From NCBI RefSeq assembly GCF_007752535.1, contig NZ_CP036426.1, positions 3,658,001 to 3,722,000 of the forward strand: 64,000 nucleotides of DNA, written 5' to 3'. The translations under genes and the position numbers were made by a program. The notes beneath the pieces are model-generated. The model was given only the letters and a program-made list of their open reading frames with translations, was not told the origin of the DNA and did not search any database. The stretch comes from Tautonia plasticadhaerens (lineage in GTDB: Bacteria > Planctomycetota > Planctomycetia > Isosphaerales > Isosphaeraceae). Shown here piece after piece: positions 1-64,000 of this stretch (positions are counted from its first letter, which is position 1; each line of letters starts with the position of its first letter).

Positions 1-1302
1 TCTCTCCCCGATGATCTTCGTCCGCTCCTGATCCTCCTTGCCTTGCACGAGCACTTTGTCGATGCAGATTCTCTGGAAGCGATGGCGAAGGATGTGGACA
101 AGTCCTGGACCCGAGACCGCATCGACCAGTTCGTCTCCATCCTCTCCAACGCCGGGCTCCTGCGTAATCGCGGGCTGGCGATCTACGAGATCCATCCTGC
201 CCTGACCGGCTTCCTCCGCTCGACCTCATCGACCTCGGCCGCGGCCGCCCGCGATCCGTGGTGCCGGGCATTTTCTAAGGTGATAGGATCCATAGGTGTT
301 CGTGTCATCGGGTGTCCCGTCCACGAGCAGCGCGGGCCGTTCTCGGTCCATTCGACAAACTTCAATCGCGCTTGGGAGGAGGCAAGCAGGTTGGAGATGG
401 ACCGGATTGCCACAGGCTTGGTCGCGACCCTGGCATCCTATGCCCAGAATACGTGGAACTTCCAGCACGCCGAACGATTGTTGCAACGGCTCACTGAGTC
501 TCGACTTGTCAGGGAGAATGAAAGACTTAGAGCCGGCTACTATCACCAACTGGGGGTTGTGGCCCAGCTCCGCTGGGATCTGGACGCCGCCGAACGCTGG
601 TATGCCAAGGCCCTGGAGATCAAGGAGCGGTTGGGCGTCGAGGCCGGCCCCGCAGCTACCTATCACCAACTGGGAATGGTGGCCCAGCTCCGCTGGGATC
701 TGGACGCCGCCGAACGCTGGTATGCCAGGGCCCTGGAGAGCTTCGAGCGGCTGAGCGTCGGGCCCGGCCGCGCGTGTTCCTACCACCAGTTGGGGACAGT
801 AGCCCAGGACCGGGAGGATCTGGACGCCGCCGAACGCTGGTACACAAAGGCCTTGGAGATCTCCGAGCGGCTGGGCGACGAGCCCAGGGCCGCAGGCACC
901 TACCATCAGCTGGGGAGGGTGGCCCAGGACCGGGGGGACCTGGACGACGCCGAACGCTGGTATGTGCGCTCCCTGGAAATCAAGGAGCGGTTGGGCGACG
1001 AGGCTGGGGTCTCTCTCGCCTATCACCAGTTGGGGATCGTGGCCCAGCTCCGCTGGGATCTGGACGCCGCCGAATGCTGGTATGCGCGTTCCCTGGAGAT
1101 CTCCGAGCGGCTGGGCGACGAGGCCGGGGCCGCGCGCACCTACACCAATCTGGGGATCGTGGTCCAGGACCGGGGAGACCAAGGCGCCGCCGAACGCTGG
1201 TACACAAAGGCCCTGACTGTATGGACGAAAACGGGCAATGAACAAGAAAGGGAGAACACTCAGAGATTGCTAGACAAACTGCGGGACGGCTCCGCGTCGT
1301 AA
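1..1302 (+). CDS. TPR-repeat protein, C-terminal part of a STAND-type NTPase-like protein (5' end outside window)
   Basis: The reading frame is open from base 1, so the start lies upstream; the first in-window start (TTG at 43) is probably internal. The first 75 residues look like the helical/winged-helix region that follows the NTPase in STAND proteins, with a 'YEIHPALTGFLR' motif. After a degenerate unit come six tetratricopeptide units of exactly 40 residues, each with a YHQLG...AERWY core. In STAND proteins such repeats are the sensor arm and the unseen upstream part would carry NACHT/NB-ARC and an effector; that part is inference. The next gene begins 43 nt downstream on the same strand, suggesting an operon. 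An ordinary TPR scaffold remains possible. Confidence 0.8.
   Translation, partial: SLPDDLRPLLILLALHEHFVDADSLEAMAKDVDKSWTRDRIDQFVSILSNAGLLRNRGLAIYEIHPALTGFLRSTSSTSAAAARDPWCRAFSKVIGSIGVRVIGCPVHEQRGPFSVHSTNFNRAWEEASRLEMDRIATGLVATLASYAQNTWNFQHAERLLQRLTESRLVRENERLRAGYYHQLGVVAQLRWDLDAAERWYAKALEIKERLGVEAGPAATYHQLGMVAQLRWDLDAAERWYARALESFERLSVGPGRACSYHQLGTVAQDREDLDAAERWYTKALEISERLGDEPRAAGTYHQLGRVAQDRGDLDDAERWYVRSLEIKERLGDEAGVSLAYHQLGIVAQLRWDLDAAECWYARSLEISERLGDEAGAARTYTNLGIVVQDRGDQGAAERWYTKALTVWTKTGNEQERENTQRLLDKLRDGSAS
541..1260 (+). repeat. Six tandem 120-bp units encoding TPR motifs
   Basis: Six head-to-tail units of exactly 120 bp start at 541, 661, 781, 901, 1021 and 1141. They share long identical stretches such as the block for 'DLDAAERWY', at DNA as well as protein level, which points to recent amplification or gene conversion. 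Confidence 0.9.
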
Positions 1303-1345
1303 GCCCCTGTTTCGACCAGTGGCATTTCCCCAATGAGGTGCACCC

Positions 1346-1813
1346 ATGCTCGACGACCAGATTCGGCAGCTCAAGGACGACGAGGCCATTCGCATCCTGG
1401 AAGCGGTGGCCGACGCGAAACTGAACCTGGATGAGCAGGATTTCCAGACGGCGCTGACACCGGACCTGGGGCAGGCCCTCCGGGAGGAGTTCGCGGTGGA
1501 GCTGGGGGAAGAGACGATGACTAGCGCGGGGGATCTGGCCCGCGAGGCGTTGATCGTCCTGGCCGAGGACGAGGCCGAACGCCCGGCCCTGGAGGCCTTC
1601 CTCCGCAATCCGTCGGCCGCCCCGAGCCGGATGGTCCTGCTGGAGGCCGCCGGGACGACCGCCATCGTCGTCGCCGCCCTGGTCGCCCTCCAGACCCGCG
1701 TGACGATCCGGCGCGACACCAAGGGCAACCTCTCCTGGACAATCGACAAGAAGCCGACCGAGATCCCCCTCCTCAAGCCGCTCGTGGCCAGGCTCACCGC
1801 GCTCCTCGGCTGA
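1346..1813 (+). CDS. Small acidic protein with one hydrophobic segment, partner of the TPR protein
   Basis: The product has 155 residues. The first ~95 are acidic and helical ('LKDDEAIRILEAVADAK'); one hydrophobic segment follows at about 101-117; a basic tail contains 'RVTIRRDTKGNLSW' and 'KKP'. A GAGGTG ribosome site lies just before the ATG. It follows the TPR gene by 43 nt. I recall similar small proteins beside NACHT/CHAT/TPR genes in planctomycetes and cyanobacteria, but I cannot name a family. It might be a membrane anchor or adaptor; this is inference from context. Confidence 0.65.
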   Translation: MLDDQIRQLKDDEAIRILEAVADAKLNLDEQDFQTALTPDLGQALREEFAVELGEETMTSAGDLAREALIVLAEDEAERPALEAFLRNPSAAPSRMVLLEAAGTTAIVVAALVALQTRVTIRRDTKGNLSWTIDKKPTEIPLLKPLVARLTALLG

Positions 1814-2840
1814 TCGCCGGCTTGCGGCACGTCCGTCCGTCGTCCTCGGGGACAGTGACCTGAGCGTTCCTCGAAGCGTCGTCCGATGAGGACCCCGAGG
1901 TCGCCGGCCGAACTCGCCTCGATTTCTTGTGAGTGGATTTCCACATTGCCACGATACTTCTTGTGTGGGGCCGTGCTGCGTGCCCCGGTCTGACCCTCCC
2001 GGGTGGACCCTCGTTCCTTGGCAATGCGATGGCGATGGAGACGGCAACGAGGTTCGATCTCGATCGGATTGCGCGCCCCTATTCCCGTCGGCTCTGCCAG
2101 GCTTACCTCCTCCCCCTGTTAAGGCCGCTCGGGCAGCGAGGGTCGTCTGCAAGTGATCTCCCGAAACGAACCAGGGCTCATTCGCGATATCATTGACGGG
2201 GAAGCGAGTTGCGTCATCTCGACTTGGCGTTTCGTTGCGCACCGTCCGGCGAAACCGAGGCGCACCCGGAGGATCGAGGGGGCCGCTTCGGACTGCTCGG
2301 GGTGTCTGGCGGGGTGGGATCGGGGCGATGCGCGGAGCGAACCCGTTTGGTTTGGCGAAATCAATTACAGGTCAAGATGTTACGGTGATCACGGCTCGGC
2401 GTGCCCGGCGCACCGGTCGGAATCGGCCAGCCTGCGGGCGTCCGTAATCGGGCCTGGGAGCCGGGGCGGGGAGTGGCGATCGGGACGACCCGGGGGAGAC
2501 GGCGGGTCGCGGCGCGGACCGAACTCATTTGAATTCCTGGAATCGCTTTTGGGTTCAGGAGTTGCGTTGATCGAGGGTGGCGCGCCGAGGCGCACCGAGC
2601 CGGGACCGGGCGGCTCGGCGGCGAAAGATCGGCCCGCGAGAAGCCCAGCAAGGTCAGGTCCCGGGGGCGGCCGGATGAGGACAGGTCGTGAGGGGTGCGG
2701 GGGGAGGGGCTCGGGGCGTACGCATTGGCAGGGGGTTGCGGCGGCGGATACAACGGATGAAGAGGAACCGGGGATGACGGTGCCCGTTGGCGTGTCGGCG
2801 GGGCACCCCCGACCGCGAACCGGGCCAACCGGACCGACCC
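1814..2840. other. Long intergenic region without a convincing gene
   Basis: About 1 kb with only shadow reading frames of biased composition and no motif, ribosome site or family resemblance. It holds one diverged copy (2332-2420) of the dispersed repeat described near 41.4 kb. Confidence 0.6.
2332..2420 (+). repeat. Diverged copy of the AAGCCAATT/CGGCGCACCGG dispersed repeat
   Basis: It begins GCGGAGCGAACCCGTTTGG and ends with a CCCGGCGCACCGGTCGG block, in the same order as the two copies at 41432 and 41615. Its conceptual translation (GANPFGLA...ARRARRTG) also matches theirs (GAKPFGFA...RARRTG). Similarity is clear at both ends and weak in the middle. Confidence 0.45.
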
Positions 2841-5018
2841 ATGGCCGGACCCCGCATTCGAACCGAGGAGGCCCGGCGGCCCGGCCCCGGCCCCCGGGTG
2901 GAGCGGCTCGAAGGCAAGGTCCTGCCGACGAGCTTCACCATGACCTCGCCGACGAGCCGGGGGCCGTTGCCCGACGGGGTGACGGAGGTGGGGGGGATCG
3001 TCCTGGACCTGGTCGGCGGCAACGGGGCGAGGGTGGTCGCCCAGGTCGGGGCCGGGGACCTGTTCGTCGGGGCCTTCGACGACGGCAGCCCGGCCGAGTT
3101 CCGGGGCAACCCGGGGACGATCGGGGAGCGGTCGGGGTTCTCCCCCGAGGTCGTCGACGCCCTCGGCGGCGAGCTGGCCGAGCTGGCCGTCCGGATCACC
3201 CTCTTCGACGGCGACACCGGGCCCGGCGACTTCGACGACGACGGCCGGAACCTCCTGCTGATCAACGGGGAGCCCGTCGGCCGGTTCGACGAGGTCGCCA
3301 CCGAGCAGACCGACGAGTCGGGCCGGCGGTCGATCTCGACCAACCCGGGGGGCGGCTTCCGGGACGAAGTGCTCGACACCGGTTTCTTCCACCTGACCGA
3401 CCGGGCCGCCCTGGCCCGGATCCTCGACTCGATCCGGGAGGCCGGGACGGCCTCCTTCCAGCTTTGGGACGAGACGCCGTTCGACAACTTCTTCGACTTC
3501 ACGAGCGGCCTCGACGGCGGCCTGATCGACGGCGACCGCCCCCCCGAGCCCGAGAACCGGCCCCCGACCCTGGAGTCGCTCCGGCTCGACGGCCCCGCCC
3601 TGGAAGGGACCCCGGCCCGGTTCGTCGCGGCCGGCTCCGACCCCGATCCGGGAGACGTGTTAACCTATGAATTCGACTTCGACGGCGACGGCCGCTTCGA
3701 GGTCTCCTCCCCCCTCGGCGAGGCGACGGCCACGTTCCCCGACGACGGCCCCGCGTTCGTCTCCGCCCGGGTCCTCGATGGCCGGGGGGGCGAGGCCCGG
3801 TCCTCCCTGCCCGTGGTCGTCGGCAACGTCTCCCCGGCGGTCCGGGGGCCGTCCGAACAGGAGTCCTCGGAGGGTTCGGAGACAAGCTTCTCCCTGGGAT
3901 CCTTCGACGACCCGGGGCTCGAAGGCGAGTGGACGGTGTCGGTGGACTGGGGGGACGGCTCCCCGGCCGAGGCCTTCGAGGTCGAGGAGGCCGGCCCCCT
4001 GGGCCTGAGGCCGCACCGATACGAGCAGGACGGGACCTACGAGGTGACGGTCCGGGTCGGGGACGGCGAGGGGCAGGGCGAGGCGACCTCCCGGGTCCGG
4101 GTCCGGAACGAGGGGCCGAGGCTGTCGGGCGCCTCGGCGCCGGGGAGGGTCGAACTCGGGGGGCCGATCGACCTGCAAGCGGGCTTCTCCGACCCCGGCC
4201 GGCTCGACGCCTTCCGGGCGACGATCGACTGGGGCGACGGGGTCATCAGCCGGATCGACCTCCCCCCCGGCTCGACCTCGGTCTCGGCCCAGCACGAGAT
4301 CGGCCGGGCCGGGACCTACGCGATCACCCTGACCGTGGCCGACGACCGGGGATCGGCCGCGACGGTGAGCCTGCCCGTCTCGGTCGTTTCCCCCGAGCCC
4401 CCGGCCCCTCCGCCCCCCCCGCCGACGAGCTCGCCGGGATCGTCGGCCGACCGGGCGTTGGCGGAGGCCCTGCTGCCGAGCGGCCCGGGATCGGCCCCGA
4501 GGGCGGCTGGCGGCCCGATCCCCGAGGTCCCGTCGACGCCGGCCCCGGCCGTCGGCGTCCCGGTCGCGACCCTCCAGGCCCCGCAGGCCCCGCACGCCCA
4601 GTCGGCGTCCGTCTCCCCGGACCTGCCCCTTGTGCTCCCCCTTTCGACCGCCCCCGGAGGCTCGCCGACGCCCCCCCCGCCGGCCCCCGGGGCCGACGAC
4701 TCCCCGGTGGCCGAGGCCGAGGTCGAGGCCGAAGCGGCCCCGATGCTCGCGGCCCAGGGAGGGGAGGGGCCGGGCGTGGCCGACCCGGACGCCCCCGCCA
4801 CGGTCCGGGAGACGGGGTTCGTCTCGTCGCAGGCCCCGGCCCCGGGGGCCGAGGCCGCCGGGGGGGACGGGTCGGCGTCCCCGGGGGGAGACGGATCGGG
4901 GTCTCGGGGGGCCCGGGTGATGGTGCTGATCGTCGCCATGCTCGGCCTCCGACGCCGTCGCCCCCTCACCGCGAGGCGGCTGACCGGGGCCGCGATCCGG
5001 AGGGGCGCCGGGCGATGA
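2841..5018 (+). CDS. Secreted PKD-domain protein with planctomycete N-terminal motif and C-terminal anchor-like tail
   Basis: The ATG at 2841 gives 725 residues; a start 18 codons upstream adds only low-complexity sequence. Residues ~16-28 (RVERLEGKVLPTS) match the 'LExR.LL'-type motif near the N terminus of many exported planctomycete proteins. An undefined domain rich in FDGD/FDDDG follows to ~245, then three PKD-like beta domains (~246-510), two with WGDG cores. A Pro/Ala/Glu linker (~515-690) leads to a short hydrophobic stretch (VMVLIVAMLGL) followed by RRRR, resembling a C-terminal sorting signal but without PEP. Its stop overlaps the start of the next gene (ATGA). It is probably an extracellular or wall protein; its ligand is unknown. 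Confidence 0.8.
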   Translation: MAGPRIRTEEARRPGPGPRVERLEGKVLPTSFTMTSPTSRGPLPDGVTEVGGIVLDLVGGNGARVVAQVGAGDLFVGAFDDGSPAEFRGNPGTIGERSGFSPEVVDALGGELAELAVRITLFDGDTGPGDFDDDGRNLLLINGEPVGRFDEVATEQTDESGRRSISTNPGGGFRDEVLDTGFFHLTDRAALARILDSIREAGTASFQLWDETPFDNFFDFTSGLDGGLIDGDRPPEPENRPPTLESLRLDGPALEGTPARFVAAGSDPDPGDVLTYEFDFDGDGRFEVSSPLGEATATFPDDGPAFVSARVLDGRGGEARSSLPVVVGNVSPAVRGPSEQESSEGSETSFSLGSFDDPGLEGEWTVSVDWGDGSPAEAFEVEEAGPLGLRPHRYEQDGTYEVTVRVGDGEGQGEATSRVRVRNEGPRLSGASAPGRVELGGPIDLQAGFSDPGRLDAFRATIDWGDGVISRIDLPPGSTSVSAQHEIGRAGTYAITLTVADDRGSAATVSLPVSVVSPEPPAPPPPPPTSSPGSSADRALAEALLPSGPGSAPRAAGGPIPEVPSTPAPAVGVPVATLQAPQAPHAQSASVSPDLPLVLPLSTAPGGSPTPPPPAPGADDSPVAEAEVEAEAAPMLAAQGGEGPGVADPDAPATVRETGFVSSQAPAPGAEAAGGDGSASPGGDGSGSRGARVMVLIVAMLGLRRRRPLTARRLTGAAIRRGAGR

Positions 5019-5569
5019 TGAGCCGATCGGACCCCCCGGGCCGCTCCCTTGCCGCCGAGGGCGCCGTCGAGCACACTCCCCGGGGCGAAGGCCCCGGGCC
5101 GGACCCGACGCCCCCCCGAGCCGAGGACGCCATGTCGAGCCCGAGCCAGGACTCCTCCCCGCCCGACCCGGTCGGCCAGGAGCTGCTCTTCTTCGGCAAC
5201 GAGGAGATCCTCCGGGGCTCCGACAACGGCACGCTGGTCGCCTTCGCCGCCATCGCCTTCCAGGAGCTGAGGGGGGGCGGCGAGTCGGTCCACCGCGTCG
5301 GCTGCATCTTCCTGCTCTTCAGCGTCCTGTTCTGCGCCCTGGTCCACTTCGCGCTGGGGAACGCCTATATATACCGGGCCCGGTCGATGATCCGCCGCCA
5401 GCCCTCGTCCAGGCCCCGCCGCCGGGCGGTGTTCCGGGTGGTGAACCTGGGGCTGGTCTGGGTGACGGTCCTCTCCCAGTTCGCCTGCCTCGCGGTGGGG
5501 CTGCTGCTGATCCTGCCCGAGCGGCCCCCCGGCCTGCTCGTCCGCCACCTGCTGCCGCTGTTCGAGTAG
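5015..5569 (+). CDS. Membrane protein of unknown function, coupled to the PKD protein
   Basis: The start overlaps the preceding stop in an ATGATGA arrangement, implying translational coupling; an ATG at 5132 (145 residues) is the conservative alternative, because residues 1-39 are low complexity. The conserved-looking part has 'ELLFFGNEEILRGSDNGTL', an amphipathic region, then two transmembrane segments at about 96-118 and 147-168 separated by a basic loop (RARSMIRR...RPRRR). I recognise no family. The context suggests an envelope role with the secreted PKD protein. Confidence 0.65.
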   Translation: MMSRSDPPGRSLAAEGAVEHTPRGEGPGPDPTPPRAEDAMSSPSQDSSPPDPVGQELLFFGNEEILRGSDNGTLVAFAAIAFQELRGGGESVHRVGCIFLLFSVLFCALVHFALGNAYIYRARSMIRRQPSSRPRRRAVFRVVNLGLVWVTVLSQFACLAVGLLLILPERPPGLLVRHLLPLFE

Positions 5570-5570
5570 C

Positions 5571-5584
5571 CCCCCAGGCGGGGG
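5571..5584 (+). terminator. Small GC hairpin after the membrane protein
   Basis: A CCCCC/GGGGG stem with a four-base loop begins one base after the stop codon. There is no T-run. It is a weak candidate. Confidence 0.3.
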
Positions 5585-5772
5585 AATCCCCTTGCGCGTT
5601 GCATCGGCCGGGATGACGGGACAGAAGCGATCGAGCGCCGGCCCAGATCCCCTTCCCCCCTCCGACGGCCCTCCCGATCGCGGAGATCGGAGGCCCCCCG
5701 AGAGGCGCCCGCCATGATCCCCCTGCGATCGGCCGCCCGCCCGACCACGCGAAGCCCTGCCATGATCGCCCC

Positions 5773-5982
5773 GATGCCCCCGCCGTCGTCCTCGACCCGA
5801 TCGGCCGGGCCACCGACGCCTACGGCGTGACCTCGATCCCGACCCTGGTGCTCATCGACCGGGCGGGGACGGTGTGGGCCGTCCACCTCGGCGCGGGGGA
5901 GGCGGTGCTCGACGCCCTCCGGGACGAGATCGACGCCCTCCTCGACGGCCTCCCTCGACCGTCCCCGACGGGGGACCGTTGA
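5773..5982 (+). pseudogene. C-terminal remnant of a TlpA/AhpC-type thioredoxin-fold protein
   Basis: A frame ending in TGA at 5980-5982 encodes about 65 residues that read like the second half of a thioredoxin fold: 'DAYGVTSIPTLVLIDRAG' carries the cis-proline strand motif, followed by a 'VLDALRDEIDALL' terminal helix. No N-terminal half, CxxC or credible start lies upstream; the preceding ~200 bp is not coding. The family's usual length is 140-180 residues, so only the 3' third survives. It faces the 3' end of the next gene, whose own C terminus is a complete TlpA-like domain. It may be left over from a deletion or duplication. Confidence 0.6.
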
Positions 5983-5995
5983 CGGCCCCCAAGGG

Positions 5996-8900
5996 TTAGC
6001 GGGGGGCCAGGAGATTTTTGATCTCCTCCTCCAGATCGACGCTTGACGGGTGGCCTCGCCAGGCGATCCGGCCCTCCGGGTCGATCAGGACCGCGGTCGG
6101 CACGCCCCGGATCGCGTACGAGAGGCTGGCCCGGGGCACGTCGCTCCCCTCGGGACCGGGGACCTCCTCCGGATCCGGGGCCGGGCTCCAGAGGTGTCGG
6201 ATCGAGCCCAGGCCCCGGGTCGTGACGTACCGCCGCAGCACGTCGCGGTCCTCGTCGATCCCCACCGCCACGATCGCGACCCGATCCTTCCAGTCCTCTC
6301 CCCGACTCGCCCCCAGGGCGGCGAGCCGCTCGATCGGCTCCCGGCAGGGGCCGCACCAGGTCGCCCAGAACTCCAGCAGGACGACCCGGCCGGAGAACTC
6401 CGAGAGGAACACCTCCCGGCCCGATTCCAGGTCCCGGGCCAGGCCCTCGGGCGCCCGATCGCCGGCCATCGGCGGCATCCTCAGGGTGACCGACTGCTCG
6501 GCCGGCTCCCGATCGATCCGGAACGGTTCGAGCGACACCTCCCCGACCTCGACCGTGTACATCCCGCCCGCCGGGTCGTCGCCGCTGGCGGCGACCCCCT
6601 CGATCCGGATCCGCCCCGAGGCGTCGAAGGTCCCCCCGGCGACCGGCAGCTCGTCGTAGTTCGCCAGGCGATACCAGACCCGATACGACTTGCCTGCGAG
6701 GCTCCCTCCCCCGGCCGGCTCGACGGTGATCGTCGCCGACCGGTCCCCCCGCCAGGCGTCCCGGTCGAACGGGGGCGGTTCGAAGCGGGCTGATTTGGTC
6801 CGCCCTGCCTCCAGGTCGAGCTTCCGGGCCTCCCGGTAGACGCCGGGATGGGCCTCCCGCCATCGGCTCGGGTCGCGCCCCTCCCGGGGGGTCGTCGAGG
6901 CGTGCAGGTGATACCTCCCCGGTGCGAGCCCACGGATCGTCGCCCGCCACTCGTCCCCCTCGAAGGCGCCCGACTCGACGATCGGGATCGAATCCCCGTT
7001 TCCCGGCAGCATCGGGCCGACCCAGTAGGAGCCCCCGGCGAAGGGGGATTTCCCTCCTCCCCCGGTATCCGGCCGGAGCGAGACTTCAAGCGTCGCCGGC
7101 TCCGGCAGGACGACGTCCCAGCGCCCGCCGAGCACGTCCGACGGCATCACCGGCCCCTCGACGTAGAATCGGATCAGCTCCGGATGGCTGATGCCGAGCG
7201 TGAGCGGCTCCTCCGCGTCGTCCGGGAGCCGGAAGGCGAACACCCCGTCCTCCGATCGGCCGACGTTGAGCAGGTTGGACCGCTCGATCTCCCGATCCCG
7301 GGCCTCCTGGTCGCCGTAGGAGAGGATCATCATCGCCGAGTCCCGGTGCCTCGCCGTCGCCAGCAGCGGCAGGGGGAGCAGGTCGCCCGGGACCGGCCTT
7401 CCCGACGCATCGCGGACGGTCAGGCGGACCTCGGTGCCCCGTTCCAGGGTCACGTCCACATCTCGGCGACCTTCGATCGCGCCGAGGGGGACGATCGTCG
7501 AGGCGAACCCGGGGGAGCGGACGACCAGGTCGCCGCCGTTCCAATCGAGCAGCTCCTCGGGGGTCAGGGCCGCCCGGCCGCCCTCGCCGATCGCCGAGGG
7601 GGGGGCGATCTGGGGGGCGTACAGCAGGATGTCGAAGTCGTCGACCGGGGCCCCGTGCTCGTCCCGGGCCCGGACGAGCAGGCCCGGCTCCTCCGGGTCG
7701 TCGAGCGGCCGGGCCCCGGCCGCGAGCGGTCCTCTTGCCTCGGCGACGAGCTCGACCGGCCCGGGGTCGCCCTCCTCCGGGACGTCGAGCCGCGCGACCC
7801 CCGAGAAATCGGCGCTCTGCCGAGACGCGTTCGGCGTCGAGGCCCGGATGGCGTCGAGCCGGAACTCGTAAGACCCGGGGGGCAGGGGAGGGGTCTCGAA
7901 CGTCCCATCGGGCCCGACCGGGAGGACGTCGAGGTGGGTGAGGTACCGCGTCGGCTCCCCCGAGGGCCTCGGCTCCTCCTCCGGGCCCCAGTAACTGATG
8001 GTGACGTGGGCATAGCGGAGCTTGACCCCGTCGAGCCCCCGCACCCGGCCCCGGGCGGGACGGCCCTCCCGGCGGTCGAACGAGGCCGACGCCCGGCCCC
8101 CGCGGTCGACCGCCAGCAGGGTCCGCTCGCTCGGGGTGAGGAGGAGGCCCCAGCCGCCCCGGTCGGTCATGTTCAAGCGCTCGACCACGAACCGGGCCGG
8201 CGGCAGGTGCTCGACGACTTTCCGGCCCGGGTTGTCGACCCCGACGTCCCGGAGGTAGAGCACGTCCGACTCCCAGTCGACCCCGTCGAACGTCCGGGAG
8301 ACGACCTGGAAGTCCTGGGTGTCCGGCTTCCCGGGCACGTCGCACCGGATCTCGATCGACCCCGGCTCCGGCAGCCGGACCTCGACGTCCCCCGATCGGG
8401 GCAAGGCCGACCGGGGGACCGTCCAGAGCAGCACCTCGTCGGCGATCACGGCGATCCGGTCGGCCTCCGAGCCCGGGCGTCTCAGGGAGAACGCCCCCCG
8501 ATCGTCGGTCGTCGCCGAGGCCGTCGCCGGGCCCTCGGGGAGTTCGGGCCTCCTCATCCAACTCGTCGAGAACCCCTCGCCCTCGGCCTCGGGGATCGCG
8601 AAGACGGTGAGCGTCTCCTCCCCGAGCAGGAAGACCTCCGCGTCCCGTACCGGCCGGTCCCGGTGGTCGATTACCCTCCCCCGGACCTCGACGCCGGCCG
8701 GCCAGCGATCCTCCGGCGCGGGCTCGCCGCCCGGGGGCGCCTCGGCGAGGGCGATCGCCCCGGGAGGGGGCGCGAGGGCCCCGGCCCGGGGGGCCCGCGC
8801 CACCGTGATCAGGGCACCCCCGGCGACGACGAACCCCGAGAGGACGACGATCCCGATGGCCTTGACGTTGGCGAGGATCATGCCGGTGAGCACCCCCGAG

Positions 8901-9649
8901 ACCAGGGCCGACCCGGAGGCCGAGGTGACTTCCGCGAGGGGCTTGCCGGCGGCGATCAGCGCCGAGGTCCGGATCGTCCGGCGGAGCAGGGCCGCCGGGA
9001 TCGCCTCCCGGGCGGCCGCGAGCGTCATGGAAGACGGGGCCAGCCCGCGACGGGAGAGTCGGCGTCGCAGCCGCTCCCGGGCCGTCGCCAGCCGACGCTT
9101 GAGCGTCCCGGTCGGCCATCGGAGCTGCCGGGCCGCCTCGTCCCGGGTCAGGCCCCGGACGTCGCAGAGGATTACCGGCACCCGGTACTTCTCCGGGAGC
9201 CTCGCCAGCTCCTCGTCGATCGCCCGGCGCAGGTCGTCCCGGTCGGCCCCCTCGGACTGGGATTGCCCCCGGGCCTCGGGATCGATCAACAGCTCCCGGG
9301 TGCGTCGGCGGAGGGCGTCGGCCCGGGCCCGGACGGCGACCCGGTGGGCCACCCCGTAGAGCCAGGGGCCCAGCCGATCCGGGTCCCGGAGCGACCCGGC
9401 CTTGCGGGCGAGGATCAGGAAAGTCGCCTGGAAGGCGTCCTCCACGTCCCTCGGGTCGCGCAGGGCCCTCCGGCAGAGCCCCAGGACCATCGGCCCGTGT
9501 TTGTTGACGATCGCCTCGAAGGCGATCTCGTCCTGATGCTCGACGAAGCGTCCCAGCAGCGGGCCGTCTCCCAGCCCCGAGGCGCTCCCCACCTCGAAGA
9601 GCGTCCGGAAGGCCTGCTCGGCGGTCGTCCTCGGGCTCGGCTGTGACAT
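5996..9649 (-). CDS. ECF sigma factor fused to membrane segment, extracytoplasmic repeats and TlpA-like thioredoxin
   Basis: This 1217-residue protein starts as a complete ECF sigma factor: region 2 at ~40-110 (DVEDAFQATFLILAR) and region 4 at ~140-200 (LPEKYRVPVILCDVRGLTRD, then a helix-turn-helix). A hydrophobic segment at ~262-284 would place the rest outside the cytoplasm. The middle ~750 residues contain several beta-rich, carboxypeptidase-regulatory-like units (VRGRVIDHRDRPVRDAEVFL is one). The last ~150 residues are a TlpA/ResA-type redoxin with 'FWATWCGPC' (Cys ~1099 and ~1102) and a cis-Pro 'GVPTAVLID'. Planctomycete ECF factors with long C-terminal extensions are known; a redox output or sensor linked to transcription is inference. 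The ATG is chosen because sigma region 2 lies close behind it. Confidence 0.85.
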   Translation of the reverse strand: MSQPSPRTTAEQAFRTLFEVGSASGLGDGPLLGRFVEHQDEIAFEAIVNKHGPMVLGLCRRALRDPRDVEDAFQATFLILARKAGSLRDPDRLGPWLYGVAHRVAVRARADALRRRTRELLIDPEARGQSQSEGADRDDLRRAIDEELARLPEKYRVPVILCDVRGLTRDEAARQLRWPTGTLKRRLATARERLRRRLSRRGLAPSSMTLAAAREAIPAALLRRTIRTSALIAAGKPLAEVTSASGSALVSGVLTGMILANVKAIGIVVLSGFVVAGGALITVARAPRAGALAPPPGAIALAEAPPGGEPAPEDRWPAGVEVRGRVIDHRDRPVRDAEVFLLGEETLTVFAIPEAEGEGFSTSWMRRPELPEGPATASATTDDRGAFSLRRPGSEADRIAVIADEVLLWTVPRSALPRSGDVEVRLPEPGSIEIRCDVPGKPDTQDFQVVSRTFDGVDWESDVLYLRDVGVDNPGRKVVEHLPPARFVVERLNMTDRGGWGLLLTPSERTLLAVDRGGRASASFDRREGRPARGRVRGLDGVKLRYAHVTISYWGPEEEPRPSGEPTRYLTHLDVLPVGPDGTFETPPLPPGSYEFRLDAIRASTPNASRQSADFSGVARLDVPEEGDPGPVELVAEARGPLAAGARPLDDPEEPGLLVRARDEHGAPVDDFDILLYAPQIAPPSAIGEGGRAALTPEELLDWNGGDLVVRSPGFASTIVPLGAIEGRRDVDVTLERGTEVRLTVRDASGRPVPGDLLPLPLLATARHRDSAMMILSYGDQEARDREIERSNLLNVGRSEDGVFAFRLPDDAEEPLTLGISHPELIRFYVEGPVMPSDVLGGRWDVVLPEPATLEVSLRPDTGGGGKSPFAGGSYWVGPMLPGNGDSIPIVESGAFEGDEWRATIRGLAPGRYHLHASTTPREGRDPSRWREAHPGVYREARKLDLEAGRTKSARFEPPPFDRDAWRGDRSATITVEPAGGGSLAGKSYRVWYRLANYDELPVAGGTFDASGRIRIEGVAASGDDPAGGMYTVEVGEVSLEPFRIDREPAEQSVTLRMPPMAGDRAPEGLARDLESGREVFLSEFSGRVVLLEFWATWCGPCREPIERLAALGASRGEDWKDRVAIVAVGIDEDRDVLRRYVTTRGLGSIRHLWSPAPDPEEVPGPEGSDVPRASLSYAIRGVPTAVLIDPEGRIAWRGHPSSVDLEEEIKNLLAPR

Positions 9650-9808
9650 GAGATCCGTCCCGTCGGTTGCGAGGGGTCATCCCCAACGTACTGCGGGGAT
9701 CGGGGCGTTGGATCCCGCTTTCTCCCCGATTCTCCCCGGACCTTCCGGACCAGGAGTGGCGCCGGGGACGACGGGACGGGGGCCGAGGCGAGGAGGGGGA
9801 CGATCCCG

Positions 9809-9837
9809 TTGTCCGGCGTCGGGGAGGGCGATAGGGT
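9809..9837 (+). promoter_or_regulatory. Putative promoter of the sialidase-like gene
   Basis: TTGTCC and TAGGGT are separated by 17 bases, about 74 bases before the ATG at 9911. It fits the TTGnnn-17/18-TAnnnT pattern seen elsewhere in the window. Confidence 0.4.
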
Positions 9838-9910
9838 AGGGCGGCCCGGGTCGAGGCAACGCAGTCGAGTCGCCGGAGACTGCCGCCCCGGGCATCGAGG
9901 AGTCCGCACC

Positions 9911-11008
9911 ATGTCGATCGTCGCGCTCGCGGCCGGGATCCTGCTGATCGCCCCCTCGCCCCTTCCCCCCGGGGTCGACGCCCCGGCCGGGGGGACGCTC
10001 CAGGTCCGCCGGGTCTTCGGCCCGGAGATCGAGACCGGCCCGTACAAGCACCCGGCCTGCATGGCCGAGCTGGACGGCGGCGACCTCTACCTCGTCTACT
10101 ACGGCGGCGCCGGCGAGTACGCCACCGACACGGCGGTCTACGGCTCCCGGCTGGCGAAGGGCTCCGACGCCTGGACCGCCCCCGAGGTGATCGCCAGGGA
10201 CCCCTTCCGGTCGGCCGGCAACGGCGTGATCTGGCAGGCGCCCGACGGCCGGGCCTGGCTCTTCTACGTCGTCCGGTTCGGGGAGACGTGGTCGAGCTCC
10301 CGGATCCAGTTCAAGGTCTCCGACGACGGCGCCCGGACCTGGTCCGACGCCTCGGTGCTGGCCACCGAGCCGGGCATGATGGTCCGCAACCGGCCGATCG
10401 TGCTCGACGACGGCTCCTACCTGCTGCCCGCCTATCTGGAGAAGGGGGAGGACACCGAGTCGGTCGCGCCCGACAGCACCTCGCTCTTCTTCCGCTTCGA
10501 CCCCCAGGACCCGACGGGCGGCTGGGTCGAGCTGGGGCGCATCCGGTCGCCGAAGGGGAACATCCAGCCGGCCCCGGTGCAGCTCGACGACGGCCGGATC
10601 GTCGCCTACTGCCGACGGGGGGGCGGCTACGGCCCGACGACCGACGGCTACCTCGTCCGGGCCGAGTCGACCGACGGCGGCCTGACCTGGACCGAGGGGG
10701 TCGACTCCCCCTTCCCGAACCCGAACGCGGCGGTCGACTTCCTGGAGCTGGACGGCGGCGATCTCCTGCTCGTCTACAACGACAGCATGAGCCGGCGCAC
10801 CCCCCTGGCCGTCGCCCTCTCGACCGACGACGATCAGTCCTACCCCCACCGCCGGGCCATCGCCGACGGCGAGGGCGACTTCGCCTATCCCATCGCCTTC
10901 CAGGCCGAGGACGGCCGGATCCACGTCGTCTTCACCTCCGATCGCCGGTCCGTGGTCAACCACGCGATCTTCGATGAGGCCTGGATCCGAGGTGGGGACT
11001 CGGAGTGA
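9911..11008 (+). CDS. Secreted sialidase/neuraminidase-like (BNR) protein
   Basis: The product has 365 residues with a short N-terminal hydrophobic signal (residues 1-18). It shows the six-bladed propeller signature of sialidases: Asp-box-like motifs 'SDDGARTWSD' (~138) and 'STDGGLTWTE' (~258), with 'DDGSYLLPAY' and 'QLDDGRIVAYCRR' strands between. Family members act on sialic acid or other glycosides outside the cytoplasm, but in planctomycetes the substrate is often unknown. It lies convergent to a beta-helix protein, consistent with a polysaccharide-degradation neighbourhood. Catalytic residues cannot be assigned by eye. Confidence 0.8.
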   Translation: MSIVALAAGILLIAPSPLPPGVDAPAGGTLQVRRVFGPEIETGPYKHPACMAELDGGDLYLVYYGGAGEYATDTAVYGSRLAKGSDAWTAPEVIARDPFRSAGNGVIWQAPDGRAWLFYVVRFGETWSSSRIQFKVSDDGARTWSDASVLATEPGMMVRNRPIVLDDGSYLLPAYLEKGEDTESVAPDSTSLFFRFDPQDPTGGWVELGRIRSPKGNIQPAPVQLDDGRIVAYCRRGGGYGPTTDGYLVRAESTDGGLTWTEGVDSPFPNPNAAVDFLELDGGDLLLVYNDSMSRRTPLAVALSTDDDQSYPHRRAIADGEGDFAYPIAFQAEDGRIHVVFTSDRRSVVNHAIFDEAWIRGGDSE

Positions 11009-11069
11009 GGGGCGAACTCGGATGACGGGCGACGGATGAACGCGATTGGATCGCGACTCGGGCGGACGA

Positions 11070-11090
11070 GGGCCGGACGCCTCCCGGCCC
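11070..11090. terminator. Hairpin between convergent genes
   Basis: A GGGCCGG/CCGGCCC stem with a seven-base loop sits between the convergent sialidase-like and beta-helix genes. There is no T-tract, so it could act in either direction. Confidence 0.35.
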
Positions 11091-11118
11091 GTCCTCGGTC
11101 ATCCGTCCTGCTCGTCCG

Positions 11119-12273
11119 TCACGGCTGCGGGCCCTCCTCCCTCGGCCCCGCCGGGCGGGCGGGGCTGTCGGGGGGGAGGCCCAGGTCGCCCTGCTTGGGG
11201 TCGGGGAAGCGGGGGTCGACGCCGGCCCGGCCGTCCTGCTCGGGCAGGTCGAGGCGGGGGAGGCCCCGGCCGGGCTCGTCGACGCAGAACCAGACGTTCC
11301 TCGCCAGCTCGAACGTCTCGGGGGCGGTGCCGGGGCCGATGTTGATCGGGATCGCCAGCTCGTCGGATCGGTAGGCGATGATGTTGTCGGTGAACCGGCC
11401 GTTTCGGCTCGGGGCGAACTCCGGCCCGTCGCTCTCCTGGAGGATCCGGAGCGCGAACCGGCCGGGCCGGTAGAAGATGCAGTGCCGCACCACCGCCCCG
11501 TCCACCCCCACGAACGCCACGCCGGCCGTCGAGCCGACGACGACGCAGTCTTCCACCGTCAGGTCCTTCGCCTCGTACCCCGGATCCGGCGGCCGGAAGT
11601 ACGGCCGGCCGGTGCTGCCGCCGAGGTTCAGGGCCCGGTCCCCCGCCCGTTCGAACCGGCATCGCCGGACCGACACGTCGGAGCTTCCCCCCTTGGCCTG
11701 CACGCCGTTGCCCCCCCGGCCGCCGCCGTCCCGGAAGGTGCAGCCGACGATCGTCCCCCGGTGGCATCCCACCAGGTCGATCCCCGAACCCCCCGACCCC
11801 CAGCGCTCGACCGTGCAGCCCTCGACCTGGAACGCATCAACGCCCGAGAGCTTGATCCCGTCCCGATTCCCGTCCGGCCCCACGTCCCGCACCACCAGCC
11901 CCTTCAGCGTGACGTGGTGGGCCGGCGTGGCGCCCGAACCGCCGTCGTCGATGTTCAGCCCGTTGCCCGATGCCCCTTCCAGCACCAGGTCTCGCAGCTC
12001 GACGTGCCTCGGCCCGGCCAGGTGAATCCCGGATCCTCCCCCCCGGATCACCGGCGGCCGCGCCGGGTCGGCCGCCGCGATCACGATCGGCCTGCCCGGC
12101 TCACCTTCGAGGCCCGGGACGCTCAGTCCCCCCTCGTACTCCCCCGGCTCCAGGGCGATGGTCGTCCCCGGGGCGGCCGAGGCCAGGGCCTCGCGCAGAC
12201 CGGCCGAGTCCGAGACGGTGTCGGTCGGGCCGGGGAGGGCGGCGGCAAGGATCAGGACGAGTTCGGTCATCAT
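11119..12273 (-). CDS. Secreted right-handed parallel beta-helix repeat protein
   Basis: The product has 384 residues with a short hydrophobic N terminus (MMTELVLILAAALPGP) and the opening 'SDSAGLREALASAAPGTTI' typical of pectate-lyase-like or NosD-like proteins. Successive ~22-residue coils follow (HVELRDLVLEG, FQVEGCTVERW, VSVRRCRFERAGD, LTVEDCVVVGS). Such proteins bind or cleave polysaccharides outside the cytoplasm. The Gly-rich turns and a C-terminal Pro-rich tail are visible; lyase catalytic residues are not identifiable by eye. It is convergent with the sialidase-like gene. Confidence 0.8.
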   Translation of the reverse strand: MMTELVLILAAALPGPTDTVSDSAGLREALASAAPGTTIALEPGEYEGGLSVPGLEGEPGRPIVIAAADPARPPVIRGGGSGIHLAGPRHVELRDLVLEGASGNGLNIDDGGSGATPAHHVTLKGLVVRDVGPDGNRDGIKLSGVDAFQVEGCTVERWGSGGSGIDLVGCHRGTIVGCTFRDGGGRGGNGVQAKGGSSDVSVRRCRFERAGDRALNLGGSTGRPYFRPPDPGYEAKDLTVEDCVVVGSTAGVAFVGVDGAVVRHCIFYRPGRFALRILQESDGPEFAPSRNGRFTDNIIAYRSDELAIPINIGPGTAPETFELARNVWFCVDEPGRGLPRLDLPEQDGRAGVDPRFPDPKQGDLGLPPDSPARPAGPREEGPQP

Positions 12274-12315
12274 GTTGATCGGTCGCTGGAGGTGATGCGA
12301 AGACGCCGGGCGAGG

Positions 12316-12756
12316 TCAGCACGGCTGGTCCGGTTGCGCGGCCCAGTCCTCGGCCCTCAGGCCGGGGATCTTGCCGAAGTCGGCGAGGTCCCGGGTCACC
12401 AGGGTCGCGTCCCGGGCGAGGGCGATCGCGGCGATCCTCAGGTCCATCGTCCCGACCCGGAGGCGGGATTGGCGGAGGCGCCTGAACTGCGCCGACGCTT
12501 CCTCGTCGTAGTCGAGCACGATGAGTCGACCGTAGTCATCGAGCAGTCGATGGAGCCTGAGGTACGAGTCGACCTCCTCGGCCCCCGACCGCGATCGGGC
12601 GATCCGGCTCATCCAGCCTCGCACCTGCTCCTCGAAGCTGATAATGGTCGTGGCCACCTCCTCGATCGGCACCGCCCCGAGGCGATCGATCAGCGATCGG
12701 GCGGCCGGGGGGTTCCGCATGAGGAGGCTCAGCGCGTCCGTGTCGAGGACGATCAT
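12316..12756 (-). CDS. vapC: PIN-domain toxin, VapC family
   Basis: The product has 146 residues, close to the usual VapC length. It has the four acidic positions of PIN ribonucleases: 'LDTDALSLL' (Asp5/Asp7), Glu in 'ISFEEQVRGW' (~42), 'GTMDLRIAAIAL' (Asp ~104) and 'LVTRDLADFGKIPGL' (Asp ~122). The family cleaves RNA, often tRNA or rRNA. Its start overlaps the stop of the antitoxin gene by four bases (ATGA), the classic coupled arrangement. Confidence in the fold is high; the RNA target is unknown. Confidence 0.9.
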   Translation of the reverse strand: MIVLDTDALSLLMRNPPAARSLIDRLGAVPIEEVATTIISFEEQVRGWMSRIARSRSGAEEVDSYLRLHRLLDDYGRLIVLDYDEEASAQFRRLRQSRLRVGTMDLRIAAIALARDATLVTRDLADFGKIPGLRAEDWAAQPDQPC

Positions 12757-12974
12757 CTCGGGGCCTTCCGCCGGGACGAGGACTTCGGCCGCAGCGATTC
12801 GCGGTATTCACGACCAAGCTGAATCGCCTCCTCGAACATCGGGTCGTCGGCGAAGGTGCCCACGATCGCCCGCCAATCCTTGACCGGCGTGGACTCCCGG
12901 TCGACCGCCGTCTTCAAGTAGTGCACCTCGGCTTCCAGCTTCGTCAACCGGGCTTCGAGATCGGATCGAGCCAT
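12753..12974 (-). CDS. Antitoxin partner of the PIN-domain toxin
   Basis: The product has 73 residues. The N-terminal half is a predicted coiled coil (LEARLTKLEAEVHYLKTAVD), followed by 'DWRAIVGTFADDPMFEEAI' and a basic tail. It precedes and overlaps vapC, with a GAAGGA ribosome site eight bases before the ATG. The DDPMFEEA..LGREYR type is common for planctomycete and cyanobacterial antitoxins. No classical AbrB or ribbon-helix-helix DNA-binding motif is obvious, so autoregulation is uncertain. Confidence 0.8.
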   Translation of the reverse strand: MARSDLEARLTKLEAEVHYLKTAVDRESTPVKDWRAIVGTFADDPMFEEAIQLGREYRESLRPKSSSRRKAPR

Positions 12975-13015
12975 AATCGGGTTCCTTCGATCAGCGTCCG
13001 AATCGGTCGCGAACG

Positions 13016-15862
13016 TTAATCGCCATTCTCCGGCCCCGCCCCCGAGGCGGCAAGGGCGGCCGAGAGGACGCGGCCGGTGGGGGAGTCGACCCGGGAGACG
13101 GCCTCCGGGGGGCCCTCGGCGACGATGAGGCCGCCGGCCGAGCCGGCGCCGGGGCCGAGGTCGATGATCCAGTCGGCGCAGAGCATCAGCTCGGGGTTGT
13201 GCTCGACGACGACCAGCGAGTTCCCCAGGTCCGCCAGCGTGTTCAGGCAGTCGATCAGCGTGAGCACGTCCGAGGGGTGCAGGCCGGTCGTCGGCTCGTC
13301 GAGCAGGAACAGGGCCCTCGGCCGCTCCGATCGCCTCGTCGCCGAGGCGGCCGAGGTGGGCAGGTGCGAGGCCAGCTTCAGCCGCTGCGCCTCGCCCCCG
13401 GAGAGGGTCGAGGCGGGCTGGCCGAGTCGGAGGTAGTCGAGGCCGACCTCCATCAGCGGCCGGAGCTTCGCCTGCACCTTCGGCCGGTTCTTGAAGAAGC
13501 CGAACGCCTCCCGGACGGTCAGATCCAGGACCTCGGCGATGTCCTTCCCCCGGTAGGTGACCTCCAGCGTCTCGGGACGATACCGGGTGCCCCGGCACTC
13601 TGGGCATCGGACCATCACGTCGGTGAGGAATTGCATGTCGATGACCTGGAAGCCGTTCCCCTCGCAGGCGTCGCAGCGCCCCCCGGCGACGTTGAAGCTG
13701 AACCGGCTGGGGCCGTAGCTGCGGAGCTTCGCCTCGTGCGTGGCGGCGAAGGCCTTGCGGATCTCGTCGAAGGCCTTGAGGTACGTCACCGGGTTCGACC
13801 GCGCAGACCGGCCGATCGGCGACTGGTCGACCAGCACCACCTCGTCGATCGCCCCGGTGCCGAGCAGCTCCCGGAACGGCTCTCCCGGCTCGTGCTCCCC
13901 CTTCAGGCGGCGGAGCAGGGCGGGGTAGAGCGTCCGGTCCACCAGCGTGCTCTTGCCCGAGCCGCTGACCCCCGTGACCACGCAGATCAGGCCCGTCGGG
14001 AACGACACGTCGACATCCCTGAGATTGTGCCCGGTCGCCCCCTTCAGCGTGATCCTCTCCTCGCCCGGCTGTCGACGCCTCGCCGGCGGCACCACGCGAC
14101 GGCGCCGGGAGAGGAAGGCGCCGGTCGCCGATTCCGGGACATCCGCCACCCCCTCCGGCGGACCGTCGTAGAGGATCCGGCCGCCCGCCGTCCCGGCCCC
14201 GGGACCCACGTCGACGAGCCGGTCGGCCGCCCTCATGATCGCCTCGTCGTGCTCGACGACGACGACCGCGTTGCCCCGATCCCTCAGGTCGACCAGGCTG
14301 GAGACCAGGCGGTCGACGTCGCTGGGGTGCAGGCCGATCGACGGCTCGTCCAGCACGTAGAGCGTGTTGACCAGCCCCGAGCCCAGGGCCCTCGTCAGCG
14401 CCACCCGCCTCGCCTCGCCGCCGGAGAGGGTCCGGGCCTGGCGGTCGAGCGTCAGGTAGTCCAGGCCGATCCTCCCGAGGTAGCCCAGCCGGGCCAGCAC
14501 CGGGTCGATCGCCCGTCGGGCGACGGGCCCGGCGACCTCATCGGAGGATGCGAATGCGTCGAGGATCCCCCGGGCCTCGCCGATCGGCAGCGCCGACAGC
14601 TCCGAGACGTCCTTCCCGGCGACCTTCACCGCGAGCGCCTCGGGCCGGAGCCGGGCGCCGTCGCACTCGGGGCAGGTCCGGTAGCCCCGCCATCGGCTGA
14701 GGAAGACCCGGACGTGCATCTTGTAGATCTTCCGCTCCAGCCAGGCGAAGAACCGCCTCAGGCCGAGGAAGCCCTGCCTCGGCACCCCCTCGACGATCAG
14801 CGTCACCTGCTCCGGGTCCAGATACTTGAACGGCCGGTCGGTGGGGATGCCGAGCGCAGGGGCCACGCGCAAGAGGTCGTCGAGGTGCTCCCGGTACTTC
14901 GGCGTCGTCCACGGGGCGATGGCACCGCCCTCGATCGACTTCGACGGGTCGGGCACGATCCGCCCCAGGTCCAGGTCGATGATCCTCCCGAACCCCTTGC
15001 ACGACGGGCAGGCGCCGACCGGGCTGTTCGAGCGGAACAGGCGGGGCTCCGGGGCCATGTGCTCGGTGCCGCACCCGGCGCAGCGCCAGCCCCGATAGAA
15101 CGTGAGCACATGGTCCTCGGCGATGACCCGGCAGCGGCCGAGGCCCCGGTCGAAGGCCGTCTCGATCGAGTCCCCCCGGCGGCCGGGATCCTCCTTGCCC
15201 CGGACGAGGCGGTCGACGATCACGTCGATGGTCGTCGACCCGTCCGGCGGCCCGGGGACCGGCCCCTCCTCGATCGTCCGCACGTCGTCGCCGGCCCGGA
15301 CGCGGAGGAAGCCGTCCTCGCGGAGCATGGCGGCCAGGGCGTCCCGGTCGGTGTCGGGGCGGATCTCGACGGGGAAGCCGACCTGATAGCGGGCCCCTTC
15401 GGGGAGCTGCTCGATCGCCGCCACGACCGCCCCGGCGTCGGCCGGCCGGACCTCCTGCCCGCAATTCATGCACATGACCCGGCCCAGCCGGGCGTAGAGC
15501 ACGGCCAGGTAGTCGTCCACCTCCGTGACCGAGCCGACGGTGCTCCGGCTCGACCGCCGGCCCTGCCGCTGCGAGACGGCGATGGCCGGCGGCAGGCCCT
15601 CGATCCGGTCGGCCTCGGGCTTGTCGAGCGTCTCCAGGAACTGCCGGGCATAGGGGGAGAACGTCTCGACGTACCGGCGCTGGCCCTCGGCGTAGAGGGT
15701 GTCGAACGCGAGCGAACTCTTGCCCGAGCCGCTGACGCCGGTGAAGACGATCAGCTCGTCGCGCGGGAGGTCGAGGTCGACATTCTTGAGGTTGTGGACC
15801 CGGACGCCCCTCAGCCGCATGAGGTCCGTCTCGGCGTGCGGTCCGGCGATCGGGGCGGTCAT
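13016..15862 (-). CDS. uvrA: UvrA family excinuclease ABC subunit A
   Basis: The product has 948 residues, the usual UvrA length. The ATG is preceded by AGGAGG five bases away. Two ABC modules are present: Walker A 'TGVSGSGKSSL' (~40) and 'TGVSGSGKSTL' (~645), each with an LSGGEA signature and a DEP Walker B. Zinc modules appear as CAGC...CPSC and CDAC...CPEC. The family scans DNA for bulky damage and loads UvrB. The insertion sequence around 'ETFSPYARQFLETLDKPEADRIEG' and 'QGRRSSRSTVGSVTE' resembles a UvrA subclass distinct from the standard E. coli-like protein, so this may be a second UvrA rather than the main repair enzyme. No uvrB or uvrC lies nearby. Confidence 0.9.
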   Translation of the reverse strand: MTAPIAGPHAETDLMRLRGVRVHNLKNVDLDLPRDELIVFTGVSGSGKSSLAFDTLYAEGQRRYVETFSPYARQFLETLDKPEADRIEGLPPAIAVSQRQGRRSSRSTVGSVTEVDDYLAVLYARLGRVMCMNCGQEVRPADAGAVVAAIEQLPEGARYQVGFPVEIRPDTDRDALAAMLREDGFLRVRAGDDVRTIEEGPVPGPPDGSTTIDVIVDRLVRGKEDPGRRGDSIETAFDRGLGRCRVIAEDHVLTFYRGWRCAGCGTEHMAPEPRLFRSNSPVGACPSCKGFGRIIDLDLGRIVPDPSKSIEGGAIAPWTTPKYREHLDDLLRVAPALGIPTDRPFKYLDPEQVTLIVEGVPRQGFLGLRRFFAWLERKIYKMHVRVFLSRWRGYRTCPECDGARLRPEALAVKVAGKDVSELSALPIGEARGILDAFASSDEVAGPVARRAIDPVLARLGYLGRIGLDYLTLDRQARTLSGGEARRVALTRALGSGLVNTLYVLDEPSIGLHPSDVDRLVSSLVDLRDRGNAVVVVEHDEAIMRAADRLVDVGPGAGTAGGRILYDGPPEGVADVPESATGAFLSRRRRVVPPARRRQPGEERITLKGATGHNLRDVDVSFPTGLICVVTGVSGSGKSTLVDRTLYPALLRRLKGEHEPGEPFRELLGTGAIDEVVLVDQSPIGRSARSNPVTYLKAFDEIRKAFAATHEAKLRSYGPSRFSFNVAGGRCDACEGNGFQVIDMQFLTDVMVRCPECRGTRYRPETLEVTYRGKDIAEVLDLTVREAFGFFKNRPKVQAKLRPLMEVGLDYLRLGQPASTLSGGEAQRLKLASHLPTSAASATRRSERPRALFLLDEPTTGLHPSDVLTLIDCLNTLADLGNSLVVVEHNPELMLCADWIIDLGPGAGSAGGLIVAEGPPEAVSRVDSPTGRVLSAALAASGAGPENGD

Positions 15863-15884
15863 CGGGCCTCCTGTGATGCGACGC

Positions 15885-16151
15885 TCAACGATCGGCGATC
15901 GGGCCTGCCGCCTCGCCGCCGGAGGGGCGGATCGCGTCCCAGTCGATCTCGGCGACCCAGAGGTTCTCCTCGGCCGAGAACAGGACGCGACCATCGGCCT
16001 CCAACTCGTCGTCCGAGAGCACAAGCCGCATCCCGTCGCTGAGTTCGAGGCGATGCCTGGCCAGATCCTCGGCGGTCCCCCGACAGTTCAGCCGGAGTCG
16101 GCCGCGCGGGTCGGCGTTGTGGAAGTCGGCGAAAACGGTCGGCGTGTCCAT
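15885..16151 (-). CDS. Small acidic protein, second gene of a two-gene cassette
   Basis: The product has 88 residues, is acidic and apparently soluble: MDTPTVFADFHNADPRGRLR, then 'GTAEDLARHRLELSDGMRL', 'LSDDELEADGRVLFSAEENLWVAEIDW'. The predicted strands suggest a small beta-rich fold. It follows the gene upstream by five bases, implying co-transcription. I do not recognise it. Its size, charge and pairing would suit an immunity or antitoxin role, which is inference only. Confidence 0.65.
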   Translation of the reverse strand: MDTPTVFADFHNADPRGRLRLNCRGTAEDLARHRLELSDGMRLVLSDDELEADGRVLFSAEENLWVAEIDWDAIRPSGGEAAGPIADR

Positions 16152-16156
16152 GCGAT

Positions 16157-16486
16157 TCACCCTCGACTTCCGGATCGACCCGGGTTCGGGATGGTTGGCG
16201 TCAGGAGGCGGCTCGCCTGCTCGGGCGAGAGGCCGGTCAGGGTGGCATGATGAACGCTTCGTCCCGCGGTGCGGACGACGTCTCCCCCCGCCGCCCGGAC
16301 CTCGCCAACGGTGGTCACCCCGATCTGCCCGTGGGGGATCGACGCGGCGAGCTGCTCGATCGACCGATCGGCCGAACATTCGACGGAGATCCCGGTCACG
16401 CCGCCCGGGTGCGTGGCCACGCCCCGGGCGACATCCTCCGGACGATTCCTTCCCCCTCGGACGACCTGGGCCGTGTCGGGCAGCAT
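16157..16486 (-). CDS. Small conserved protein with VRGG and IPHG..VTT motifs, first gene of a two-gene cassette
   Basis: The product has 109 residues: MLPDTAQVVRGGRNRPEDV, 'GVTGISVECSADRSIEQLA', 'IPHGQIGVTTVGEVRAAGGDV', 'HATLTGLSPEQASRLL', 'TPTIPNP'. I have the impression of similar uncharacterised small proteins in cyanobacteria and planctomycetes. A TACAAT element ends four bases before this ATG, which would make the mRNA nearly leaderless and is why I prefer this start over ATG 16492 or GTG 16504. The acidic 88-residue partner follows after five bases. The pair has toxin-antitoxin-like architecture, but no activity can be assigned. Confidence 0.65.
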   Translation of the reverse strand: MLPDTAQVVRGGRNRPEDVARGVATHPGGVTGISVECSADRSIEQLAASIPHGQIGVTTVGEVRAAGGDVVRTAGRSVHHATLTGLSPEQASRLLTPTIPNPGRSGSRG

Positions 16487-16490
16487 ACCC

Positions 16491-16520
16491 ATTGTAGCAG
16501 CCACCGACCTATCGGATCAG
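16491..16520 (-). promoter_or_regulatory. Putative promoter of the two-gene cassette
   Basis: CTGATC and TACAAT on the minus strand are separated by 18 bases. The -10 element lies directly before the ATG at 16486, predicting a leaderless or nearly leaderless transcript. Confidence 0.4.
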
Positions 16521-16636
16521 GGATCGAGGCGAGGCGGCTCCCGGCGAGCCGATCCGGGGGAACAGCTCGCCGGGCGCCCTTCGATCATCTCGGCGACTCG
16601 AAGACCTCCGCGTCGAGACCTCGCCCGATCGCCCGA

Positions 16637-18220
16637 TCAGCCTTGCGGCCCGCCGAGTCCGGGGAGGTTCAGGCCGGGCGGCAGGCCGCCGTGGGGGTCG
16701 AAGCCGCCGGGGCCGGCGGGGGAGGCCGACGCGGGCTCGGAGTCGGGCTCGCCGGCGGCCTTGATGAAGGCGTCCCGGCCGAGGGCGACCTTGCGGAAGT
16801 CGTCGCCGGGGACCACGTAGTACCAGTTGGCGAACTGGCGGTTCAGCTCGGCCACCTTCTCCTCCCCCTCGGTGATCTTCCGCTGCCGCTCCTCGTCCTT
16901 GCGCTTCGCCTCCTCGGCCAGCTTCGCCTCCGCCTCGACCCGGGCGGGGTCGTCGGGGGCCCGGGCGAAGACGTCGTCCGGCATTTCCGGGGCGTCGGAC
17001 CCCTCGTCCTCCTCGGGGATGAGGGCGGGGTCGAAGGAGACGGAGACGATCAGGTAGCGGCCTTCGGTCTGGTCGGCCTCGGCGTCATCCTCCTGCTCGG
17101 CGGATTCGCCCTTCGGCTCGGCCTCGCCCTCGGCCTCGCCCTCGGCGGATTCGTCCCGGTCCTCGCCGACGCCGGCGGTCAGCTCGTCCCCGGCGGCGAG
17201 GGTGATCTCGCCGAACCGGAGGGTGTAGACGATCCCCTCGTCGGTGGAGACGGCGACGCTCCCCTCGTTGGAGAGCAGGTCCCCCTGCTGCGTGGGGTAG
17301 AACCCCTTGCTGACGAGCGACCGCAGGACGGCGTTCCGGGCCGTGGGCAGGGGGCGGACGCCGACGACCTTCAGGTTGTCGACGGCCCGGATCACGTCAT
17401 TGACCTTGGTGGTGTCGACCTCCTCCTCGGGGCCGAGGTCGTCCATCGTCCAGTCGTTCGGGTTCTCCTCCGACCCGGACTTGGCGAGCACGATCGGGTC
17501 GCCGGGCTGGACCAGGAAGGCGCCGTCGGCGGTGCGCTCGTCGGGGTTGACCTTGCGGGTGTCGTAGGAGAGCTTCGTCGCGTCGGGCGTGGTCACGTCG
17601 AGCAGGTCGGTGTCGATCCAGTCGGAGAACCGGGTGGTGAGGTCCAGGTCGACCTCGGCGGAATAGACGCGGTTCTTCCCCGGGATGCGGACGTAGCGCA
17701 GGCCCTCGCGGTCGGGGACGTCGTTGCCGAGGATCAGCTCGGCCAGGGGCTCGCCGCCGTCGGCGGCGCGGAGGGTGATCTTGGTGCCCCGGCCCTGGAG
17801 GGAGGTCGTCTCCTGGTCCATCGGGTCGATGACCCCCAGCTCCTCGTGGTCGCTGGGCAGGTCGGAGCGGATGGCGTCCTTGGTCAGCTCGGAGACCTGG
17901 GCGGCCAGGCGGGCCATGCGGTCCTGGGCGTCGGCGGGGTAGTCGTGGTGCGAGGGGATGGTCCACTCGCCGTCCTTGAATTCGACCTGGAAGGGGCGGA
18001 CCTCGGCGGTGTCCTCGTCGTAGGAGACGACCTCCAGGACCCTGGCGGCCAGCGGGTCGGCGTCGATCGTCTCGGCGAACGCGGGGAAGAAGGGCTCGCC
18101 CTGGTCGTCGAAGCCGGCGCCGGGGCCTCGCCAGTCGGGCAGCCAGGTCGCGAGCGAGGCGGCGGCCATCAGCACCAGCGCGACGCCGGCGAAGGCGATC
18201 GTCTTGGCGGTCTCGTTCAT
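16637..18220 (-). CDS. DUF4340 domain protein of a Gld-type ABC operon
   Basis: The product has 527 residues with one N-terminal transmembrane segment (residues ~6-26), placing the rest outside the cytoplasm. The body has DUF4340 features: repeated strand-rich units around 'RVYSAEVDLDLTTRFSDWIDTDLL' (~185-208, shown in part) and 'DVIRAVDNLKVVGVRPL'. An acidic, Glu-rich insertion (~370-400) and a Gly/Pro-rich end follow. It is the third gene after GldA and the GldFG fusion, the usual order of this ABC module in planctomycetes and Bacteroidetes-like genomes. The substrate is unknown. The start is chosen at the ATG just before the membrane segment. Confidence 0.85.
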   Translation of the reverse strand: MNETAKTIAFAGVALVLMAAASLATWLPDWRGPGAGFDDQGEPFFPAFAETIDADPLAARVLEVVSYDEDTAEVRPFQVEFKDGEWTIPSHHDYPADAQDRMARLAAQVSELTKDAIRSDLPSDHEELGVIDPMDQETTSLQGRGTKITLRAADGGEPLAELILGNDVPDREGLRYVRIPGKNRVYSAEVDLDLTTRFSDWIDTDLLDVTTPDATKLSYDTRKVNPDERTADGAFLVQPGDPIVLAKSGSEENPNDWTMDDLGPEEEVDTTKVNDVIRAVDNLKVVGVRPLPTARNAVLRSLVSKGFYPTQQGDLLSNEGSVAVSTDEGIVYTLRFGEITLAAGDELTAGVGEDRDESAEGEAEGEAEPKGESAEQEDDAEADQTEGRYLIVSVSFDPALIPEEDEGSDAPEMPDDVFARAPDDPARVEAEAKLAEEAKRKDEERQRKITEGEEKVAELNRQFANWYYVVPGDDFRKVALGRDAFIKAAGEPDSEPASASPAGPGGFDPHGGLPPGLNLPGLGGPQG

Positions 18221-18363
18221 GGCGGTGGCTCTTCTGGGGATCAAAGGAGGCAAGGGGCATTCGGGGGGAGGCGGCGAAGTCGGGGGGCGGGGGGCGGGAC
18301 CGGGAGACACGCCGGGGGTGCCCCTCGTGTCCGGTCCCGGACCTTGCCGCCCCCCGATGGGAT

Positions 18364-21126
18364 TCAGGCCAACCGGCTCGGGATGGCCCCCCGGTTCTCG
18401 CGGCGGGCCCGGATGACGGCGACGATGATCCCCAGCGCCAGGGCCGGCACGGCGGGGACGACGGCGGCGGCCAGGCGGACCTGGCCCCGGATCGCCCGGA
18501 TCTGCCGCTCCTTGGCGGCGAAGCTGTCCTCGATCTTGCGGCGCTTGGCGTCCTCGATGTTCGCCTCGGCCACGGTCAGCCGACGCTGCTCGACCTCCCG
18601 GACCTGGGAGAGCATGACCTGCTTGGTCCGGTCGTCCAGCTCGTCGTCGGACTCGATCCGGTCGATCTTCTCGTCCATCCGGGTCCGGGCGGCTTCGAGC
18701 TGCTCGTCGGCCTCGGCCTCGGCCTCGGCCTCCTGCTCCAGCCGCTCGGCCTCATAGGCGCGGTCGAACTGCTCCAGGCGGGCGAGCGTCCGGTGCCGGC
18801 GACGCTCCTTGCGGAGGTCGATGAACGACTCGTCGCCCACCAGCGTGTCGACGCAGTTGAGCACGAAGGTCACGTTGTCGAACTCGAACTCGTCGGAGCC
18901 GGCCTGGCGGAGCTGGAAGAAGCCGTCGGAGATCAGATCGAGGTCCATGACCACGATCGCGTTGACCCCCGCCGCATCCGAGCCGGATTCGCCCTCGTCT
19001 TCGCCCTCGGCCACCGAGGCCGAGCCCTCGCCCTCGACCCGGGCGGCCATCGTGTAGTCCTGGCCGGTGGCGAGGTGGACGGCGCGGTCGGGGTCGATGG
19101 AGATGCCGAAGAAGCCGGGGGCGGTCAGGCTGTCGAACCGGACGATGCCGCCCTCCTCATTCGTGCGGAGCAGGGGGGTGAAGTCGGTCGAGCCGCCGGA
19201 CCGGGGGCGGACGTAGCCGCCGAAGAGGACGATCAGCTCCTGGAGGCCGGAGGTGATCGGCTCCCTCGGGTTGAAGGCGTCGCTCGCGCCGCTGGAGGGG
19301 GTGATGAACACGTATTCCGGTGGCAGCTCGGTGAATTTCGGGTGCGGGTTGTAGGGGTTCCAGACGATGTCCGTCGCCGGCCACTCGATGCCGAGCAGGT
19401 CCAGCAGGGCCGTCAGGTCCCCCTTCGGCTCCGGGGGCTGGCCGCCGCCGAACATGCCGCCGGGCTGCTCCTTGGGCTGGGTGGGGGCCAGCGACATCTG
19501 CTGGGATCGGTCGAACTGCGGCAGCGGATCCATGAACAGCAGGGTCGGGCCGCCGGACTCGACGTAGGAGACGAGGGTGTCCACCTGCGGCTGCGTCAGG
19601 CTCGACGGCTGGGGGACGAGCAGGGCGTCGAGGTCGGCCGGGATCTCCGAGTCGGCCGAGACGCTGGTCACCTCGTATTGCTTGCGCAATTCCGTGACCA
19701 CCTGCCACTCCCGGGCCTGGGACATCGCCCGGAAGTCGAAGCTGCCGAGCATCCCCACGTCGGTGTCGAGGATGCCCACCTTCTTGCGGTCGGCCCCGGC
19801 CACCGTGCGGACGGACCGGGTCAGCTCGTACTCGACGGGCAGGCCGCGGTCGAAGAAGGGGATGACCACCTGCTCGGGGCCCCTGGTGAAGGCCACCCCC
19901 ATCAGGATCTCGTCGAACCCCTGGCGGTCGGCGCTGGCGGTGAAGACCCGGCGGGGGGTGATGCCGTACTGCTGCTCGGCGCGTCGGGCCTCCTCGCTGT
20001 AGCGGTCGGCCTCGATGAGGTTGAGCCGGATCTTGCCGCCCCCCAGGGCGTCGAACTCCTTGAGCAGCCCCTCGAGGTTCTGCTTGGCCTCGACGTAGTC
20101 CCGGGGCACCTCGGGGCTGAAGAACGCCTCGATGAACACGGGGCGATCGCTGGGGATGTCCCTGATGAGCTGGCGGGACTCGGCCGAGAGCGTGTTGAGT
20201 CGCTCGGCGCTCAGGTCCGGCCGCCAGCCGGCGCGGGCGACGAGCGTCTGGAGGCTGAGCACGGCCACGACCACGGCGAGCATCCGCACCAGCGCGTGGC
20301 CCCAGAGCCCGGCGCTCCTCTCCCCGCCCGCCCAGTGGCGGCGGCCCACCAGGGCGACGTTCACGTAGAGCATCGCCGCCGCCAGGCCGACGAAGTAGAG
20401 CACCCCCGAGAGCGGCACCACGCCCCGGCCGAACTCCCGGAAGTGCGACGGCACCGAGGCGGCCCCGATCGACCTCGCACCCTCGGCCCCCGACAGCCCC
20501 CCCAGCAGCTCGGCGAACACCGGGACGGCGCAGAAGAGGGCCCCCAGGATGAACGCCACCGTCACGTTGCCCGAGAGCAGGCTCGCCACCATCCCCAGGG
20601 CCAGCAGCATCCCCCCCATCAGCCAGTAGCCGAGGAAGGTCGCCAGCAGGACGCCCAGGTCCGGGCTCCCCAGCCAGGACAGCACCACCGTCAGGCCGAA
20701 GGCCAGGAAGCCCAGCGCGGCGGTGTAGATCCCTAGGGCCGCCAGGTACTTGCCCAGCACCACCTCCAGGTCCCGGGCCGGCAGGGTGAGCAGCAGCTCC
20801 TCCGTGCCCTGCCGCCGCTCGTCGGCCCAGATGCTCATGGTGATGGCCGGGATGAACAGCAGCAGCAGGTACGGCATCAGCTCGTTGAGCTGCCCGAGCG
20901 TGGCCAGGTTGTTGGCGAAGAACGCCTCGGGCCAGAAGGCGGCCACCGAGCTGGTCGCGATGAACAGGACGATGAACACGTAGCCGGCGACGTTGGTGAA
21001 GTATCGCGCCAGGTCGCGCCGGCAGACGGCCCCCACGACGAACGGCCTCAGGAAGGACCGGGAGCCGGCCCCGCCGGGCCGATCGGGGGCGGTCGTCCGG
21101 GAGTCGGATTTCTCGATCGTCGTCAC
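18364..21126 (-). CDS. Gld-type ABC transporter permease fused to a GldG-like auxiliary domain
   Basis: The product has 920 residues and fuses two proteins that are usually separate. Residues ~30-290 are an ABC-2 permease with six hydrophobic segments and the 'MSIWADERRQGTEELLLTLP' motif. A second part (~300-760) is the GldG/ABC-auxiliary region, starting 'LNTLSAESRQLIRDIPSDRP' and including 'YGITPRRVF' and 'ALLVPQPSSLTQPQ'. A charged coiled coil (~790-870) and a last membrane segment (~878-898) end the protein. In Bacteroidetes, GldF/GldG act with GldA in gliding; in planctomycetes the role is unknown and probably envelope export or assembly. It lies 72 bases after the ATPase gene. Confidence 0.9.
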   Translation of the reverse strand: MTTIEKSDSRTTAPDRPGGAGSRSFLRPFVVGAVCRRDLARYFTNVAGYVFIVLFIATSSVAAFWPEAFFANNLATLGQLNELMPYLLLLFIPAITMSIWADERRQGTEELLLTLPARDLEVVLGKYLAALGIYTAALGFLAFGLTVVLSWLGSPDLGVLLATFLGYWLMGGMLLALGMVASLLSGNVTVAFILGALFCAVPVFAELLGGLSGAEGARSIGAASVPSHFREFGRGVVPLSGVLYFVGLAAAMLYVNVALVGRRHWAGGERSAGLWGHALVRMLAVVVAVLSLQTLVARAGWRPDLSAERLNTLSAESRQLIRDIPSDRPVFIEAFFSPEVPRDYVEAKQNLEGLLKEFDALGGGKIRLNLIEADRYSEEARRAEQQYGITPRRVFTASADRQGFDEILMGVAFTRGPEQVVIPFFDRGLPVEYELTRSVRTVAGADRKKVGILDTDVGMLGSFDFRAMSQAREWQVVTELRKQYEVTSVSADSEIPADLDALLVPQPSSLTQPQVDTLVSYVESGGPTLLFMDPLPQFDRSQQMSLAPTQPKEQPGGMFGGGQPPEPKGDLTALLDLLGIEWPATDIVWNPYNPHPKFTELPPEYVFITPSSGASDAFNPREPITSGLQELIVLFGGYVRPRSGGSTDFTPLLRTNEEGGIVRFDSLTAPGFFGISIDPDRAVHLATGQDYTMAARVEGEGSASVAEGEDEGESGSDAAGVNAIVVMDLDLISDGFFQLRQAGSDEFEFDNVTFVLNCVDTLVGDESFIDLRKERRRHRTLARLEQFDRAYEAERLEQEAEAEAEADEQLEAARTRMDEKIDRIESDDELDDRTKQVMLSQVREVEQRRLTVAEANIEDAKRRKIEDSFAAKERQIRAIRGQVRLAAAVVPAVPALALGIIVAVIRARRENRGAIPSRLA

Positions 21127-21198
21127 CGTTGCAATCCCCGCGTCAAAGAGGTTCGTGTCCGATTGATGATCGCTGAAGCAGGGCCGACCCGATCCGGA

Positions 21199-21927
21199 TC
21201 AGGCCGGCGAGGCGGTGAGCTGGTAGAACTTCTCCTCCAGCGAGGCCGACCCGGCGCGCATCTCGGCCGGGGCGCCGTCGAAGACGAGGCGGCCGTCGTG
21301 GATGAACAGCACGCGGTCGGCCACCGGCTCGACCTCCTGGAGGATGTGGGTCGAGACGAGCACCGTCTTGGACCGGCCCAGCTCCCGGATGAGCTGGCGG
21401 ACCCCCTTGATCTGGTTCGGGTCCAGGCCCGAGGTCGGCTCGTCCATGATCAGCACGTCGGGGTCGTGCAGCAGGGCCTGCGCCATCGACACCCGCTGCC
21501 GGTAGCCCTTCGACAGCTTGGCGATCGGCTTGTAGGCCACCGTCGAAAGCGAGCAGAGCCCGACCACCGCGTCGATCCGGTCGGCCAGCGCCGACGACCC
21601 CATCCCCCGGGCCCGGCCGAAGAATTCGAGGATCGCCATCGGGGTCATGTCGGGGTAGAGCGGGCCGTTCTCGGGCAGGTACCCGAGGCGCTCGGCGGCG
21701 GCGATGCGGTCGGCCTGCACGTCGATGCCGGCGATCTTCGCCTGGCCGTGCGTCGGGGCGATGAAGCCGGTCAGCAGCCTCATCGTCGTCGTCTTGCCCG
21801 CCCCGTTGGGGCCGAGGAAGGCGACCACCTGCCCCTGCGGGACCTCGAAGCTCACGTCCCTGACCGCCAGGAACGACCCGAACTGCTTGGTGAGGCCTCG
21901 GGCCTCGATCATCACGGGAGTGCTCAT
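21199..21927 (-). CDS. ABC transporter ATP-binding protein, GldA-like
   Basis: The product has 242 residues with all ABC motifs: Walker A 'GPNGAGKTTT' (~38), Q-loop 'LGYLPENGPLYPDMT', signature 'LSKGYRQR', Walker B 'VLIMDEPTSGLD' and switch His in 'VSTHILQEVE'. It energises the permease encoded next. The ATG at 21927 is favoured because homologues begin a few residues before 'IEARGLTKQFG'; ATG 21942 is possible. It leads a three-gene operon and has a good promoter at 22120-22149. Confidence 0.92.
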   Translation of the reverse strand: MSTPVMIEARGLTKQFGSFLAVRDVSFEVPQGQVVAFLGPNGAGKTTTMRLLTGFIAPTHGQAKIAGIDVQADRIAAAERLGYLPENGPLYPDMTPMAILEFFGRARGMGSSALADRIDAVVGLCSLSTVAYKPIAKLSKGYRQRVSMAQALLHDPDVLIMDEPTSGLDPNQIKGVRQLIRELGRSKTVLVSTHILQEVEPVADRVLFIHDGRLVFDGAPAEMRAGSASLEEKFYQLTASPA

Positions 21928-22119
21928 GATGCCAGGAGCCATCCTTACACGAACGCGACACCGGGGGGGGAAAACCGCTGGGATGGATCGCCGGGCCGGC
22001 CGGCCCGCCCGTCGGTTCGGACGCTCGACCCGGCGGGGGCCGCCGAGGTCTCGGGGGAATTGCTCCCCCTCCCTTCGGGTCGGGGCTCGGGCCTCGTGTC
22101 GCACCGGCGTGGGGCGCTC

Positions 22120-22149
22120 ATCTTAGTGCGATGGGCCCCCCTTCCGCAA
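22120..22149 (-). promoter_or_regulatory. Putative promoter of the Gld-type ABC operon
   Basis: TTGCGG, 18 bases, TAAGAT on the minus strand, about 193 bases before the ATPase start. Confidence 0.5.
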
Positions 22150-22342
22150 CGGGCGCCGGGCGAGCCCACCCGGGTCGAGACGGGCCGCCCGATACCCAAC
22201 GCTACGTCCCGCCCCGCCCGCCGGTTCGACCGACGCCCGGGTCGCCCGTCGGGTGCCCCCCGGCCCGGACCCGGCCTGGGATCTCGCCGAACCCGGCCCG
22301 TCCCCCCGGTGTCGGGCGGGCGGCGAGCCCCGCCTCGTGGGC

Positions 22343-22372
22343 TTGCGGGCCCGGGAAGGGCCCTCGTAGACT
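22343..22372 (+). promoter_or_regulatory. Putative promoter of ilvH
   Basis: TTGCGG, 18 bases, TAGACT. The -35 hexamer and spacer length are identical to the divergent promoter at 22120-22149. Confidence 0.45.
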
Positions 22373-22498
22373 ATTCTCCTGACGCGAGACAGACCGCGAC
22401 GACGGCCCGACCCCGAGCGAGCCGGCGCCTCCGGGGCGGCTGGGGCCGCCCGGCCGACGCTGCGCCCGGGGCGTCGCCGCCGCACCCCGGGGGGACCG

Positions 22499-23092
22499 AT
22501 GTCCGACGCCAACCGCCCGCCGCACGACCACCGCCGCAACCGACACGTGCTCAGCGCCCTGGTCCAGAACCAGCCGGGCGTCCTGGCCCACATCTCCGGC
22601 ATGCTCGCCTCCCGGGGCTTCAACATCGACAGCCTCGCCGTCGGCGAGACCGAGGATGCGCTGCTCTCCCGGGTCACCTTCGTCGTCATCGGCGACGACC
22701 GCCAGCTGGAGCAGGTCCGCAAGCAGCTGGAGAAGATCGTCACCGTCGTCAAGGTGATCGACATCTCCCGGGAGGCGTTCGTCGAGCGCGACCTGATGCT
22801 CATCAAGGTCGACGCCCCCGCCGACCGCCGGGGCGAGATCCGGGCCCTCGTCCAGGACTTCCGGGGCCGGATCGTCGACGTCAGCGCCGAGCACCTGATC
22901 ATCGAGGTCAGCGGCCAGGAGTCCAAGGTCGAGGCCTTCATCGAGCAGATGCGCCCCTTCGGCATCCTCGAGCTCGCCCGGACCGGCCGGATCGCCATGG
23001 TCCGCTCCAGCCGCCCGATCCACACCGGCCCCGGCGAGGTCGAGGGCCCCGAGCAGGAGGTCGAGGAGGTGGTCGGCCACTCGCAGCTCTGA
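22499..23092 (+). CDS. ilvH: Acetolactate synthase small (regulatory) subunit
   Basis: The product has 197 residues. An N-terminal ACT domain starts 'RHVLSALVQNQPGVLAHISG' and continues 'MLASRGFNIDSLAVGETED'; the C-terminal regulatory domain includes 'REAFVERDLMLIKVDAP' and 'LIIEVSGQESKVEAFIEQM'. It regulates acetolactate synthase in valine, leucine and isoleucine synthesis and confers feedback inhibition by valine. The catalytic subunit gene (ilvB/ilvI) is not in the window. ilvC lies 6 kb downstream with unrelated genes between. Length and motifs fit the family well. Confidence 0.93.
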   Translation: MSDANRPPHDHRRNRHVLSALVQNQPGVLAHISGMLASRGFNIDSLAVGETEDALLSRVTFVVIGDDRQLEQVRKQLEKIVTVVKVIDISREAFVERDLMLIKVDAPADRRGEIRALVQDFRGRIVDVSAEHLIIEVSGQESKVEAFIEQMRPFGILELARTGRIAMVRSSRPIHTGPGEVEGPEQEVEEVVGHSQL

Positions 23093-23603
23093 GCGGCCCG
23101 GGCCGTCCTCCCGAGATCGCCGGGAATTCGCATCGCTCGACACGCTCGACGCCTCGAGCCCGAGCGCCTCGGGGACTGGCCCAAGGCGCGACCGGCGCAC
23201 GACGTCGAGCGAGTCGAGGCGCTCGGGGAGGCATCGAATGCCGTCGAGGTCCGTGGCTCGGCGGCGAACCTCGTCTCCATAAGTACCTGACGCGGCCGTT
23301 TGCTGATTGGAAGCGAGCCGGATCGATCCGGCGGCTCCACCCCGACCGCCCCCGGCACGCGACGAGGCGGGGGCGGGACCGCCTCGAATCGCCGGAGCAG
23401 GGACGAGCCGGTCCGCGGCGGCCCGGCATCAGGAGGCCCCGGGCCGATTCGCGAACGGGCCCGCGAGGGCCGGGCCAATTCATTCGCGATTGCTCAAATG
23501 AAGTCCCAGAAATAAAATTCCGGTTGGCCGGTGCCGAGGCCAAGCCTCCTGGCCTCGCCCATCTTCCGAGAAACGTCGGATCACCAGGAACCGGGTCGAA
23601 TCG
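23093..23603. other. Intergenic region with CTCGAGGCGCTCGG-type repeats
   Basis: No gene is supported. Between about 23125 and 23240, words such as CCGAGCGCCTCGGGG and its complement recur on opposite strands, giving an imperfect inverted repeat over ~110 bases. A small AT-richer pocket at 23485-23520 contains GGCCAATTCATTCGCG and GCTCAAATGAAG, similar to words at 48468-48495. Confidence 0.45.
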
Positions 23604-24629
23604 TTGAGAAAGCACCTCCACCTGATCGGGCTCGTCGCCGCTTCGTTGCTCGCGTTGAAGGTCGTGATCCCCGTCGCGGAGCGAGAGCCCCCGGACCGGC
23701 AGGAGGATGCCCCAGGCCCCTTCACGAAACCGATGCTCATCCTGGGGCCGATGGCCCCCATGGTCGACATCCCGACGGCCGACGCCTCGAGGGCGTCCGA
23801 CCTGATCCGGCGGGAGGAGTCCGTGCTCGGCGTCGAGATCAACGGGGAGGCTCGCGCGTATCCCATCGAGATGATGCGGTACTTGGAGCGGGAGATCCTG
23901 AACGACACGCTCGGCGGGGTCCCGATCGCGGTGACCTGGTGCGATCGCTGCCAGTCGGGCATCGTCTACGGCCGCGAAGTCGAAGGACGTGAGCTGACCT
24001 TCCACGTGAATGGGATGCTCTACCACGGCAACATGGTGATGGTGGATTCGGAGACGGGGACCCTCTGGAGCCAGCTCCAGGGGCTGGGCCTCGATGGCAG
24101 CCTGGCGGGGAGGCAGCTCGGCGGATTCCCCGCGGTGATCACCCCCTGGCACGCCTGGCAAGCACGACACCCCCAGACCTCCGTGCTCAACTTCGATCGA
24201 GAGCCCGAAGGCCCGTCGCCACCCCCGGAGGGCGAGATCCTCCCCCACCAGGAGCGACTCTCGCCGGGCCCATCGAAGGACTTCCTGCTGGGGATCAATC
24301 GCGGCGACGAGGGCCGGGCCTGGAAGCTGGGCGACCTGAGGCGGAACCCGGTCCTCAACGAGCTGGCCTGCGGAATCCCACTGGTGTTGATCCATGATTC
24401 GGAAAGCGACACGTTCCTCGCGTTCGACAGGAGGGTCGACGGGATCGAGCTGACGTTCCGGGGGGAGGGCGGTCGCATCGTCGACGACCAGACCGGCTCC
24501 GTCTGGGATGCCGGGTCGGGGCGTGCGGTCGACGGCCCGCGATCGGGATCGATCCTGAAGGCCGTCCGAACGACGATCACGCTCGCCTCGGCCTGGGAGA
24601 AGCTCTATCCTCCAGGCCCTCGCCCGTGA
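23604..24629 (+). CDS. DUF3179 domain protein, exported
   Basis: The product has 341 residues. The family signature is clear: 'VLGVEINGEARAYPIEMM' (~75), 'EILNDTLGGVPIAVTWCDRC' (~98-117), 'SGIVYGREVEGRELTF', 'ETGTLWSQLQGLGLDG' and a 'FDRRVDGIELTFRG' repeat near the end. An N-terminal hydrophobic segment (5-23) suggests export or anchoring. The start must be the TTG at 23604, since the first ATG lies inside the mature region, although the frame stays open further upstream. The function of DUF3179 is unknown; the CxxC in WCDRC might be redox-active or bind metal. Confidence 0.8.
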   Translation: MRKHLHLIGLVAASLLALKVVIPVAEREPPDRQEDAPGPFTKPMLILGPMAPMVDIPTADASRASDLIRREESVLGVEINGEARAYPIEMMRYLEREILNDTLGGVPIAVTWCDRCQSGIVYGREVEGRELTFHVNGMLYHGNMVMVDSETGTLWSQLQGLGLDGSLAGRQLGGFPAVITPWHAWQARHPQTSVLNFDREPEGPSPPPEGEILPHQERLSPGPSKDFLLGINRGDEGRAWKLGDLRRNPVLNELACGIPLVLIHDSESDTFLAFDRRVDGIELTFRGEGGRIVDDQTGSVWDAGSGRAVDGPRSGSILKAVRTTITLASAWEKLYPPGPRP

Positions 24630-24954
24630 GGCCGACGCAGAAACCAGCCGGGGCCGAACCACGCCGGTGCGACCGGGCGGGCCTCCGAGGGGCCGGGTGA
24701 GGCCCGGGCCAACGGGACGGAAATTATCCACCGGCGGCGGATTTTCTCGAGTGTGCCGGATCCAAGGGACTGGATACACTGAAATTGATTCGCCGCCCGT
24801 GTGGCCGTCGATCCGAGGCGCCCGAGGGTGTATCCGTCCTCCGGGGCGCCGGGTCATCCTGGTGGTCAGCAAGCCCTGAGCCGCCGACCGGCCAACTGTC
24901 GCCGGTCGGCGGGCCGTCCCCGAGCAATGGTGCGGTACGCATCTCGGAGGCGTG
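24630..24954. other. Intergenic region upstream of the FG-GAP lipoprotein gene
   Basis: No gene is visible. A locally AT-richer patch (24718-24790) contains TACACT at 24774-24779 as a possible -10 element for the gene at 24955, without a good -35. Confidence 0.4.
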
Positions 24955-27363
24955 ATGGATCGTCCCAATCCGACTCGCGCAACGATCCGGGCGCCCTGGA
25001 TCGCCGTCGTCCTCCTCCTCCTCGCCCAGGGCTGCCGCCGGCCTCCCGAGCCGGGACCGGCCGGGCGAGTCGACCGGGACGCCGGGCCGGCCGAAGCCGA
25101 GTCGGTCGTCGAGGGCCCCGCCCTCTCCCCGGCCGAGCGCTACCTCGACGTCCCCCCCTATGGCGCCGAGCTCGTCGACGACAGCGGCTTCACCCTGGCC
25201 ACCACCTTCATGGCCCCGGTGGCCGACCGGGGCGACCTCGACCAGGTCGCCGCGGCGATCCGGGATCGGGCCCGACGGGGGATCGCCGAGGTCGAGCGGA
25301 CGCTGGCGAAGGTCGACCCGGACGACCCCGAGGGGCCGCAGCTCGTCGTGAAGTTCCGACGCGAGCTCGCCCTGCTCCACCTCTACGAGGGGGACTTCGC
25401 CGAGGCCGACCACCAGCTCGGACTCGCGGCGGAGGCGGCAGAGGACCCGCTCGTGCCGGTCGGCCTGCGGGCGAACCTCGAAGCCCTCCGCGCCGTGGCG
25501 GCCCTGCGGAGGGGGGAGACGGAGAACTGCGTCGCCTGCGTCGGCCCGTCGAGCTGCCTCTGGCCGATCGCCCCGGAGGCGGTCCATCTGCTCCCCGGCG
25601 GCGCGTCCGAGGCGGTCGACCGGCTCTCGGCCTACATCGAGCAACGCCCGGAGGACCTGGCCATGCGGTGGGTCCTGGGGATCGCCCTGACGGTCCTCGG
25701 CCGGGACCCCTCCGGCGTCCTCCCCCTCGAACCCCCGGCCCTCGACACCGCCATCCGGCGCCTCGACAACGTCGCCCTGCCCGCCGGGCTGCTGGCCGGG
25801 GGGCCGGACATGGCCGGCGGCAGCGCCTTCGACGACTTCGACGGCGACGGCCTGCCCGACCTCTTCTGGACCTCCTACGAGACCGACTCCGGCGCCCGGC
25901 TGTTCCTCAACGAAGGCGACGGGACGTTCTCCGACGCCTCCGCCGACGCCGGGCTCGACGGCCAGATCCTCGCCGTCAATTGCACTCACGCGGATTTCGA
26001 CAACGACGGAAACCTCGACGTCCTGCTCCTGCGGGGGGGCTGGGAGAATCCCGCGCCGCTGGGCCTGCTCCGCAACCTCGGAGGCGGCCGGTTCGAGGAC
26101 GTGACCCGGGCCGCTGGCCTCTCGGGCCCGATCGCCAGCCAGTCGGCCGCCTGGGGCGACTTCGACCGGGACGGCCACCTCGACCTCTTCGTCTGCGGCG
26201 AGTCCCGAGGCGGGTCCCTCGAATCCAGCAACCTGTTCGCCGACGTCGATTCGCTCGACGGCGACGAACGCTCCCGCCTCTGCCGCCTGTACCACAACAA
26301 CGGAGACGGCACCTTCGCCGACGTGACCGACCCGGCCGGGGTCGCCAACGGCCGGTACGCCAAGGGGGCGGCCTGGGGGGACCTGGACGACGACGGGTTG
26401 CCCGACCTGTACGTCTCGAACATGGCCGCGCCCAACCGCCTGTACCGGAACAACGGCGACGGCACGTTCACCGACCTCGCCCCCGACCTGGGGGCCGCCG
26501 GCCCCCGGGACGGCTTCTCCTGCGGGTGGCTCGACTTCGACAACGACGGCGACCTCGACGTCTTCGCCACCGACTACTCCGGCGACCTGCTCGACTTCGT
26601 CGCCGACCGGGTCGACGGCCCCGCCCCCCGACGCGACCCCGGCTTCGGCAACCCCGGCCCCGACGGCTTCGCCCAGGCCCGGCTCGTCGGCCGATCGCTC
26701 CCCAGGCTCTACCGCAACAACGGCGACGGCACGTTCACCGACCTCGCCCCCGAGCTGGGCCTCGACCGCGTCTTCCTGCCGATGGGGTCGAACTTCGGCG
26801 ATGTCGACGGCGACGGGTATCTCGACCTCTACCTCGCCACCGGGCGGCCCGGCTACTCGTACCTGATGCCCAACGTCCTGCTCCGCAACGACCGGGCCCG
26901 GCGGTTCGTCGACGCCACCGCCTCCAGCGGCACCGGCCACCTCCAGAAGGGGCACGGCGTCTCCTTCGCCGACGGGGACGGGGACGGCGACCTCGACCTG
27001 TTCGTCCAGCTCGGCGGCGCCGTCCCCGGCGACCGCTCCTACAACGCCCTCTTCCGCAACCCCGGCCACGGGAACCGCTGGGTCACGCTCAAACTCATCG
27101 GCATCCGATCCAACCGATCCGCCATCGGCGCCCGGATCCGGGTCGACGTCCGGGAGCCCGGCGGCTCGACCCGGTCGATCCACCGCCTCGTCTCCGGGGG
27201 CTCCAGCTTCGGCGGGAATTCGCTGGCCCAGACCATCGGCCTGGGAGACGCCGAGGCGATCGAGTCGGTCACCATCCGATGGCCGATCGCCGGGGCCGAG
27301 CCCCAGGTCCTCCGAGGCGTGCCGATCGACCAACTGACCGAAATCGTCGAGCCGGCCGATTGA
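24955..27363 (+). CDS. CRTAC1-like lipoprotein with FG-GAP repeats and ASPIC/UnbV domain
   Basis: The product has 802 residues. A lipoprotein signal with lipobox 'LLLLAQGC' (Cys ~27) anchors it to a membrane surface. A helical region (~60-240) contains Cys pairs (NCVACVG...SSCLW). Next come at least six FG-GAP/VCBS propeller units with calcium-binding 'DFDGDGLPDL', 'DFDNDGNLDVLLL', 'DVDGDGYLDLY', each paired with 'NNGDGTF.D'. The last ~100 residues are an ASPIC/UnbV domain (GNRWVTLKLIGIRSNRSAIG). The ATG at 24955 follows GGAGG by four bases, so it is preferred over the GTG one codon earlier. Extracellular binding to proteins or carbohydrate is the usual inference. Confidence 0.88.
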   Translation: MDRPNPTRATIRAPWIAVVLLLLAQGCRRPPEPGPAGRVDRDAGPAEAESVVEGPALSPAERYLDVPPYGAELVDDSGFTLATTFMAPVADRGDLDQVAAAIRDRARRGIAEVERTLAKVDPDDPEGPQLVVKFRRELALLHLYEGDFAEADHQLGLAAEAAEDPLVPVGLRANLEALRAVAALRRGETENCVACVGPSSCLWPIAPEAVHLLPGGASEAVDRLSAYIEQRPEDLAMRWVLGIALTVLGRDPSGVLPLEPPALDTAIRRLDNVALPAGLLAGGPDMAGGSAFDDFDGDGLPDLFWTSYETDSGARLFLNEGDGTFSDASADAGLDGQILAVNCTHADFDNDGNLDVLLLRGGWENPAPLGLLRNLGGGRFEDVTRAAGLSGPIASQSAAWGDFDRDGHLDLFVCGESRGGSLESSNLFADVDSLDGDERSRLCRLYHNNGDGTFADVTDPAGVANGRYAKGAAWGDLDDDGLPDLYVSNMAAPNRLYRNNGDGTFTDLAPDLGAAGPRDGFSCGWLDFDNDGDLDVFATDYSGDLLDFVADRVDGPAPRRDPGFGNPGPDGFAQARLVGRSLPRLYRNNGDGTFTDLAPELGLDRVFLPMGSNFGDVDGDGYLDLYLATGRPGYSYLMPNVLLRNDRARRFVDATASSGTGHLQKGHGVSFADGDGDGDLDLFVQLGGAVPGDRSYNALFRNPGHGNRWVTLKLIGIRSNRSAIGARIRVDVREPGGSTRSIHRLVSGGSSFGGNSLAQTIGLGDAEAIESVTIRWPIAGAEPQVLRGVPIDQLTEIVEPAD

Positions 27364-27396
27364 CCGATTGGCCGATCGGGGGCGATCGAACCGGCC

Positions 27397-28143
27397 TCAC
27401 TCGTCGGGCAGCCTGCCCAGCTCGACCAGGGACCGGAAGTCCGACGGGCAGACCTCCCAGGAGGACTGATACGTCCGCTCCAGCGGCACCGAGACGTACG
27501 AGTCCGGGTCGATCCAGGCGGGCATGTCGGGCATCTCGGCCCCGACCCGAAACGGCTCGATGAAGGCGACCGGCGGCAGGGCGACCCGGTCGTCCCCGGC
27601 CCGATACGAGGCCAGCAGCAGCGGCTCGCCCGAGGGCAGGTCGAACGGCGCCTCCTCGATCTCGTCCCAGATCAGCGTGTGCAGCGAGTGCGGATCCCGG
27701 GGCCCCGGCGGGAACGGGTCGACGAGCAGGACGTTCACGCCGGCCCTCAGGAACTCCAGCGTCTTCCCCACGAACGACCGCACCGCCGATGCGCTGGCCT
27801 TGTTCCCGGGAGAGGCGATCTCGATGATGCAGACCACCTCGCCGAGCCGATGCCGGATGGCCACCCGGTTGGCCCGCTTGAGCAGCGTGTCCCCCTTCGG
27901 CTCGACCCTCATCCGGGTCTGGGGTGCCGTCGCGACCCCTCCCGGGGCGCCATCCCTGGCGCGTCCCCGCCGCTCGACTGCCAGCAAGTTCGGGATCAGG
28001 CCGGCGGCATGCGGCTCGATCAAGGCCGACATCCCCGGGGGGAGCAACCCGGCGTTCAGCGCATCACAAATCGAAACCGACCATTGCTGATGGAAGTGAT
28101 GGAAGATGGTCGGCTCGACGCGGGTCCAGTCGTGCATCGGCAT
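27397..28143 (-). CDS. DUF4058 family protein (copy 2)
   Basis: The product has 248 residues, opening MPMHDWTRVEPTIFHHFHQQ. A 'HRLGEVVCIIEIASPGNKASA' stretch (~93-113, shown in part) resembles the core strand of PD-(D/E)XK-like folds found in DUF4058. 'GVNVLLVDPFPPGPRDPHSL' and 'DPDSYVSVPLERTYQSSW' follow. A close paralogue lies 73 bases upstream on the same strand. The function is unknown; a nuclease-like fold has been suggested for related DUFs, which I treat as inference. Confidence 0.8.
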   Translation of the reverse strand: MPMHDWTRVEPTIFHHFHQQWSVSICDALNAGLLPPGMSALIEPHAAGLIPNLLAVERRGRARDGAPGGVATAPQTRMRVEPKGDTLLKRANRVAIRHRLGEVVCIIEIASPGNKASASAVRSFVGKTLEFLRAGVNVLLVDPFPPGPRDPHSLHTLIWDEIEEAPFDLPSGEPLLLASYRAGDDRVALPPVAFIEPFRVGAEMPDMPAWIDPDSYVSVPLERTYQSSWEVCPSDFRSLVELGRLPDE

Positions 28144-28216
28144 GGTGGGACCTCCTGTGCCGATCGTCAGCCGCCCAGTTCGTTCCCGGTGGGGCGGCCC
28201 GCCGACCCCGCCCCGA

Positions 28217-28975
28217 TCAGGCCCGGTCGGATTCTCGAAGGCCTTCGATCACCTCCCGCCAGAAGGCGGGCATCCCCCGATAGGAGGCCTCATAGGTCGG
28301 CTCCAGGGGGGTGTTGATGTAGGAGTCCGGGTCGAGGAACAGCGGCATCTCCGGCATCGGCGACCCCACGCCGATCGGCTCGACGTAGGCCTCCGGCAGC
28401 CTCCCCGGGCCGGGGGAGACGTACGAGGCGAGCGTCAGCGGCAGCCCCGGCTCGATCGGCTGCTCGTCGCCGAAGTCCGACCAGATGGCCCCGTGCAGCC
28501 CGTTCGGGTCGTGCGGGCCGGGCGGCAGCAGGTCGACGAGCAGGACGTGGATCCCCGCCTCCAGCGCCGAAACGACCTTGCCGGCGAACTCCTCGACCGA
28601 CTTCGGCCGGTCCTTGTTGCTTGGGGAGGCGATCTCGATCAGCGCCACGAGCCGATGGCCGCTGGCGTGCCGGACGGCCACCGTCTTCCGCTGCTGCCGG
28701 TAGGTGGCCATCGGCGACGGCAGGAGCCGGTGCCGGATCCGGGGGGGGGCGACCGCGACGGCGACGGGGCCCCGGTCGGGCATCTCGTCCGGACGCTCCC
28801 CGGGCTCGTGCAGCGTCAGGATGTCGGCGATCATCGCGCCAGCGTGCTGCTCGGCCATCGCATAGTAGCCGGCCGGGAGGATGCCGTTGAGGGCCTCCAT
28901 CAGCCGGCCGATCCAGGCGGTGTGGAAGGCGTGAAACGTCCCGGCACCGACCCGGGTCCAGTCGTGAACGGGCAT
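28217..28975 (-). CDS. DUF4058 family protein (copy 1)
   Basis: The product has 252 residues and starts [20 protein letters not shown], with GGAGG nine bases before the ATG. Core motifs match its neighbour: '[20 protein letters not shown]', '[20 protein letters not shown]', '[20 protein letters not shown]'. The conserved I-E-I-A-S-P-x-N-K block retains Glu and Lys in the spacing of PD-(D/E)XK enzymes. The two genes form a tandem pair that has diverged at about half of its positions by eye. Confidence 0.8.
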
Positions 28976-29021
28976 GGCTCGTCACCTCCGTCGGAAAACA
29001 CCCGGCCCCGGTCCCATTGTC

Positions 29022-29051
29022 ATTGTATCGGCCGCCGAGCCCGGGCCGCCA
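29022..29051 (-). promoter_or_regulatory. Putative promoter of the DUF4058 pair
   Basis: TGGCGG, 18 bases, TACAAT on the minus strand, 47 bases before the start of the first DUF4058 gene. The -10 is good, the -35 weak. Confidence 0.35.
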
Positions 29052-29243
29052 CGTCGGGCGTCGGCCCGACCGACCGATCTGGCGACGGGACCCGCCGTTA
29101 TGGTAAGACATCCTGCCAGGTCGCGCGGCCGCGCGGGCGGTCGTCAGACCGCGCGCGACGGGCGGGCGACGCCGCACCGCATCCCACCCCACCGTGCCAC
29201 ACCCGCCAGAGTCGGGATAGAGAAGCGAGAAGGACACCCGCCC

Positions 29244-30248
<1,005 letters not shown>

Positions 30249-30308
30249 GCCGGATGCGGCCCCCGCGCCCGTGAGACCCCCGCTCCCGGCGGGAGGCCGG
30301 GTGCGGGG

Positions 30309-30331
30309 GGCACCGACGAGCCGCCGGTGCC
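30309..30331 (+). terminator. Hairpin downstream of ilvC
   Basis: A GGCACCG/CGGTGCC stem with a nine-base loop lies 60 bases after the ilvC stop, preceded by a longer imperfect GC stem (30257-30310). There is no T-tract. Confidence 0.4.
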
Positions 30332-30486
30332 CTCGGGCACTCGCCGCCCCTCGCCCCGAGGCCTCCGGGGCGGAGTGTCGCCGACGCCGGGGGCTCGGCC
30401 GGACGCCGGGGCGGCGGGGGAGCGGGGCGGCCCCGGGGGCCGGATCGGACACCCCGGGGCCGGGATCTCGGGGCCGGGGCCCCGGA

Positions 30487-30972
30487 TCAATTCTCGCAGG
30501 GCTGGGCCGCGAAGACGCGGTCGGCGCGGGCCTGGGCCTCCTCCTGGCCGACCTCCTCGATCGGGCTGGCCAGCGACCAGCAGTGGCCGAAGGGGTCCTT
30601 GATCTTGGCGAAGCGGTCGCCCCAGAACATGTCGGCCGGGGGCATGGTCGGGGTGGCCCCGGCGGCGACGGCCCGGGCGAAGGTGGCGTCCACGTCGGCG
30701 ATCGACAGGTGGATCACCACGGGGGAGCCGCCCAGGGCCTCGGGGCTGTGCGCCCCCATGTCGGGGAACTCGTCGCTGAGGTAGAACGACGCCTCGCCGA
30801 TCCTCACCTCGGCGTGCAGCAGCGTGCCCCCCGGCGCGGCCATCCGGTACGCCTCCTCGGCCCCGAACGCCTCCCGGTAGAACGCCACCGCCCGCTCGGC
30901 CCCCCGGACCGTCAGGTACGGCGTGATCGTGGTCCCGGCCCGCCCCGCCTTCTCGACGCTCGCCATCGCCAT
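30487..30972 (-). CDS. VOC/glyoxalase-fold protein (PhnB-like)
   Basis: The product has 161 residues. 'TITPYLTVRGAERAVAFYRE' opens the first beta-alpha-beta-beta-beta unit and 'VIHLSIADVDATFARAVAAG' the second; 'WGDRFAKIKDPFGHCWSLAS' is the typical PhnB-like ending. The family includes isomerases, lyases and resistance proteins, usually with a metal site; the reaction here is unknown. Starts at 30972 and 30966 are both ATG. An operator-like dyad lies upstream at 31063-31082. It is divergent from a small ABM-domain gene. Confidence 0.85.
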   Translation of the reverse strand: MAMASVEKAGRAGTTITPYLTVRGAERAVAFYREAFGAEEAYRMAAPGGTLLHAEVRIGEASFYLSDEFPDMGAHSPEALGGSPVVIHLSIADVDATFARAVAAGATPTMPPADMFWGDRFAKIKDPFGHCWSLASPIEEVGQEEAQARADRVFAAQPCEN

Positions 30973-31312
30973 CGCTCCCGGCCGATCCCGGCCCTCGAAG
31001 ATCCGCGCCGATCGGCACGTCTCTGTGTCCGGATGGACAGTGTTCCGATCGGTCGCGTCAGCATTCCAGGAATCGGCCTGGAAGTCAACGCGTGTCCAGT
31101 AATTTTTCCGGGGTCGGGCCGGCGGCCGGATCGCCGGGCGTTGCAACCCCAGTGCCCCCTTCGAGGTCCGGTCGAGTGGCCGGGGACGGTCGGCCGCCCC
31201 TTGATCCGGGGGCCCTCGGCGGGGAACCTGTCGTCAACGGACCTGACACCGCCCGATCGGCCTGCGTGGGCGCCGACCCGGGCCAGGACGAGCCATGCGA
31301 GGAGGGGGGCCG
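30973..31312. other. Divergent intergenic region between VOC and ABM genes
   Basis: No gene is visible. The region carries the dyad described at 31059-31087 and a second small inverted repeat, TGTCC/GGACA, at 31025-31038. Confidence 0.5.
31059..31087 (-). promoter_or_regulatory. Operator-like dyad beside a TTGACT element upstream of the VOC gene
   Basis: TTGACT on the minus strand (31082-31087) is followed by a perfect inverted repeat, TTCCAGG-N6-CCTGGAA (31063-31082), which would sit in the spacer. The matching -10 (AATGCT) is poor. A repressor or activator site is inferred. Confidence 0.4.
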
Positions 31313-31603
31313 ATGATCTGCGTCGCCGTGACCTACGTCGTGAAGGAGGGCCGGGAGGGGGACGCCGTCGCCCTGTTCCGGGAACTCATCCCGCCCACCC
31401 GGGCCGAGCCCGGCTGCCGGATGTACCTCGTCCACCGCTCGACCACCGACCCCCGCCGCTTCTTCCTCTACGAGCAGTACGACGACGCGGCCGCCCTCGA
31501 CGCCCACCGCGCCTCCCCCCACTTCTCCCAGTATGTCACCGGCGGCCTGTTCGGCCTGCTGGAGAGCCGCACCCCCGAGCTGTACGAGCCGCTCGACGCG
31601 TGA
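31313..31603 (+). CDS. Antibiotic biosynthesis monooxygenase (ABM) domain protein
   Basis: The product has 96 residues, a single dimeric alpha/beta ABM domain: 'MICVAVTYVVKEGREGDAV', 'ELIPPTRAEPGCRMYLVHRS', 'RRFFLYEQYDDAAALDAHRA', 'SPHF'. Such proteins are small cofactor-independent oxygenases or heme-degrading enzymes, many uncharacterised (YgiN type). The ATG at 31313 is preferred because GAGGAGGGG lies just before it; the ATG at 31295 lies upstream of that site. It ends 12 bases before a strong hairpin. Confidence 0.85.
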   Translation: MICVAVTYVVKEGREGDAVALFRELIPPTRAEPGCRMYLVHRSTTDPRRFFLYEQYDDAAALDAHRASPHFSQYVTGGLFGLLESRTPELYEPLDA

Positions 31604-31615
31604 CGGCGGATCCGG

Positions 31616-31643
31616 GGCGGATGACAAAGGGCCGTCATCCGCC
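31616..31643. terminator. Bidirectional hairpin between convergent genes
   Basis: A perfect ten-base stem, GGCGGATGAC/GTCATCCGCC, with an eight-base loop sits exactly between the ABM gene and the convergent BNR gene. There is no long T-tract. Confidence 0.65.
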
Positions 31644-31648
31644 GCCCG

Positions 31649-33064
31649 TCATCCTCCCTCGCCCCACCGCACGACCTCCGGCCGGGCCCGATCGCCGTCG
31701 ATCCGCCCGGGCAGGCGCCAGACCCGCGAGCCCTCCCGGTCGGTGAAGTAGAGGCGGGACGGAGAGGGCTGCCGGGCGTGGCCGTCGGCCCAGAGGGCGT
31801 AGAACCCGGGGTGGGCGTCGACGGGGCGCCGGACGTAGGTGTGGTTGTATTCGCTCTCGGGCGTGAGCGCCTTGACGCGGTCCCAGGACTCCCCCTCGTC
31901 GCCGCTCGTCCACATCACCACCTCGCCCCCGGTGCCGAAGGGCTGGGGGCCGGGGTCGGTGGGGGCGATGAGGCGCCAGGTGCCGTCGGGCTCGACGTAG
32001 AGCGACCCGAAATCATAATTATGATCCGAGGTCGTCACCGGTCGGATCCGCCAGGCCGAGCCCGTCCAGTGCGCGGTCCGCCAGGTCCGGGGGCCGTTGT
32101 CCGGGCCGGATTCGTACCCCTCGCTCGTGAGGTAGAGGATCACCGGGCGGCCTTCGGCGTCGTAGCGAAGGTCCTTCAGGTAGACGAGCATCCCTTCGCC
32201 CCGGTAGTCGTGCACCAGTCCCGGGCCGGCCGGGTCGGTCATCGGGGGCTCGACGGGGGTGCCCTCGACGGTCGTCCACGACCGGCCGGCGTCGGCGGTC
32301 TGGACGTAATACAGGTTCGTCCGGGCGTTCAGGCCGACGGGTTCCGGGTGCATGTTGAAGGCGGTGCCGACGGTCCCCCCATGCGGGGCGCTGATCTGGT
32401 AGTGGCCCAGCTCCATGGAGGCGAGCGGCCGGGGCTCGGACCACGACCGGCCGTCGTCGCTGGCCATCCAGTGCAGGACGCGGCGCCCACCCCGATACCG
32501 GGTGTGCAGGAACAGGAAGCCGTCGTCCCCCAGGTGCCAGGGCTGGCCGTAGGAGAAGTTCGTCTGCTCGACCTGCTCGAATTCGTCGATGTCGAACGGC
32601 CGGACGCTCCGGTGGATGAACGCCGGGCGCCCGGTCCCGTGGGCGTTGGAGAAGACCCAGAGGTGGCCCTCGTCGTCGATGCTGAGCACCGGGTTGTCGT
32701 GCGCGTCGGTCGTCTGCTTGTCCAGCAGGATCGTCGGCCGGGGGACGGTGCCGGTGGCGTGATCATAGGCGCCGATCATCATCAACAGCGTGTCCTCACC
32801 CTCCGGCCGGCCGCCGAAGACGAAGAACGTGATGTCCGCCTCCTCGGAGTAGATCGCGATCGGGATATGCTGCTGCGGGTACGTGGCGAAACCGCCGCTG
32901 TACTTGTATTTGTACTCGTCGCCCGACGGCTGGTTGAAGTACCAGATCCCCCGGTAGCCCTCCGCCTTCGGCTGCGGCCCCGGGCCGTCCCCTCGGGCGG
33001 TCGGGGCGGCGAGGGTCGCTGCGATCAGCGCGGCGAGGGGGACGATCCGGCTCGTTGCGGTCAT
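31649..33064 (-). CDS. Secreted BNR-repeat (BNR_4-like) propeller protein
   Basis: The product has 471 residues with a clear signal peptide (hydrophobic 7-20, cleavage near TARG-DG). The start of the mature protein, 'GYRGIWYFNQPSGDEYKYKY', is characteristic of the BNR_4 family. Asp-box-like motifs include 'SDDGRSWSEP', 'TADAGRSWTT' and 'SGDEGESWDRV'. Members are putative glycan-active or binding proteins found with polysaccharide utilisation and sulfatase genes in planctomycetes. It is followed downstream only by convergent transcription, and a PVC-type heme protein lies upstream by 64 bases on the same strand, so the two may be co-transcribed. Confidence 0.85.
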   Translation of the reverse strand: MTATSRIVPLAALIAATLAAPTARGDGPGPQPKAEGYRGIWYFNQPSGDEYKYKYSGGFATYPQQHIPIAIYSEEADITFFVFGGRPEGEDTLLMMIGAYDHATGTVPRPTILLDKQTTDAHDNPVLSIDDEGHLWVFSNAHGTGRPAFIHRSVRPFDIDEFEQVEQTNFSYGQPWHLGDDGFLFLHTRYRGGRRVLHWMASDDGRSWSEPRPLASMELGHYQISAPHGGTVGTAFNMHPEPVGLNARTNLYYVQTADAGRSWTTVEGTPVEPPMTDPAGPGLVHDYRGEGMLVYLKDLRYDAEGRPVILYLTSEGYESGPDNGPRTWRTAHWTGSAWRIRPVTTSDHNYDFGSLYVEPDGTWRLIAPTDPGPQPFGTGGEVVMWTSGDEGESWDRVKALTPESEYNHTYVRRPVDAHPGFYALWADGHARQPSPSRLYFTDREGSRVWRLPGRIDGDRARPEVVRWGEGG

Positions 33065-33128
33065 CGCGGTCTCCTGGGACGGTCGGCGGAGGGCGCGTCC
33101 TGGTCTCCGATCATGAGCGATCGCGTGT

Positions 33129-36100
33129 TCATTTGTCCGTGCCGCCCTCCTCGGCCCGCTGGGAGAGCAGGTAGGCGATGAGGAGGCGGAACTCGTCCTC
33201 GGGGATGCGCTCGTCGAAGTTGCCGGGCATGGGGGAGAGGGGGGCGGTGATGCGCTCGTCGACCTCGGCCGCGGGGATGCGTTGCGGCTTCCCCTCGGCG
33301 TCGGCCAGGACCAGGGAATCCCCCTCCTCGGAGAGCAAGAGCCCGGTCAGGACCCGGCCGTCGGCCAGGCCGAGCGTGGTGGCCCGGAACGCCTGGTCCA
33401 CGTTCAAATTCGGGTTCAGGATGTCCTCCATCAGCCGGAGCGGCCCCCGCTGGCCGACCCCGTCGAGCTGGGGCCCGACCTCCGCCCCCTCGCCGCCGAC
33501 CTTGTGGCACGAGGCGCAGTATTCGGTGAACACGGCCTTGCCCGGCCCGTGGTCGATCCCGCCGCCCGACGACGAAGGCGACGACGACGGCCCATCGGCC
33601 GATGCGAATTGCTCCAGCCGCCGATCGATCAGCGCCTTGATCGCCTCGTCCGCCGGCGGGAGCCCGGCCGTGAGCGCCTCGATCCGGGAGGCCATCGCCT
33701 CCACCCCCGCGTTGTTCAGGCGGATCTGCACCGGGGGCTCCAGCAGGAGGGCCGCCGGGGCCTTGCCCGCCTCGACGCCCGACAGCAGCGCCTCGGCCCC
33801 CCCCCTCGAGCCGGCCAGGGCCACGGCGATCGTCCCCTGCAATCGGCTCGGCGCCACCGCCATCGCCTCGATCAGGGCCGCCTGCCCCTCCTCCCGGCCG
33901 AGCCGGCCGATCGCCTCGGCCGCCCGGTCCCGCACGGCCGGCGGCTCGTCGCTGGCGACCAGCAGCGCCGACAGCGGCCCGACGGCCCCGGCCGGGTCGA
34001 TCGCCGCCCTCGCGTCGATCGCCGCCAGCCGCTGCGGCTCGGGGGCCGACGGGTCGCCGAGCAGGGCGTCGAGGTCGGCCGTCAGCCCTTCCAGGCGGAT
34101 CGAGCCGATGAGGTCGATCGCCGCCAGCACGTCCCGATCGGAGCCCGACGCCAGGTGGGCCCGGGCGATGTCCGCCCCCCATCGCCTCGCCCGCCGATCC
34201 AGCTCCTCGCCCCTCGCCTGCACCCCCCGGTGGATCGCCCGGAGCAGCTCCAGGCCGACCCGGTGGTCGCCCAGCGCCCTCCGCCTCGCCAGCGCCCCCA
34301 CCTCATCGGTCGCCCCCTCGGCCCCGTACCGGGCGACGTGCTCGACGAACCGGCCCGCCTCCCCGACCGGCAACTCGGCCTCGTTCAGGTGGGCCAGCAG
34401 GAACCCCGCCGCCTCGCCGGTCGGCACGCCGACGGCCACGTCCGCCAGCATCGCCCGGTCCTCCCCGCCCAGCGTCGAGGGCAGGCCGGCCCAGGCGTCG
34501 GCCGACCGGAGCTGGTCCCGGAGCGCCATCCGCAGCACGTGGACGAGGTGCGTGTCCGCCGGGTCGCTCCCCCGCCAGGAGTCCAGCAGCGGCCGGATCG
34601 CCGACGGGTCCGGGTGCCTCCCCAGCGCGTCGGCGGCGGCTCGGCGGACGAACGGATCCTCATCACGAAGGCCGTTGAGCACGTAATCGCGTTGGTCGCC
34701 GTCCCACCCCGAGCGATCGGCCAGCACCTTCATCGCGTGGACCCGGACCTCCCGGCTCGGGTCCGCCACCGAGGCCGCCAGCCGGTCGGCCGGCAGGGCC
34801 CCCCGACGCTCCAGCGCCCACATCGCGTGGGCCCTCGACTCCGCCGCCGATCCCCCCGCCATCGCCGCGTCCAGGGCGCCGTCGATCGAGGCGTCCGACC
34901 GCCTCCCGGCCAGCTCGTGCGTCGCCCGAAGCCGGACGACCAGGTTCGGGTGTTCGAGGTCGTCGACCAGCTCGGCGGCGGTCGCCGCCCCCCAGTGCTC
35001 CCGGGGCATGGCCGGCGGCGGGGCATGGCCGTCCTCGCCGACGTAGACGACCCGCCAGATCCGCCCCCGCTCCCGGTCCCGGCCGGGATGGGTCAACGGC
35101 ACTTCATAGTGGCCGATGATCCGGTTGTAGAAGTCGGCAATGTAGAGCGCCCCGTCCGGCCCCAGTTCCAGGTCGACCGGCCGGAACCAGGGGTCGTCGC
35201 TGACGATGAAGTCCGGCTGCTCGACCGCCCGTGGCGTCGAGCCCGTCCACTCGATCCGGTCCAGGTTCACCCGGGCGGTCACCGGGTTGCCGATGAAGAT
35301 GTTGCCCCGATACGCCTCCGGGAAATGGTCGGCATGATACGCCACGATCCCGGCGATCCCCGTCGACCCGTGCTGATGGTTCATCATCGCCGGGCCGAAC
35401 CCGAGGCCGTCGTGGGGCTTGCCGAAGCTGGGGTAGTAGGCCCCCCGCAGCAGGTGGTAGATGGGCAGGGTGTGGCAGTCGCTCGACCAGAGGTTCCCCA
35501 GCGGGTCGGTCGCCAGGCCGAACGGGTTCACCTGCCCCCAGGTCCACTGCTCGATCGCCGAGCCGTCGGGCCGGAACCGGTAGGTGTTGCCCGACTGCAT
35601 CGTGATCGACTCGCCGTCCTTCGCCTCCACCGTCGACTCGTTCGAGAACCCGTGGCAGGCGTAGATCCAGCCGTCGAAGCCCATCGTGAAGGCGTTGGTC
35701 ATGCCGTGGGTGTCGCGGAAGCCGTAGTCCCCCAGGACCTCCTCGCTCCGGTCGGCCTTGCCGTCGCCGTCAGTGTCCGTCAGCCGAAGGATCTCCGGGA
35801 TGCTGTGCACCAGCGCCTCGTCTGCCGAGAGCGGCAGCAGGCCGATCGGGATCGTCAGGTCGTCGGCGAACTGCTCGACCGTCAGGGCCCGGCCGTCCGG
35901 GGCGAAGTCGCCGAGGATGGTCACCCGGTCCCGTCCCGGCGCCCCCCCCTCGGGGGGGAACGGGTAGTCGAGCGACGAGGTGACCCAGAGCCTCCCCCGC
36001 TCGTCGAACGCCAGGTTCATCGGCTTGGCGATGTACGGCTCCGACGCCACGAGCTGGATCGCAAACCCCGGCGGCAGCCGGAGCGCGGCCCGCTCCTGCT

Positions 36101-36203
36101 CCGGGGTCAGGGGATCGGTGGTGGCGACGAGGTCCTGCCCCGTCGCCAGGCCCGGGGCGACGATCATCGCCATCAGGGTCGCGAGCATCGCGGTCGGTCG
36201 CAT
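33129..36203 (-). CDS. PVC-type heme-binding CxxCH protein with propeller and HEAT-like repeats
   Basis: The product has 1024 residues with an N-terminal signal peptide (1-22). A dehydrogenase-like propeller (~40-400) opens with 'LPPGFAIQLVASEPYIAKPM' and includes 'DTDGDGKAD' and 'ELGPDGALYIADFYNRIIGH'. HEAT-like helical repeats follow (~410-860; 'DEDPFVRRAAADALGRH'). A cytochrome c domain has CASCH at ~896-900 and a 'SPMPGNFDERIPEDEFRLLIAYL' end (shown in part, with the distal Met). This architecture is typical of and nearly restricted to the PVC superphylum; electron transfer for periplasmic sugar oxidation is suspected but unproved. Confidence 0.93.
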   Translation of the reverse strand: MRPTAMLATLMAMIVAPGLATGQDLVATTDPLTPEQERAALRLPPGFAIQLVASEPYIAKPMNLAFDERGRLWVTSSLDYPFPPEGGAPGRDRVTILGDFAPDGRALTVEQFADDLTIPIGLLPLSADEALVHSIPEILRLTDTDGDGKADRSEEVLGDYGFRDTHGMTNAFTMGFDGWIYACHGFSNESTVEAKDGESITMQSGNTYRFRPDGSAIEQWTWGQVNPFGLATDPLGNLWSSDCHTLPIYHLLRGAYYPSFGKPHDGLGFGPAMMNHQHGSTGIAGIVAYHADHFPEAYRGNIFIGNPVTARVNLDRIEWTGSTPRAVEQPDFIVSDDPWFRPVDLELGPDGALYIADFYNRIIGHYEVPLTHPGRDRERGRIWRVVYVGEDGHAPPPAMPREHWGAATAAELVDDLEHPNLVVRLRATHELAGRRSDASIDGALDAAMAGGSAAESRAHAMWALERRGALPADRLAASVADPSREVRVHAMKVLADRSGWDGDQRDYVLNGLRDEDPFVRRAAADALGRHPDPSAIRPLLDSWRGSDPADTHLVHVLRMALRDQLRSADAWAGLPSTLGGEDRAMLADVAVGVPTGEAAGFLLAHLNEAELPVGEAGRFVEHVARYGAEGATDEVGALARRRALGDHRVGLELLRAIHRGVQARGEELDRRARRWGADIARAHLASGSDRDVLAAIDLIGSIRLEGLTADLDALLGDPSAPEPQRLAAIDARAAIDPAGAVGPLSALLVASDEPPAVRDRAAEAIGRLGREEGQAALIEAMAVAPSRLQGTIAVALAGSRGGAEALLSGVEAGKAPAALLLEPPVQIRLNNAGVEAMASRIEALTAGLPPADEAIKALIDRRLEQFASADGPSSSPSSSGGGIDHGPGKAVFTEYCASCHKVGGEGAEVGPQLDGVGQRGPLRLMEDILNPNLNVDQAFRATTLGLADGRVLTGLLLSEEGDSLVLADAEGKPQRIPAAEVDERITAPLSPMPGNFDERIPEDEFRLLIAYLLSQRAEEGGTDK

Positions 36204-36273
36204 CGTTCGGCAACTCCGGGGAGAGAGCGGGGGCGGGGCGGGTGCGGTTCGCGGGCAAGGGGGGCGGGTCGGG

Positions 36274-36864
36274 TCAGGGCAGGAGGTCCCGGACCCGGAC
36301 GAGGCCGACCTGCCGGCCGTCGACGACGACCGGCAGGTCGGCGTCCTCGCCGAAGGTCGTTACGCGTTGATAGGTCCCGTCCTTCGGGCCGTCCCGGGCC
36401 TCGACCCGACGGCCCTTGAGGTCGACGATCAGATAAACCCGCACGCCTTCGAGGGCCAGGTCGTCGGACTGGTCGCGGTCGATGGCGAGGGACGAGTCGG
36501 CCACCTCGACGGCCAACGGCATGTCGGCCGTGGTCGGGAACTCCGTCGGATAATCCTCCGGCCGGCCCCGGAGGACGGCCAGGCCCGGCTCGGGCGTGCT
36601 GTGCTGGCCTCGCATCGCCACGGGTTGCTCCTGCTGGACGTGGTACCCCTGCGGCAGGATCCCCTCCAGGGCTCGTCGGCAGCGATCGACGGCGATCGAG
36701 TGCGGGCGGTTCGGGGCCATGCGGCGGGCCAGCCTCCCCTTCCAGAGATAAACCGGCTCCTTCTCGCCGATGATCCCCGAGCGCACCATCGCCCGGAACA
36801 TCGGCACGGTGATCGGCTCCATCGGCGGCTCGGCGGGCCTCGAGGCCGCGGCGGTCGACGGCAT
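36274..36864 (-). CDS. Uma2 family protein with a degenerate nuclease site
   Basis: The product has 196 residues. AGGAGG lies nine bases before the ATG. The Uma2 fold is recognisable: 'EPITVPMFRAMVRSGIIGE', 'YHVQQEQPVAM', 'RPEDYPTEFPTTADMPLAVE' and 'GVRVYLIVDLKGRRVEA'. The family has a PD-(D/E)XK nuclease fold. Here the usual EPDLAV motif reads EPGLAV (GGC in place of GAC), and the downstream DRxxK motif reads DRDQS, so both the catalytic Asp and Lys appear lost. It is probably inactive as a nuclease and may be a decaying copy; the frame itself is intact. Confidence 0.85.
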   Translation of the reverse strand: MPSTAAASRPAEPPMEPITVPMFRAMVRSGIIGEKEPVYLWKGRLARRMAPNRPHSIAVDRCRRALEGILPQGYHVQQEQPVAMRGQHSTPEPGLAVLRGRPEDYPTEFPTTADMPLAVEVADSSLAIDRDQSDDLALEGVRVYLIVDLKGRRVEARDGPKDGTYQRVTTFGEDADLPVVVDGRQVGLVRVRDLLP

Positions 36865-37190
36865 CTCGACCTTCCTCCTGTCTCGATCGACGGCGAACCA
36901 ACGGACCCGGACCCGTCCGAGTCTATCGCACCTCCCCGTCCCGGGCCACCGCCGCACCGCCCCCCTCGGTGCCGAGACGCGATCGCCGGGTGCCGATCGA
37001 GCGACCCAACCGATCCCCGGGAGGCCGATCATGGCCACCGCCTCGGCGACCACCACCCCCCGACCCGCCGCCCGAGCCCGCCCCTCCCCCGCAGGTTCCG
37101 GGAGAACCTTGGCATCCCCCGATCCCCCCGGGGCACTATGGGGTGGATCGAGCGGACCGGGCCGGGGGGTTGGAGGAGGGGATCGGACCG
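36865..37190. other. Divergent intergenic region between Uma2 and the second sigma fusion
   Basis: No gene is supported and no strong promoter hexamers were found. GGAGGAGG at 37172-37179 is the ribosome site of the gene at 37191. Confidence 0.45.
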
Positions 37191-40100
37191 ATGGCCGACC
37201 GTCGCATCGAGGGAGTCCACCGGCAGATCGGCACGCTGTATCGGGTCGGCCGCCTCGGCGGCGAGCCCGACGCCGAGCTGCTCGACCGCTTCCTCGCCGG
37301 GCCCGAGGCGGCCGCCGAGGCCGCCTTCGCCAGCCTGGTCGAGCGGCACGGGCCGATGGTCCTCCGCATCTCTCGACGACTCCTCCCGGACCCCAACGAC
37401 GCCGAGGACGTCGCCCAGGCCGCCTTCCTGCTGCTCGCCCGACGCGCCGGGGCGATTCGGCGCCGGGACTCGGTCGCGAGCTGGCTCCACGGCGTCACGC
37501 TCCGGGTCTCGAAGAAGGCCCGATCCAGCGCCTCCCGGCGCCGACTCCTGGAGCGCCGGGCCGTCGAACACTCCCCCCGGCCCCCATCCGCCCCCGAGCC
37601 GGGGGACGCCCTCGAATCCCGATGGGCCGACCTCCACGCCGAGCTCGACCGCCTGCCCGACGCGCTCCGCGCCCCGCTCGTCCTCTGCTACCTCGAAGGC
37701 CGGACCAACGAGCAGGCCGCCGACGCCCTCCGCGTCCCGCTGCGCACCCTCCGCCGCCGCCTGGCGCAGGGCCGGGACCGCCTCCGCTCCCGCCTCTGCC
37801 GGGCCGACGCCGCCCCGCTGGTGGCCGCCCTGGCCGAGCCGCCCCGGCTGCCCGCCGCGCCGGCCCCCTGGCTCGACCACACCGTCCGATCCGCCCTGGC
37901 CTTCGCCTCGGGCCGCCTGGCCGCCGCCCCGGCGGCCTCGGCGATCGCCGTCTCCCTCGCCCAGGAGGTGACCCGCACCATGCTCCGCGCCCAACTCCTC
38001 CGCTCCGTCGCCGCCGCCGCCCTGCTGCTCGGCGCCCTCGGCACCGGCCTCGGCACGATCCCCCTGGTCCTCGCCGGGCAAGACGCCCCCCCCGAGGCGC
38101 CTCCTCTCCCGCCCTCGCAACAACCGGAGGAGCAGGAGCAGGCCCCCTCGTTCGCCGAGGTCCCCGACGCCATCCGGCCCGGTGATTTCCTCCGTCCCCC
38201 GCTCCCCGGCTGGGTGACCGACCGTCCCCGCACCGGCCCCGGGCGGTCGACGACCCTCCGCATCACCGCCGCCGAATCGGGGGCGCCGATCCCCTCCGCC
38301 CGGGTCCGCGTCTGGAAGGCGCTGGACGACGAATGGCGGATCACCGACGCCGGGGGCCTCATCACCGTCGAGCATTCCACCGGCCCCGCCGACTCGAACT
38401 TCTCCGTCGACACCTGGGCCGACGGCTACGCCATGCAGCGGCACTCCTTCGGGGAGAAGCCCGGGGAGGAGATCCCCGAAGAGGCGACCATCGCGCACCA
38501 GCCCGGCGAGTCGCTCGGCGGCGTCGTCCGGGACGAGCAGGGGAGGCCCGTCCCCGGGGCGGTCGTCTACCTCTGGAGCCACAACTACAGCAAGAAGGAC
38601 CCCGCCGAGCTGCTCTACGACCTCCCCGCCGTCACCGGCCCCGACGGCCGGTGGCGGACCGGGGGCGCCCCCGAGACCACCGGCGAGATCCTCGGCATCT
38701 ACATCACCCACCCCGACTACATCAGCGACCGCGAGTACGTCGCCGGCCGGGAGAAGCCCCCGATCGACCAGCTCCGCGCCGGCACCGCCGTCTCCGTGCT
38801 GAAGAAGGGGGCCTACGTCGAGGGCCGCGTGCTCGACGCCGACGGCGACCCCGTCCCCGGCGCCCTGGTCCTCTCGACCGATCGCCCGGACCACCTCTTC
38901 AGCTCGGTCCGCGACTTCGCCGCCGTCACGGACCCCGACGGCCGATACCGCACCGGCCAGCTCGCCCCCGGCACCTGGCACCTCGTCGCCCAGGCCCCCG
39001 GCCACGCGCCGGCGGCGACGGAGCTGGAGATCGGCACCGCGATCCCCAGCGTCGACCTGACGCTCGGCCGCCCCCGCACCCTGGCCGTCCGCGTGCTCGA
39101 CCAGGACGGGGCGCCGATCGAGGGCGTGTTCGTCAATTTCGACACCTGGTTCGCCCCCCCGGCCTACCGCTGCCTGAGCACCTTCTTCTGGACCGACGCC
39201 GAGGGCCGGGCCTCCTGGGCCGGCGCTCCCGACGACCCGATGCTCGTCGACGCCAGCGTCAACGGCTACTTCGGCAAGCTCCACGACCGGGTCGAGCCGA
39301 CCGACGAGGAGGTCGTCTACACCCTGGGCAAGTCGCTCTCGATCTCCGGCCGCGTCCGGGACGCCGAGACCGGCGAGGAGATCGAGCGGGCCGAGGTCGA
39401 GGTCGGCGCCGTCGACCCCGACACCGGCGAGGTCGGGCAGTGGACGACCAAACCGGATCGCATCGAATACCAGTGGTGGGTCAGCGATGGCCGGCTCAAC
39501 GTCAACATCCCCGTCGAGGCCGAGTCGTACAAGATCCGGATCACGACCCCCGGCTACGCCCCGTTCGTCTCCCGGGCCTTCCGTAGCGACGAGGTCCGGG
39601 TCGTCGACTACGCCGTCTCCCTCCAGCCTCCCGACGAGGGCGGCCCCGTCGCCACCGTCCGGTTCCCCGACGGCGAGCCCCTGGCCGACGCCCGGGTCCT
39701 CATCGCCCGGCGCGACCACGGCGTCAGCCTGCGCAACGGCGAGGCCGACGAGCGGTACGCCAACATCAACCCCGGCCGCCCCTTCCGCACCGGCCCCGAC
39801 GGCTCGTTCCCGATCCCCCCGGCCGATCAGCCTTACGTCGCCGTCGTCGTCGGCGACCGGGGCTACGCCATTGCGAACAGCGAGCAACTGGTCGAGTCGG
39901 GTGAGATCCAGGCCCGGCCCTTCGCCCGAGTCGAGGGCCGCTTTCTCATCGGCGACCGACCCGGAGCGAACATCTCCCTCAACCTCGGCGGTTCGATCCA
40001 GGATCCCTCGACGCTCCGCATCTCGATCCGATCCAGCCACAGGACGACCACCGGCGCCGATGGCCGCTTCGCCTTCGATCGGGTCATCCCGACGGAGGAC

Positions 40101-41102
40101 CTGAGTATTGCCCGCTGGGACGAGGACGATACACCCGGTCGGGTCTTGTCCCTGGGCGAACCGGTTCGCGTCGAGCCCGGCGAGACGGTCCGGATCACCT
40201 CCGGCGGGGTCGGCCGCCCCGTCGTCGGCCGGGTCGCCCCGCCGGAGGACTGGAACGAGCCGGTCGACTTCACCAAGCAGGCGTCCGCAACCGTCCTGAG
40301 CGACCAGCCCAACGCGCCCTATCCGCCCGAGTTGTTCCGGGGCAAGACGACCCTGGAAGGCGGCTACTGGTCCGAGTGGTCCCGAGAGTGGCTCGAGAGT
40401 CCGGCGGGCCGCACCTTTGGGGACGCCCACCGGAGTGTCAGCGTCACCCTCTTCCCGGACGGCTCGTTCCGGGTCGACGACGTCCCCCCGGGCGAGTATC
40501 GGCTCGTGGTCGTCGCCGGGGAGGAGGAATTCAAGCCGAGCCGGGGCCCCTTCTCGCCGATCTCCCGGACCTTCACCGTGCCGGAGGTCCCCGGCGGCTA
40601 CAGCCCCGAGCCGATCGACTTCGGCGTGCTCCGGCTCCGGCGCCGGACGATCATCGAGGTCGGCCAGGACGCCCCGAAGGCCCGGGTGACGACCGTCGAG
40701 GGTGACGTCCTCGACATCCCCGGAGACTTCCGGGGCCGCTATCTCCTGCTCGACTTCGGCACCCCGGCCAACGACCAGTCCCGGCTCTCAATCGCCCGCG
40801 CCAACGGCCTGCACGAGCAGTTCGGTGAGGACGACCGCGTCTCCATGCTCAGCCTGATCGTCGCCGAGGACGACGCCGAGACCCGATCCTTCGTCGCCGC
40901 CAAGGGGCAGCCCTGGCCCCAGGCCATCCTCGGCCCCCTGCCCAACCCGGTCGCCGAGGCGTACGGCGTCGAGGACTCGTCCATGCTCTGGGGCGGCCGG
41001 CTCCCCGGCTTCGTCCTGATCGGCCCCGACGGAACCATCCTCAGTCTGGACACCTACGGCCGGGAACTCGCCCCGATCCTCTCCGAGGCCCTCGGCCAAT
41101 AA
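37191..41102 (+). CDS. ECF sigma factor fused to membrane segment, extracytoplasmic repeats and a redoxin-like domain lacking CxxC
   Basis: The product has 1303 residues, organised like the fusion at 5996-9649. Sigma region 2 spans ~45-115 (DAEDVAQAAFLLLARRAG), region 4 ~145-200 (LPDALRAPLVLCYLEGRTNE, then 'LRTLRRRLAQGRDRL'), and a transmembrane segment ~271-294. About 850 residues of carboxypeptidase-regulatory-like beta units follow ('GRVLDADGDPVPGALVLSTD', 'VSGRVRDAETGEE'-type cores). The last ~150 residues have a thioredoxin fold, with 'YLLLDFGTPANDQ' where CxxC would be and a conserved 'LPGFVLIGPDG' cis-Pro loop. It is therefore not a classical disulfide reductase. The ATG follows GGAGGAGG. 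A membrane-tethered sigma factor controlled by its outer part is inference. Confidence 0.85.
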   Translation: MADRRIEGVHRQIGTLYRVGRLGGEPDAELLDRFLAGPEAAAEAAFASLVERHGPMVLRISRRLLPDPNDAEDVAQAAFLLLARRAGAIRRRDSVASWLHGVTLRVSKKARSSASRRRLLERRAVEHSPRPPSAPEPGDALESRWADLHAELDRLPDALRAPLVLCYLEGRTNEQAADALRVPLRTLRRRLAQGRDRLRSRLCRADAAPLVAALAEPPRLPAAPAPWLDHTVRSALAFASGRLAAAPAASAIAVSLAQEVTRTMLRAQLLRSVAAAALLLGALGTGLGTIPLVLAGQDAPPEAPPLPPSQQPEEQEQAPSFAEVPDAIRPGDFLRPPLPGWVTDRPRTGPGRSTTLRITAAESGAPIPSARVRVWKALDDEWRITDAGGLITVEHSTGPADSNFSVDTWADGYAMQRHSFGEKPGEEIPEEATIAHQPGESLGGVVRDEQGRPVPGAVVYLWSHNYSKKDPAELLYDLPAVTGPDGRWRTGGAPETTGEILGIYITHPDYISDREYVAGREKPPIDQLRAGTAVSVLKKGAYVEGRVLDADGDPVPGALVLSTDRPDHLFSSVRDFAAVTDPDGRYRTGQLAPGTWHLVAQAPGHAPAATELEIGTAIPSVDLTLGRPRTLAVRVLDQDGAPIEGVFVNFDTWFAPPAYRCLSTFFWTDAEGRASWAGAPDDPMLVDASVNGYFGKLHDRVEPTDEEVVYTLGKSLSISGRVRDAETGEEIERAEVEVGAVDPDTGEVGQWTTKPDRIEYQWWVSDGRLNVNIPVEAESYKIRITTPGYAPFVSRAFRSDEVRVVDYAVSLQPPDEGGPVATVRFPDGEPLADARVLIARRDHGVSLRNGEADERYANINPGRPFRTGPDGSFPIPPADQPYVAVVVGDRGYAIANSEQLVESGEIQARPFARVEGRFLIGDRPGANISLNLGGSIQDPSTLRISIRSSHRTTTGADGRFAFDRVIPTEDLSIARWDEDDTPGRVLSLGEPVRVEPGETVRITSGGVGRPVVGRVAPPEDWNEPVDFTKQASATVLSDQPNAPYPPELFRGKTTLEGGYWSEWSREWLESPAGRTFGDAHRSVSVTLFPDGSFRVDDVPPGEYRLVVVAGEEEFKPSRGPFSPISRTFTVPEVPGGYSPEPIDFGVLRLRRRTIIEVGQDAPKARVTTVEGDVLDIPGDFRGRYLLLDFGTPANDQSRLSIARANGLHEQFGEDDRVSMLSLIVAEDDAETRSFVAAKGQPWPQAILGPLPNPVAEAYGVEDSSMLWGGRLPGFVLIGPDGTILSLDTYGRELAPILSEALGQ

Positions 41103-41431
41103 ACCCACCCCCGGCTCGACGATCCGGACGATCCGATTCGGTCGGCCCGGCCCGGATTGTGTGACTGCCGGGGCGAGTTTCCTCGATGGTATTGGAGTCG
41201 GGGCGTTCGTTCCCGCCCGTCCCCCGTCCAACTGCTCCGGCCCGATCGGGGAGGGCGGACGGTCGGTAGGGACGGGACGACGCCCCCCGGACTCTTTGGC
41301 AATCCGAACGGCAGGCACCCGAGATCACGCCTCCGATCGCTCCATCGCGATCCGGCCGGGCGTCTCCCAATTCTGTGTGACGAAACAAAGCCAATGCGTG
41401 GCAAAACAAAGCCAATTTGGTCAGACGGTTC

Positions 41432-41531
41432 GACGGAGCGAAGCCAATTGGTTTCGCGCATCTCGTTGGGGGATCAGGGAATTCGGCCTTCAACGTCGGG
41501 CGCATCGGGGCGCACCGACCGGCGCACCGTC
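41432..41531 (+). repeat. 100-bp direct repeat, copy 1
   Basis: Begins GACGGAGCGAAGCCAATTGG and ends GGGGCGCACCGACCGGCGCA plus CCGTC. It aligns without gaps to copy 2 at 41615, with about 78 of 100 bases identical by eye; the two ends are better conserved than the middle. Confidence 0.8.
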
Positions 41532-41614
41532 ACGGTTCGACCCGCCCCCGAGACGATCCGTACGAAAGGGCCCTCCGGCGCGCGGGCCCCGGATGGCCGG
41601 TCGCCGGACGAGTT

Positions 41615-41714
41615 GACGGAGCGAAGCCATTTGGGTTTGCGCATCTCCTTGCTGCGTCAACGATATCGGCCATTCGAGCCCGGCGCACCGGGGCGCACCG
41701 GCCGGCGCACCCTC
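41615..41714 (+). repeat. 100-bp direct repeat, copy 2
   Basis: Begins GACGGAGCGAAGCCATTTGG and ends with GGGGCGCACCGGCCGGCGCA plus CCCTC; offset 183 bases from copy 1. A third, more diverged relative lies at 2332-2420. Confidence 0.8.
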
Positions 41715-41844
41715 GGGGATCGGCCCTGCCCGGGGGACCGGGGAGGGGCGTATCATGGGGGCAGGGGCCCCGGTTGATCGAGGGCCAGGGGGGGATCGGG
41801 GAGACCCGGAGGGCCCGGGTCGGAGTCGAGGGGGATCGGCCGCC

Positions 41845-43371
41845 ATGTTCGACGACCTCTTGCAGCGGCTCGGGCTGAAGGACAGGCACCCCGGCGTCTG
41901 CTCCGGCCCGGGGGGCTGGGTGGGGCGGCCCGGGGGGGAGGAGATCACCTCGATCAACCCCAGCACCGGGGTGCCGATCGCCACCGTCGTCGGCGGGTCG
42001 ATCGGCGATTACGACGCCCTGGTCGATCGCGCGGTCGACGCCTTCAAGCGCTGGCGGACCCTGCCCGCCCCGCATCGGGGGGAGGTGGTGCGGCGGATCG
42101 GCCAGGCGCTCCGGGAGCACAAGGAGGACCTGGGGCTGCTCGTCACCCTGGAGGTCGGCAAGATCCGATCGGAAGGGCTCGGCGAGGTCCAGGAGATGAT
42201 CGACATGGCCGACTTCGCCGTCGGCCTCTCCCGGCAGCTCTACGGGCTGACGATCGCCAGCGAGCGGCCCGGCCACCGGATGTTCGAGCAGTGGCACCCC
42301 CTCGGGCCGGTCGGCATCATCTCGGCTTTCAACTTCCCGGTGGCCGTCTGGTCCTGGAACGCGATGGTGGCGGGGGTCTGCGGCGACAGCATGGTCTGGA
42401 AGCCCTCGCCGCTGGCCCCCTTGACGAGCCTGGCCGTCCAGCACGTCGTCAACCGGGCGGTCGAGGGGACGGGGCTCGACGGGCTGTTCGGCCTCTGCGT
42501 CGGGGGGACGGAGATCGGCCGACGGATGGCGGGGGACGACCGGCTCCCCCTCGTCTCGGCCACCGGCAGCGTGGCGATGGGCAAGGCGATCGCCCCGGTC
42601 GTCGCCTCCCGGCTGGGCCGGGCCCTCCTGGAGCTGGGCGGCAACAACGGCATCATCGTCTCTCCCAAGGCGAACCTGGACCTGGCCTTGCGTGCCGTCG
42701 CCTTCGCGGCCGTCGGCACCGCCGGCCAGCGCTGCACCACGCTCCGACGGCTGATCCTCCACGAGTCGATCGCCGACGGCTTCCTCGACCGCCTGGCCGC
42801 CGCGTACCGGAGCCTGCCGGTCGGCGACCCCTGGGAGGACGACGTGCTGGTCGGCCCGCTCATCGGCGAGCAGGCGGTCGAGGGGATGCTGGCGGCGGTC
42901 GACCGGGCGAAGGGGCAGGGGGGGGAGGTCCTCTGCGGCGGCCGTCGGCTCGATCGGCCCGGCTTCTTCGTCGAGCCGACCCTGATCCGGGCCCGGGGCG
43001 ACCTGCCCATCTCCCGGACCGAGACCTTCGCCCCGATCCTCTACGCGACGACCTATGCCGACCTCGACGAGGCCCTCGCCCTGCACAACTCCGTCGCCGA
43101 GGGGCTCTCCTCGGCCATCTTCACCGACGACCTCCGAGAAGCGGAGCGATTCCTCTCCCCCGAGGGGTCCGACTGCGGGATCGCCAACGTCAACATCGGC
43201 ACCTCGGGCGCCGAGATCGGCGGGGCCTTCGGCGGCGAGAAGGACACCGGGGGCGGCCGGGAGGCCGGATCCGACTCCTGGAAGGCCTACATGAGGCGGC
43301 AGACCTGCACCGTGAATTACGGCGGGTCGCTCCCGCTTGCCCAGGGTGTCCGGTTTGACATCGCCCCGTGA
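41845..43371 (+). CDS. Aldehyde dehydrogenase, ALDH7-like (aminoadipate semialdehyde dehydrogenase type)
   Basis: The product has 508 residues. It matches ALDH7/antiquitin proteins: 'TSINPSTGVPIATV' (~35), 'VQEMIDMADFAVGLSRQLYG', 'GPVGIISAFNFPVAVWSWN', Glu in 'LLELGGNNGIIV' and the catalytic Cys in 'AGQRCTTLRRL' (~300). ALDH7 enzymes oxidise alpha-aminoadipate semialdehyde in lysine breakdown or protect against aldehydes, using NAD. The ATG at 41845 is chosen because family proteins begin shortly before the 'LGL' helix; sequence further upstream is low complexity. It appears to be a single-gene unit. Confidence 0.9.
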   Translation: MFDDLLQRLGLKDRHPGVCSGPGGWVGRPGGEEITSINPSTGVPIATVVGGSIGDYDALVDRAVDAFKRWRTLPAPHRGEVVRRIGQALREHKEDLGLLVTLEVGKIRSEGLGEVQEMIDMADFAVGLSRQLYGLTIASERPGHRMFEQWHPLGPVGIISAFNFPVAVWSWNAMVAGVCGDSMVWKPSPLAPLTSLAVQHVVNRAVEGTGLDGLFGLCVGGTEIGRRMAGDDRLPLVSATGSVAMGKAIAPVVASRLGRALLELGGNNGIIVSPKANLDLALRAVAFAAVGTAGQRCTTLRRLILHESIADGFLDRLAAAYRSLPVGDPWEDDVLVGPLIGEQAVEGMLAAVDRAKGQGGEVLCGGRRLDRPGFFVEPTLIRARGDLPISRTETFAPILYATTYADLDEALALHNSVAEGLSSAIFTDDLREAERFLSPEGSDCGIANVNIGTSGAEIGGAFGGEKDTGGGREAGSDSWKAYMRRQTCTVNYGGSLPLAQGVRFDIAP

Positions 43372-43603
43372 TCGAGCCCGATTTTCGTTGCGGGGAAACC
43401 CCGGCCGGGAGGATGATCGACGGGAATTCCAGGCCCCGATCCGGACGCCGGGGGGCCGGAACCCGAATAATCCGCCGTGAGGGCCGAATTCCTGGTAGAG
43501 CGGACGATTGGGCCCCGAAGGCCGACACGAGCCGGACCGGGCCGAACCGCCGATCGAGACGCGAACGCCGCAGGTTTCGGGATTCGACGAGGAGACGCAA
43601 ACG

Positions 43604-44416
43604 ATGTGCAAGACGATCAAGAAGGTGGCGGTGGGCGCCGGCCTCGGCGTCGCGACGCTGGGGCTGCTCTTCGGCACCTCGGCCAAGCACCACGTCAAGA
43701 CGGCCGTCGACGACGTGCGGTCGCTGGCGCAGTCGCAGGTGCCCATCGAATACAAGATCGATGAGGCCAAGCAGCAGATCGACGCCCTGGAGCCGGCGAT
43801 CATCGAGAACATCGAGTCCCTGGCCCGGGCCCAGGTCGAGGTCGACGACCTGCAGGAGGAGATCGCCTTGGCCAAGGGGAACCTCCAGGTGCAGGGCCAG
43901 GAGATGCTCGCCCTGAAGCAGGGGCTCGACGCCGGCCGGCTCCAGCTGACCAGCGGCGTGACCTACACCGCCGAGGAGGTCAGGGCCGACCTGGCCCGCC
44001 GCCTCGACACCTTCAACCGCACCCAGGAGACGGTCGACAGCCTGGAGCAGACCCTCAAGGCCAAGGTCGAGCGGACCCACGCGATCCAGCGGATCCTGGA
44101 CGAGATGACCGCCCAGAAGAAGGCGCTCTCGGCCAAGATCGAGGCGATCGAGAGCCGCCTGGCCCAGATCGAGGCCGAGCAGGCGACCAACGAGTACACC
44201 TTCGACACCACCCCGCTGTCGCAGGCCAAGAAGACCATCGCCGAGCTGGACAAGCAGCTCGAGGTCATGGCCCGCCGGGCCGAGCTGGAGGGGCGCTACA
44301 TCGAGCAGTCCATCGAGGTCGAGGTCGAGCCCGGCCGGGACATCTCCGCCGAGGTCGAGTCCGCCCTGGAAGGCCTGCAGCTGGAGTCGGCCCCCGAGGC
44401 GGCCCCCGCCACCTGA
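43604..44416 (+). CDS. Membrane-anchored coiled-coil protein
   Basis: The product has 270 residues. A hydrophobic N-terminal segment (~8-25) is followed by a long coiled coil from ~35 to ~235, rich in Glu, Gln, Ala, Leu and Lys ('IENIESLARAQVEVDDLQEE', 'RILDEMTAQKKALSAKIEAI'). The acidic end finishes EAAPAT. GAGGAG about ten bases before the ATG fixes the start. It resembles PspA-like or spacer-type coiled-coil proteins in outline, but no family motif is definite. It may tether or space envelope layers; this is inference. A very strong hairpin follows. Confidence 0.75.
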   Translation: MCKTIKKVAVGAGLGVATLGLLFGTSAKHHVKTAVDDVRSLAQSQVPIEYKIDEAKQQIDALEPAIIENIESLARAQVEVDDLQEEIALAKGNLQVQGQEMLALKQGLDAGRLQLTSGVTYTAEEVRADLARRLDTFNRTQETVDSLEQTLKAKVERTHAIQRILDEMTAQKKALSAKIEAIESRLAQIEAEQATNEYTFDTTPLSQAKKTIAELDKQLEVMARRAELEGRYIEQSIEVEVEPGRDISAEVESALEGLQLESAPEAAPAT

Positions 44417-44833
44417 CCGGGCCCAGGACCCGGGCCGGCTCCTCGATCGAGGCCGGCACCCGACCCCGGCGATCGCCGCGACCCGGCCCGCCCCCTCGAC
44501 CTCGAGGGGGCGGGTCCGGGCGTGCGCCGTTTGAGGGGCCGATGTAGAAGGATTCGGCAGGGCATGGCGGATGGAGGCGTCCTCCGCCCCTCGAGCATCA
44601 CCAATCCCCGGGAAACCCCGCGAAACCGACAATCCGCCGCTCGCGTCGACGAATAGCTCCTTGATGACGGATCCGGGTGCGATGGCGCCCGGAAGAGGAG
44701 CAGCAGGGTCGGGCGGGCGGGCCACCAACCCCAGGGCCCCCGGCAGTCGAGGCGAGGCCCCCCCGGACGGCACGCAGCCGGACGAGGCCGAGTCGAATCG
44801 AATCGATTGGACGCCGCGGAGGCGGACATCCCC
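44417..44833. other. Intergenic region with strong terminator, upstream of the FHA gene
   Basis: No gene is supported. The first 100 bases hold the hairpin at 44482-44520; the rest has no clear promoter. Confidence 0.5.
44482..44520 (+). terminator. Strong GC hairpin after the coiled-coil gene
   Basis: CCCGCCCCCTCGA (44487-44499) pairs perfectly with TCGAGGGGGCGGG (44502-44514), and the flanking CCCGG/CCGGG extends the stem past a one-base bulge. There is no T-tract. Confidence 0.65.
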
Positions 44834-46324
44834 ATGGGCAACGTCAACCAGGGCGGCAACTCCACCATGTTGGGACACTGGCGAGTCGTCTTGAAGCAGG
44901 CCGAGGAGTCGGCCAAGGCCGGTCGCCTCGACGAGGCGCTCGCGCTGGCCGCCCGCGCCGACGTGGCCGACCACCGGCAGGCCGTCCAGCTGCGGGGCAA
45001 GTGGACCCTGGAGCTGGTCAAACGCGCCGCCCGCCGGGCCGAGGCCGACGACCTCGACGGCGCCCTCGGCGACCTCGACACCGCGGAGTCCTTCGGCGCC
45101 GCCCCCGACGTCCTGGCCGCGTCCCGGTTGAAACTGGCCGACCTCGTGGCCGAGGACCTCAAGACGGACCTCGCCGCCGGGGAGCCGGACCGGGCCGTCG
45201 ACCGGATCGACGCGGTCGGCCGGCGGAAGGTCGCCGGCCCCGGGCTGAGGCGGCTCCGGGAGTCGGCCGAGGCGTGGAAGGCCGCCCGGGGCGAGGCCCG
45301 CCGCGGCGAGTTCGGCGTGGCCGCCGACCTGCTGGATCGCGCCTCCCGCCTGGCCGGCTCCGAGGCGTCTGACGCCCTCGCCGCCGCCCGACGCGAGCTG
45401 GAGGCACGCCAGCAGGCCGCCGCGCCGAAGGCCGACCGCTTCTACCGGACCCTCTCCGAGTCGGCCGACGCCTGGCCGGCGATCCTCGCCGCCGCCGAGG
45501 ACCTGCTGGCGACCGTCCCCGAGCACCCGGCCGCCCGGCAGGCCCGCAGCCGGGCCTGGCAGCAGATCGGCGCCATCGGCCCGGCCGTCCCCTCGATCCC
45601 GAACCGCCCCCCCGCGGCCGGCAACGGCGAGATCCGGTTCCTCGACGAGTCGACCCCCGGGCCGTCACCGGCCCGGGCCGAGCCGACGGCCGCCCGGCCG
45701 AAGTCCCGGCACGGCGGCCCCCACGGCCGGTTCCTGCTCTGGGCCGACGTGATCGGCGGCTACCTCGTCTGCCTGGACGACGAGGTCACCCTCGGCCGGG
45801 CCGGGCCGGACGCCTCGGCCGACGTCCAGCTCCTGGCCGATCTGTCCCGCCGACACGCCGTGATCGCCCGGGACGGCGAGCACTACACCCTGAGGGCCCT
45901 GCACCCGACCTTCGTCAACGGCCGGGCCGTCGACTCGGCCCCGCTGCGGGACGGCGACGTGATCCGGCTGGGCTCGAACGTCGAGCTGGAGTTCCGTCGC
46001 CCGAGTCCCGTCACCTCCACCGCCACGCTCCGCCTGCTCAGCCGGCACCGGCCGCCGATGGCGGTCGACGGCGTGCTGCTGATGGCCCAGTCGTGCCTGG
46101 TCGGGCCGACCCGGCAGTGCCACGTCTCGGCGCCCAGGCTCAAGCAGCCGGTCGTCCTATTCCGCCAGGCCGACGCCCTCTGGTGCCGGTGCCCCGGCGC
46201 CTTCGAGGTCGACGGCAGGCCCGCCCTCTCCCGGGCGCCGCTGACGACGTCCTCCTCCGTGAAGGGCGAAGGGTTCTCCTTCAGCCTCGAGCCGGTCGAA
46301 CCCCGAGGGGCCGCGCTCGCCTGA
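44834..46324 (+). CDS. FHA-domain protein with N-terminal helical repeats
   Basis: The product has 496 residues. The first ~240 are helical, TPR-like ('GRLDEALALAARADVADHRQ', 'AEADDLDGALGDLDTAESFG'). After a Pro-rich linker comes an FHA domain (~295-375): 'VTLGRAGPDASADVQLLADL', 'SRRHAVIARDGEHYTLRAL' and 'TFVNGRAV', with the Arg, Ser-Arg-x-His and Asn positions of phosphothreonine binding. A second beta-rich unit (~385-496) may be a degenerate FHA. The Ser/Thr kinase gene starts 123 bases downstream, so it may read phosphorylation made by that kinase. The ATG is used; a TTG nine codons earlier is possible. Confidence 0.85.
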   Translation: MGNVNQGGNSTMLGHWRVVLKQAEESAKAGRLDEALALAARADVADHRQAVQLRGKWTLELVKRAARRAEADDLDGALGDLDTAESFGAAPDVLAASRLKLADLVAEDLKTDLAAGEPDRAVDRIDAVGRRKVAGPGLRRLRESAEAWKAARGEARRGEFGVAADLLDRASRLAGSEASDALAAARRELEARQQAAAPKADRFYRTLSESADAWPAILAAAEDLLATVPEHPAARQARSRAWQQIGAIGPAVPSIPNRPPAAGNGEIRFLDESTPGPSPARAEPTAARPKSRHGGPHGRFLLWADVIGGYLVCLDDEVTLGRAGPDASADVQLLADLSRRHAVIARDGEHYTLRALHPTFVNGRAVDSAPLRDGDVIRLGSNVELEFRRPSPVTSTATLRLLSRHRPPMAVDGVLLMAQSCLVGPTRQCHVSAPRLKQPVVLFRQADALWCRCPGAFEVDGRPALSRAPLTTSSSVKGEGFSFSLEPVEPRGAALA

Positions 46325-46447
46325 ACCCGGCCCGCTATGATGGGAGGGGACGCCCCCCGACGCCCGGACGGCCCCCCGGCCGATCGTCGAGACGAGCACC
46401 CCGGACCGGAGCCCGAACTGAACCGCCGCCGACGGAGTCTTTCCCCG

Positions 46448-48424
46448 ATGAACCCCCTGGCCCGACCCAAGCCCGGCGAATCGCTGGCCGAGACGATCGC
46501 CCACCCGCAGGCCGGCCACCCCCGCCCGGCCTCCGTCGGGGACGGGTCCGGGCCCGGCGCCGCCTCGGAGCACTCCCCGATGGCCGATCGCGAGCGCAGC
46601 ACCCCCCCCGGCGGGCGGCCCGGCGAGCGCTACTATTTCGGCTCCGGCGACCGCCCCCTGGAGGGGTACACGATCAAGCGCGCCATCGGCCGGGGCGGCT
46701 TCGGCGAGGTCTACTACGCCGTCTCCGACGCGGGCAAGGAAGTCGCGCTGAAGCTCCTGCTGCGGAACGTCGAGATCGAGAAGCGCGGCGTCCAGCAGTG
46801 CATGAACCTCAAGAGCCAGCACCTGATCACGATCTTCGACATGAGGACGACCGACGAGGGGGACACCTTCGTCGTCATGGAGTACGTGGCCGGGCCCAGC
46901 CTCGCCCAGATCCTCGAGCAGCACGCCGACGGCCTGCCGCCGAACGAGGTCCGGATGTGGCTCAAGGGGCTGGTCGACGGCGTCGCCTACCTGCACGACC
47001 ACGGCATCGTGCACCGGGACCTGAAGCCGGCCAACCTCTTCCTGGAGGAGGGGACGGTCAAGATCGGCGACTACGGGCTCTCCAAGTTCATCGCGAATAG
47101 CGCCGAGGCCGGGCACTCGGCCAGCGTGGGGACCTGTCACTACATGGCGCCGGAGATCTCGACCGGCAAGTACCAGAAGCCGATCGACATCTACGCCATC
47201 GGCATCATCCTCTTCGAGATGATGACCGGCCGCGTCCCCTTCGACGGCGAGACGCCCCATGAGGTGCTGATGAAGCACCTGACCTCCCGGCCGGACCTCT
47301 CCCCCCTGCCAGAGCCCTACCGGGAGATCGTCTCCCGGGCGCTGGCCAAGGACCCGAGCCGACGCCCTCAGGACGCCTACGAGGTGCTCGTCCCCCAGGA
47401 CGTGCCCCGGTCCCCCGATGTCCGGTTCATCGGCGAGGGGAAGTCCAGCCCCTCGAACCTCGCCCCGCCGCCGATCCCGGCCCCGGCCCCCGGGCCCGCC
47501 CCCGGGCCGAATCGGGGGGACGAGGACGTCCTGCACATCGGCGAGGAGGATTCGGTCCTCTACATCGGCCCCGACACCATGCCCCCGAGACGCCCCGGCG
47601 TCCGCGGCTGGCTCCGGCCGCTGGGGGGCCGGCAGGCCCGCCGGGGGTCGGCCCCGAAACCCCCCGTCCGATCGGCCTCCGCCCGGCGGGCGGCCCCGGC
47701 CCCGCTCCCGAAGCGGGCCCGGCGGCCCGACGCCCCCGCCGGCCCGCCGCCGACCCCGCCGACCTTGCCGTCGGCCCGGATCCGGCTGGCCGAGGCGGCC
47801 ACCTCGATGCTCGTCGCCGCCCCGGTGGCCTCGGTGCTGGCGGTCGTCGGCGCCGCGATGCTCGGGGACCGCGAATACGAGCCGCTCAGCTCCGAGGTCG
47901 TCCTGCTGCTGGGCACCGCCCTGATGGGGACCTGGGGCCTGCTCGTCCCGACCAAGTTCTGGGAGGGGAGGTCGGTCGACTCGGCCACCCGGCGCTTCAC
48001 GCTCGGGGCCGTCGGCCTGGCCTTCGGCGCCCTGATGAGCGTCGTGCTCGGCTGGACGAACTTCGAGCTGGCCGAGGTCTCCTGGTACGCCGACGGCGCC
48101 CCCGCCGGCGAGCTGGTCGGCGAGCTGGTCCGGCACGACCCGGGCCGGGTCCGGGCCCTGGGGCTGCCGATGTTCTACGGCCTGGCCTTCGCGCTGGGCC
48201 CCTGGTGTTCCTCCTCGGGGCGCGACCGGAGCCGACGGTTCCGGATCACCCCGGTCTTCTGGGCCGGGGTGCTCGGGCTCGTCCTGGGCAACCTGACCCC
48301 GGCCCCGATGCCATGGGCCCCGGCCTCGCTGGCCCTGGTGGCCGTCACGCTGCAACTGGTCAGCCCCCGGAGCGAGCAGGCCGCCCGCTACGCCCGGTAT
48401 CGCAAGCAGGCCCGGGCGGCCTGA
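46448..48424 (+). CDS. Membrane-bound serine/threonine protein kinase
   Basis: The product has 658 residues. The kinase domain (~74-340) shows 'IGRGGFGEVYY' (Gly-loop), 'EVALKLL' (Lys), 'HRDLKPANLF' (catalytic loop), 'IGDYGLSKF' (DYG replaces DFG) and 'YMAPE'. A Pro-rich linker leads to five hydrophobic segments (~480-645), so the kinase sits in the cytoplasm. GGAG nine bases before this ATG favours it over ATG 46337, which would add 37 low-complexity residues. TATGAT at 46336-46341 could be a -10 element. The FHA gene directly upstream is the likely partner. Confidence 0.88.
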   Translation: MNPLARPKPGESLAETIAHPQAGHPRPASVGDGSGPGAASEHSPMADRERSTPPGGRPGERYYFGSGDRPLEGYTIKRAIGRGGFGEVYYAVSDAGKEVALKLLLRNVEIEKRGVQQCMNLKSQHLITIFDMRTTDEGDTFVVMEYVAGPSLAQILEQHADGLPPNEVRMWLKGLVDGVAYLHDHGIVHRDLKPANLFLEEGTVKIGDYGLSKFIANSAEAGHSASVGTCHYMAPEISTGKYQKPIDIYAIGIILFEMMTGRVPFDGETPHEVLMKHLTSRPDLSPLPEPYREIVSRALAKDPSRRPQDAYEVLVPQDVPRSPDVRFIGEGKSSPSNLAPPPIPAPAPGPAPGPNRGDEDVLHIGEEDSVLYIGPDTMPPRRPGVRGWLRPLGGRQARRGSAPKPPVRSASARRAAPAPLPKRARRPDAPAGPPPTPPTLPSARIRLAEAATSMLVAAPVASVLAVVGAAMLGDREYEPLSSEVVLLLGTALMGTWGLLVPTKFWEGRSVDSATRRFTLGAVGLAFGALMSVVLGWTNFELAEVSWYADGAPAGELVGELVRHDPGRVRALGLPMFYGLAFALGPWCSSSGRDRSRRFRITPVFWAGVLGLVLGNLTPAPMPWAPASLALVAVTLQLVSPRSEQAARYARYRKQARAA

Positions 48425-48605
48425 GCCGATCGGCCCGGCCGGATTGTGCCCAAGCATCGCCCATGCGGGGCGAATTCCCTTCTGAGCAAATGAACAGACG
48501 GGCGGATCGAAGACGCCCGGCACGCTCCGACCCGACGGCCGCCCCCCTCGAACCCCGGCGGCCGGCAGAGACGGGGCGGCGGCAACTGGCAAGGACCGTC
48601 CCACG

Positions 48606-49268
48606 ATGAACCGGATCGCCCTGAGCATCGCCCTGGCAGTCGGCCTCGCCGTCGGCGTCCCCCCGGCCTCGGCCGAGGGGCCCCCCGCCTCGGGGACCGT
48701 GCCGGCCGCGCCCCCCTGGTTCGACGACGCCCCCGAGGGTGGGATCACCCCGATCGGGGACGGGGGCGGCGGCCCGGTCGTGGCCCGGGGGCGGCGGTCC
48801 CTCACCGAGGAGCGGGCCCTGGCCGACGCCCGCCTCCAGCTCGACCGGGCCGTCTCCGGCTGGCTCGACCCGGACGTGCCCGAGGGCTGGGAGCCCCCGG
48901 CCGACCTGGTCGACGCCCTGGTCCTCGGCCGACACGTCGAGCCCATCCTGGTCGACCGCACCGCGCTCGGCCTGAGCGCCGACCCGGACCTGCCGTTCCC
49001 GGACCTGTTCTACGTCGCCGCCCTGCGGGCGGACCTCTCGCCCCAGCGTCGCGAGGGCTTCCTCGACGTCCACCGCCGGGAGGTCGGCGCCCGGCGCTCG
49101 GCCATGCTCGGCGGGGCCGGCGGCTTCGTGCTCGCCTGCCTGGCGATCCTCGCCCTCTACATCCGGGCCGACGAGGCGACCAAGGGGTACTACACCAACC
49201 GCCTCCGCCTGGCGGCCGTCGCCTCGGCCGGGGCCGCCGGTGCGGCGATCTCTCAGTTCCTGGCCTGA
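48606..49268 (+). CDS. Exported membrane protein of unknown function
   Basis: The product has 220 residues with a signal peptide (hydrophobic 5-22, ASA-EG), an acidic linker, a helical region ('LTEERALADARLQLDRAVSG'), then two transmembrane segments at about 165-187 and 199-217. A 'LFYVAALRADLSPQRREGF' stretch precedes them. I do not recognise a family. It lies between the kinase and another small membrane protein on the same strand and may belong to the same operon. Confidence 0.75.
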   Translation: MNRIALSIALAVGLAVGVPPASAEGPPASGTVPAAPPWFDDAPEGGITPIGDGGGGPVVARGRRSLTEERALADARLQLDRAVSGWLDPDVPEGWEPPADLVDALVLGRHVEPILVDRTALGLSADPDLPFPDLFYVAALRADLSPQRREGFLDVHRREVGARRSAMLGGAGGFVLACLAILALYIRADEATKGYYTNRLRLAAVASAGAAGAAISQFLA

Positions 49269-49372
49269 CCCGGCCGGCGGGGCCGGCGGCGGGTCCGTTC
49301 GCCCCGCCCCGACTCGCCGCCACCCGAGCCGACCGGACCCGACCCGATCCCTTGCCCAATCCGGAGGTACCC

Positions 49373-49756
49373 ATGATCCTCTCGTTCGAACGGGCCCGAG
49401 AGCGGGTCGCCGACGCGATCCGGCACGTCCACCCGATCCACCTGGCGTTGATCGGCCTGGGGGGGCTGCTGCTGGCGTCGATCGCCATCGGCGGCGAGCT
49501 CGTGTTCCCGATCGTCTTCCTGGGCTTCCTGCTCGGCATGGTGCTGTTCTGGGCGAATGAGTTCCTGACCCTGATGCAGGCGCCCGACTCCGCCTTCCCC
49601 GGCCGGTCCGACAAGCTGGTCTGGGCCCTGCTCCTGGTGCTCCTCCCACCGATCGGCGCCCCGCTCTTCTGGGCCTTCCGCCACGGCTACGGGGAGCCGG
49701 CCGGCGACCGGGCCGGCAAGCCCCACGCGAGGCCCTGGATGCACGACGAGGTCTGA
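49373..49756 (+). CDS. Small three-helix membrane protein of unknown function
   Basis: The product has 127 residues. GGAGG lies five bases before the ATG. Hydrophobic segments at about 22-41, 43-65 and 82-102 are separated by short loops; the ends are charged. 'LVWALLLVLLPPIGAPLFWA' resembles a phospholipase D nuclease N-terminal (PLDc_N-like) membrane motif, a weak similarity. It ends just before a hairpin, so it is probably the last gene of the 48.6-49.8 kb unit. Confidence 0.75.
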   Translation: MILSFERARERVADAIRHVHPIHLALIGLGGLLLASIAIGGELVFPIVFLGFLLGMVLFWANEFLTLMQAPDSAFPGRSDKLVWALLLVLLPPIGAPLFWAFRHGYGEPAGDRAGKPHARPWMHDEV

Positions 49757-49761
49757 GCCCT

Positions 49762-49778
49762 CCCGCCCGGGGGGCGGG
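49762..49778 (+). terminator. GC hairpin closing the small membrane-protein unit
   Basis: CCCGCCC/GGGCGGG with a three-base loop, five bases after the stop codon; no T-tract. Confidence 0.4.
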
Positions 49779-49855
49779 GCGGCCTGGCCGTCCTCCTCCC
49801 CGAAATCGGCCCCGATGCCGACGGAATTCGGTGGCCCGCCCCCCTCGGGCGGCCG

Positions 49856-49861
49856 TATCAT
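49856..49861 (+). promoter_or_regulatory. Possible -10 element of the sigma/anti-sigma pair
   Basis: TATCAT in the context CGTATCATGGAGG, nearly the same as CGTATCATGGGGG before the dehydrogenase gene. No good -35 is seen 17-18 bases upstream. Confidence 0.3.
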
Positions 49862-49939
49862 GGAGGCAGCACGTCGCGACCGGGTCGAGTCTCCTCGGCC
49901 CGATCCCCAATCCCCCGGGGCCGAGCTTCCCGAGGTCCG

Positions 49940-50563
49940 ATGGCCGCTTCCGACGCCGACATCCTGCTCATCTCCCAGGTCCGAGACGGCGACACCCGCG
50001 CCTGGCAGGTGCTGATCGAGCGCTACGAGGGCCGCCTGCTCGCCTTCGTCGACAGCCGATTGCACGACCGGGCCACCAGCGAGGACGTGGTGCAGGAGAC
50101 CTTCATCGGCTTCCTCACCAGCCTGCCGAACTACGACGAGCGGCGCGACCTGGAGGCCTACCTCTTCTCCATCGCCGCCCACAAGTTGACCGACCAGCTC
50201 CGACGCGCCGGCCGCCGGCCGATCGACCAGTTCGGCTCCGACGACCACGGCCGCCCGCTGGAGGAGGTCGCCGGGCCCGCCCGGGCCGCCAGCAGCATCG
50301 CCCGCAGCTCCGAGCGTCGGGAGGCCGAGGAGCGGATGCTCACCGAGGCCCTCGGCCAGATCGTCGGCGACTGGCGGGACAAGGGGGACTTCGCCCGCCT
50401 CCGATGCCTGGAGCTGCTGATCGTCAAGAACTGGGCCAACAAGGACGTCGCCTCGTATCTCGGCCTCACCGAGCAGGCCGTCGCCAGCTACAAGTTCCAG
50501 ACCGTCAGCCGCCTGAAGGAGATGGCCCGACGCTCCGGCATGAGCCTCGGCGGCCTCGACTGA
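49940..50563 (+). CDS. ECF-type RNA polymerase sigma factor
   Basis: The product has 207 residues. Region 2 (~10-85) includes 'WQVLIERYEGRLLAFVDSRL' and 'SEDVVQETFIGFLTSL'; region 4 (~125-200) includes 'LRCLELLIVKNWANKDVASY' and 'LGLTEQAVASYKFQTVSRLK', a helix-turn-helix. The 50-residue linker is longer than usual. It redirects RNA polymerase to a small regulon. The next gene, 44 bases downstream, looks like its zinc-binding anti-sigma factor. Group assignment is not possible by eye. Confidence 0.85.
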   Translation: MAASDADILLISQVRDGDTRAWQVLIERYEGRLLAFVDSRLHDRATSEDVVQETFIGFLTSLPNYDERRDLEAYLFSIAAHKLTDQLRRAGRRPIDQFGSDDHGRPLEEVAGPARAASSIARSSERREAEERMLTEALGQIVGDWRDKGDFARLRCLELLIVKNWANKDVASYLGLTEQAVASYKFQTVSRLKEMARRSGMSLGGLD

Positions 50564-50607
50564 GCCGGCCCCTCAACCGACCCCGACCGATCGGGACATC
50601 ATCCAGC

Positions 50608-51033
50608 ATGGCCGACCCCGCACCCCCCGCCATCGACGACGAGACCCTCCGCGCCTACCTCGCCGAGACGCTCTCCGGCGAGGAGATGGCCCGGGTCGAG
50701 CGGGCCCTCCGGGGCTCGGCCTCGCTCCGGCAGCGGCTCGAAGACGTCCGCCAGGACCGGCCCGAGTCCACCCTGCACACCCTCGGCGCCATCTGGAGGA
50801 GGGCCCGGCTCTCCTGTCCCGAACGCGAGGAACTGGGCGGCTACCTGATCGAGGCCCTCGACCCCGAGCACATCGAGTACATCACCTTCCACCTCGACGT
50901 GGTCGAGTGCGCCTTCTGCCGGGCCAACCTCGCCGACCTCCGCGGCCAGTTCGCCGCCGACGCCCCCTCCTCCCAGACCCGACAGCGCCGCTACTTCCAG
51001 TCCAGCCGCCACCTGCTCGGCAGCGACGACTGA
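50608..51033 (+). CDS. Probable zinc-binding anti-sigma factor
   Basis: The product has 141 residues, soluble. The N terminus 'IDDETLRAYLAETLSGEEMA' and 'RVERALRGSASLRQRLED' resembles planctomycete anti-sigma proteins. A 'HLDVVECAFCRANL' motif (~99-112) gives His...Cys-x2-Cys ligands like those of zinc anti-sigma (ZAS) domains, with His-to-Cys spacing two residues longer than in the classical motif. The position after an ECF gene supports the role. It has no membrane segment, so it would sense a cytoplasmic signal, perhaps redox. It is followed by a perfect 13-base hairpin. Confidence 0.75.
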   Translation: MADPAPPAIDDETLRAYLAETLSGEEMARVERALRGSASLRQRLEDVRQDRPESTLHTLGAIWRRARLSCPEREELGGYLIEALDPEHIEYITFHLDVVECAFCRANLADLRGQFAADAPSSQTRQRRYFQSSRHLLGSDD

Positions 51034-51046
51034 GGGCGCACGAGGA

Positions 51047-51084
51047 GGAGGCCGGGCCCCTCGTCCTCGAAGGGCCCGGCCTCC
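51047..51084. terminator. Perfect 13-base hairpin between convergent genes
   Basis: GGAGGCCGGGCCC (51047-51059) and GGGCCCGGCCTCC (51072-51084) pair perfectly around a 12-base loop, between the anti-sigma gene and the convergent heme protein gene. Confidence 0.7.
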
Positions 51085-51119
51085 CGATTCGGTTCAACGT
51101 CCGCCGATCTCGGGGGCGG

Positions 51120-53006
51120 TCACTGCCCGCCGTTCCGCCGCTTCTGGAGCTTCTCCAGCAGGGCGGGGTCAATCTGCACGCCGGTCTTGCCCCCGGTGGC
51201 CGGGGCCTGGCCGTTCACGTCGGTCTTGTCCATGAAGGGGAGCAATTCCCCGGTGGGCAGCCGCATCATCTTCGAGCCGTCGGGCTGGGCGAGGATCTGC
51301 GTGCCGTCGGGGAGCTGCTGGACCACCCCCGGCTGCCCCGGGGCCGCGTTGGGCGATGCCGGGGCCGGGGCCGGGACGCCCCCCGGCGGCGGGGCGACGG
51401 CACCCGGGGCGGGGGGGGGGGCGGGGGCCGTCGGCATCGAGCCCGGAGGGGGGATGAACCCCGGCGGGAACAGCGAGCCTTGCGGGGCCTGCGGCTGTCG
51501 CGGCTGGCCTGGCGCGGGCACCACCCCCGCCGGGGCCGGGGCCGATCCGGGAGGGGCCACGGGCTGGCCGCCGACGGTGAGGCCGGCGGCGTTGCCGGGC
51601 CCTAGCAGCGGGGAGACGGTCTGGAAGTCCAGGTCGGCGGGGACGCCCGGGTAGGTCGCGTCCATCTGGACCTGCTGGTTGATCACGTGCGGATAGGGCG
51701 TCATCGCCGGGGCGACGCCGCCCGGGGCGGGGGCGGCCATCGGTGGCGGGGCGGCGGCGGCGACCGGGCCGGCCCGCTGGGTGGCGAAGCCGCCGCCGAA
51801 GGCCGGGTCGGCGGCGGCGTTCGGCATCGGCGCCGACAGGCCGACGCCCGGGGCCATCGGGGCGGGGGCGGCCGCCGGCATGGGGGCGGTCATCGGCGCC
51901 GAGGCGGCGGCCGGGGCCGGGGCGGATTCCCCCCGGAGCGACTCGATCCAGGTCCAGAGGGCCCGGTACTCGGCCGAGTTCGAGTTGGGCAGGATCGGCT
52001 TCTGGTCGGGGCCGTGCGGCATGACGGCGTTGATCAGGAGCGGGCTGTGCCCGGGGTTGCTCGGGTCGACCAGGCCGAGCGTGGCGTCCAGGTTCGTCCG
52101 GACGAGCAGCGAATTGCGCAGGTCCTTCGGATCCCGGGCCCGGACCAGGCGGAAGTTGCGGTCGGACTCCTCGTCGTGGCAGCTGGCGCATCGGGACTGG
52201 AGGACGCGGTGGACGCCGTTCCCGAAGTCCTGGAACCGCCGGACGGCCAGGGCCTCGGGCAGGCCGAAGATCTGGGGCCTGGCGACGGGCCCCTTGTAGG
52301 CCCGGATCTGGCCGAGCACCGAGACGTCCAGGTCCCGGGGGGCCATGCCCGAGGCGGCGGCACCGCCGCCGCCGACCGACTCGCCGCCGGTCCGGACGAC
52401 CCCCGAGTCGACGGCCGCCTCCCGGCGGGCGACGGAGGCCTCCAGGGCCTTGAGCATGTCGGCGGCCTGGGAGTCCCCGGGGCTCCAGCTCAGCAGGGCC
52501 CGGAGCTGCTCGGCGGCTTCGCCCTCCATGCCCTGGGTCAGGCACCATCGGGCGAGCCGGAGGTGCTCGTCGGGGTCGCGGTCGGGGAGATGGTCGCGCT
52601 GGTATTCGTACGCCTCCCGGAGCGAGCCGAATCGGCCCTCGACCCGGTCGGCGGGAACCCGGACCTCGCCCTCCTGCATCCGGACGACGAAGTCGCCGCG
52701 GTCCTCGACGGCCGATCCGTCGAAGCTGCGGACCTTGCCGTCCTTCATCAGCAGGACCGTCCGGGAGGGCTGTGGCTCCTGGCCCGGCGGCCCGGACTCG
52801 GCCCCGGTCCCGACCGGGAGGGGGGCCTGGGACAACGGGGGCGCCTCGGCCGATCCGACGGCCGGCGCCGGGTCGGCCGGGGTCCCGTCGTCCTGCGCCG
52901 ACCGCGACGCCGGGGGCCCGGGCACAGGCCCGGCCACGGCCACGATCGAGTACGCGGACACGGCGACGCCCAGGCCGACGACGATGGGGGGGATGAGGTT
53001 CGACAT
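51120..53006 (-). CDS. Exported Pro/Ala-rich protein with one CxxCH heme motif
   Basis: The product has 628 residues. A hydrophobic N-terminal segment (6-26) is followed by a Pro-rich linker, a small beta unit ('VLLMKDGKVRSFDGSAV', ~84-100), a helical region, and a cytochrome-c-like part with CASCH at ~273-277 and 'NAVMPHGPDQKPI' (~330). The C-terminal ~260 residues are Pro/Ala/Gly-rich and end in 'DPALLEKLQKRRNGG'. Planctomycetes have many such exported single-heme proteins. The promoter at 53016-53044 leaves almost no 5' leader. Confidence 0.8.
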   Translation of the reverse strand: MSNLIPPIVVGLGVAVSAYSIVAVAGPVPGPPASRSAQDDGTPADPAPAVGSAEAPPLSQAPLPVGTGAESGPPGQEPQPSRTVLLMKDGKVRSFDGSAVEDRGDFVVRMQEGEVRVPADRVEGRFGSLREAYEYQRDHLPDRDPDEHLRLARWCLTQGMEGEAAEQLRALLSWSPGDSQAADMLKALEASVARREAAVDSGVVRTGGESVGGGGAAASGMAPRDLDVSVLGQIRAYKGPVARPQIFGLPEALAVRRFQDFGNGVHRVLQSRCASCHDEESDRNFRLVRARDPKDLRNSLLVRTNLDATLGLVDPSNPGHSPLLINAVMPHGPDQKPILPNSNSAEYRALWTWIESLRGESAPAPAAASAPMTAPMPAAAPAPMAPGVGLSAPMPNAAADPAFGGGFATQRAGPVAAAAPPPMAAPAPGGVAPAMTPYPHVINQQVQMDATYPGVPADLDFQTVSPLLGPGNAAGLTVGGQPVAPPGSAPAPAGVVPAPGQPRQPQAPQGSLFPPGFIPPPGSMPTAPAPPPAPGAVAPPPGGVPAPAPASPNAAPGQPGVVQQLPDGTQILAQPDGSKMMRLPTGELLPFMDKTDVNGQAPATGGKTGVQIDPALLEKLQKRRNGGQ

Positions 53007-53015
53007 GGTGGCCGG

Positions 53016-53044
53016 ACCCTATCCCCTCCCCTAGAATCCGTCAA
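53016..53044 (-). promoter_or_regulatory. Strong promoter candidate, nearly leaderless
   Basis: TTGACG, 17 bases, TAGGGT on the minus strand. The -10 ends nine bases before the ATG at 53006, so transcription should begin within a few bases of the start codon. Confidence 0.55.
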
Positions 53045-53124
53045 GGCGAGCCGATGCCCGGCCCCGTCGGGATCCATCCCGGCCCCGCCCGACCGCCCGA
53101 GCGACGCCCCGAGGGACCCTCGCC

Positions 53125-53406
53125 ATGCCCGACCGTTCCGCCCTGCTCGACGACTTCCTCGGCCAGCCGGTCGTCATCGACCTGACCTCCCCCTACGTCT
53201 GCATCGGCACCCTCGCCGACGCCGACGCCGCCTTCTTCGACCTCCGGGACGCCGACCTGCACGACCTCCGGGACGGCCGGTCCACCCGGGAGATCTACGT
53301 CTTCGACTCCGCCCGCCTGGGCGTCCGCCGCAACCGGGACCGGGTGCTCATCCGCCGAGACGAGGTCGTCGCCCTGACCCGGCTGGCCGACGTCTCCGAG
53401 GCGTAG
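53125..53406 (+). CDS. Small Sm-like/beta-barrel protein of unknown function
   Basis: The product has 93 residues: 'LLDDFLGQPVVIDLTSPYVC', 'IGTLADADAAFFDLRDADLH', 'DLRDGRSTREIYVFDSARLG', 'VRRNRDRVLIRRDEVVALTR'. The order of strands and the GxPVVIDL...YVxIGTL pattern resemble an Sm/LSm-type barrel, suggesting RNA or nucleic-acid contact. I recall similar small planctomycete proteins, without a known function. It is monocistronic as far as visible. Confidence 0.7.
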   Translation: MPDRSALLDDFLGQPVVIDLTSPYVCIGTLADADAAFFDLRDADLHDLRDGRSTREIYVFDSARLGVRRNRDRVLIRRDEVVALTRLADVSEA

Positions 53407-53716
53407 CGCCAGGGCAGCGGGTAACTCGTTCCCGGACGCCGCTCGGCGTCCTCGTCCGACGCCCCCATCCGCCTCGAGTGGTGTATCCGGGAAGATGCCT
53501 GCTATGAAGTAGTGGTGGCCCCCGACCCTCGCCCCCGTCCGCGGGGGAGAGGGCGGGCGCAGCCCGGGTGAGGGGGGCCCGGACGATTCACGGGGCTGGA
53601 GGCCGGGCGCCGGGACCCCTCACCTCGACCTTCTCCCCGCTCGCGGGGAGAAGGGGCCGGGACCTTCCCATCAACGAACACTGCGGATGGACCACGTACC
53701 GCATTCTCAGGGGATC
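53407..53716. other. Intergenic region rich in palindromic repeats
   Basis: No gene is supported. It holds the 59-base repeat at 53521-53579 and a perfect hairpin, CCTTCTCCCCGC/GCGGGGAGAAGG (53629-53654). Confidence 0.6.
53521..53579 (+). repeat. 59-bp palindromic intergenic repeat, plus orientation
   Basis: Contains GTCCGCGGGGGAGAGGGCGG and AGCCCGGGTGAGGGG. It is repeated in inverse orientation at 58708-58766 with 57 of 59 bases identical. REP-like elements of this composition are common between genes in GC-rich bacteria. Confidence 0.85.
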
Positions 53717-54202
53717 ATGACCTTGGACGACGATCTCGACGCGATGGAAGGCGCCGGCACGGGGAACACCAGGGGCCTGCTCGTGGCCCTGGCGGCGGTG
53801 GCCGCGCTGGTCGTCGCGGCGATCGCCGTCGGCCCGCTGCTCAGCCCCCGCCCCGAGGCCGACGAGCAGGCCGCCGAAGGCCCCGCCGCCGCCCTGGCGG
53901 CCGAGGGGAAACGGCTCTACGAATGGCGATGCGTCAGCTGCCACGGCGAGACCGGCGTCGGCGACGGCCCGATCGCCGGGGACCTCACCGGCCCTCCCCC
54001 CGGCGACCTGACCGACGACGACTGGAAACACGGCGACCGACCCGACCGGGTCCTCGCCGTCATCGCCAGGGGGGTCGACGGCACGATGATGGCCGGCTGG
54101 GACACCGCCTTCGCCCCCGACGAACTCCGGGCCCTGGCCGCCTACACCTACCGCCTCGCCGGCCGGGACGTGCCGGCCGAGCTGCTCGACGGGGCCGAAT
54201 GA
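53717..54202 (+). CDS. Membrane-anchored c-type cytochrome
   Basis: The product has 161 residues. An N-terminal transmembrane segment (~20-42) is followed by a class I cytochrome domain with 'RCVSCHGETGVGDGPIAGDL' (heme motif at 72-76) and a distal Met candidate in 'DGTMMAGWDTAF'. 'DELRALAAYTYRLAG' is the usual C-terminal helix. It would transfer electrons outside the cytoplasm. No oxidase or quinol genes are adjacent. The ATG at 53717 puts the membrane helix at the expected place; one ten codons upstream is possible. Confidence 0.88.
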   Translation: MTLDDDLDAMEGAGTGNTRGLLVALAAVAALVVAAIAVGPLLSPRPEADEQAAEGPAAALAAEGKRLYEWRCVSCHGETGVGDGPIAGDLTGPPPGDLTDDDWKHGDRPDRVLAVIARGVDGTMMAGWDTAFAPDELRALAAYTYRLAGRDVPAELLDGAE

Positions 54203-54249
54203 CCGGGGACGGGGCCGATCCCCCCGGACGGGCCCGGCAGCCGGCCCGG

Positions 54250-54672
54250 TCAGCCCTCGAGGACGACGGCGTCGGCCTCGACCTCGACGAGGGCCCCGGG
54301 CAGGATCAGGCGGGAGACCTCCACCATCGTCAGGGCCGGTCGGATCGCCGCGAAGACCTCGGCGTGCTCGGCGGCGACCTCCTCGAAGCGGCCGATGTCG
54401 GTCACGTAGATCCGGGTCCGGATCACGTCGCTGGCCTGGCCCCCCAGGGCCTCGATGCTGGCCACCACGATCGCCAGGGCCCGCCGGGCCTGGCCCCCGG
54501 CGGTCGGGGCGAGCGAGCCGTCGGGCTCCAGGCCGATCGTCCCGGTCACGGCGATCGTCCCGCCGATCCGGACCGCCCGGGAGTAGCCCGCCTTCGGCTC
54601 CCAGGGGGAGCCGGTCGAGGCGAGCCGCCGGGGGCCGTGGGTCGAGACGCTGACGTGGACGCTCTGGCGCAT
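54250..54672 (-). CDS. RidA family (YjgF/YER057c/UK114) protein
   Basis: The product has 140 residues. 'YSRAVRIGGTIAVTGTIGLE' is the family start and 'ALGGQASDVIRTRIYVTDIG' and 'FAAIRPALTMVEVSRLILPG' follow, including Arg and the 'PA.T.VEV..L' active-site strand. RidA proteins hydrolyse reactive enamine/imine intermediates from PLP enzymes. GGAG before ATG 54672 decides the start. It overlaps no neighbour and lies convergent with the cytochrome gene. Confidence 0.88.
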   Translation of the reverse strand: MRQSVHVSVSTHGPRRLASTGSPWEPKAGYSRAVRIGGTIAVTGTIGLEPDGSLAPTAGGQARRALAIVVASIEALGGQASDVIRTRIYVTDIGRFEEVAAEHAEVFAAIRPALTMVEVSRLILPGALVEVEADAVVLEG

Positions 54673-54771
54673 CGGGGGTGCTCCGAAATCGGGCGGCGGG
54701 GCGAGGTTCCGCATCTTCGCCCCGGGCGACTCGGCGCGTCAAGCGGGCGGACGCGTCCGGCCGGAAGGCCG

Positions 54772-54801
54772 TTGATCGGGGGGCCGTCCCGGGCGTACCA
54801 T
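54772..54801 (+). promoter_or_regulatory. Putative promoter of the FKBP gene
   Basis: TTGATC, 18 bases, TACCAT, about 76 bases before the ATG at 54878. Confidence 0.5.
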
Positions 54802-54877
54802 CGTGGGGAGATGGCCGGATCGCCGGGCGATCGGGCCGCATTGCCGCATTCTTGAGCGACTTCGAAGGGGAGGCCCG

Positions 54878-55210
54878 ATGGCCGACGCCGCGACGCAGAT
54901 CGAGGACATCAAGGCGGGCACGGGGCCGGAGGCCCAATCGGGCCAGACGGTGTCGGTCCACTACGTCGGCACGTTGACCGACGGCACGAAATTTGATAGT
55001 TCCCGGGATCGGGGCCAACCGTTCTCCTTCCCCCTGGGGGCCGGCCGGGTGATCCGGGGCTGGGACGTGGGGGTGCAGGGCATGCAGGTCGGCGGCCTCC
55101 GCAAGCTGACGATCCCTCCCGAGGAGGGCTACGGATCCCGGGGCGCCGGCGGCGTGATCCCGCCCAACGCCACGCTGGTCTTCGAGGTGGAATTGCTGGG
55201 GATCAAGTGA
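54878..55210 (+). CDS. FKBP-type peptidyl-prolyl cis-trans isomerase
   Basis: The product has 110 residues, a single complete FKBP domain: 'GQTVSVHYVGTLTDGTKFDS', 'SRDRGQPFSFPLGAGRVIRG', 'WDVGVQGMQVGGLRKLTIPP', 'EEGYGSRGAGGVIPPNATLV'. The hydrophobic pocket residues (Tyr, Phe, Trp) and the FDSS loop are present. It catalyses proline isomerisation during folding; there is no signal peptide, so it is cytoplasmic. GGGGAGG just before the ATG fixes the start. Confidence 0.95.
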   Translation: MADAATQIEDIKAGTGPEAQSGQTVSVHYVGTLTDGTKFDSSRDRGQPFSFPLGAGRVIRGWDVGVQGMQVGGLRKLTIPPEEGYGSRGAGGVIPPNATLVFEVELLGIK

Positions 55211-55272
55211 TCGATCGAACAACCCGAGAGCCGAGGGCGGTGCGTCCCCCTCCCCTCGACGCCGAGGTGCCC

Positions 55273-55713
55273 ATGTCCCACGAGAACGGGCGAGCGGCCG
55301 GCGATCATGTCGAGGCGCTCCGGCGCCTGCTCGATGCGAGGGCGGCCGGGCTCTGGTACGTCCGGGGGGATCGCCTGGAGCTGGCCGCCTTCGCGCCCGC
55401 CCCGGACATGCCCGGCGACGTGGCCCTGCGGTTCCGGGACGCCGTCCGCCGGGTCGGGCTCGACCGCGCCGACCTCGGCGTCGTCAAGGCCGTCGCCGAG
55501 CGCTCCGCCGCCGTCTCCGTGGCCGGCAAGCTGCCCGTCGAGGTCGGCTCCGGCTACTGGCTCCGCGCCTTCGGCGCCGAGCGCTCCGTCGCCGTCCCCC
55601 TGCTCGACCCCGAGGGCCGGATCCGGGCCGTCCTCTCCGCCGCCCTGCCCACCCTCGGCCCCCCCGACGACGAGCAGGTCGTCGACACGATCCGCCTACA
55701 CGGCATCGATTAG
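55273..55713 (+). CDS. GAF-like small protein
   Basis: The product has 146 residues. A helix is followed by 'AAGLWYVRGDRLELAAFAPA' and a C-terminal 'AVPLLDPEGRIRAVLSAALP', like the first and last strands of a GAF domain. GAGG six bases before the ATG supports this start. A GTG at 55207 overlaps the FKBP stop (GTGA) and would add 22 low-complexity residues. It probably shares the FKBP transcript. The ligand is unknown. Confidence 0.65.
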   Translation: MSHENGRAAGDHVEALRRLLDARAAGLWYVRGDRLELAAFAPAPDMPGDVALRFRDAVRRVGLDRADLGVVKAVAERSAAVSVAGKLPVEVGSGYWLRAFGAERSVAVPLLDPEGRIRAVLSAALPTLGPPDDEQVVDTIRLHGID

Positions 55714-56000
55714 GCGGCGGAGGAGCCCCACGTCGGCACCATATCGGTTTTGGTGGCGCCCTGTTGCAAGCACGCATCAACGGTGTTGGCGTCGGGCGAT
55801 CGCCTCTTGTCCGACGCCCGTGACGCGAACGGGTCGGGGTACGCTTGGAAAAACACGTCGATTCATCCATCGACTAGGGTTAGGCGGCAGAGGTTTCCTC
55901 GAATACGCAGCATAAGGCGGAAAATTGGGCGAACCAAATGTTGTGTTTAATTGTCGATTATTAACAGAGGCAGAAACCGCAGGCTACTCGAGACGAACGA
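55714..56000. other. AT-richer junction upstream of the foreign-looking gene
   Basis: GC content falls sharply from about 55740 to the next gene. AGGCGGCGGAGGAG (55713) and AGGCGGCAGAGG (55879) are related words. No gene is supported. Confidence 0.5.
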
Positions 56001-56867
56001 ATGTCCCAAGAACTTGCCGCTTCTCAGAGTACTCTCGACTGGCGAGCTTTCCTCACGGACCAGCCGGTGGGGCAGCGTATGCTTGTCACAGGGGCAGCAT
56101 ATGATGACCCACGCGACATCTATAAAATCGTTGTGTTGGTCCCTGACCTCCAACTCTACTGCGCTGAGGATTGCGGCGACGTATCATTCTGTAAGGGAGT
56201 GGTGAATCGGACTGAGAAGATATTCGCCGGATGTGGTGGTAACGAGAGTCCCATGAGCCGGACCCCACGCGACTCACTGTTGTGGTACACGTGTGAGAAG
56301 TGTGGGAAAGCCGCGAAAACCTACGTTGTTCGACTCTGGACTATCACCGACGTTCAAAAACTTGCCGAGTGGCCCCCCTTTGCTCCTCGGACCCCATCCA
56401 AAGTCATATGTTTTATCGGACCTGACCGAGACCTCTTTCTTAAGGGGCGACGGGCGGAGATTGAGGGACTAGGTATTGCTGCGCACGCCTATTATCGCCG
56501 CGTCATTGAGAATCAGAAGAATCGCCTCCTCGACGAGGTCATTCGAGTTGCACGCCACCTCAATGCGTCTGGGGAAGCCATTCAAAAATTGGAATCTGCA
56601 AAAGCAGAATCACAGTTCAGCAAGGCGATGGATAGTGTAAAGGACGCCGTCCCCGATGCGTTGCGGATCAACGGCCACAATCCGTTCACCCTTCTCCATA
56701 GCGCCTTGAGTGAGGGTCTTCACGACGCCTCGGACGAATATTGCCTTAGGTTAGCCAATGCGATCCGCCTCGTCATGGTTGAGTTTGCGGAGAGGCTGGC
56801 TGAGGTCATGAAGGATCAAAAGGAGTTGAACGATGCGCTCAATAGGCTATTGAATCGGACGAGTTGA
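56001..56867 (+). CDS. Cys-rich N-terminal/helical C-terminal protein of unknown function, probably acquired
   Basis: The product has 288 residues. The N-terminal half has many cysteines ('CAEDCGDVSFCKG', 'GCGGNE', 'YTCEKCGK'), with CEKC forming a zinc-ribbon-like knuckle (~98-101). From ~135, 'GLGIAAHAYYRRVIENQKNR', 'LLDEVIRVARHL' and 'GHNPFTLLHSALSEGLHDAS' form a helical domain resembling an uncharacterised family found sporadically in diverse bacteria. Base composition is clearly lower in GC than all neighbours and codon use is mixed, so recent transfer is likely. No mobility gene is beside it. A role in defence or RNA metabolism cannot be shown. Confidence 0.8.
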   Translation: MSQELAASQSTLDWRAFLTDQPVGQRMLVTGAAYDDPRDIYKIVVLVPDLQLYCAEDCGDVSFCKGVVNRTEKIFAGCGGNESPMSRTPRDSLLWYTCEKCGKAAKTYVVRLWTITDVQKLAEWPPFAPRTPSKVICFIGPDRDLFLKGRRAEIEGLGIAAHAYYRRVIENQKNRLLDEVIRVARHLNASGEAIQKLESAKAESQFSKAMDSVKDAVPDALRINGHNPFTLLHSALSEGLHDASDEYCLRLANAIRLVMVEFAERLAEVMKDQKELNDALNRLLNRTS

Positions 56868-56959
56868 GGTAACTTCGCCGAACCAGGCGGCGGGGTGGCC
56901 GGGGTCGTCCCGACCCCAGTCGAATCACGCCGGCTGATGCGAACGGATAGGTTCTGGAC

Positions 56960-57000
56960 GGCGGGGTGGCCGGGGTCGTGACGACCCCGGCCACCCCGCC
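56960..57000. terminator. Perfect 20-base palindrome between convergent genes
   Basis: GGCGGGGTGGCCGGGGTCGT and its exact complement ACGACCCCGGCCACCCCGCC are separated by one base. The left arm alone recurs exactly at 56888-56907. It ends ten bases before the convergent aminopeptidase stop codon. Confidence 0.6.
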
Positions 57001-57010
57001 CCTCATCACG

Positions 57011-58444
57011 TCACTCGGCCGAGACCTCGACGGCCATCATGGCCTCGACCTCGTCCGGCTCCGAGGGGAGGGCCTCGCTCAGCTTCACCAGGCCGTCGGC
57101 GGCGGCGAGGTAGTCGTCCTCGATCCGGACGCCGAGCGATTCCTCGGGGATGTAGATGCCCGGCTCGATGGTGAAGACGGCCCCCTCGGGGATGGGCCGG
57201 CGGTAGTCGCCGACGTCGTGCACGTCCATCCCCAGCCAGTGGCCGAGGCCGTGGACGAAGTAGCGCTCCAGGGTCCGGCCCTGGGAGTCTCGCAGGGGAC
57301 TCTCCTTCATGCGGGCGATGGCGGCCTGGTGCAGGTCGTTGATGGTGGTCTTGCCGGGCTCGAAGGCCGATTCGGCGGCGCGCTGGGCGTCGAGGACGAG
57401 CTGATAGACCTCCCGCTGGCGGTCCGTGAAGCGGCCGGAGACGGGGTAGGTGCGGGTCAGGTCGGCGGCGTAGTAATCGAATTCGGCGCCGATGTCGATG
57501 ACGACGAGGTCGCCGTCCTCCATCCGCCTGCGGTTGGCGTTGTAGTGCAGGACGACGCTGTTGGGGCCCGAGCCGACAATCGAGGCGAACGCCTCCCTCT
57601 GGGCGCCGTTGCGGGTGAAGGCGTATTCGAGCGCCCCTTGGGCCTCGTATTCATGGGTGCCCGGCTCGATGACCCGGGCGGCGTCGCGGTGGGCCTCGAT
57701 CGTGATGTCGATGGCCCTCCGGAGCAGAACGACCTCGGCGTCGGACTTGATCAGCCGGAGCGAGGCGATCGATGGCGACACCTCCTCGAACCGGGCGTCG
57801 GGGGAGAGCTGTTCGAGCTGGTCCCGGAACCGGGCCTCGGGGGAGCCCTCGCCGTCCCGACGCGGGGGCAGGTGGGTGTAGATCGTCGCCGGCCCGTCGG
57901 CCTCGGCCTCGGCGTCGGCGTCGGCGTCGCCCGTGCCGGCGTCGGCGTCCGATTCCCCGCCCTCCTCGGCGGCGTCCCGGCCGAGGGCCTCGGCCAGTCG
58001 GGCCTCGAAGTCGGCGGTCGGCAGGGCCTCGTCGAGGCCGAAGGCCCGCGCCGTCTCCTCGCCGGGGACGACCTGGGGGCCGCTCCAGCGCTCGGCGAAG
58101 GGGTTGCGGGGGGGGAGGAAGACGACGGAACGGGCCTGGCCCTCGGGGTCGAGTCCTTCGGGGACCAGCAGCAACAGGGCGTCGGGCTGCTCGATGCCGG
58201 TGAGGTACATGAAGTCGTTCCGCTGGCGGAACCGGAAATAGTCCTCGGCCATCGGCTCGGCCCCCCGGACGACGACGACCCCGCCCCCGAGGAGGTCCTG
58301 CAACGCCTCCCGACGCGAGGCATATTCGGCGACGGGCAGGCCGGAGGCCGTCGGCTCCTGCCGGGCGGTCGAGGGCGGGGCGATCGCCAGCAGGATCAGG
58401 CCCGCGAGGGCGATCGGCCGGTTGGGGCGGGGCAGTCGGCTCAT
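57011..58444 (-). CDS. Exported Xaa-Pro aminopeptidase, M24 family
   Basis: The product has 477 residues with a signal peptide (hydrophobic 11-24, TAR-QE). The N-terminal creatinase-like domain includes '[20 protein letters not shown]'; the pita-bread domain has the metal ligands in '[20 protein letters not shown]' (two Asp), '[14 protein letters not shown]' (His), '[10 protein letters not shown]' (Glu) and 'VRIEDDYL' (Glu). It removes N-terminal residues before proline. An acidic Asp/Ala repeat (~175-192) interrupts the N-terminal domain. GGAGG precedes the ATG by ten bases. Length matches the PepP class. Confidence 0.92.
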
Positions 58445-58797
58445 CGGCGGGGGTCCTCCGATCCGTCCGGGAGTCGGCCAGGCCCGGGCCGGGCGGGGGC
58501 CGGTCGTCCCGTCTCCGAATCGGTTCGATCGTAGCCGCCCCGGCCGGTCGGGGCCAGGGGACGACCGCCTCGCCCGGACCACGCGACCCCATCGGCCGTG
58601 CCGGTCTGGCCTCTCCCGCGAGGACCCTACGACTCTGTCCCCGAAGGGCGGGAGGGGGCCGGGCCCGTGGGGCGGCGGATGGCACGCGGGGCCCGGCGAG
58701 TCGTCGGGGTCCCCCTCACCCGGGCTTCGCCCGCCCTCTCCCCCGCGGACGGGGGCGAGGGTCGGGAGGCGGTCTGGGTCAGCCGAGGGAGGCGGCC
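58445..58797. other. Intergenic region carrying an inverted copy of the 59-bp repeat
   Basis: No gene is supported between the aminopeptidase start and the CvpA-like stop codon. Confidence 0.55.
58708..58766 (-). repeat. 59-bp palindromic intergenic repeat, minus orientation
   Basis: Reverse complement of the copy at 53521-53579, with mismatches at two positions. The two copies bracket 5.1 kb that includes the foreign-looking gene. Confidence 0.85.
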
Positions 58798-59586
58798 TCA
58801 GCGGGGGACGAGGTCGCGGAGGGAGTCGAGCCGGTGGAGGTCGCGGCGGACCTCCTCCAGGGCGGCGTCCAGGTCGACCTCGCCGCCGGGTCGTCGGGGG
58901 GCGGGGTCGACGGCCATCGGCGAGGGGGACCGGGCCGGGGCGGGGGGCCCGTCGGAGGCGAACGCCCGGGTGTCGTCGCCCTCGGCGGAGGAGGGATCAT
59001 CCTCCCCGGGGGACCGGGGGCCGAGGCCCATCGACCGGACGTGGTCGACGAACGTGCGGACGGGCTTCGATTCCCAGATTCGGCGCGCCGGCTCGTATCG
59101 CTCGGAGAGGGCGAGCAGGTGGGAGGTCCCGACCTGGCCGCCGACCCAGCCGCCGGCCTTGAGGTACTCGGGGGAGTACTGCTGGATCCCGGCGGCGAGG
59201 AAGGCCACCACGACCGCCCCCTTGCCGGCGCCGAACAGGAAGCCGGCCGACTGGTCGCCCCGGTGCGCCGGCCGGGCCACGCCCGAGGCCGCCCGCTCCC
59301 GGGCCATCCGTCGAGAGTAGGCCGACAGCAGGCCGGTGGCCGTGCCGCTGAGGACGACGTACGAGCCGACCGCGGCGACCCACCAGAGGATGCGGTCGAG
59401 CAGCTCGGGGCTCATCGAGGTCATCCGCTCGGCGGCGATCGGCCGGGCCAGGTCCCGCAACGGTCCGGCGAGGTAGACGCCGCCGACGAGCCCCCCCAGG
59501 CGGATCGCCTGCGAGAAGAAGCCCCGGAACCAGCCCCGGAGGGCCGATACCAGCACGATCGCACCCAGGATGAGGTCCATTCCCAT
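58798..59586 (-). CDS. CvpA family membrane protein
   Basis: The product has 262 residues. It opens '[20 protein letters not shown]', '[20 protein letters not shown]', the CvpA signature, and has four hydrophobic segments (~4-20, ~25-45, ~67-88, ~118-140). The second hundred residues are cytoplasmic, acidic and helical, ending '[20 protein letters not shown]'. CvpA proteins affect envelope and purine or colicin phenotypes, and their exact function is unclear. GGAGGAAGGA precedes the ATG. It is divergent from the Mla operon. Confidence 0.85.
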
Positions 59587-59976
59587 CGGTTTCCGTCCTT
59601 CCTCCCCAGGAGCGACACCCGGCCCTACCAAGCAGTTCGGCCGCCGGGGTCGGATCTTGAGGGCAAGCCGCCGCGATCGGCGGGCGTCCTCGCGTCCGAT
59701 GGTCCGGGGGAGGCCGCCGGCCCCCCCCAATCATTCGGTACGATCGGCCGGGGCACAAGGCCGGTCGGCGCCGGAGTCGGCCGGTCGGGGGGGCGGCACC
59801 GCCCGTGCGTGCCATCTTCGGCTTGCCATCGGCGACGGAACCCCGAGAATGAAGACGCCGGGGCCCCCCGCCCGAAGGGGGACGGCCCCGCCCGCACGGA
59901 GGCACGCCCCTCGCCCGGACACCCGCAACGGCCGCCCCCGAACGCCCGATCGGGGCGAGGGCCAGGAGCCCGAGAC
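59587..59976. other. Divergent region between cvpA-like and mlaE-like genes
   Basis: No gene is supported. TACGAT at 59738-59743 is a possible -10 for the Mla genes, with a leader of about 230 bases. Confidence 0.4.
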
Positions 59977-60924
59977 ATGGATGCCACCGCCGCCCCCGAC
60001 GCCTCCGCGTCGGCCTCCCCGGGGCCGCCGACGGCCCGCCCGGCGGATTCGGCCCCGACCCCGGACGCCCGGGCGGAGGGCCCGAACCCCGGCCCTCCCC
60101 CCCGCCCCCCGGAAGACTCGCCGGTCCGCAAGCTGGGGGAGCAGTTCTTCGACGCCGTGGCCGAGGTCGGCAACCTGGCGGTCTTCTCGGGCCTGACCCT
60201 GATGTGGCTGGTCCGTCGACGCCCGAGGTGGTCGACCCTGGTGCCGAACTTCTACGTCATCGGCGTCAAGAGCATGCCCGTGGTGGCCGTGACCGGCACC
60301 TTCATCGGCATGGTCCTGGCCGTGCAGGCCCACCGCCAGTTCGAGGCGATGGGGATGGAGACCCGCCTGGGCTCGGTCATCAACATCTCGCTCGTCAAGG
60401 AGCTGGGCCCGGTGCTGGCGGCCACCATGCTCGCCGGCCGGGTCGGCTCGGCCATGGCCGCCGAGCTGGGCACGATGCGGGTGACCGAGCAGGTCGACGC
60501 CCTCGACGTGCTCGGCGCCAACCCGATCGCCTACCTCGCCGTCCCCCGGCTGCTGGCCTGCGTCCTCTTGATCCCCCTGCTCACCCTGATGGCCGACTTC
60601 ATGGGGATCATCGGCGGGGCGGTGGTGAGCACGCAGATGCTCGGCGTGGACTCGTACCACTACTGGGCCCATTCCCGGGCGTTCGTGGGGGGGCTGGACA
60701 TCTTCGCGGGGGTCTTCAAGAGCTACTTCTTCGGCGCCGCCATCGCCCTGATCAGCTGCCACCGGGGCTTCAACTGCTCGGCCGGGGCCGAGGGGGTGGG
60801 CAAGGCGGCCACCGAGGCGTTCGTCACCTCCTTCGTGGCGATCCTCTTCCTGGATTTCTGCCTCGGCCTGATGTGGAACAAGCTCTACGTGGCGATCTGG
60901 CCCAACTCCGGGACGCTGATCTGA
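59977..60924 (+). CDS. mlaE: MlaE family ABC permease (lipid transport)
   Basis: The product has 315 residues. A Pro-rich N-terminal tail (~1-48) is followed by the MlaE permease: '[20 protein letters not shown]', '[20 protein letters not shown]', '[20 protein letters not shown]', '[20 protein letters not shown]'. Five hydrophobic segments are visible. With MlaF and an MCE protein it moves phospholipids between membranes. AGGAG lies ten bases before the ATG. Its stop overlaps the MlaF start by one base. Confidence 0.93.
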
Positions 60925-61766
60925 TGGACGCCCCCCAGGCTGCCCCCGCCCCCGGGCCCGCGGGCCCGGCCGAGCCCCCCCGGCCGATCGTCGAGCTGGC
61001 GGGGATCGGCATGGAGTTCCGCCAGCATCCGGTGCTCCGGGGCGTGTCGATCGCCGTGCCCAAGGGGCAGACGCTCTGCGTCATCGGCGAGAGCGGCTGC
61101 GGCAAGACCGTCCTGCTGAAGCTGATGATCGGCCTGCTCCGCCCCACCCGGGGGGCCGTCCGCTTCGACGACAACGACCTGGGGACGCTCGACACCTACG
61201 AGCTGAACCAGGTCCGGCTGCGGTTCGGGTTCCTCTTCCAGATGGCGGCCCTGTTCGACAGCCTCTCCATCTACGACAACGTCGCCTTCGGCCCCCGGGA
61301 GCACCGGCTCTACGACGAGTCGATGCTCCGGCGGGTCGTCCTGGAACGGCTCCGGGAGGTCGGCCTGCCGCCGGGGATCGAGGCCAAGAAGCCGGCCGAG
61401 CTGTCCGGCGGCCAGCGCAAGCGGGTCGGCCTGGCCCGGGCGCTGGCCACCGACCCGGAGGTCATGCTCTACGACGAGCCGACCACGGGCCTGGACCCGA
61501 TCATGAGCGACGTGATCAACGAGCTGATCCTGCAGACCCAGCGGACCAAGCACACCACCGGCATCGTGGTCACCCACGACATGAAGACCGTGACGAAGGT
61601 GGCCGACCGCGTGGTCATGCTCTACCCCCTCTCCCGGCTCCGCCCCGACGAGCCCCAGATCCTCTTCGACGGCCCCCCCGACGCCCTGGAAGACCACCCC
61701 GACCCCCGGGTCCGCCAGTTCGTCCGGGGCGAGGCCGGCGAGCGCCTCAGCGAGCTTCGGGGGTGA
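60924..61766 (+). CDS. mlaF: MlaF family ABC ATPase
   Basis: The product has 280 residues. Walker A 'IGESGCGKTVLL' (~54), 'LFDSLSIYDNVAFG', signature 'ELSGGQRKRVGLARAL', Walker B 'VMLYDEPTTGLDP' and switch His 'VTHDMKTV' are all present. It powers the MlaE permease. The TGATG overlap with mlaE implies coupled translation. A Pro/Ala-rich N-terminal tail of ~20 residues precedes the ABC domain. Confidence 0.94.
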   Translation: MDAPQAAPAPGPAGPAEPPRPIVELAGIGMEFRQHPVLRGVSIAVPKGQTLCVIGESGCGKTVLLKLMIGLLRPTRGAVRFDDNDLGTLDTYELNQVRLRFGFLFQMAALFDSLSIYDNVAFGPREHRLYDESMLRRVVLERLREVGLPPGIEAKKPAELSGGQRKRVGLARALATDPEVMLYDEPTTGLDPIMSDVINELILQTQRTKHTTGIVVTHDMKTVTKVADRVVMLYPLSRLRPDEPQILFDGPPDALEDHPDPRVRQFVRGEAGERLSELRG

Positions 61767-61807
61767 CGGTCCCCCGCCGGGCCGCCGAGGGCGATCGGCC
61801 GTCCCGA

Positions 61808-62539
61808 TCAGCCCGAGGCGCGGGCCGGCGCGAGGGCCGGTCGGCGGCGACGGGTCAGGCCCGCGGCCACCCCGAGGGCCCCCAGGACGACCATCCCCAT
61901 CGATGAGGGCTCGGGGACGACGTTGACCGCGATGCGATCGAACTGGTGGAGCCCGAGGATCCGGCCCGGGTTGTTCGGGTCCGGCACGCCGAAGGCCGGC
62001 TGCTCCCAGGTCACGGCCGCGAGGCCCGTGAAGGCCCCCGAGAATGCGAAGGTCCGGAAGAAGAAGCCCTCCTGGTCCACCGAGAACGTCTGCGAGACCG
62101 TCCCGCCGCCGGCGAGGATCCCCGTGAACGTCACCTCGGGGAAGCTGACGCCCGCCGACGGGTCGTTGAACTGGAACTCCCGCGCCAGGTCGATGGAGAC
62201 GAGCTCGAAGGGGAGGCCGTCTTCGTGGGTGAGCGTGACGAGCCCCGGTCCGAATGGGGCCAGCGACGTCGTGATCATCCCCGAGCCCTCCGACGTCTCC
62301 GGGGTGAGGCTGGACGTCGCCCCCGCACCGCGCGCCTGGAAGTCGCCGGCCAAGAAGAACCCCGACCCGGGATCCTCATAGAGTCCGAAGACGTTCGCCG
62401 TCCCGTCCGGCCCGAGCGCGATGTCGTCGAACGTCAGGACGGACGCCGACGAGGGGGTCGAGGCCAGGCCCAGCAGGGCGAGGGCCAGGGCCAGCGGCAG
62501 GCCCCGTCGGGTTCGAGGCGTGCGGAGACTCAGAGACAT
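61808..62539 (-). CDS. PEP-CTERM sorted exported protein
   Basis: The product has 243 residues with a signal peptide (12-32, SAS-V). A beta-rich domain follows ('LTFDDIALGPDGTANVFGLY', 'FELVSIDLAREFQFND'). The C terminus 'VPEPSSMGMVVLGALGVAAG' plus a short RRRR tail is a classic PEP-CTERM signal cut by an exosortase. No exosortase is in the window. A TATGAT element at 62557-62562 lies 17 bases before the ATG, with GGGAGG between. It is inserted on the opposite strand between mlaF and mlaD. Confidence 0.9.
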   Translation of the reverse strand: MSLSLRTPRTRRGLPLALALALLGLASTPSSASVLTFDDIALGPDGTANVFGLYEDPGSGFFLAGDFQARGAGATSSLTPETSEGSGMITTSLAPFGPGLVTLTHEDGLPFELVSIDLAREFQFNDPSAGVSFPEVTFTGILAGGGTVSQTFSVDQEGFFFRTFAFSGAFTGLAAVTWEQPAFGVPDPNNPGRILGLHQFDRIAVNVVPEPSSMGMVVLGALGVAAGLTRRRRPALAPARASG

Positions 62540-62958
62540 CCGGTCGGTCCTCCCGTATCATAATGCCATCCGCCCGCACGGCGGGCCACGCGGCCGACGA
62601 TCACGGGCCCCGACAGCCTACTCCGACGCCGATCAGCCCGGCAAGTCGCGTCACGGCCGCGTGTTGTGCCCCAGCAACGCGGCGAGCGCGTCGGCCCCCG
62701 AGCGTCGCCGGCAGGCCCCGCCCGGGTCCCTCGCGGCCGGAGGGGCCTGGGAATGCCCCCGGCTGGCCTGGCCAGCGGGGCTGGTCCCGGATTAGGCTCG
62801 GGGGCCGGCCGGGCGCCCCCGGCGGCGCCGGAATTCTCGGAGCCCCCGGGCCGGGACCGGGCATGATGGGATGACGAAACCGGCCGGGCCGGGACGACCG
62901 GCCCGCTCCCCCCCGGGCGACGAGCGCGACACCGAGAGTCGAGACGAGAGGGCCGGAC
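62540..62958. other. Intergenic region between the PEP-CTERM gene and mlaD
   Basis: No gene is supported. It contains the TATGAT element of the minus-strand gene (62557-62562); nothing comparable was seen for mlaD. Confidence 0.45.
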
Positions 62959-64000
62959 ATGAACGAACGCGTGATGCAGTTCCGGATCGGCATGTTCGTC
63001 ATCGTCACGGGCATGGTGCTGACGATGCTGATCGTCTGGTTCGAGGCCCCGGCGCTGATCCAGGAGCGGCATTACGTGACCGTCTTCTTCGCCGAGGCCC
63101 CCGGCATCGACCGGGGCATCCCCGTGCGCAAGAGCGGCGTCCGGGTCGGCGAGGTCTTCGGCTTCACCTTCACCGAGCCCCGGCAGCCCGACGGGGTGCT
63201 CGTCACCCTCTCGCTCGACCCCGAATACACGATCCGGACGGGGACCATCCCCCGGCTCGGCCGGGCGTTGATCGGCGACGTGGCCATCGACCTGCTGCCC
63301 GGCCCCGGCGACGGCACCGGCGCGATGGAGACCTTCGACTCCCCCGACGAGGCCGCCCGCCCCGACCACTGGGTCGACGGCCTGGTCGCCACCGACCCCT
63401 TCCTGCTGCTGACCGACGCCTCCAAGGTCTTCGAGCGGGCCGACAGCACGATGGTCGCCATCGAGGCCGCCGCCACCAACCTCTCGGCGATCGTCGGCAA
63501 GGCCGACTCGATCGACGAGTTCCTCGACACCTGGGGGGAGACCGGCCGGAGCATCGACGCGGTGGCCGACGACCTCGGCCGGGTCCTCCGCGAGAACGAG
63601 GCCGAGATCAAGCCGACGGTCGCCACCATCCGGAGCGTCGCCGAGAAGCTCGACGGCGCCTTCGACGACGCCACCACGGACCAGGTGAAGCAGACCCTCG
63701 CCCGGGTTGCCTCCGCCTCCGAGCGGCTCGACGCCATGCTCGCCGCCCTGGAGCCGGTCGCCGCCGAGTTAAAGTACGGCCCCGCCGATAAGCCCCGGAC
63801 CAACCTCGGCCAGACCCTCCTCCGCGCCAACAAGATCGCCTACGACATCAGCGTCCTCACCGCCTACCTCCAGGACGGCAAGGGCCGCCTGAACACCCGG
63901 GGCACGCTCCAGCGCCTGGTGGCCGACCCCCAGCTCTACGAGGACGTCCGCCTCGTCGTCCGGGCCGCCGAGGCCACCGTCAACGACGCCCGGTCCGTCC
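62959..64000 (+). CDS. mlaD: MlaD/MCE family protein, cut by the window end
   Basis: The frame is open to the last base (347 codons visible). An N-terminal transmembrane segment ('RIGMFVIVTGMVLTMLIVWF', 9-28) is followed by an MCE domain (~38-118: 'YVTVFFAEAPGIDRGIPVRK', 'SGVRVGEVFGFTF', 'IGDVAIDLLPG'). A long helical region (~150-347) then includes 'TNLSAIVGKADSIDEFLDTW' and 'LKYGPADKPRTNLGQTLLRA'. It is the substrate-binding, membrane-spanning partner of MlaEF. GAGAGGG seven bases before the ATG supports the start. Confidence 0.9.
   Translation, partial: MNERVMQFRIGMFVIVTGMVLTMLIVWFEAPALIQERHYVTVFFAEAPGIDRGIPVRKSGVRVGEVFGFTFTEPRQPDGVLVTLSLDPEYTIRTGTIPRLGRALIGDVAIDLLPGPGDGTGAMETFDSPDEAARPDHWVDGLVATDPFLLLTDASKVFERADSTMVAIEAAATNLSAIVGKADSIDEFLDTWGETGRSIDAVADDLGRVLRENEAEIKPTVATIRSVAEKLDGAFDDATTDQVKQTLARVASASERLDAMLAALEPVAAELKYGPADKPRTNLGQTLLRANKIAYDISVLTAYLQDGKGRLNTRGTLQRLVADPQLYEDVRLVVRAAEATVNDARSV

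Follow-up and report, generated by a model that had tools for sequence, protein, structure and literature searches.

The window analysed here, a 64,000-nucleotide stretch of Tautonia plasticadhaerens contig NZ_CP036426.1, carries on its minus strand a complete gene (positions 5996-9649) whose product, P0001, is read from ATG to stop over 1217 amino acids with no internal stop codon. This single open frame, for which a collinear orthologue exists in Singulisphaera acidiphila, encodes in order an ECF sigma factor, a linker, a membrane helix, a beta-rich tail and a redoxin. An earlier note on this DNA had placed sigma factor, membrane helix and redoxin on one chain, which the intact frame and the Pfam domains bear out. 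The sigma factor is complete, as had been claimed: Sigma70_r2 (PF04542, E 7.7e-11; residues 48-112, 9314-9508) and Sigma70_r4_2 (PF08281, E 7.8e-10; residues 142-194, 9068-9226) both exceed the curated Pfam cut-offs. Membership of the ECF group is indicated by the presence of regions 2 and 4 with no other sigma-70 region among the Pfam hits, and the NCBIfam model TIGR02937 scores 70.3 bits against a cut-off of 42.9. A conserved linker follows (residues 203-264, 8858-9043), helical in the AlphaFold2 model, in which P218, L221, T225, L249 and M257 are 75-90% conserved in the family alignment. It leads into the predicted membrane helix (residues 265-283, 8801-8857; mean Kyte-Doolittle hydropathy 2.39). 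This is the only strong hydrophobic segment of the kind that the note had counted as single, although a second, weaker one (residues 241-259, 1.48) lies just N-terminal of it. The AlphaFold2 model of the sigma-linker-helix part (pLDDT 84) confirms the ECF fold and nothing beyond it; residues 244-284, which include the membrane helix, are modelled as one continuous helix with a block pLDDT of 90-93 up to residue 280. A Foldseek search with the model of residues 1-318 returned ECF sigma factors as the best matches, with low whole-chain TM-scores.

The beta-rich region (residues 284-1060, 6470-8800) is probably extracytoplasmic: its C-terminal part is homologous to proteins with signal-peptide-like N-termini. 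A low-confidence AlphaFold2 model of the tail (three alignment rows, pLDDT 52, pTM 0.34) is all-beta. The label "carboxypeptidase-like repeats" is generous: the CarboxypepD_reg score (PF13620) summed over the whole protein, 37.7 bits, exceeds the cut-off of 32.3, but no single stretch passes alone, the best unit being residues 534-602 (7844-8050). The paralogues P0002 and P0004 reach 123.4 and 132.3 bits. The chain ends in a redoxin (residues 1062-1204, 6038-6466; PF08534, E 1.6e-8, over the curated cut-off) to which the related solved structures include TlpA and ResA. Both motifs claimed for an active-type domain are present, WCGPC at residues 1098-1102 (6344-6358) and, at residue 1184, the VPT-motif proline; redoxin family, WCxxC and proline loop together make the domain TlpA/ResA-like. 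P0001 scores below the NCBIfam equivalog cut-offs for both TlpA (48.4 bits versus 230) and ResA (44.2 versus 170). Pfam yielded no anti-sigma family among hits up to E 1, no M56 domain (PF05569) and no WD40 match.

Two cysteines of the sigma module are conserved in the family alignment, Cys59 in region 2 (9473-9475) and Cys162 in region 4 (9164-9166). They occur together in 104 of 112 rows, corresponding to 103 of 111 distinct members as P0001 is present twice; the region-2 cysteine is missing in P0004. Passages of a review that give no residue numbers report a conserved cysteine in each of sigma2 and sigma4, together with a C-terminal extension, for ECF57 of planctomycetes, whose model member comes from S. 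acidiphila (PMC8999054). C59 and C162 of P0001 correspond to this hallmark, and the sequence of its sigma part can be called ECF57-like. According to the same passages, which do not require WD40 for ECF57, some members carry WD40-like tails proposed to act as an intracellular interaction domain, whereas the tail of P0001 is beta-rich and ends in a redoxin. These passages make no mention of a redoxin tail, or of tail sharing with BlaR1, for ECF57, and our search of the open-licence literature turned up neither a described sigma-redoxin fusion nor a report of sigma/BlaR1 tail sharing; passages of PMC8103513 contribute nothing here.

A hydrophobic segment after the sigma module is a feature of the family, being present in 78 of 81 sigma ORFs from 80 named loci and in 28 of the 30 T. 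plasticadhaerens ORFs built on the sigma-linker module; its median distance past region 4 is 64 residues in the first set and 61 in the second. P0003 and L044:8244-11210 (one of the C2 trio) have no segment above the hydropathy threshold. A further strong segment within the tail was seen in one of the 78 and none of the 28. Lys and Arg are more numerous before the helix than after it in 18/28 (own genome) and 41/78 (named loci), and fewer in 5/28 and 20/78, a moderate bias; P0001 itself does not obey the positive-inside rule, having one such residue in the 15 before its helix and two after. Beyond hydropathy, homologues of its residues 708-1214 and 845-1214 occur without a sigma part in two other planctomycetes and have signal-peptide-like N-termini, and tails of paralogue type are found on M56/BlaR1 modules. 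The redoxin tail is therefore probably extracytoplasmic on sequence grounds, in agreement with the topology first proposed, sigma inside and redoxin outside. WCGPC and the VPT proline are intact in both stand-alone relatives and in the S. acidiphila orthologue.

That orthologue lies in two pieces, split by an ISKra4 element, with 43% and 48% protein identity to P0001. At E<=1e-75, with 15 candidates scored per genome, P0001 was matched in three of 45 family genomes, namely its own, S. acidiphila (the two pieces) and a third in which the match is sigma-only (residues 12-281); at E<=1e-25 its tail was matched in three of 392 sampled phylum genomes, its own and those of the two stand-alone relatives. 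P0001 itself is thus rare, while its architecture is not. Absence from sister genomes, which the note had named as grounds for doubt, is half the case, as nothing in three genomes of the same genus matched P0001 at E<=1e-75 (again with 15 candidates each) but S. acidiphila retains the disrupted orthologue. A frameshift or assembly error as the source of the fusion finds no support in view of the intact frame and this orthologue. Chance or misassembly is unlikely because the S. acidiphila gene is collinear and the T. plasticadhaerens genome encodes another three proteins that combine a sigma factor with a redoxin-like end, one of them lacking the cysteines.

The tails attached to the 30 sigma-linker modules of T. 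plasticadhaerens differ. Two members are almost tailless, and among the 28 tails scanned 24 lack a redoxin, none matches a WD40 Pfam family and 14, which may or may not be envelope tails, have no Pfam match at E<=0.001; envelope-typical domains are found in several paralogues (HlyD in two, SLBB/Poly_export in one, CBM9 in one). The window encodes another protein with the architecture of P0001, namely P0004 (37191-41102, plus strand), whose redoxin lacks CxxC and whose tail groups with M56 tails. Redoxin tails were found on 17 of 128 sigma modules, a count that is not a frequency since the set includes rows found with a redoxin-bearing query, and on 4 of 81 in the named sample, the IS-split orthologue uncounted; CxxC is missing in 5 of the 17. 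On a FastTree phylogeny of the sigma modules the redoxin-tail state needs 11 changes, at least six of them forced by starred branches (tested for one clade).

Of 30 fetched loci, nine have a tail of the type found in P0002, a paralogue of the same architecture, attached to an M56/BlaR1 module, and Pfam confirms M56 (PF05569) in all nine tail-sharing relatives. M56-borne redoxin tails occur both with and without CxxC, and a BlaI-type gene adjoins the M56 relative in both loci checked. Nine of the 21 sigma-type loci among these fetched relatives lack a redoxin, and one P0002-type relative has two in-frame stops and a first frame without redoxin. The tail tree requires three sigma/M56 changes, all forced by well-supported branches, and a single M56 clade is rejected (p-AU 7e-45). 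This tree omits L106, a long branch; a quick tree that includes it likewise gives three changes for the sigma label. Judged from these phylogenies, sigma and M56 modules would need to have exchanged tails at least three times, a sharing that covers P0002/P0004-type tails and not the tail of P0001 itself.

Nine window ORFs were scanned. The four nearest larger neighbours among them encode PKD/Ig-like (2787-5015), divergent BNR_2 (9911-11005), beta-helix (11122-12273) and UvrA-like (13019-16024) proteins and include nothing of cytochrome maturation, and a link to heme or cytochrome maturation was dropped. The step from a redoxin domain to a signal linked to redox or heme maturation finds no support in these neighbours, in the redoxin-tailed modules without CxxC or in the predominance of own-genome tails without a redoxin. 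A redox signal to P0001 itself is plausible.

ECF sigma factors mostly sense the outside through a separate membrane-bound anti-sigma protein. We propose, with moderate confidence, that P0001 is instead a one-chain transmembrane sigma receptor with an exchangeable sensor tail outside, activated most likely by regulated proteolysis; in broader terms, its sigma factor is probably activated by proteolysis or by a conformational switch. The ECF57-like sigma factor would stay cytoplasmic, fastened to the membrane through linker and single helix, and anchoring would inhibit it. The outer tail with its TlpA-like redoxin would be the exchangeable sensor; a signal received there would change the state of the anchored sigma factor, most likely by proteolysis that frees it to bind RNA polymerase and switch on target genes. 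A precedent is IutY of Pseudomonas putida (ECF243), described in passages of PMC8999054 as a fused sigma/anti-sigma protein freed by proteolysis via Prc/RseP. IutY and the Actinobacterial ECF48/52/53, as presented there, resemble P0001 in joining a sigma factor and a membrane-anchored extracytoplasmic part in one chain; the single intervening helix is predicted in P0001, the location of its tail following from homology. Unlike IutY, P0001 has no anti-sigma domain recognised by Pfam, bears a beta-rich/redoxin cassette as its tail and is not known to work with a partner receptor. M50 site-2-type proteases are encoded in T. plasticadhaerens, but also in 14 of 14 control genomes, which counts against this explanation, as do the rarity of the orthologue, the only one found being IS-broken, and the low pLDDT of the tail model. 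In favour of the receptor, passages of PMC8567305 report that Tuwongella immobilis yielded five ECF sigma factors, whether or not these carry such tails, in fractions S2 or S3 (Triton- and SDS-soluble).

Activation might instead proceed without proteolysis, the anchored sigma factor transcribing at the membrane while the state of the tail, relayed through helix and linker, opens or closes a sigma2-sigma4 clamp by way of Cys59-Cys162 as a disulfide or metal site. The cysteine pair of 103 of the 111 distinct members, the conserved linker with its predicted helices and the strong conformational change that passages of PMC8999054 speak of for ECF57 activation favour such a receptor. The pair is, however, kept across differing tails and so is not tied to the redoxin, P0004 lacks its region-2 cysteine, and the same passages doubt a disulfide in the reducing cytoplasm; we consider this account rather unlikely. 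Improbable, in our judgement, is a tail that works in the envelope as an enzyme or scaffold for disulfide exchange, with the sigma factor mainly coupling tail expression or localisation to demand. The known TlpA/ResA/DsbE oxidoreductases sit in the envelope and share redoxin family, WCxxC and proline loop with P0001, whose active-site motifs persist in the orthologue and both stand-alone relatives; P0001 differs from them in its fusion to a sigma factor, its scores far under the TlpA and ResA equivalog cut-offs and its several relatives without cysteines. The CxxC-less redoxins among the sigma modules speak against an enzyme, as do redoxin tails, with and without CxxC, on M56 modules.

It is very improbable that the entire chain is cytoplasmic, the hydrophobic segment buried and the tail an intracellular interaction domain like that proposed for WD40-tailed ECF57 in passages of PMC8999054. 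The flanking charges of P0001 do run in the wrong direction, but the signal-peptide-like tail homologues, related tails on M56 modules and envelope-type tails of some paralogues all point outside. An artefact or a decaying gene, whether a misassembly or a functionless paralogue, is scarcely credible: the unmatched same-genus genomes and the ISKra4-broken orthologue could be read in this way, but the 1217-codon frame is intact with sigma and redoxin motifs kept, the two orthologue pieces are 43% and 48% identical to it and further sigma-redoxin chains exist in other genomes.

The one-chain receptor differs from BlaR1/MecR1-type M56 receptors with BlaI in having its sigma factor on the same chain in place of a metallopeptidase output and separate repressor; the likeness lies in the sensor position at the C-terminus, which in M56 proteins can be taken by related CarboxypepD_reg-redoxin tails of the P0002/P0004 type. 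Tentatively, and with less assurance than for the receptor itself, Isosphaeraceae may exchange one kind of extracytoplasmic CarboxypepD-redoxin sensor between two unrelated outputs, the anchored sigma factor and BlaR1/BlaI, and in P0001 WCGPC may read the envelope thiol state and pass it to the sigma factor in cis, perhaps via a Cys59/Cys162 clamp. Sensor, membrane helix and sigma factor would thus be united in one chain, of which about 30 related copies are encoded in the T. plasticadhaerens genome, and with tails of one type traded with BlaR1-type receptors, what planctomycete ECF sigma factors sense becomes directly testable.

P0001 is encoded by an uninterrupted ATG-to-stop frame of 1217 residues at 5996-9649 on the reverse strand. 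Pfam places sigma region 2 at residues 48-112, sigma region 4 at residues 142-194, a CarboxypepD_reg-like stretch at approximately residues 534-602 and Redoxin at residues 1062-1204, which includes WCGPC (residues 1098-1102) and the proline of the VPT motif (residue 1184), and hydropathy reveals a single strong hydrophobic segment (residues 265-283). TlpA and ResA are among the solved relatives of the C-terminal redoxin part. The earlier note's description is correct overall with respect to the frame, sigma regions, hydrophobic segment and redoxin with WCGPC, although the carboxypeptidase-like repeats that it proposed are weak in P0001 by Pfam. A frame at 5767-5982 (forward strand) is convergent with P0001, with 13 bp between its end and the P0001 stop codon, and resembles the C-terminal, proline-side half of a TlpA-like protein without the CxxC motif. 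Alone it gives no Pfam match; it shares 50% identity over 60 residues with a frame at C1:1382852 and 43% with a redoxin frame at C1:1384425 (C1 being a contig), and is probably the relic of a second redoxin. Divergent from P0001, with the upstream region in common, is a BNR_2 (sialidase-like) gene (9911-11008, forward strand), a candidate target of the P0001 sigma factor. The gene at 43-1302 (forward strand) encodes a protein with TPR repeats.

Among 45 family genomes, only Singulisphaera acidiphila DSM 18658, which like the source organism belongs to the Isosphaeraceae, encodes another protein collinear with P0001; three genomes of the same genus gave no match at E≤1e-75. At this locus (L074:1106-6263) residues 10-615 and 603-1215 of P0001 are represented in two frames approximately 1.5 kb apart (43% and 48% identity), the second retaining WCGPC and the VPT motif. 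Within the gap lies a transposase gene of the ISKra4 family (276.5 bits in NCBIfam against a cut-off of 205), part of an insertion after the sigma part, the helix and the first third of the tail (the part C-terminal to the helix), and it is possible that the insertion left a truncated, anchored sigma factor.

A search of named genomes retained 80 loci with 81 sigma-module ORFs, 79 of which extend at least 150 residues past region 4 and 78 of which contain a hydrophobic segment. Cys 59 (region 2) and Cys 162 (region 4) are both kept in 104/112 aligned rows, or 103/111 distinct rows, P0001 being entered twice. According to a review (PMC8999054), group ECF57, whose model member is a Singulisphaera acidiphila protein, has as its hallmark one such cysteine in sigma2 and another in sigma4. 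Because the pair matches this hallmark we term the sigma module ECF57-like, an assignment by the described cysteines.

A query with the paralogue P0002 found matches in 17 of the 45 family genomes, its own counted. The N-terminus is a sigma factor in 21 of 30 loci fetched, with a redoxin also seen in 12 of these, and multi-helix in nine, all of which carry Peptidase_M56 (Pfam); a BlaI-type repressor gene ends directly upstream in both M56 loci inspected. In BlaR1 what follows the last membrane helix lies outside the cell and serves as the sensor; tails related to those of P0002 and P0004 therefore occupy the sensor position of these M56 proteins. A maximum likelihood tree of 29 tails (20 sigma, 9 M56; L106 omitted as a long branch) needs three changes between sigma and M56 modules, each forced by well-supported branches, and the tail of P0004 (L101) clusters with two M56 tails (support 100/100). 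A single grouping of M56 tails was rejected (p-AU 7e-45). Tails of the P0002/P0004 type have thus been exchanged between sigma and M56 modules. The P0001 tail resembles P0002-type tails mainly in the redoxin and lies outside the tree, so the exchange is demonstrated for this sister type rather than for P0001.

Toward its C-terminus the P0001 tail has relatives (31-32% identity) in two planctomycetes of other families (G381 and G060). Each stands as a frame of its own (605 and 681 codons) without a sigma part; their N-termini are signal-peptide-like, as judged from hydropathy and by eye with hand-picked start codons. Lys/Arg are more numerous before the helix in 18/28 own-genome members (fewer in 5/28) and in 41/78 of the named-genome set (fewer in 20/78), a bias that agrees with a sigma part on the inside, but the flanks of P0001 itself run against this (one before versus two after). 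The sequences establish how the parts are ordered and conserved, a membrane segment, tail homologues with signal-peptide-like N-termini and the exchange of tails. In the proposed mechanism the tail would act as a sensor, the membrane anchor would hold the sigma factor in check, and a signal would then free or open it. Extended planctomycete ECF sigma factors, and sigma factors that are fused and released, are already known; IutY is a precedent for proteolytic release (PMC8999054), and M50 proteases are encoded in this genome, likewise in 14/14 control genomes. An alternative to proteolysis is a conformational change working through the sigma2/sigma4 cysteine pair; the region 2 cysteine is missing from P0004. 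In another planctomycete, Tuwongella immobilis, five ECF sigma factors are reported from fractions S2 or S3, Triton- and SDS-soluble (PMC8567305), a result that agrees with anchoring but concerns proteins other than P0001.

An in-frame redoxin is present on 17 of 128 sigma modules, a set enriched in redoxins by its mode of collection; CxxC occurs in 12 and is absent from five. On a FastTree tree redoxin presence requires 11 state changes, at least six of them forced. The cysteine-less copies speak for use in binding or sensing, at least in part, and a redox reading stays plausible where the motif is intact, as in P0001 and its relatives. Reports of a redoxin-tailed sigma factor, or of tails shared between sigma and BlaR1 proteins, were not found in searches limited to open-licence papers.

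The genome (9.4 Mb, 6 contigs) contains 72 sigma region 2 matches, and the sigma part plus linker is common to 30 ORFs including P0001, to which the other 29 are 39-49% identical over this part; 28 of the 30 have a hydrophobic segment 25-150 residues past region 4. Four members have a redoxin-like end: P0001, P0002 (C1:946609, WCGPC), P0003 (C1:6705959, WCSPC) and P0004 (37191-41102, forward strand), a 1303 aa protein arranged as sigma-helix-CarboxypepD-redoxin, its redoxin without the cysteine motif. An adjacent divergent pair of sigma-module genes is found at C1:6703600-6709200, one tail ending in TIGR03067 and a redoxin (WCSPC), the other without a Pfam match. On the second contig (278 kb), C2:144500-157000 contains a head-to-tail trio of sigma-CarboxypepD_reg proteins (frames 766-5085, 5169-8240 and 8244-11210 of that locus, all reverse strand). 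In the 28 tails long enough to scan, Pfam detects CarboxypepD_reg in eight, HlyD in two, SLBB/Poly_export in one and CBM9 in one, and 14 have no match at E≤0.001; an NCBIfam scan covering four tails found TIGR03067 in two. A third HlyD match, by NCBIfam, is below cut-off (L046). Such HlyD/efflux-adaptor-like tails, on the sigma-module proteins of L045, L046 and L048, would connect a sigma factor with a transport complex.
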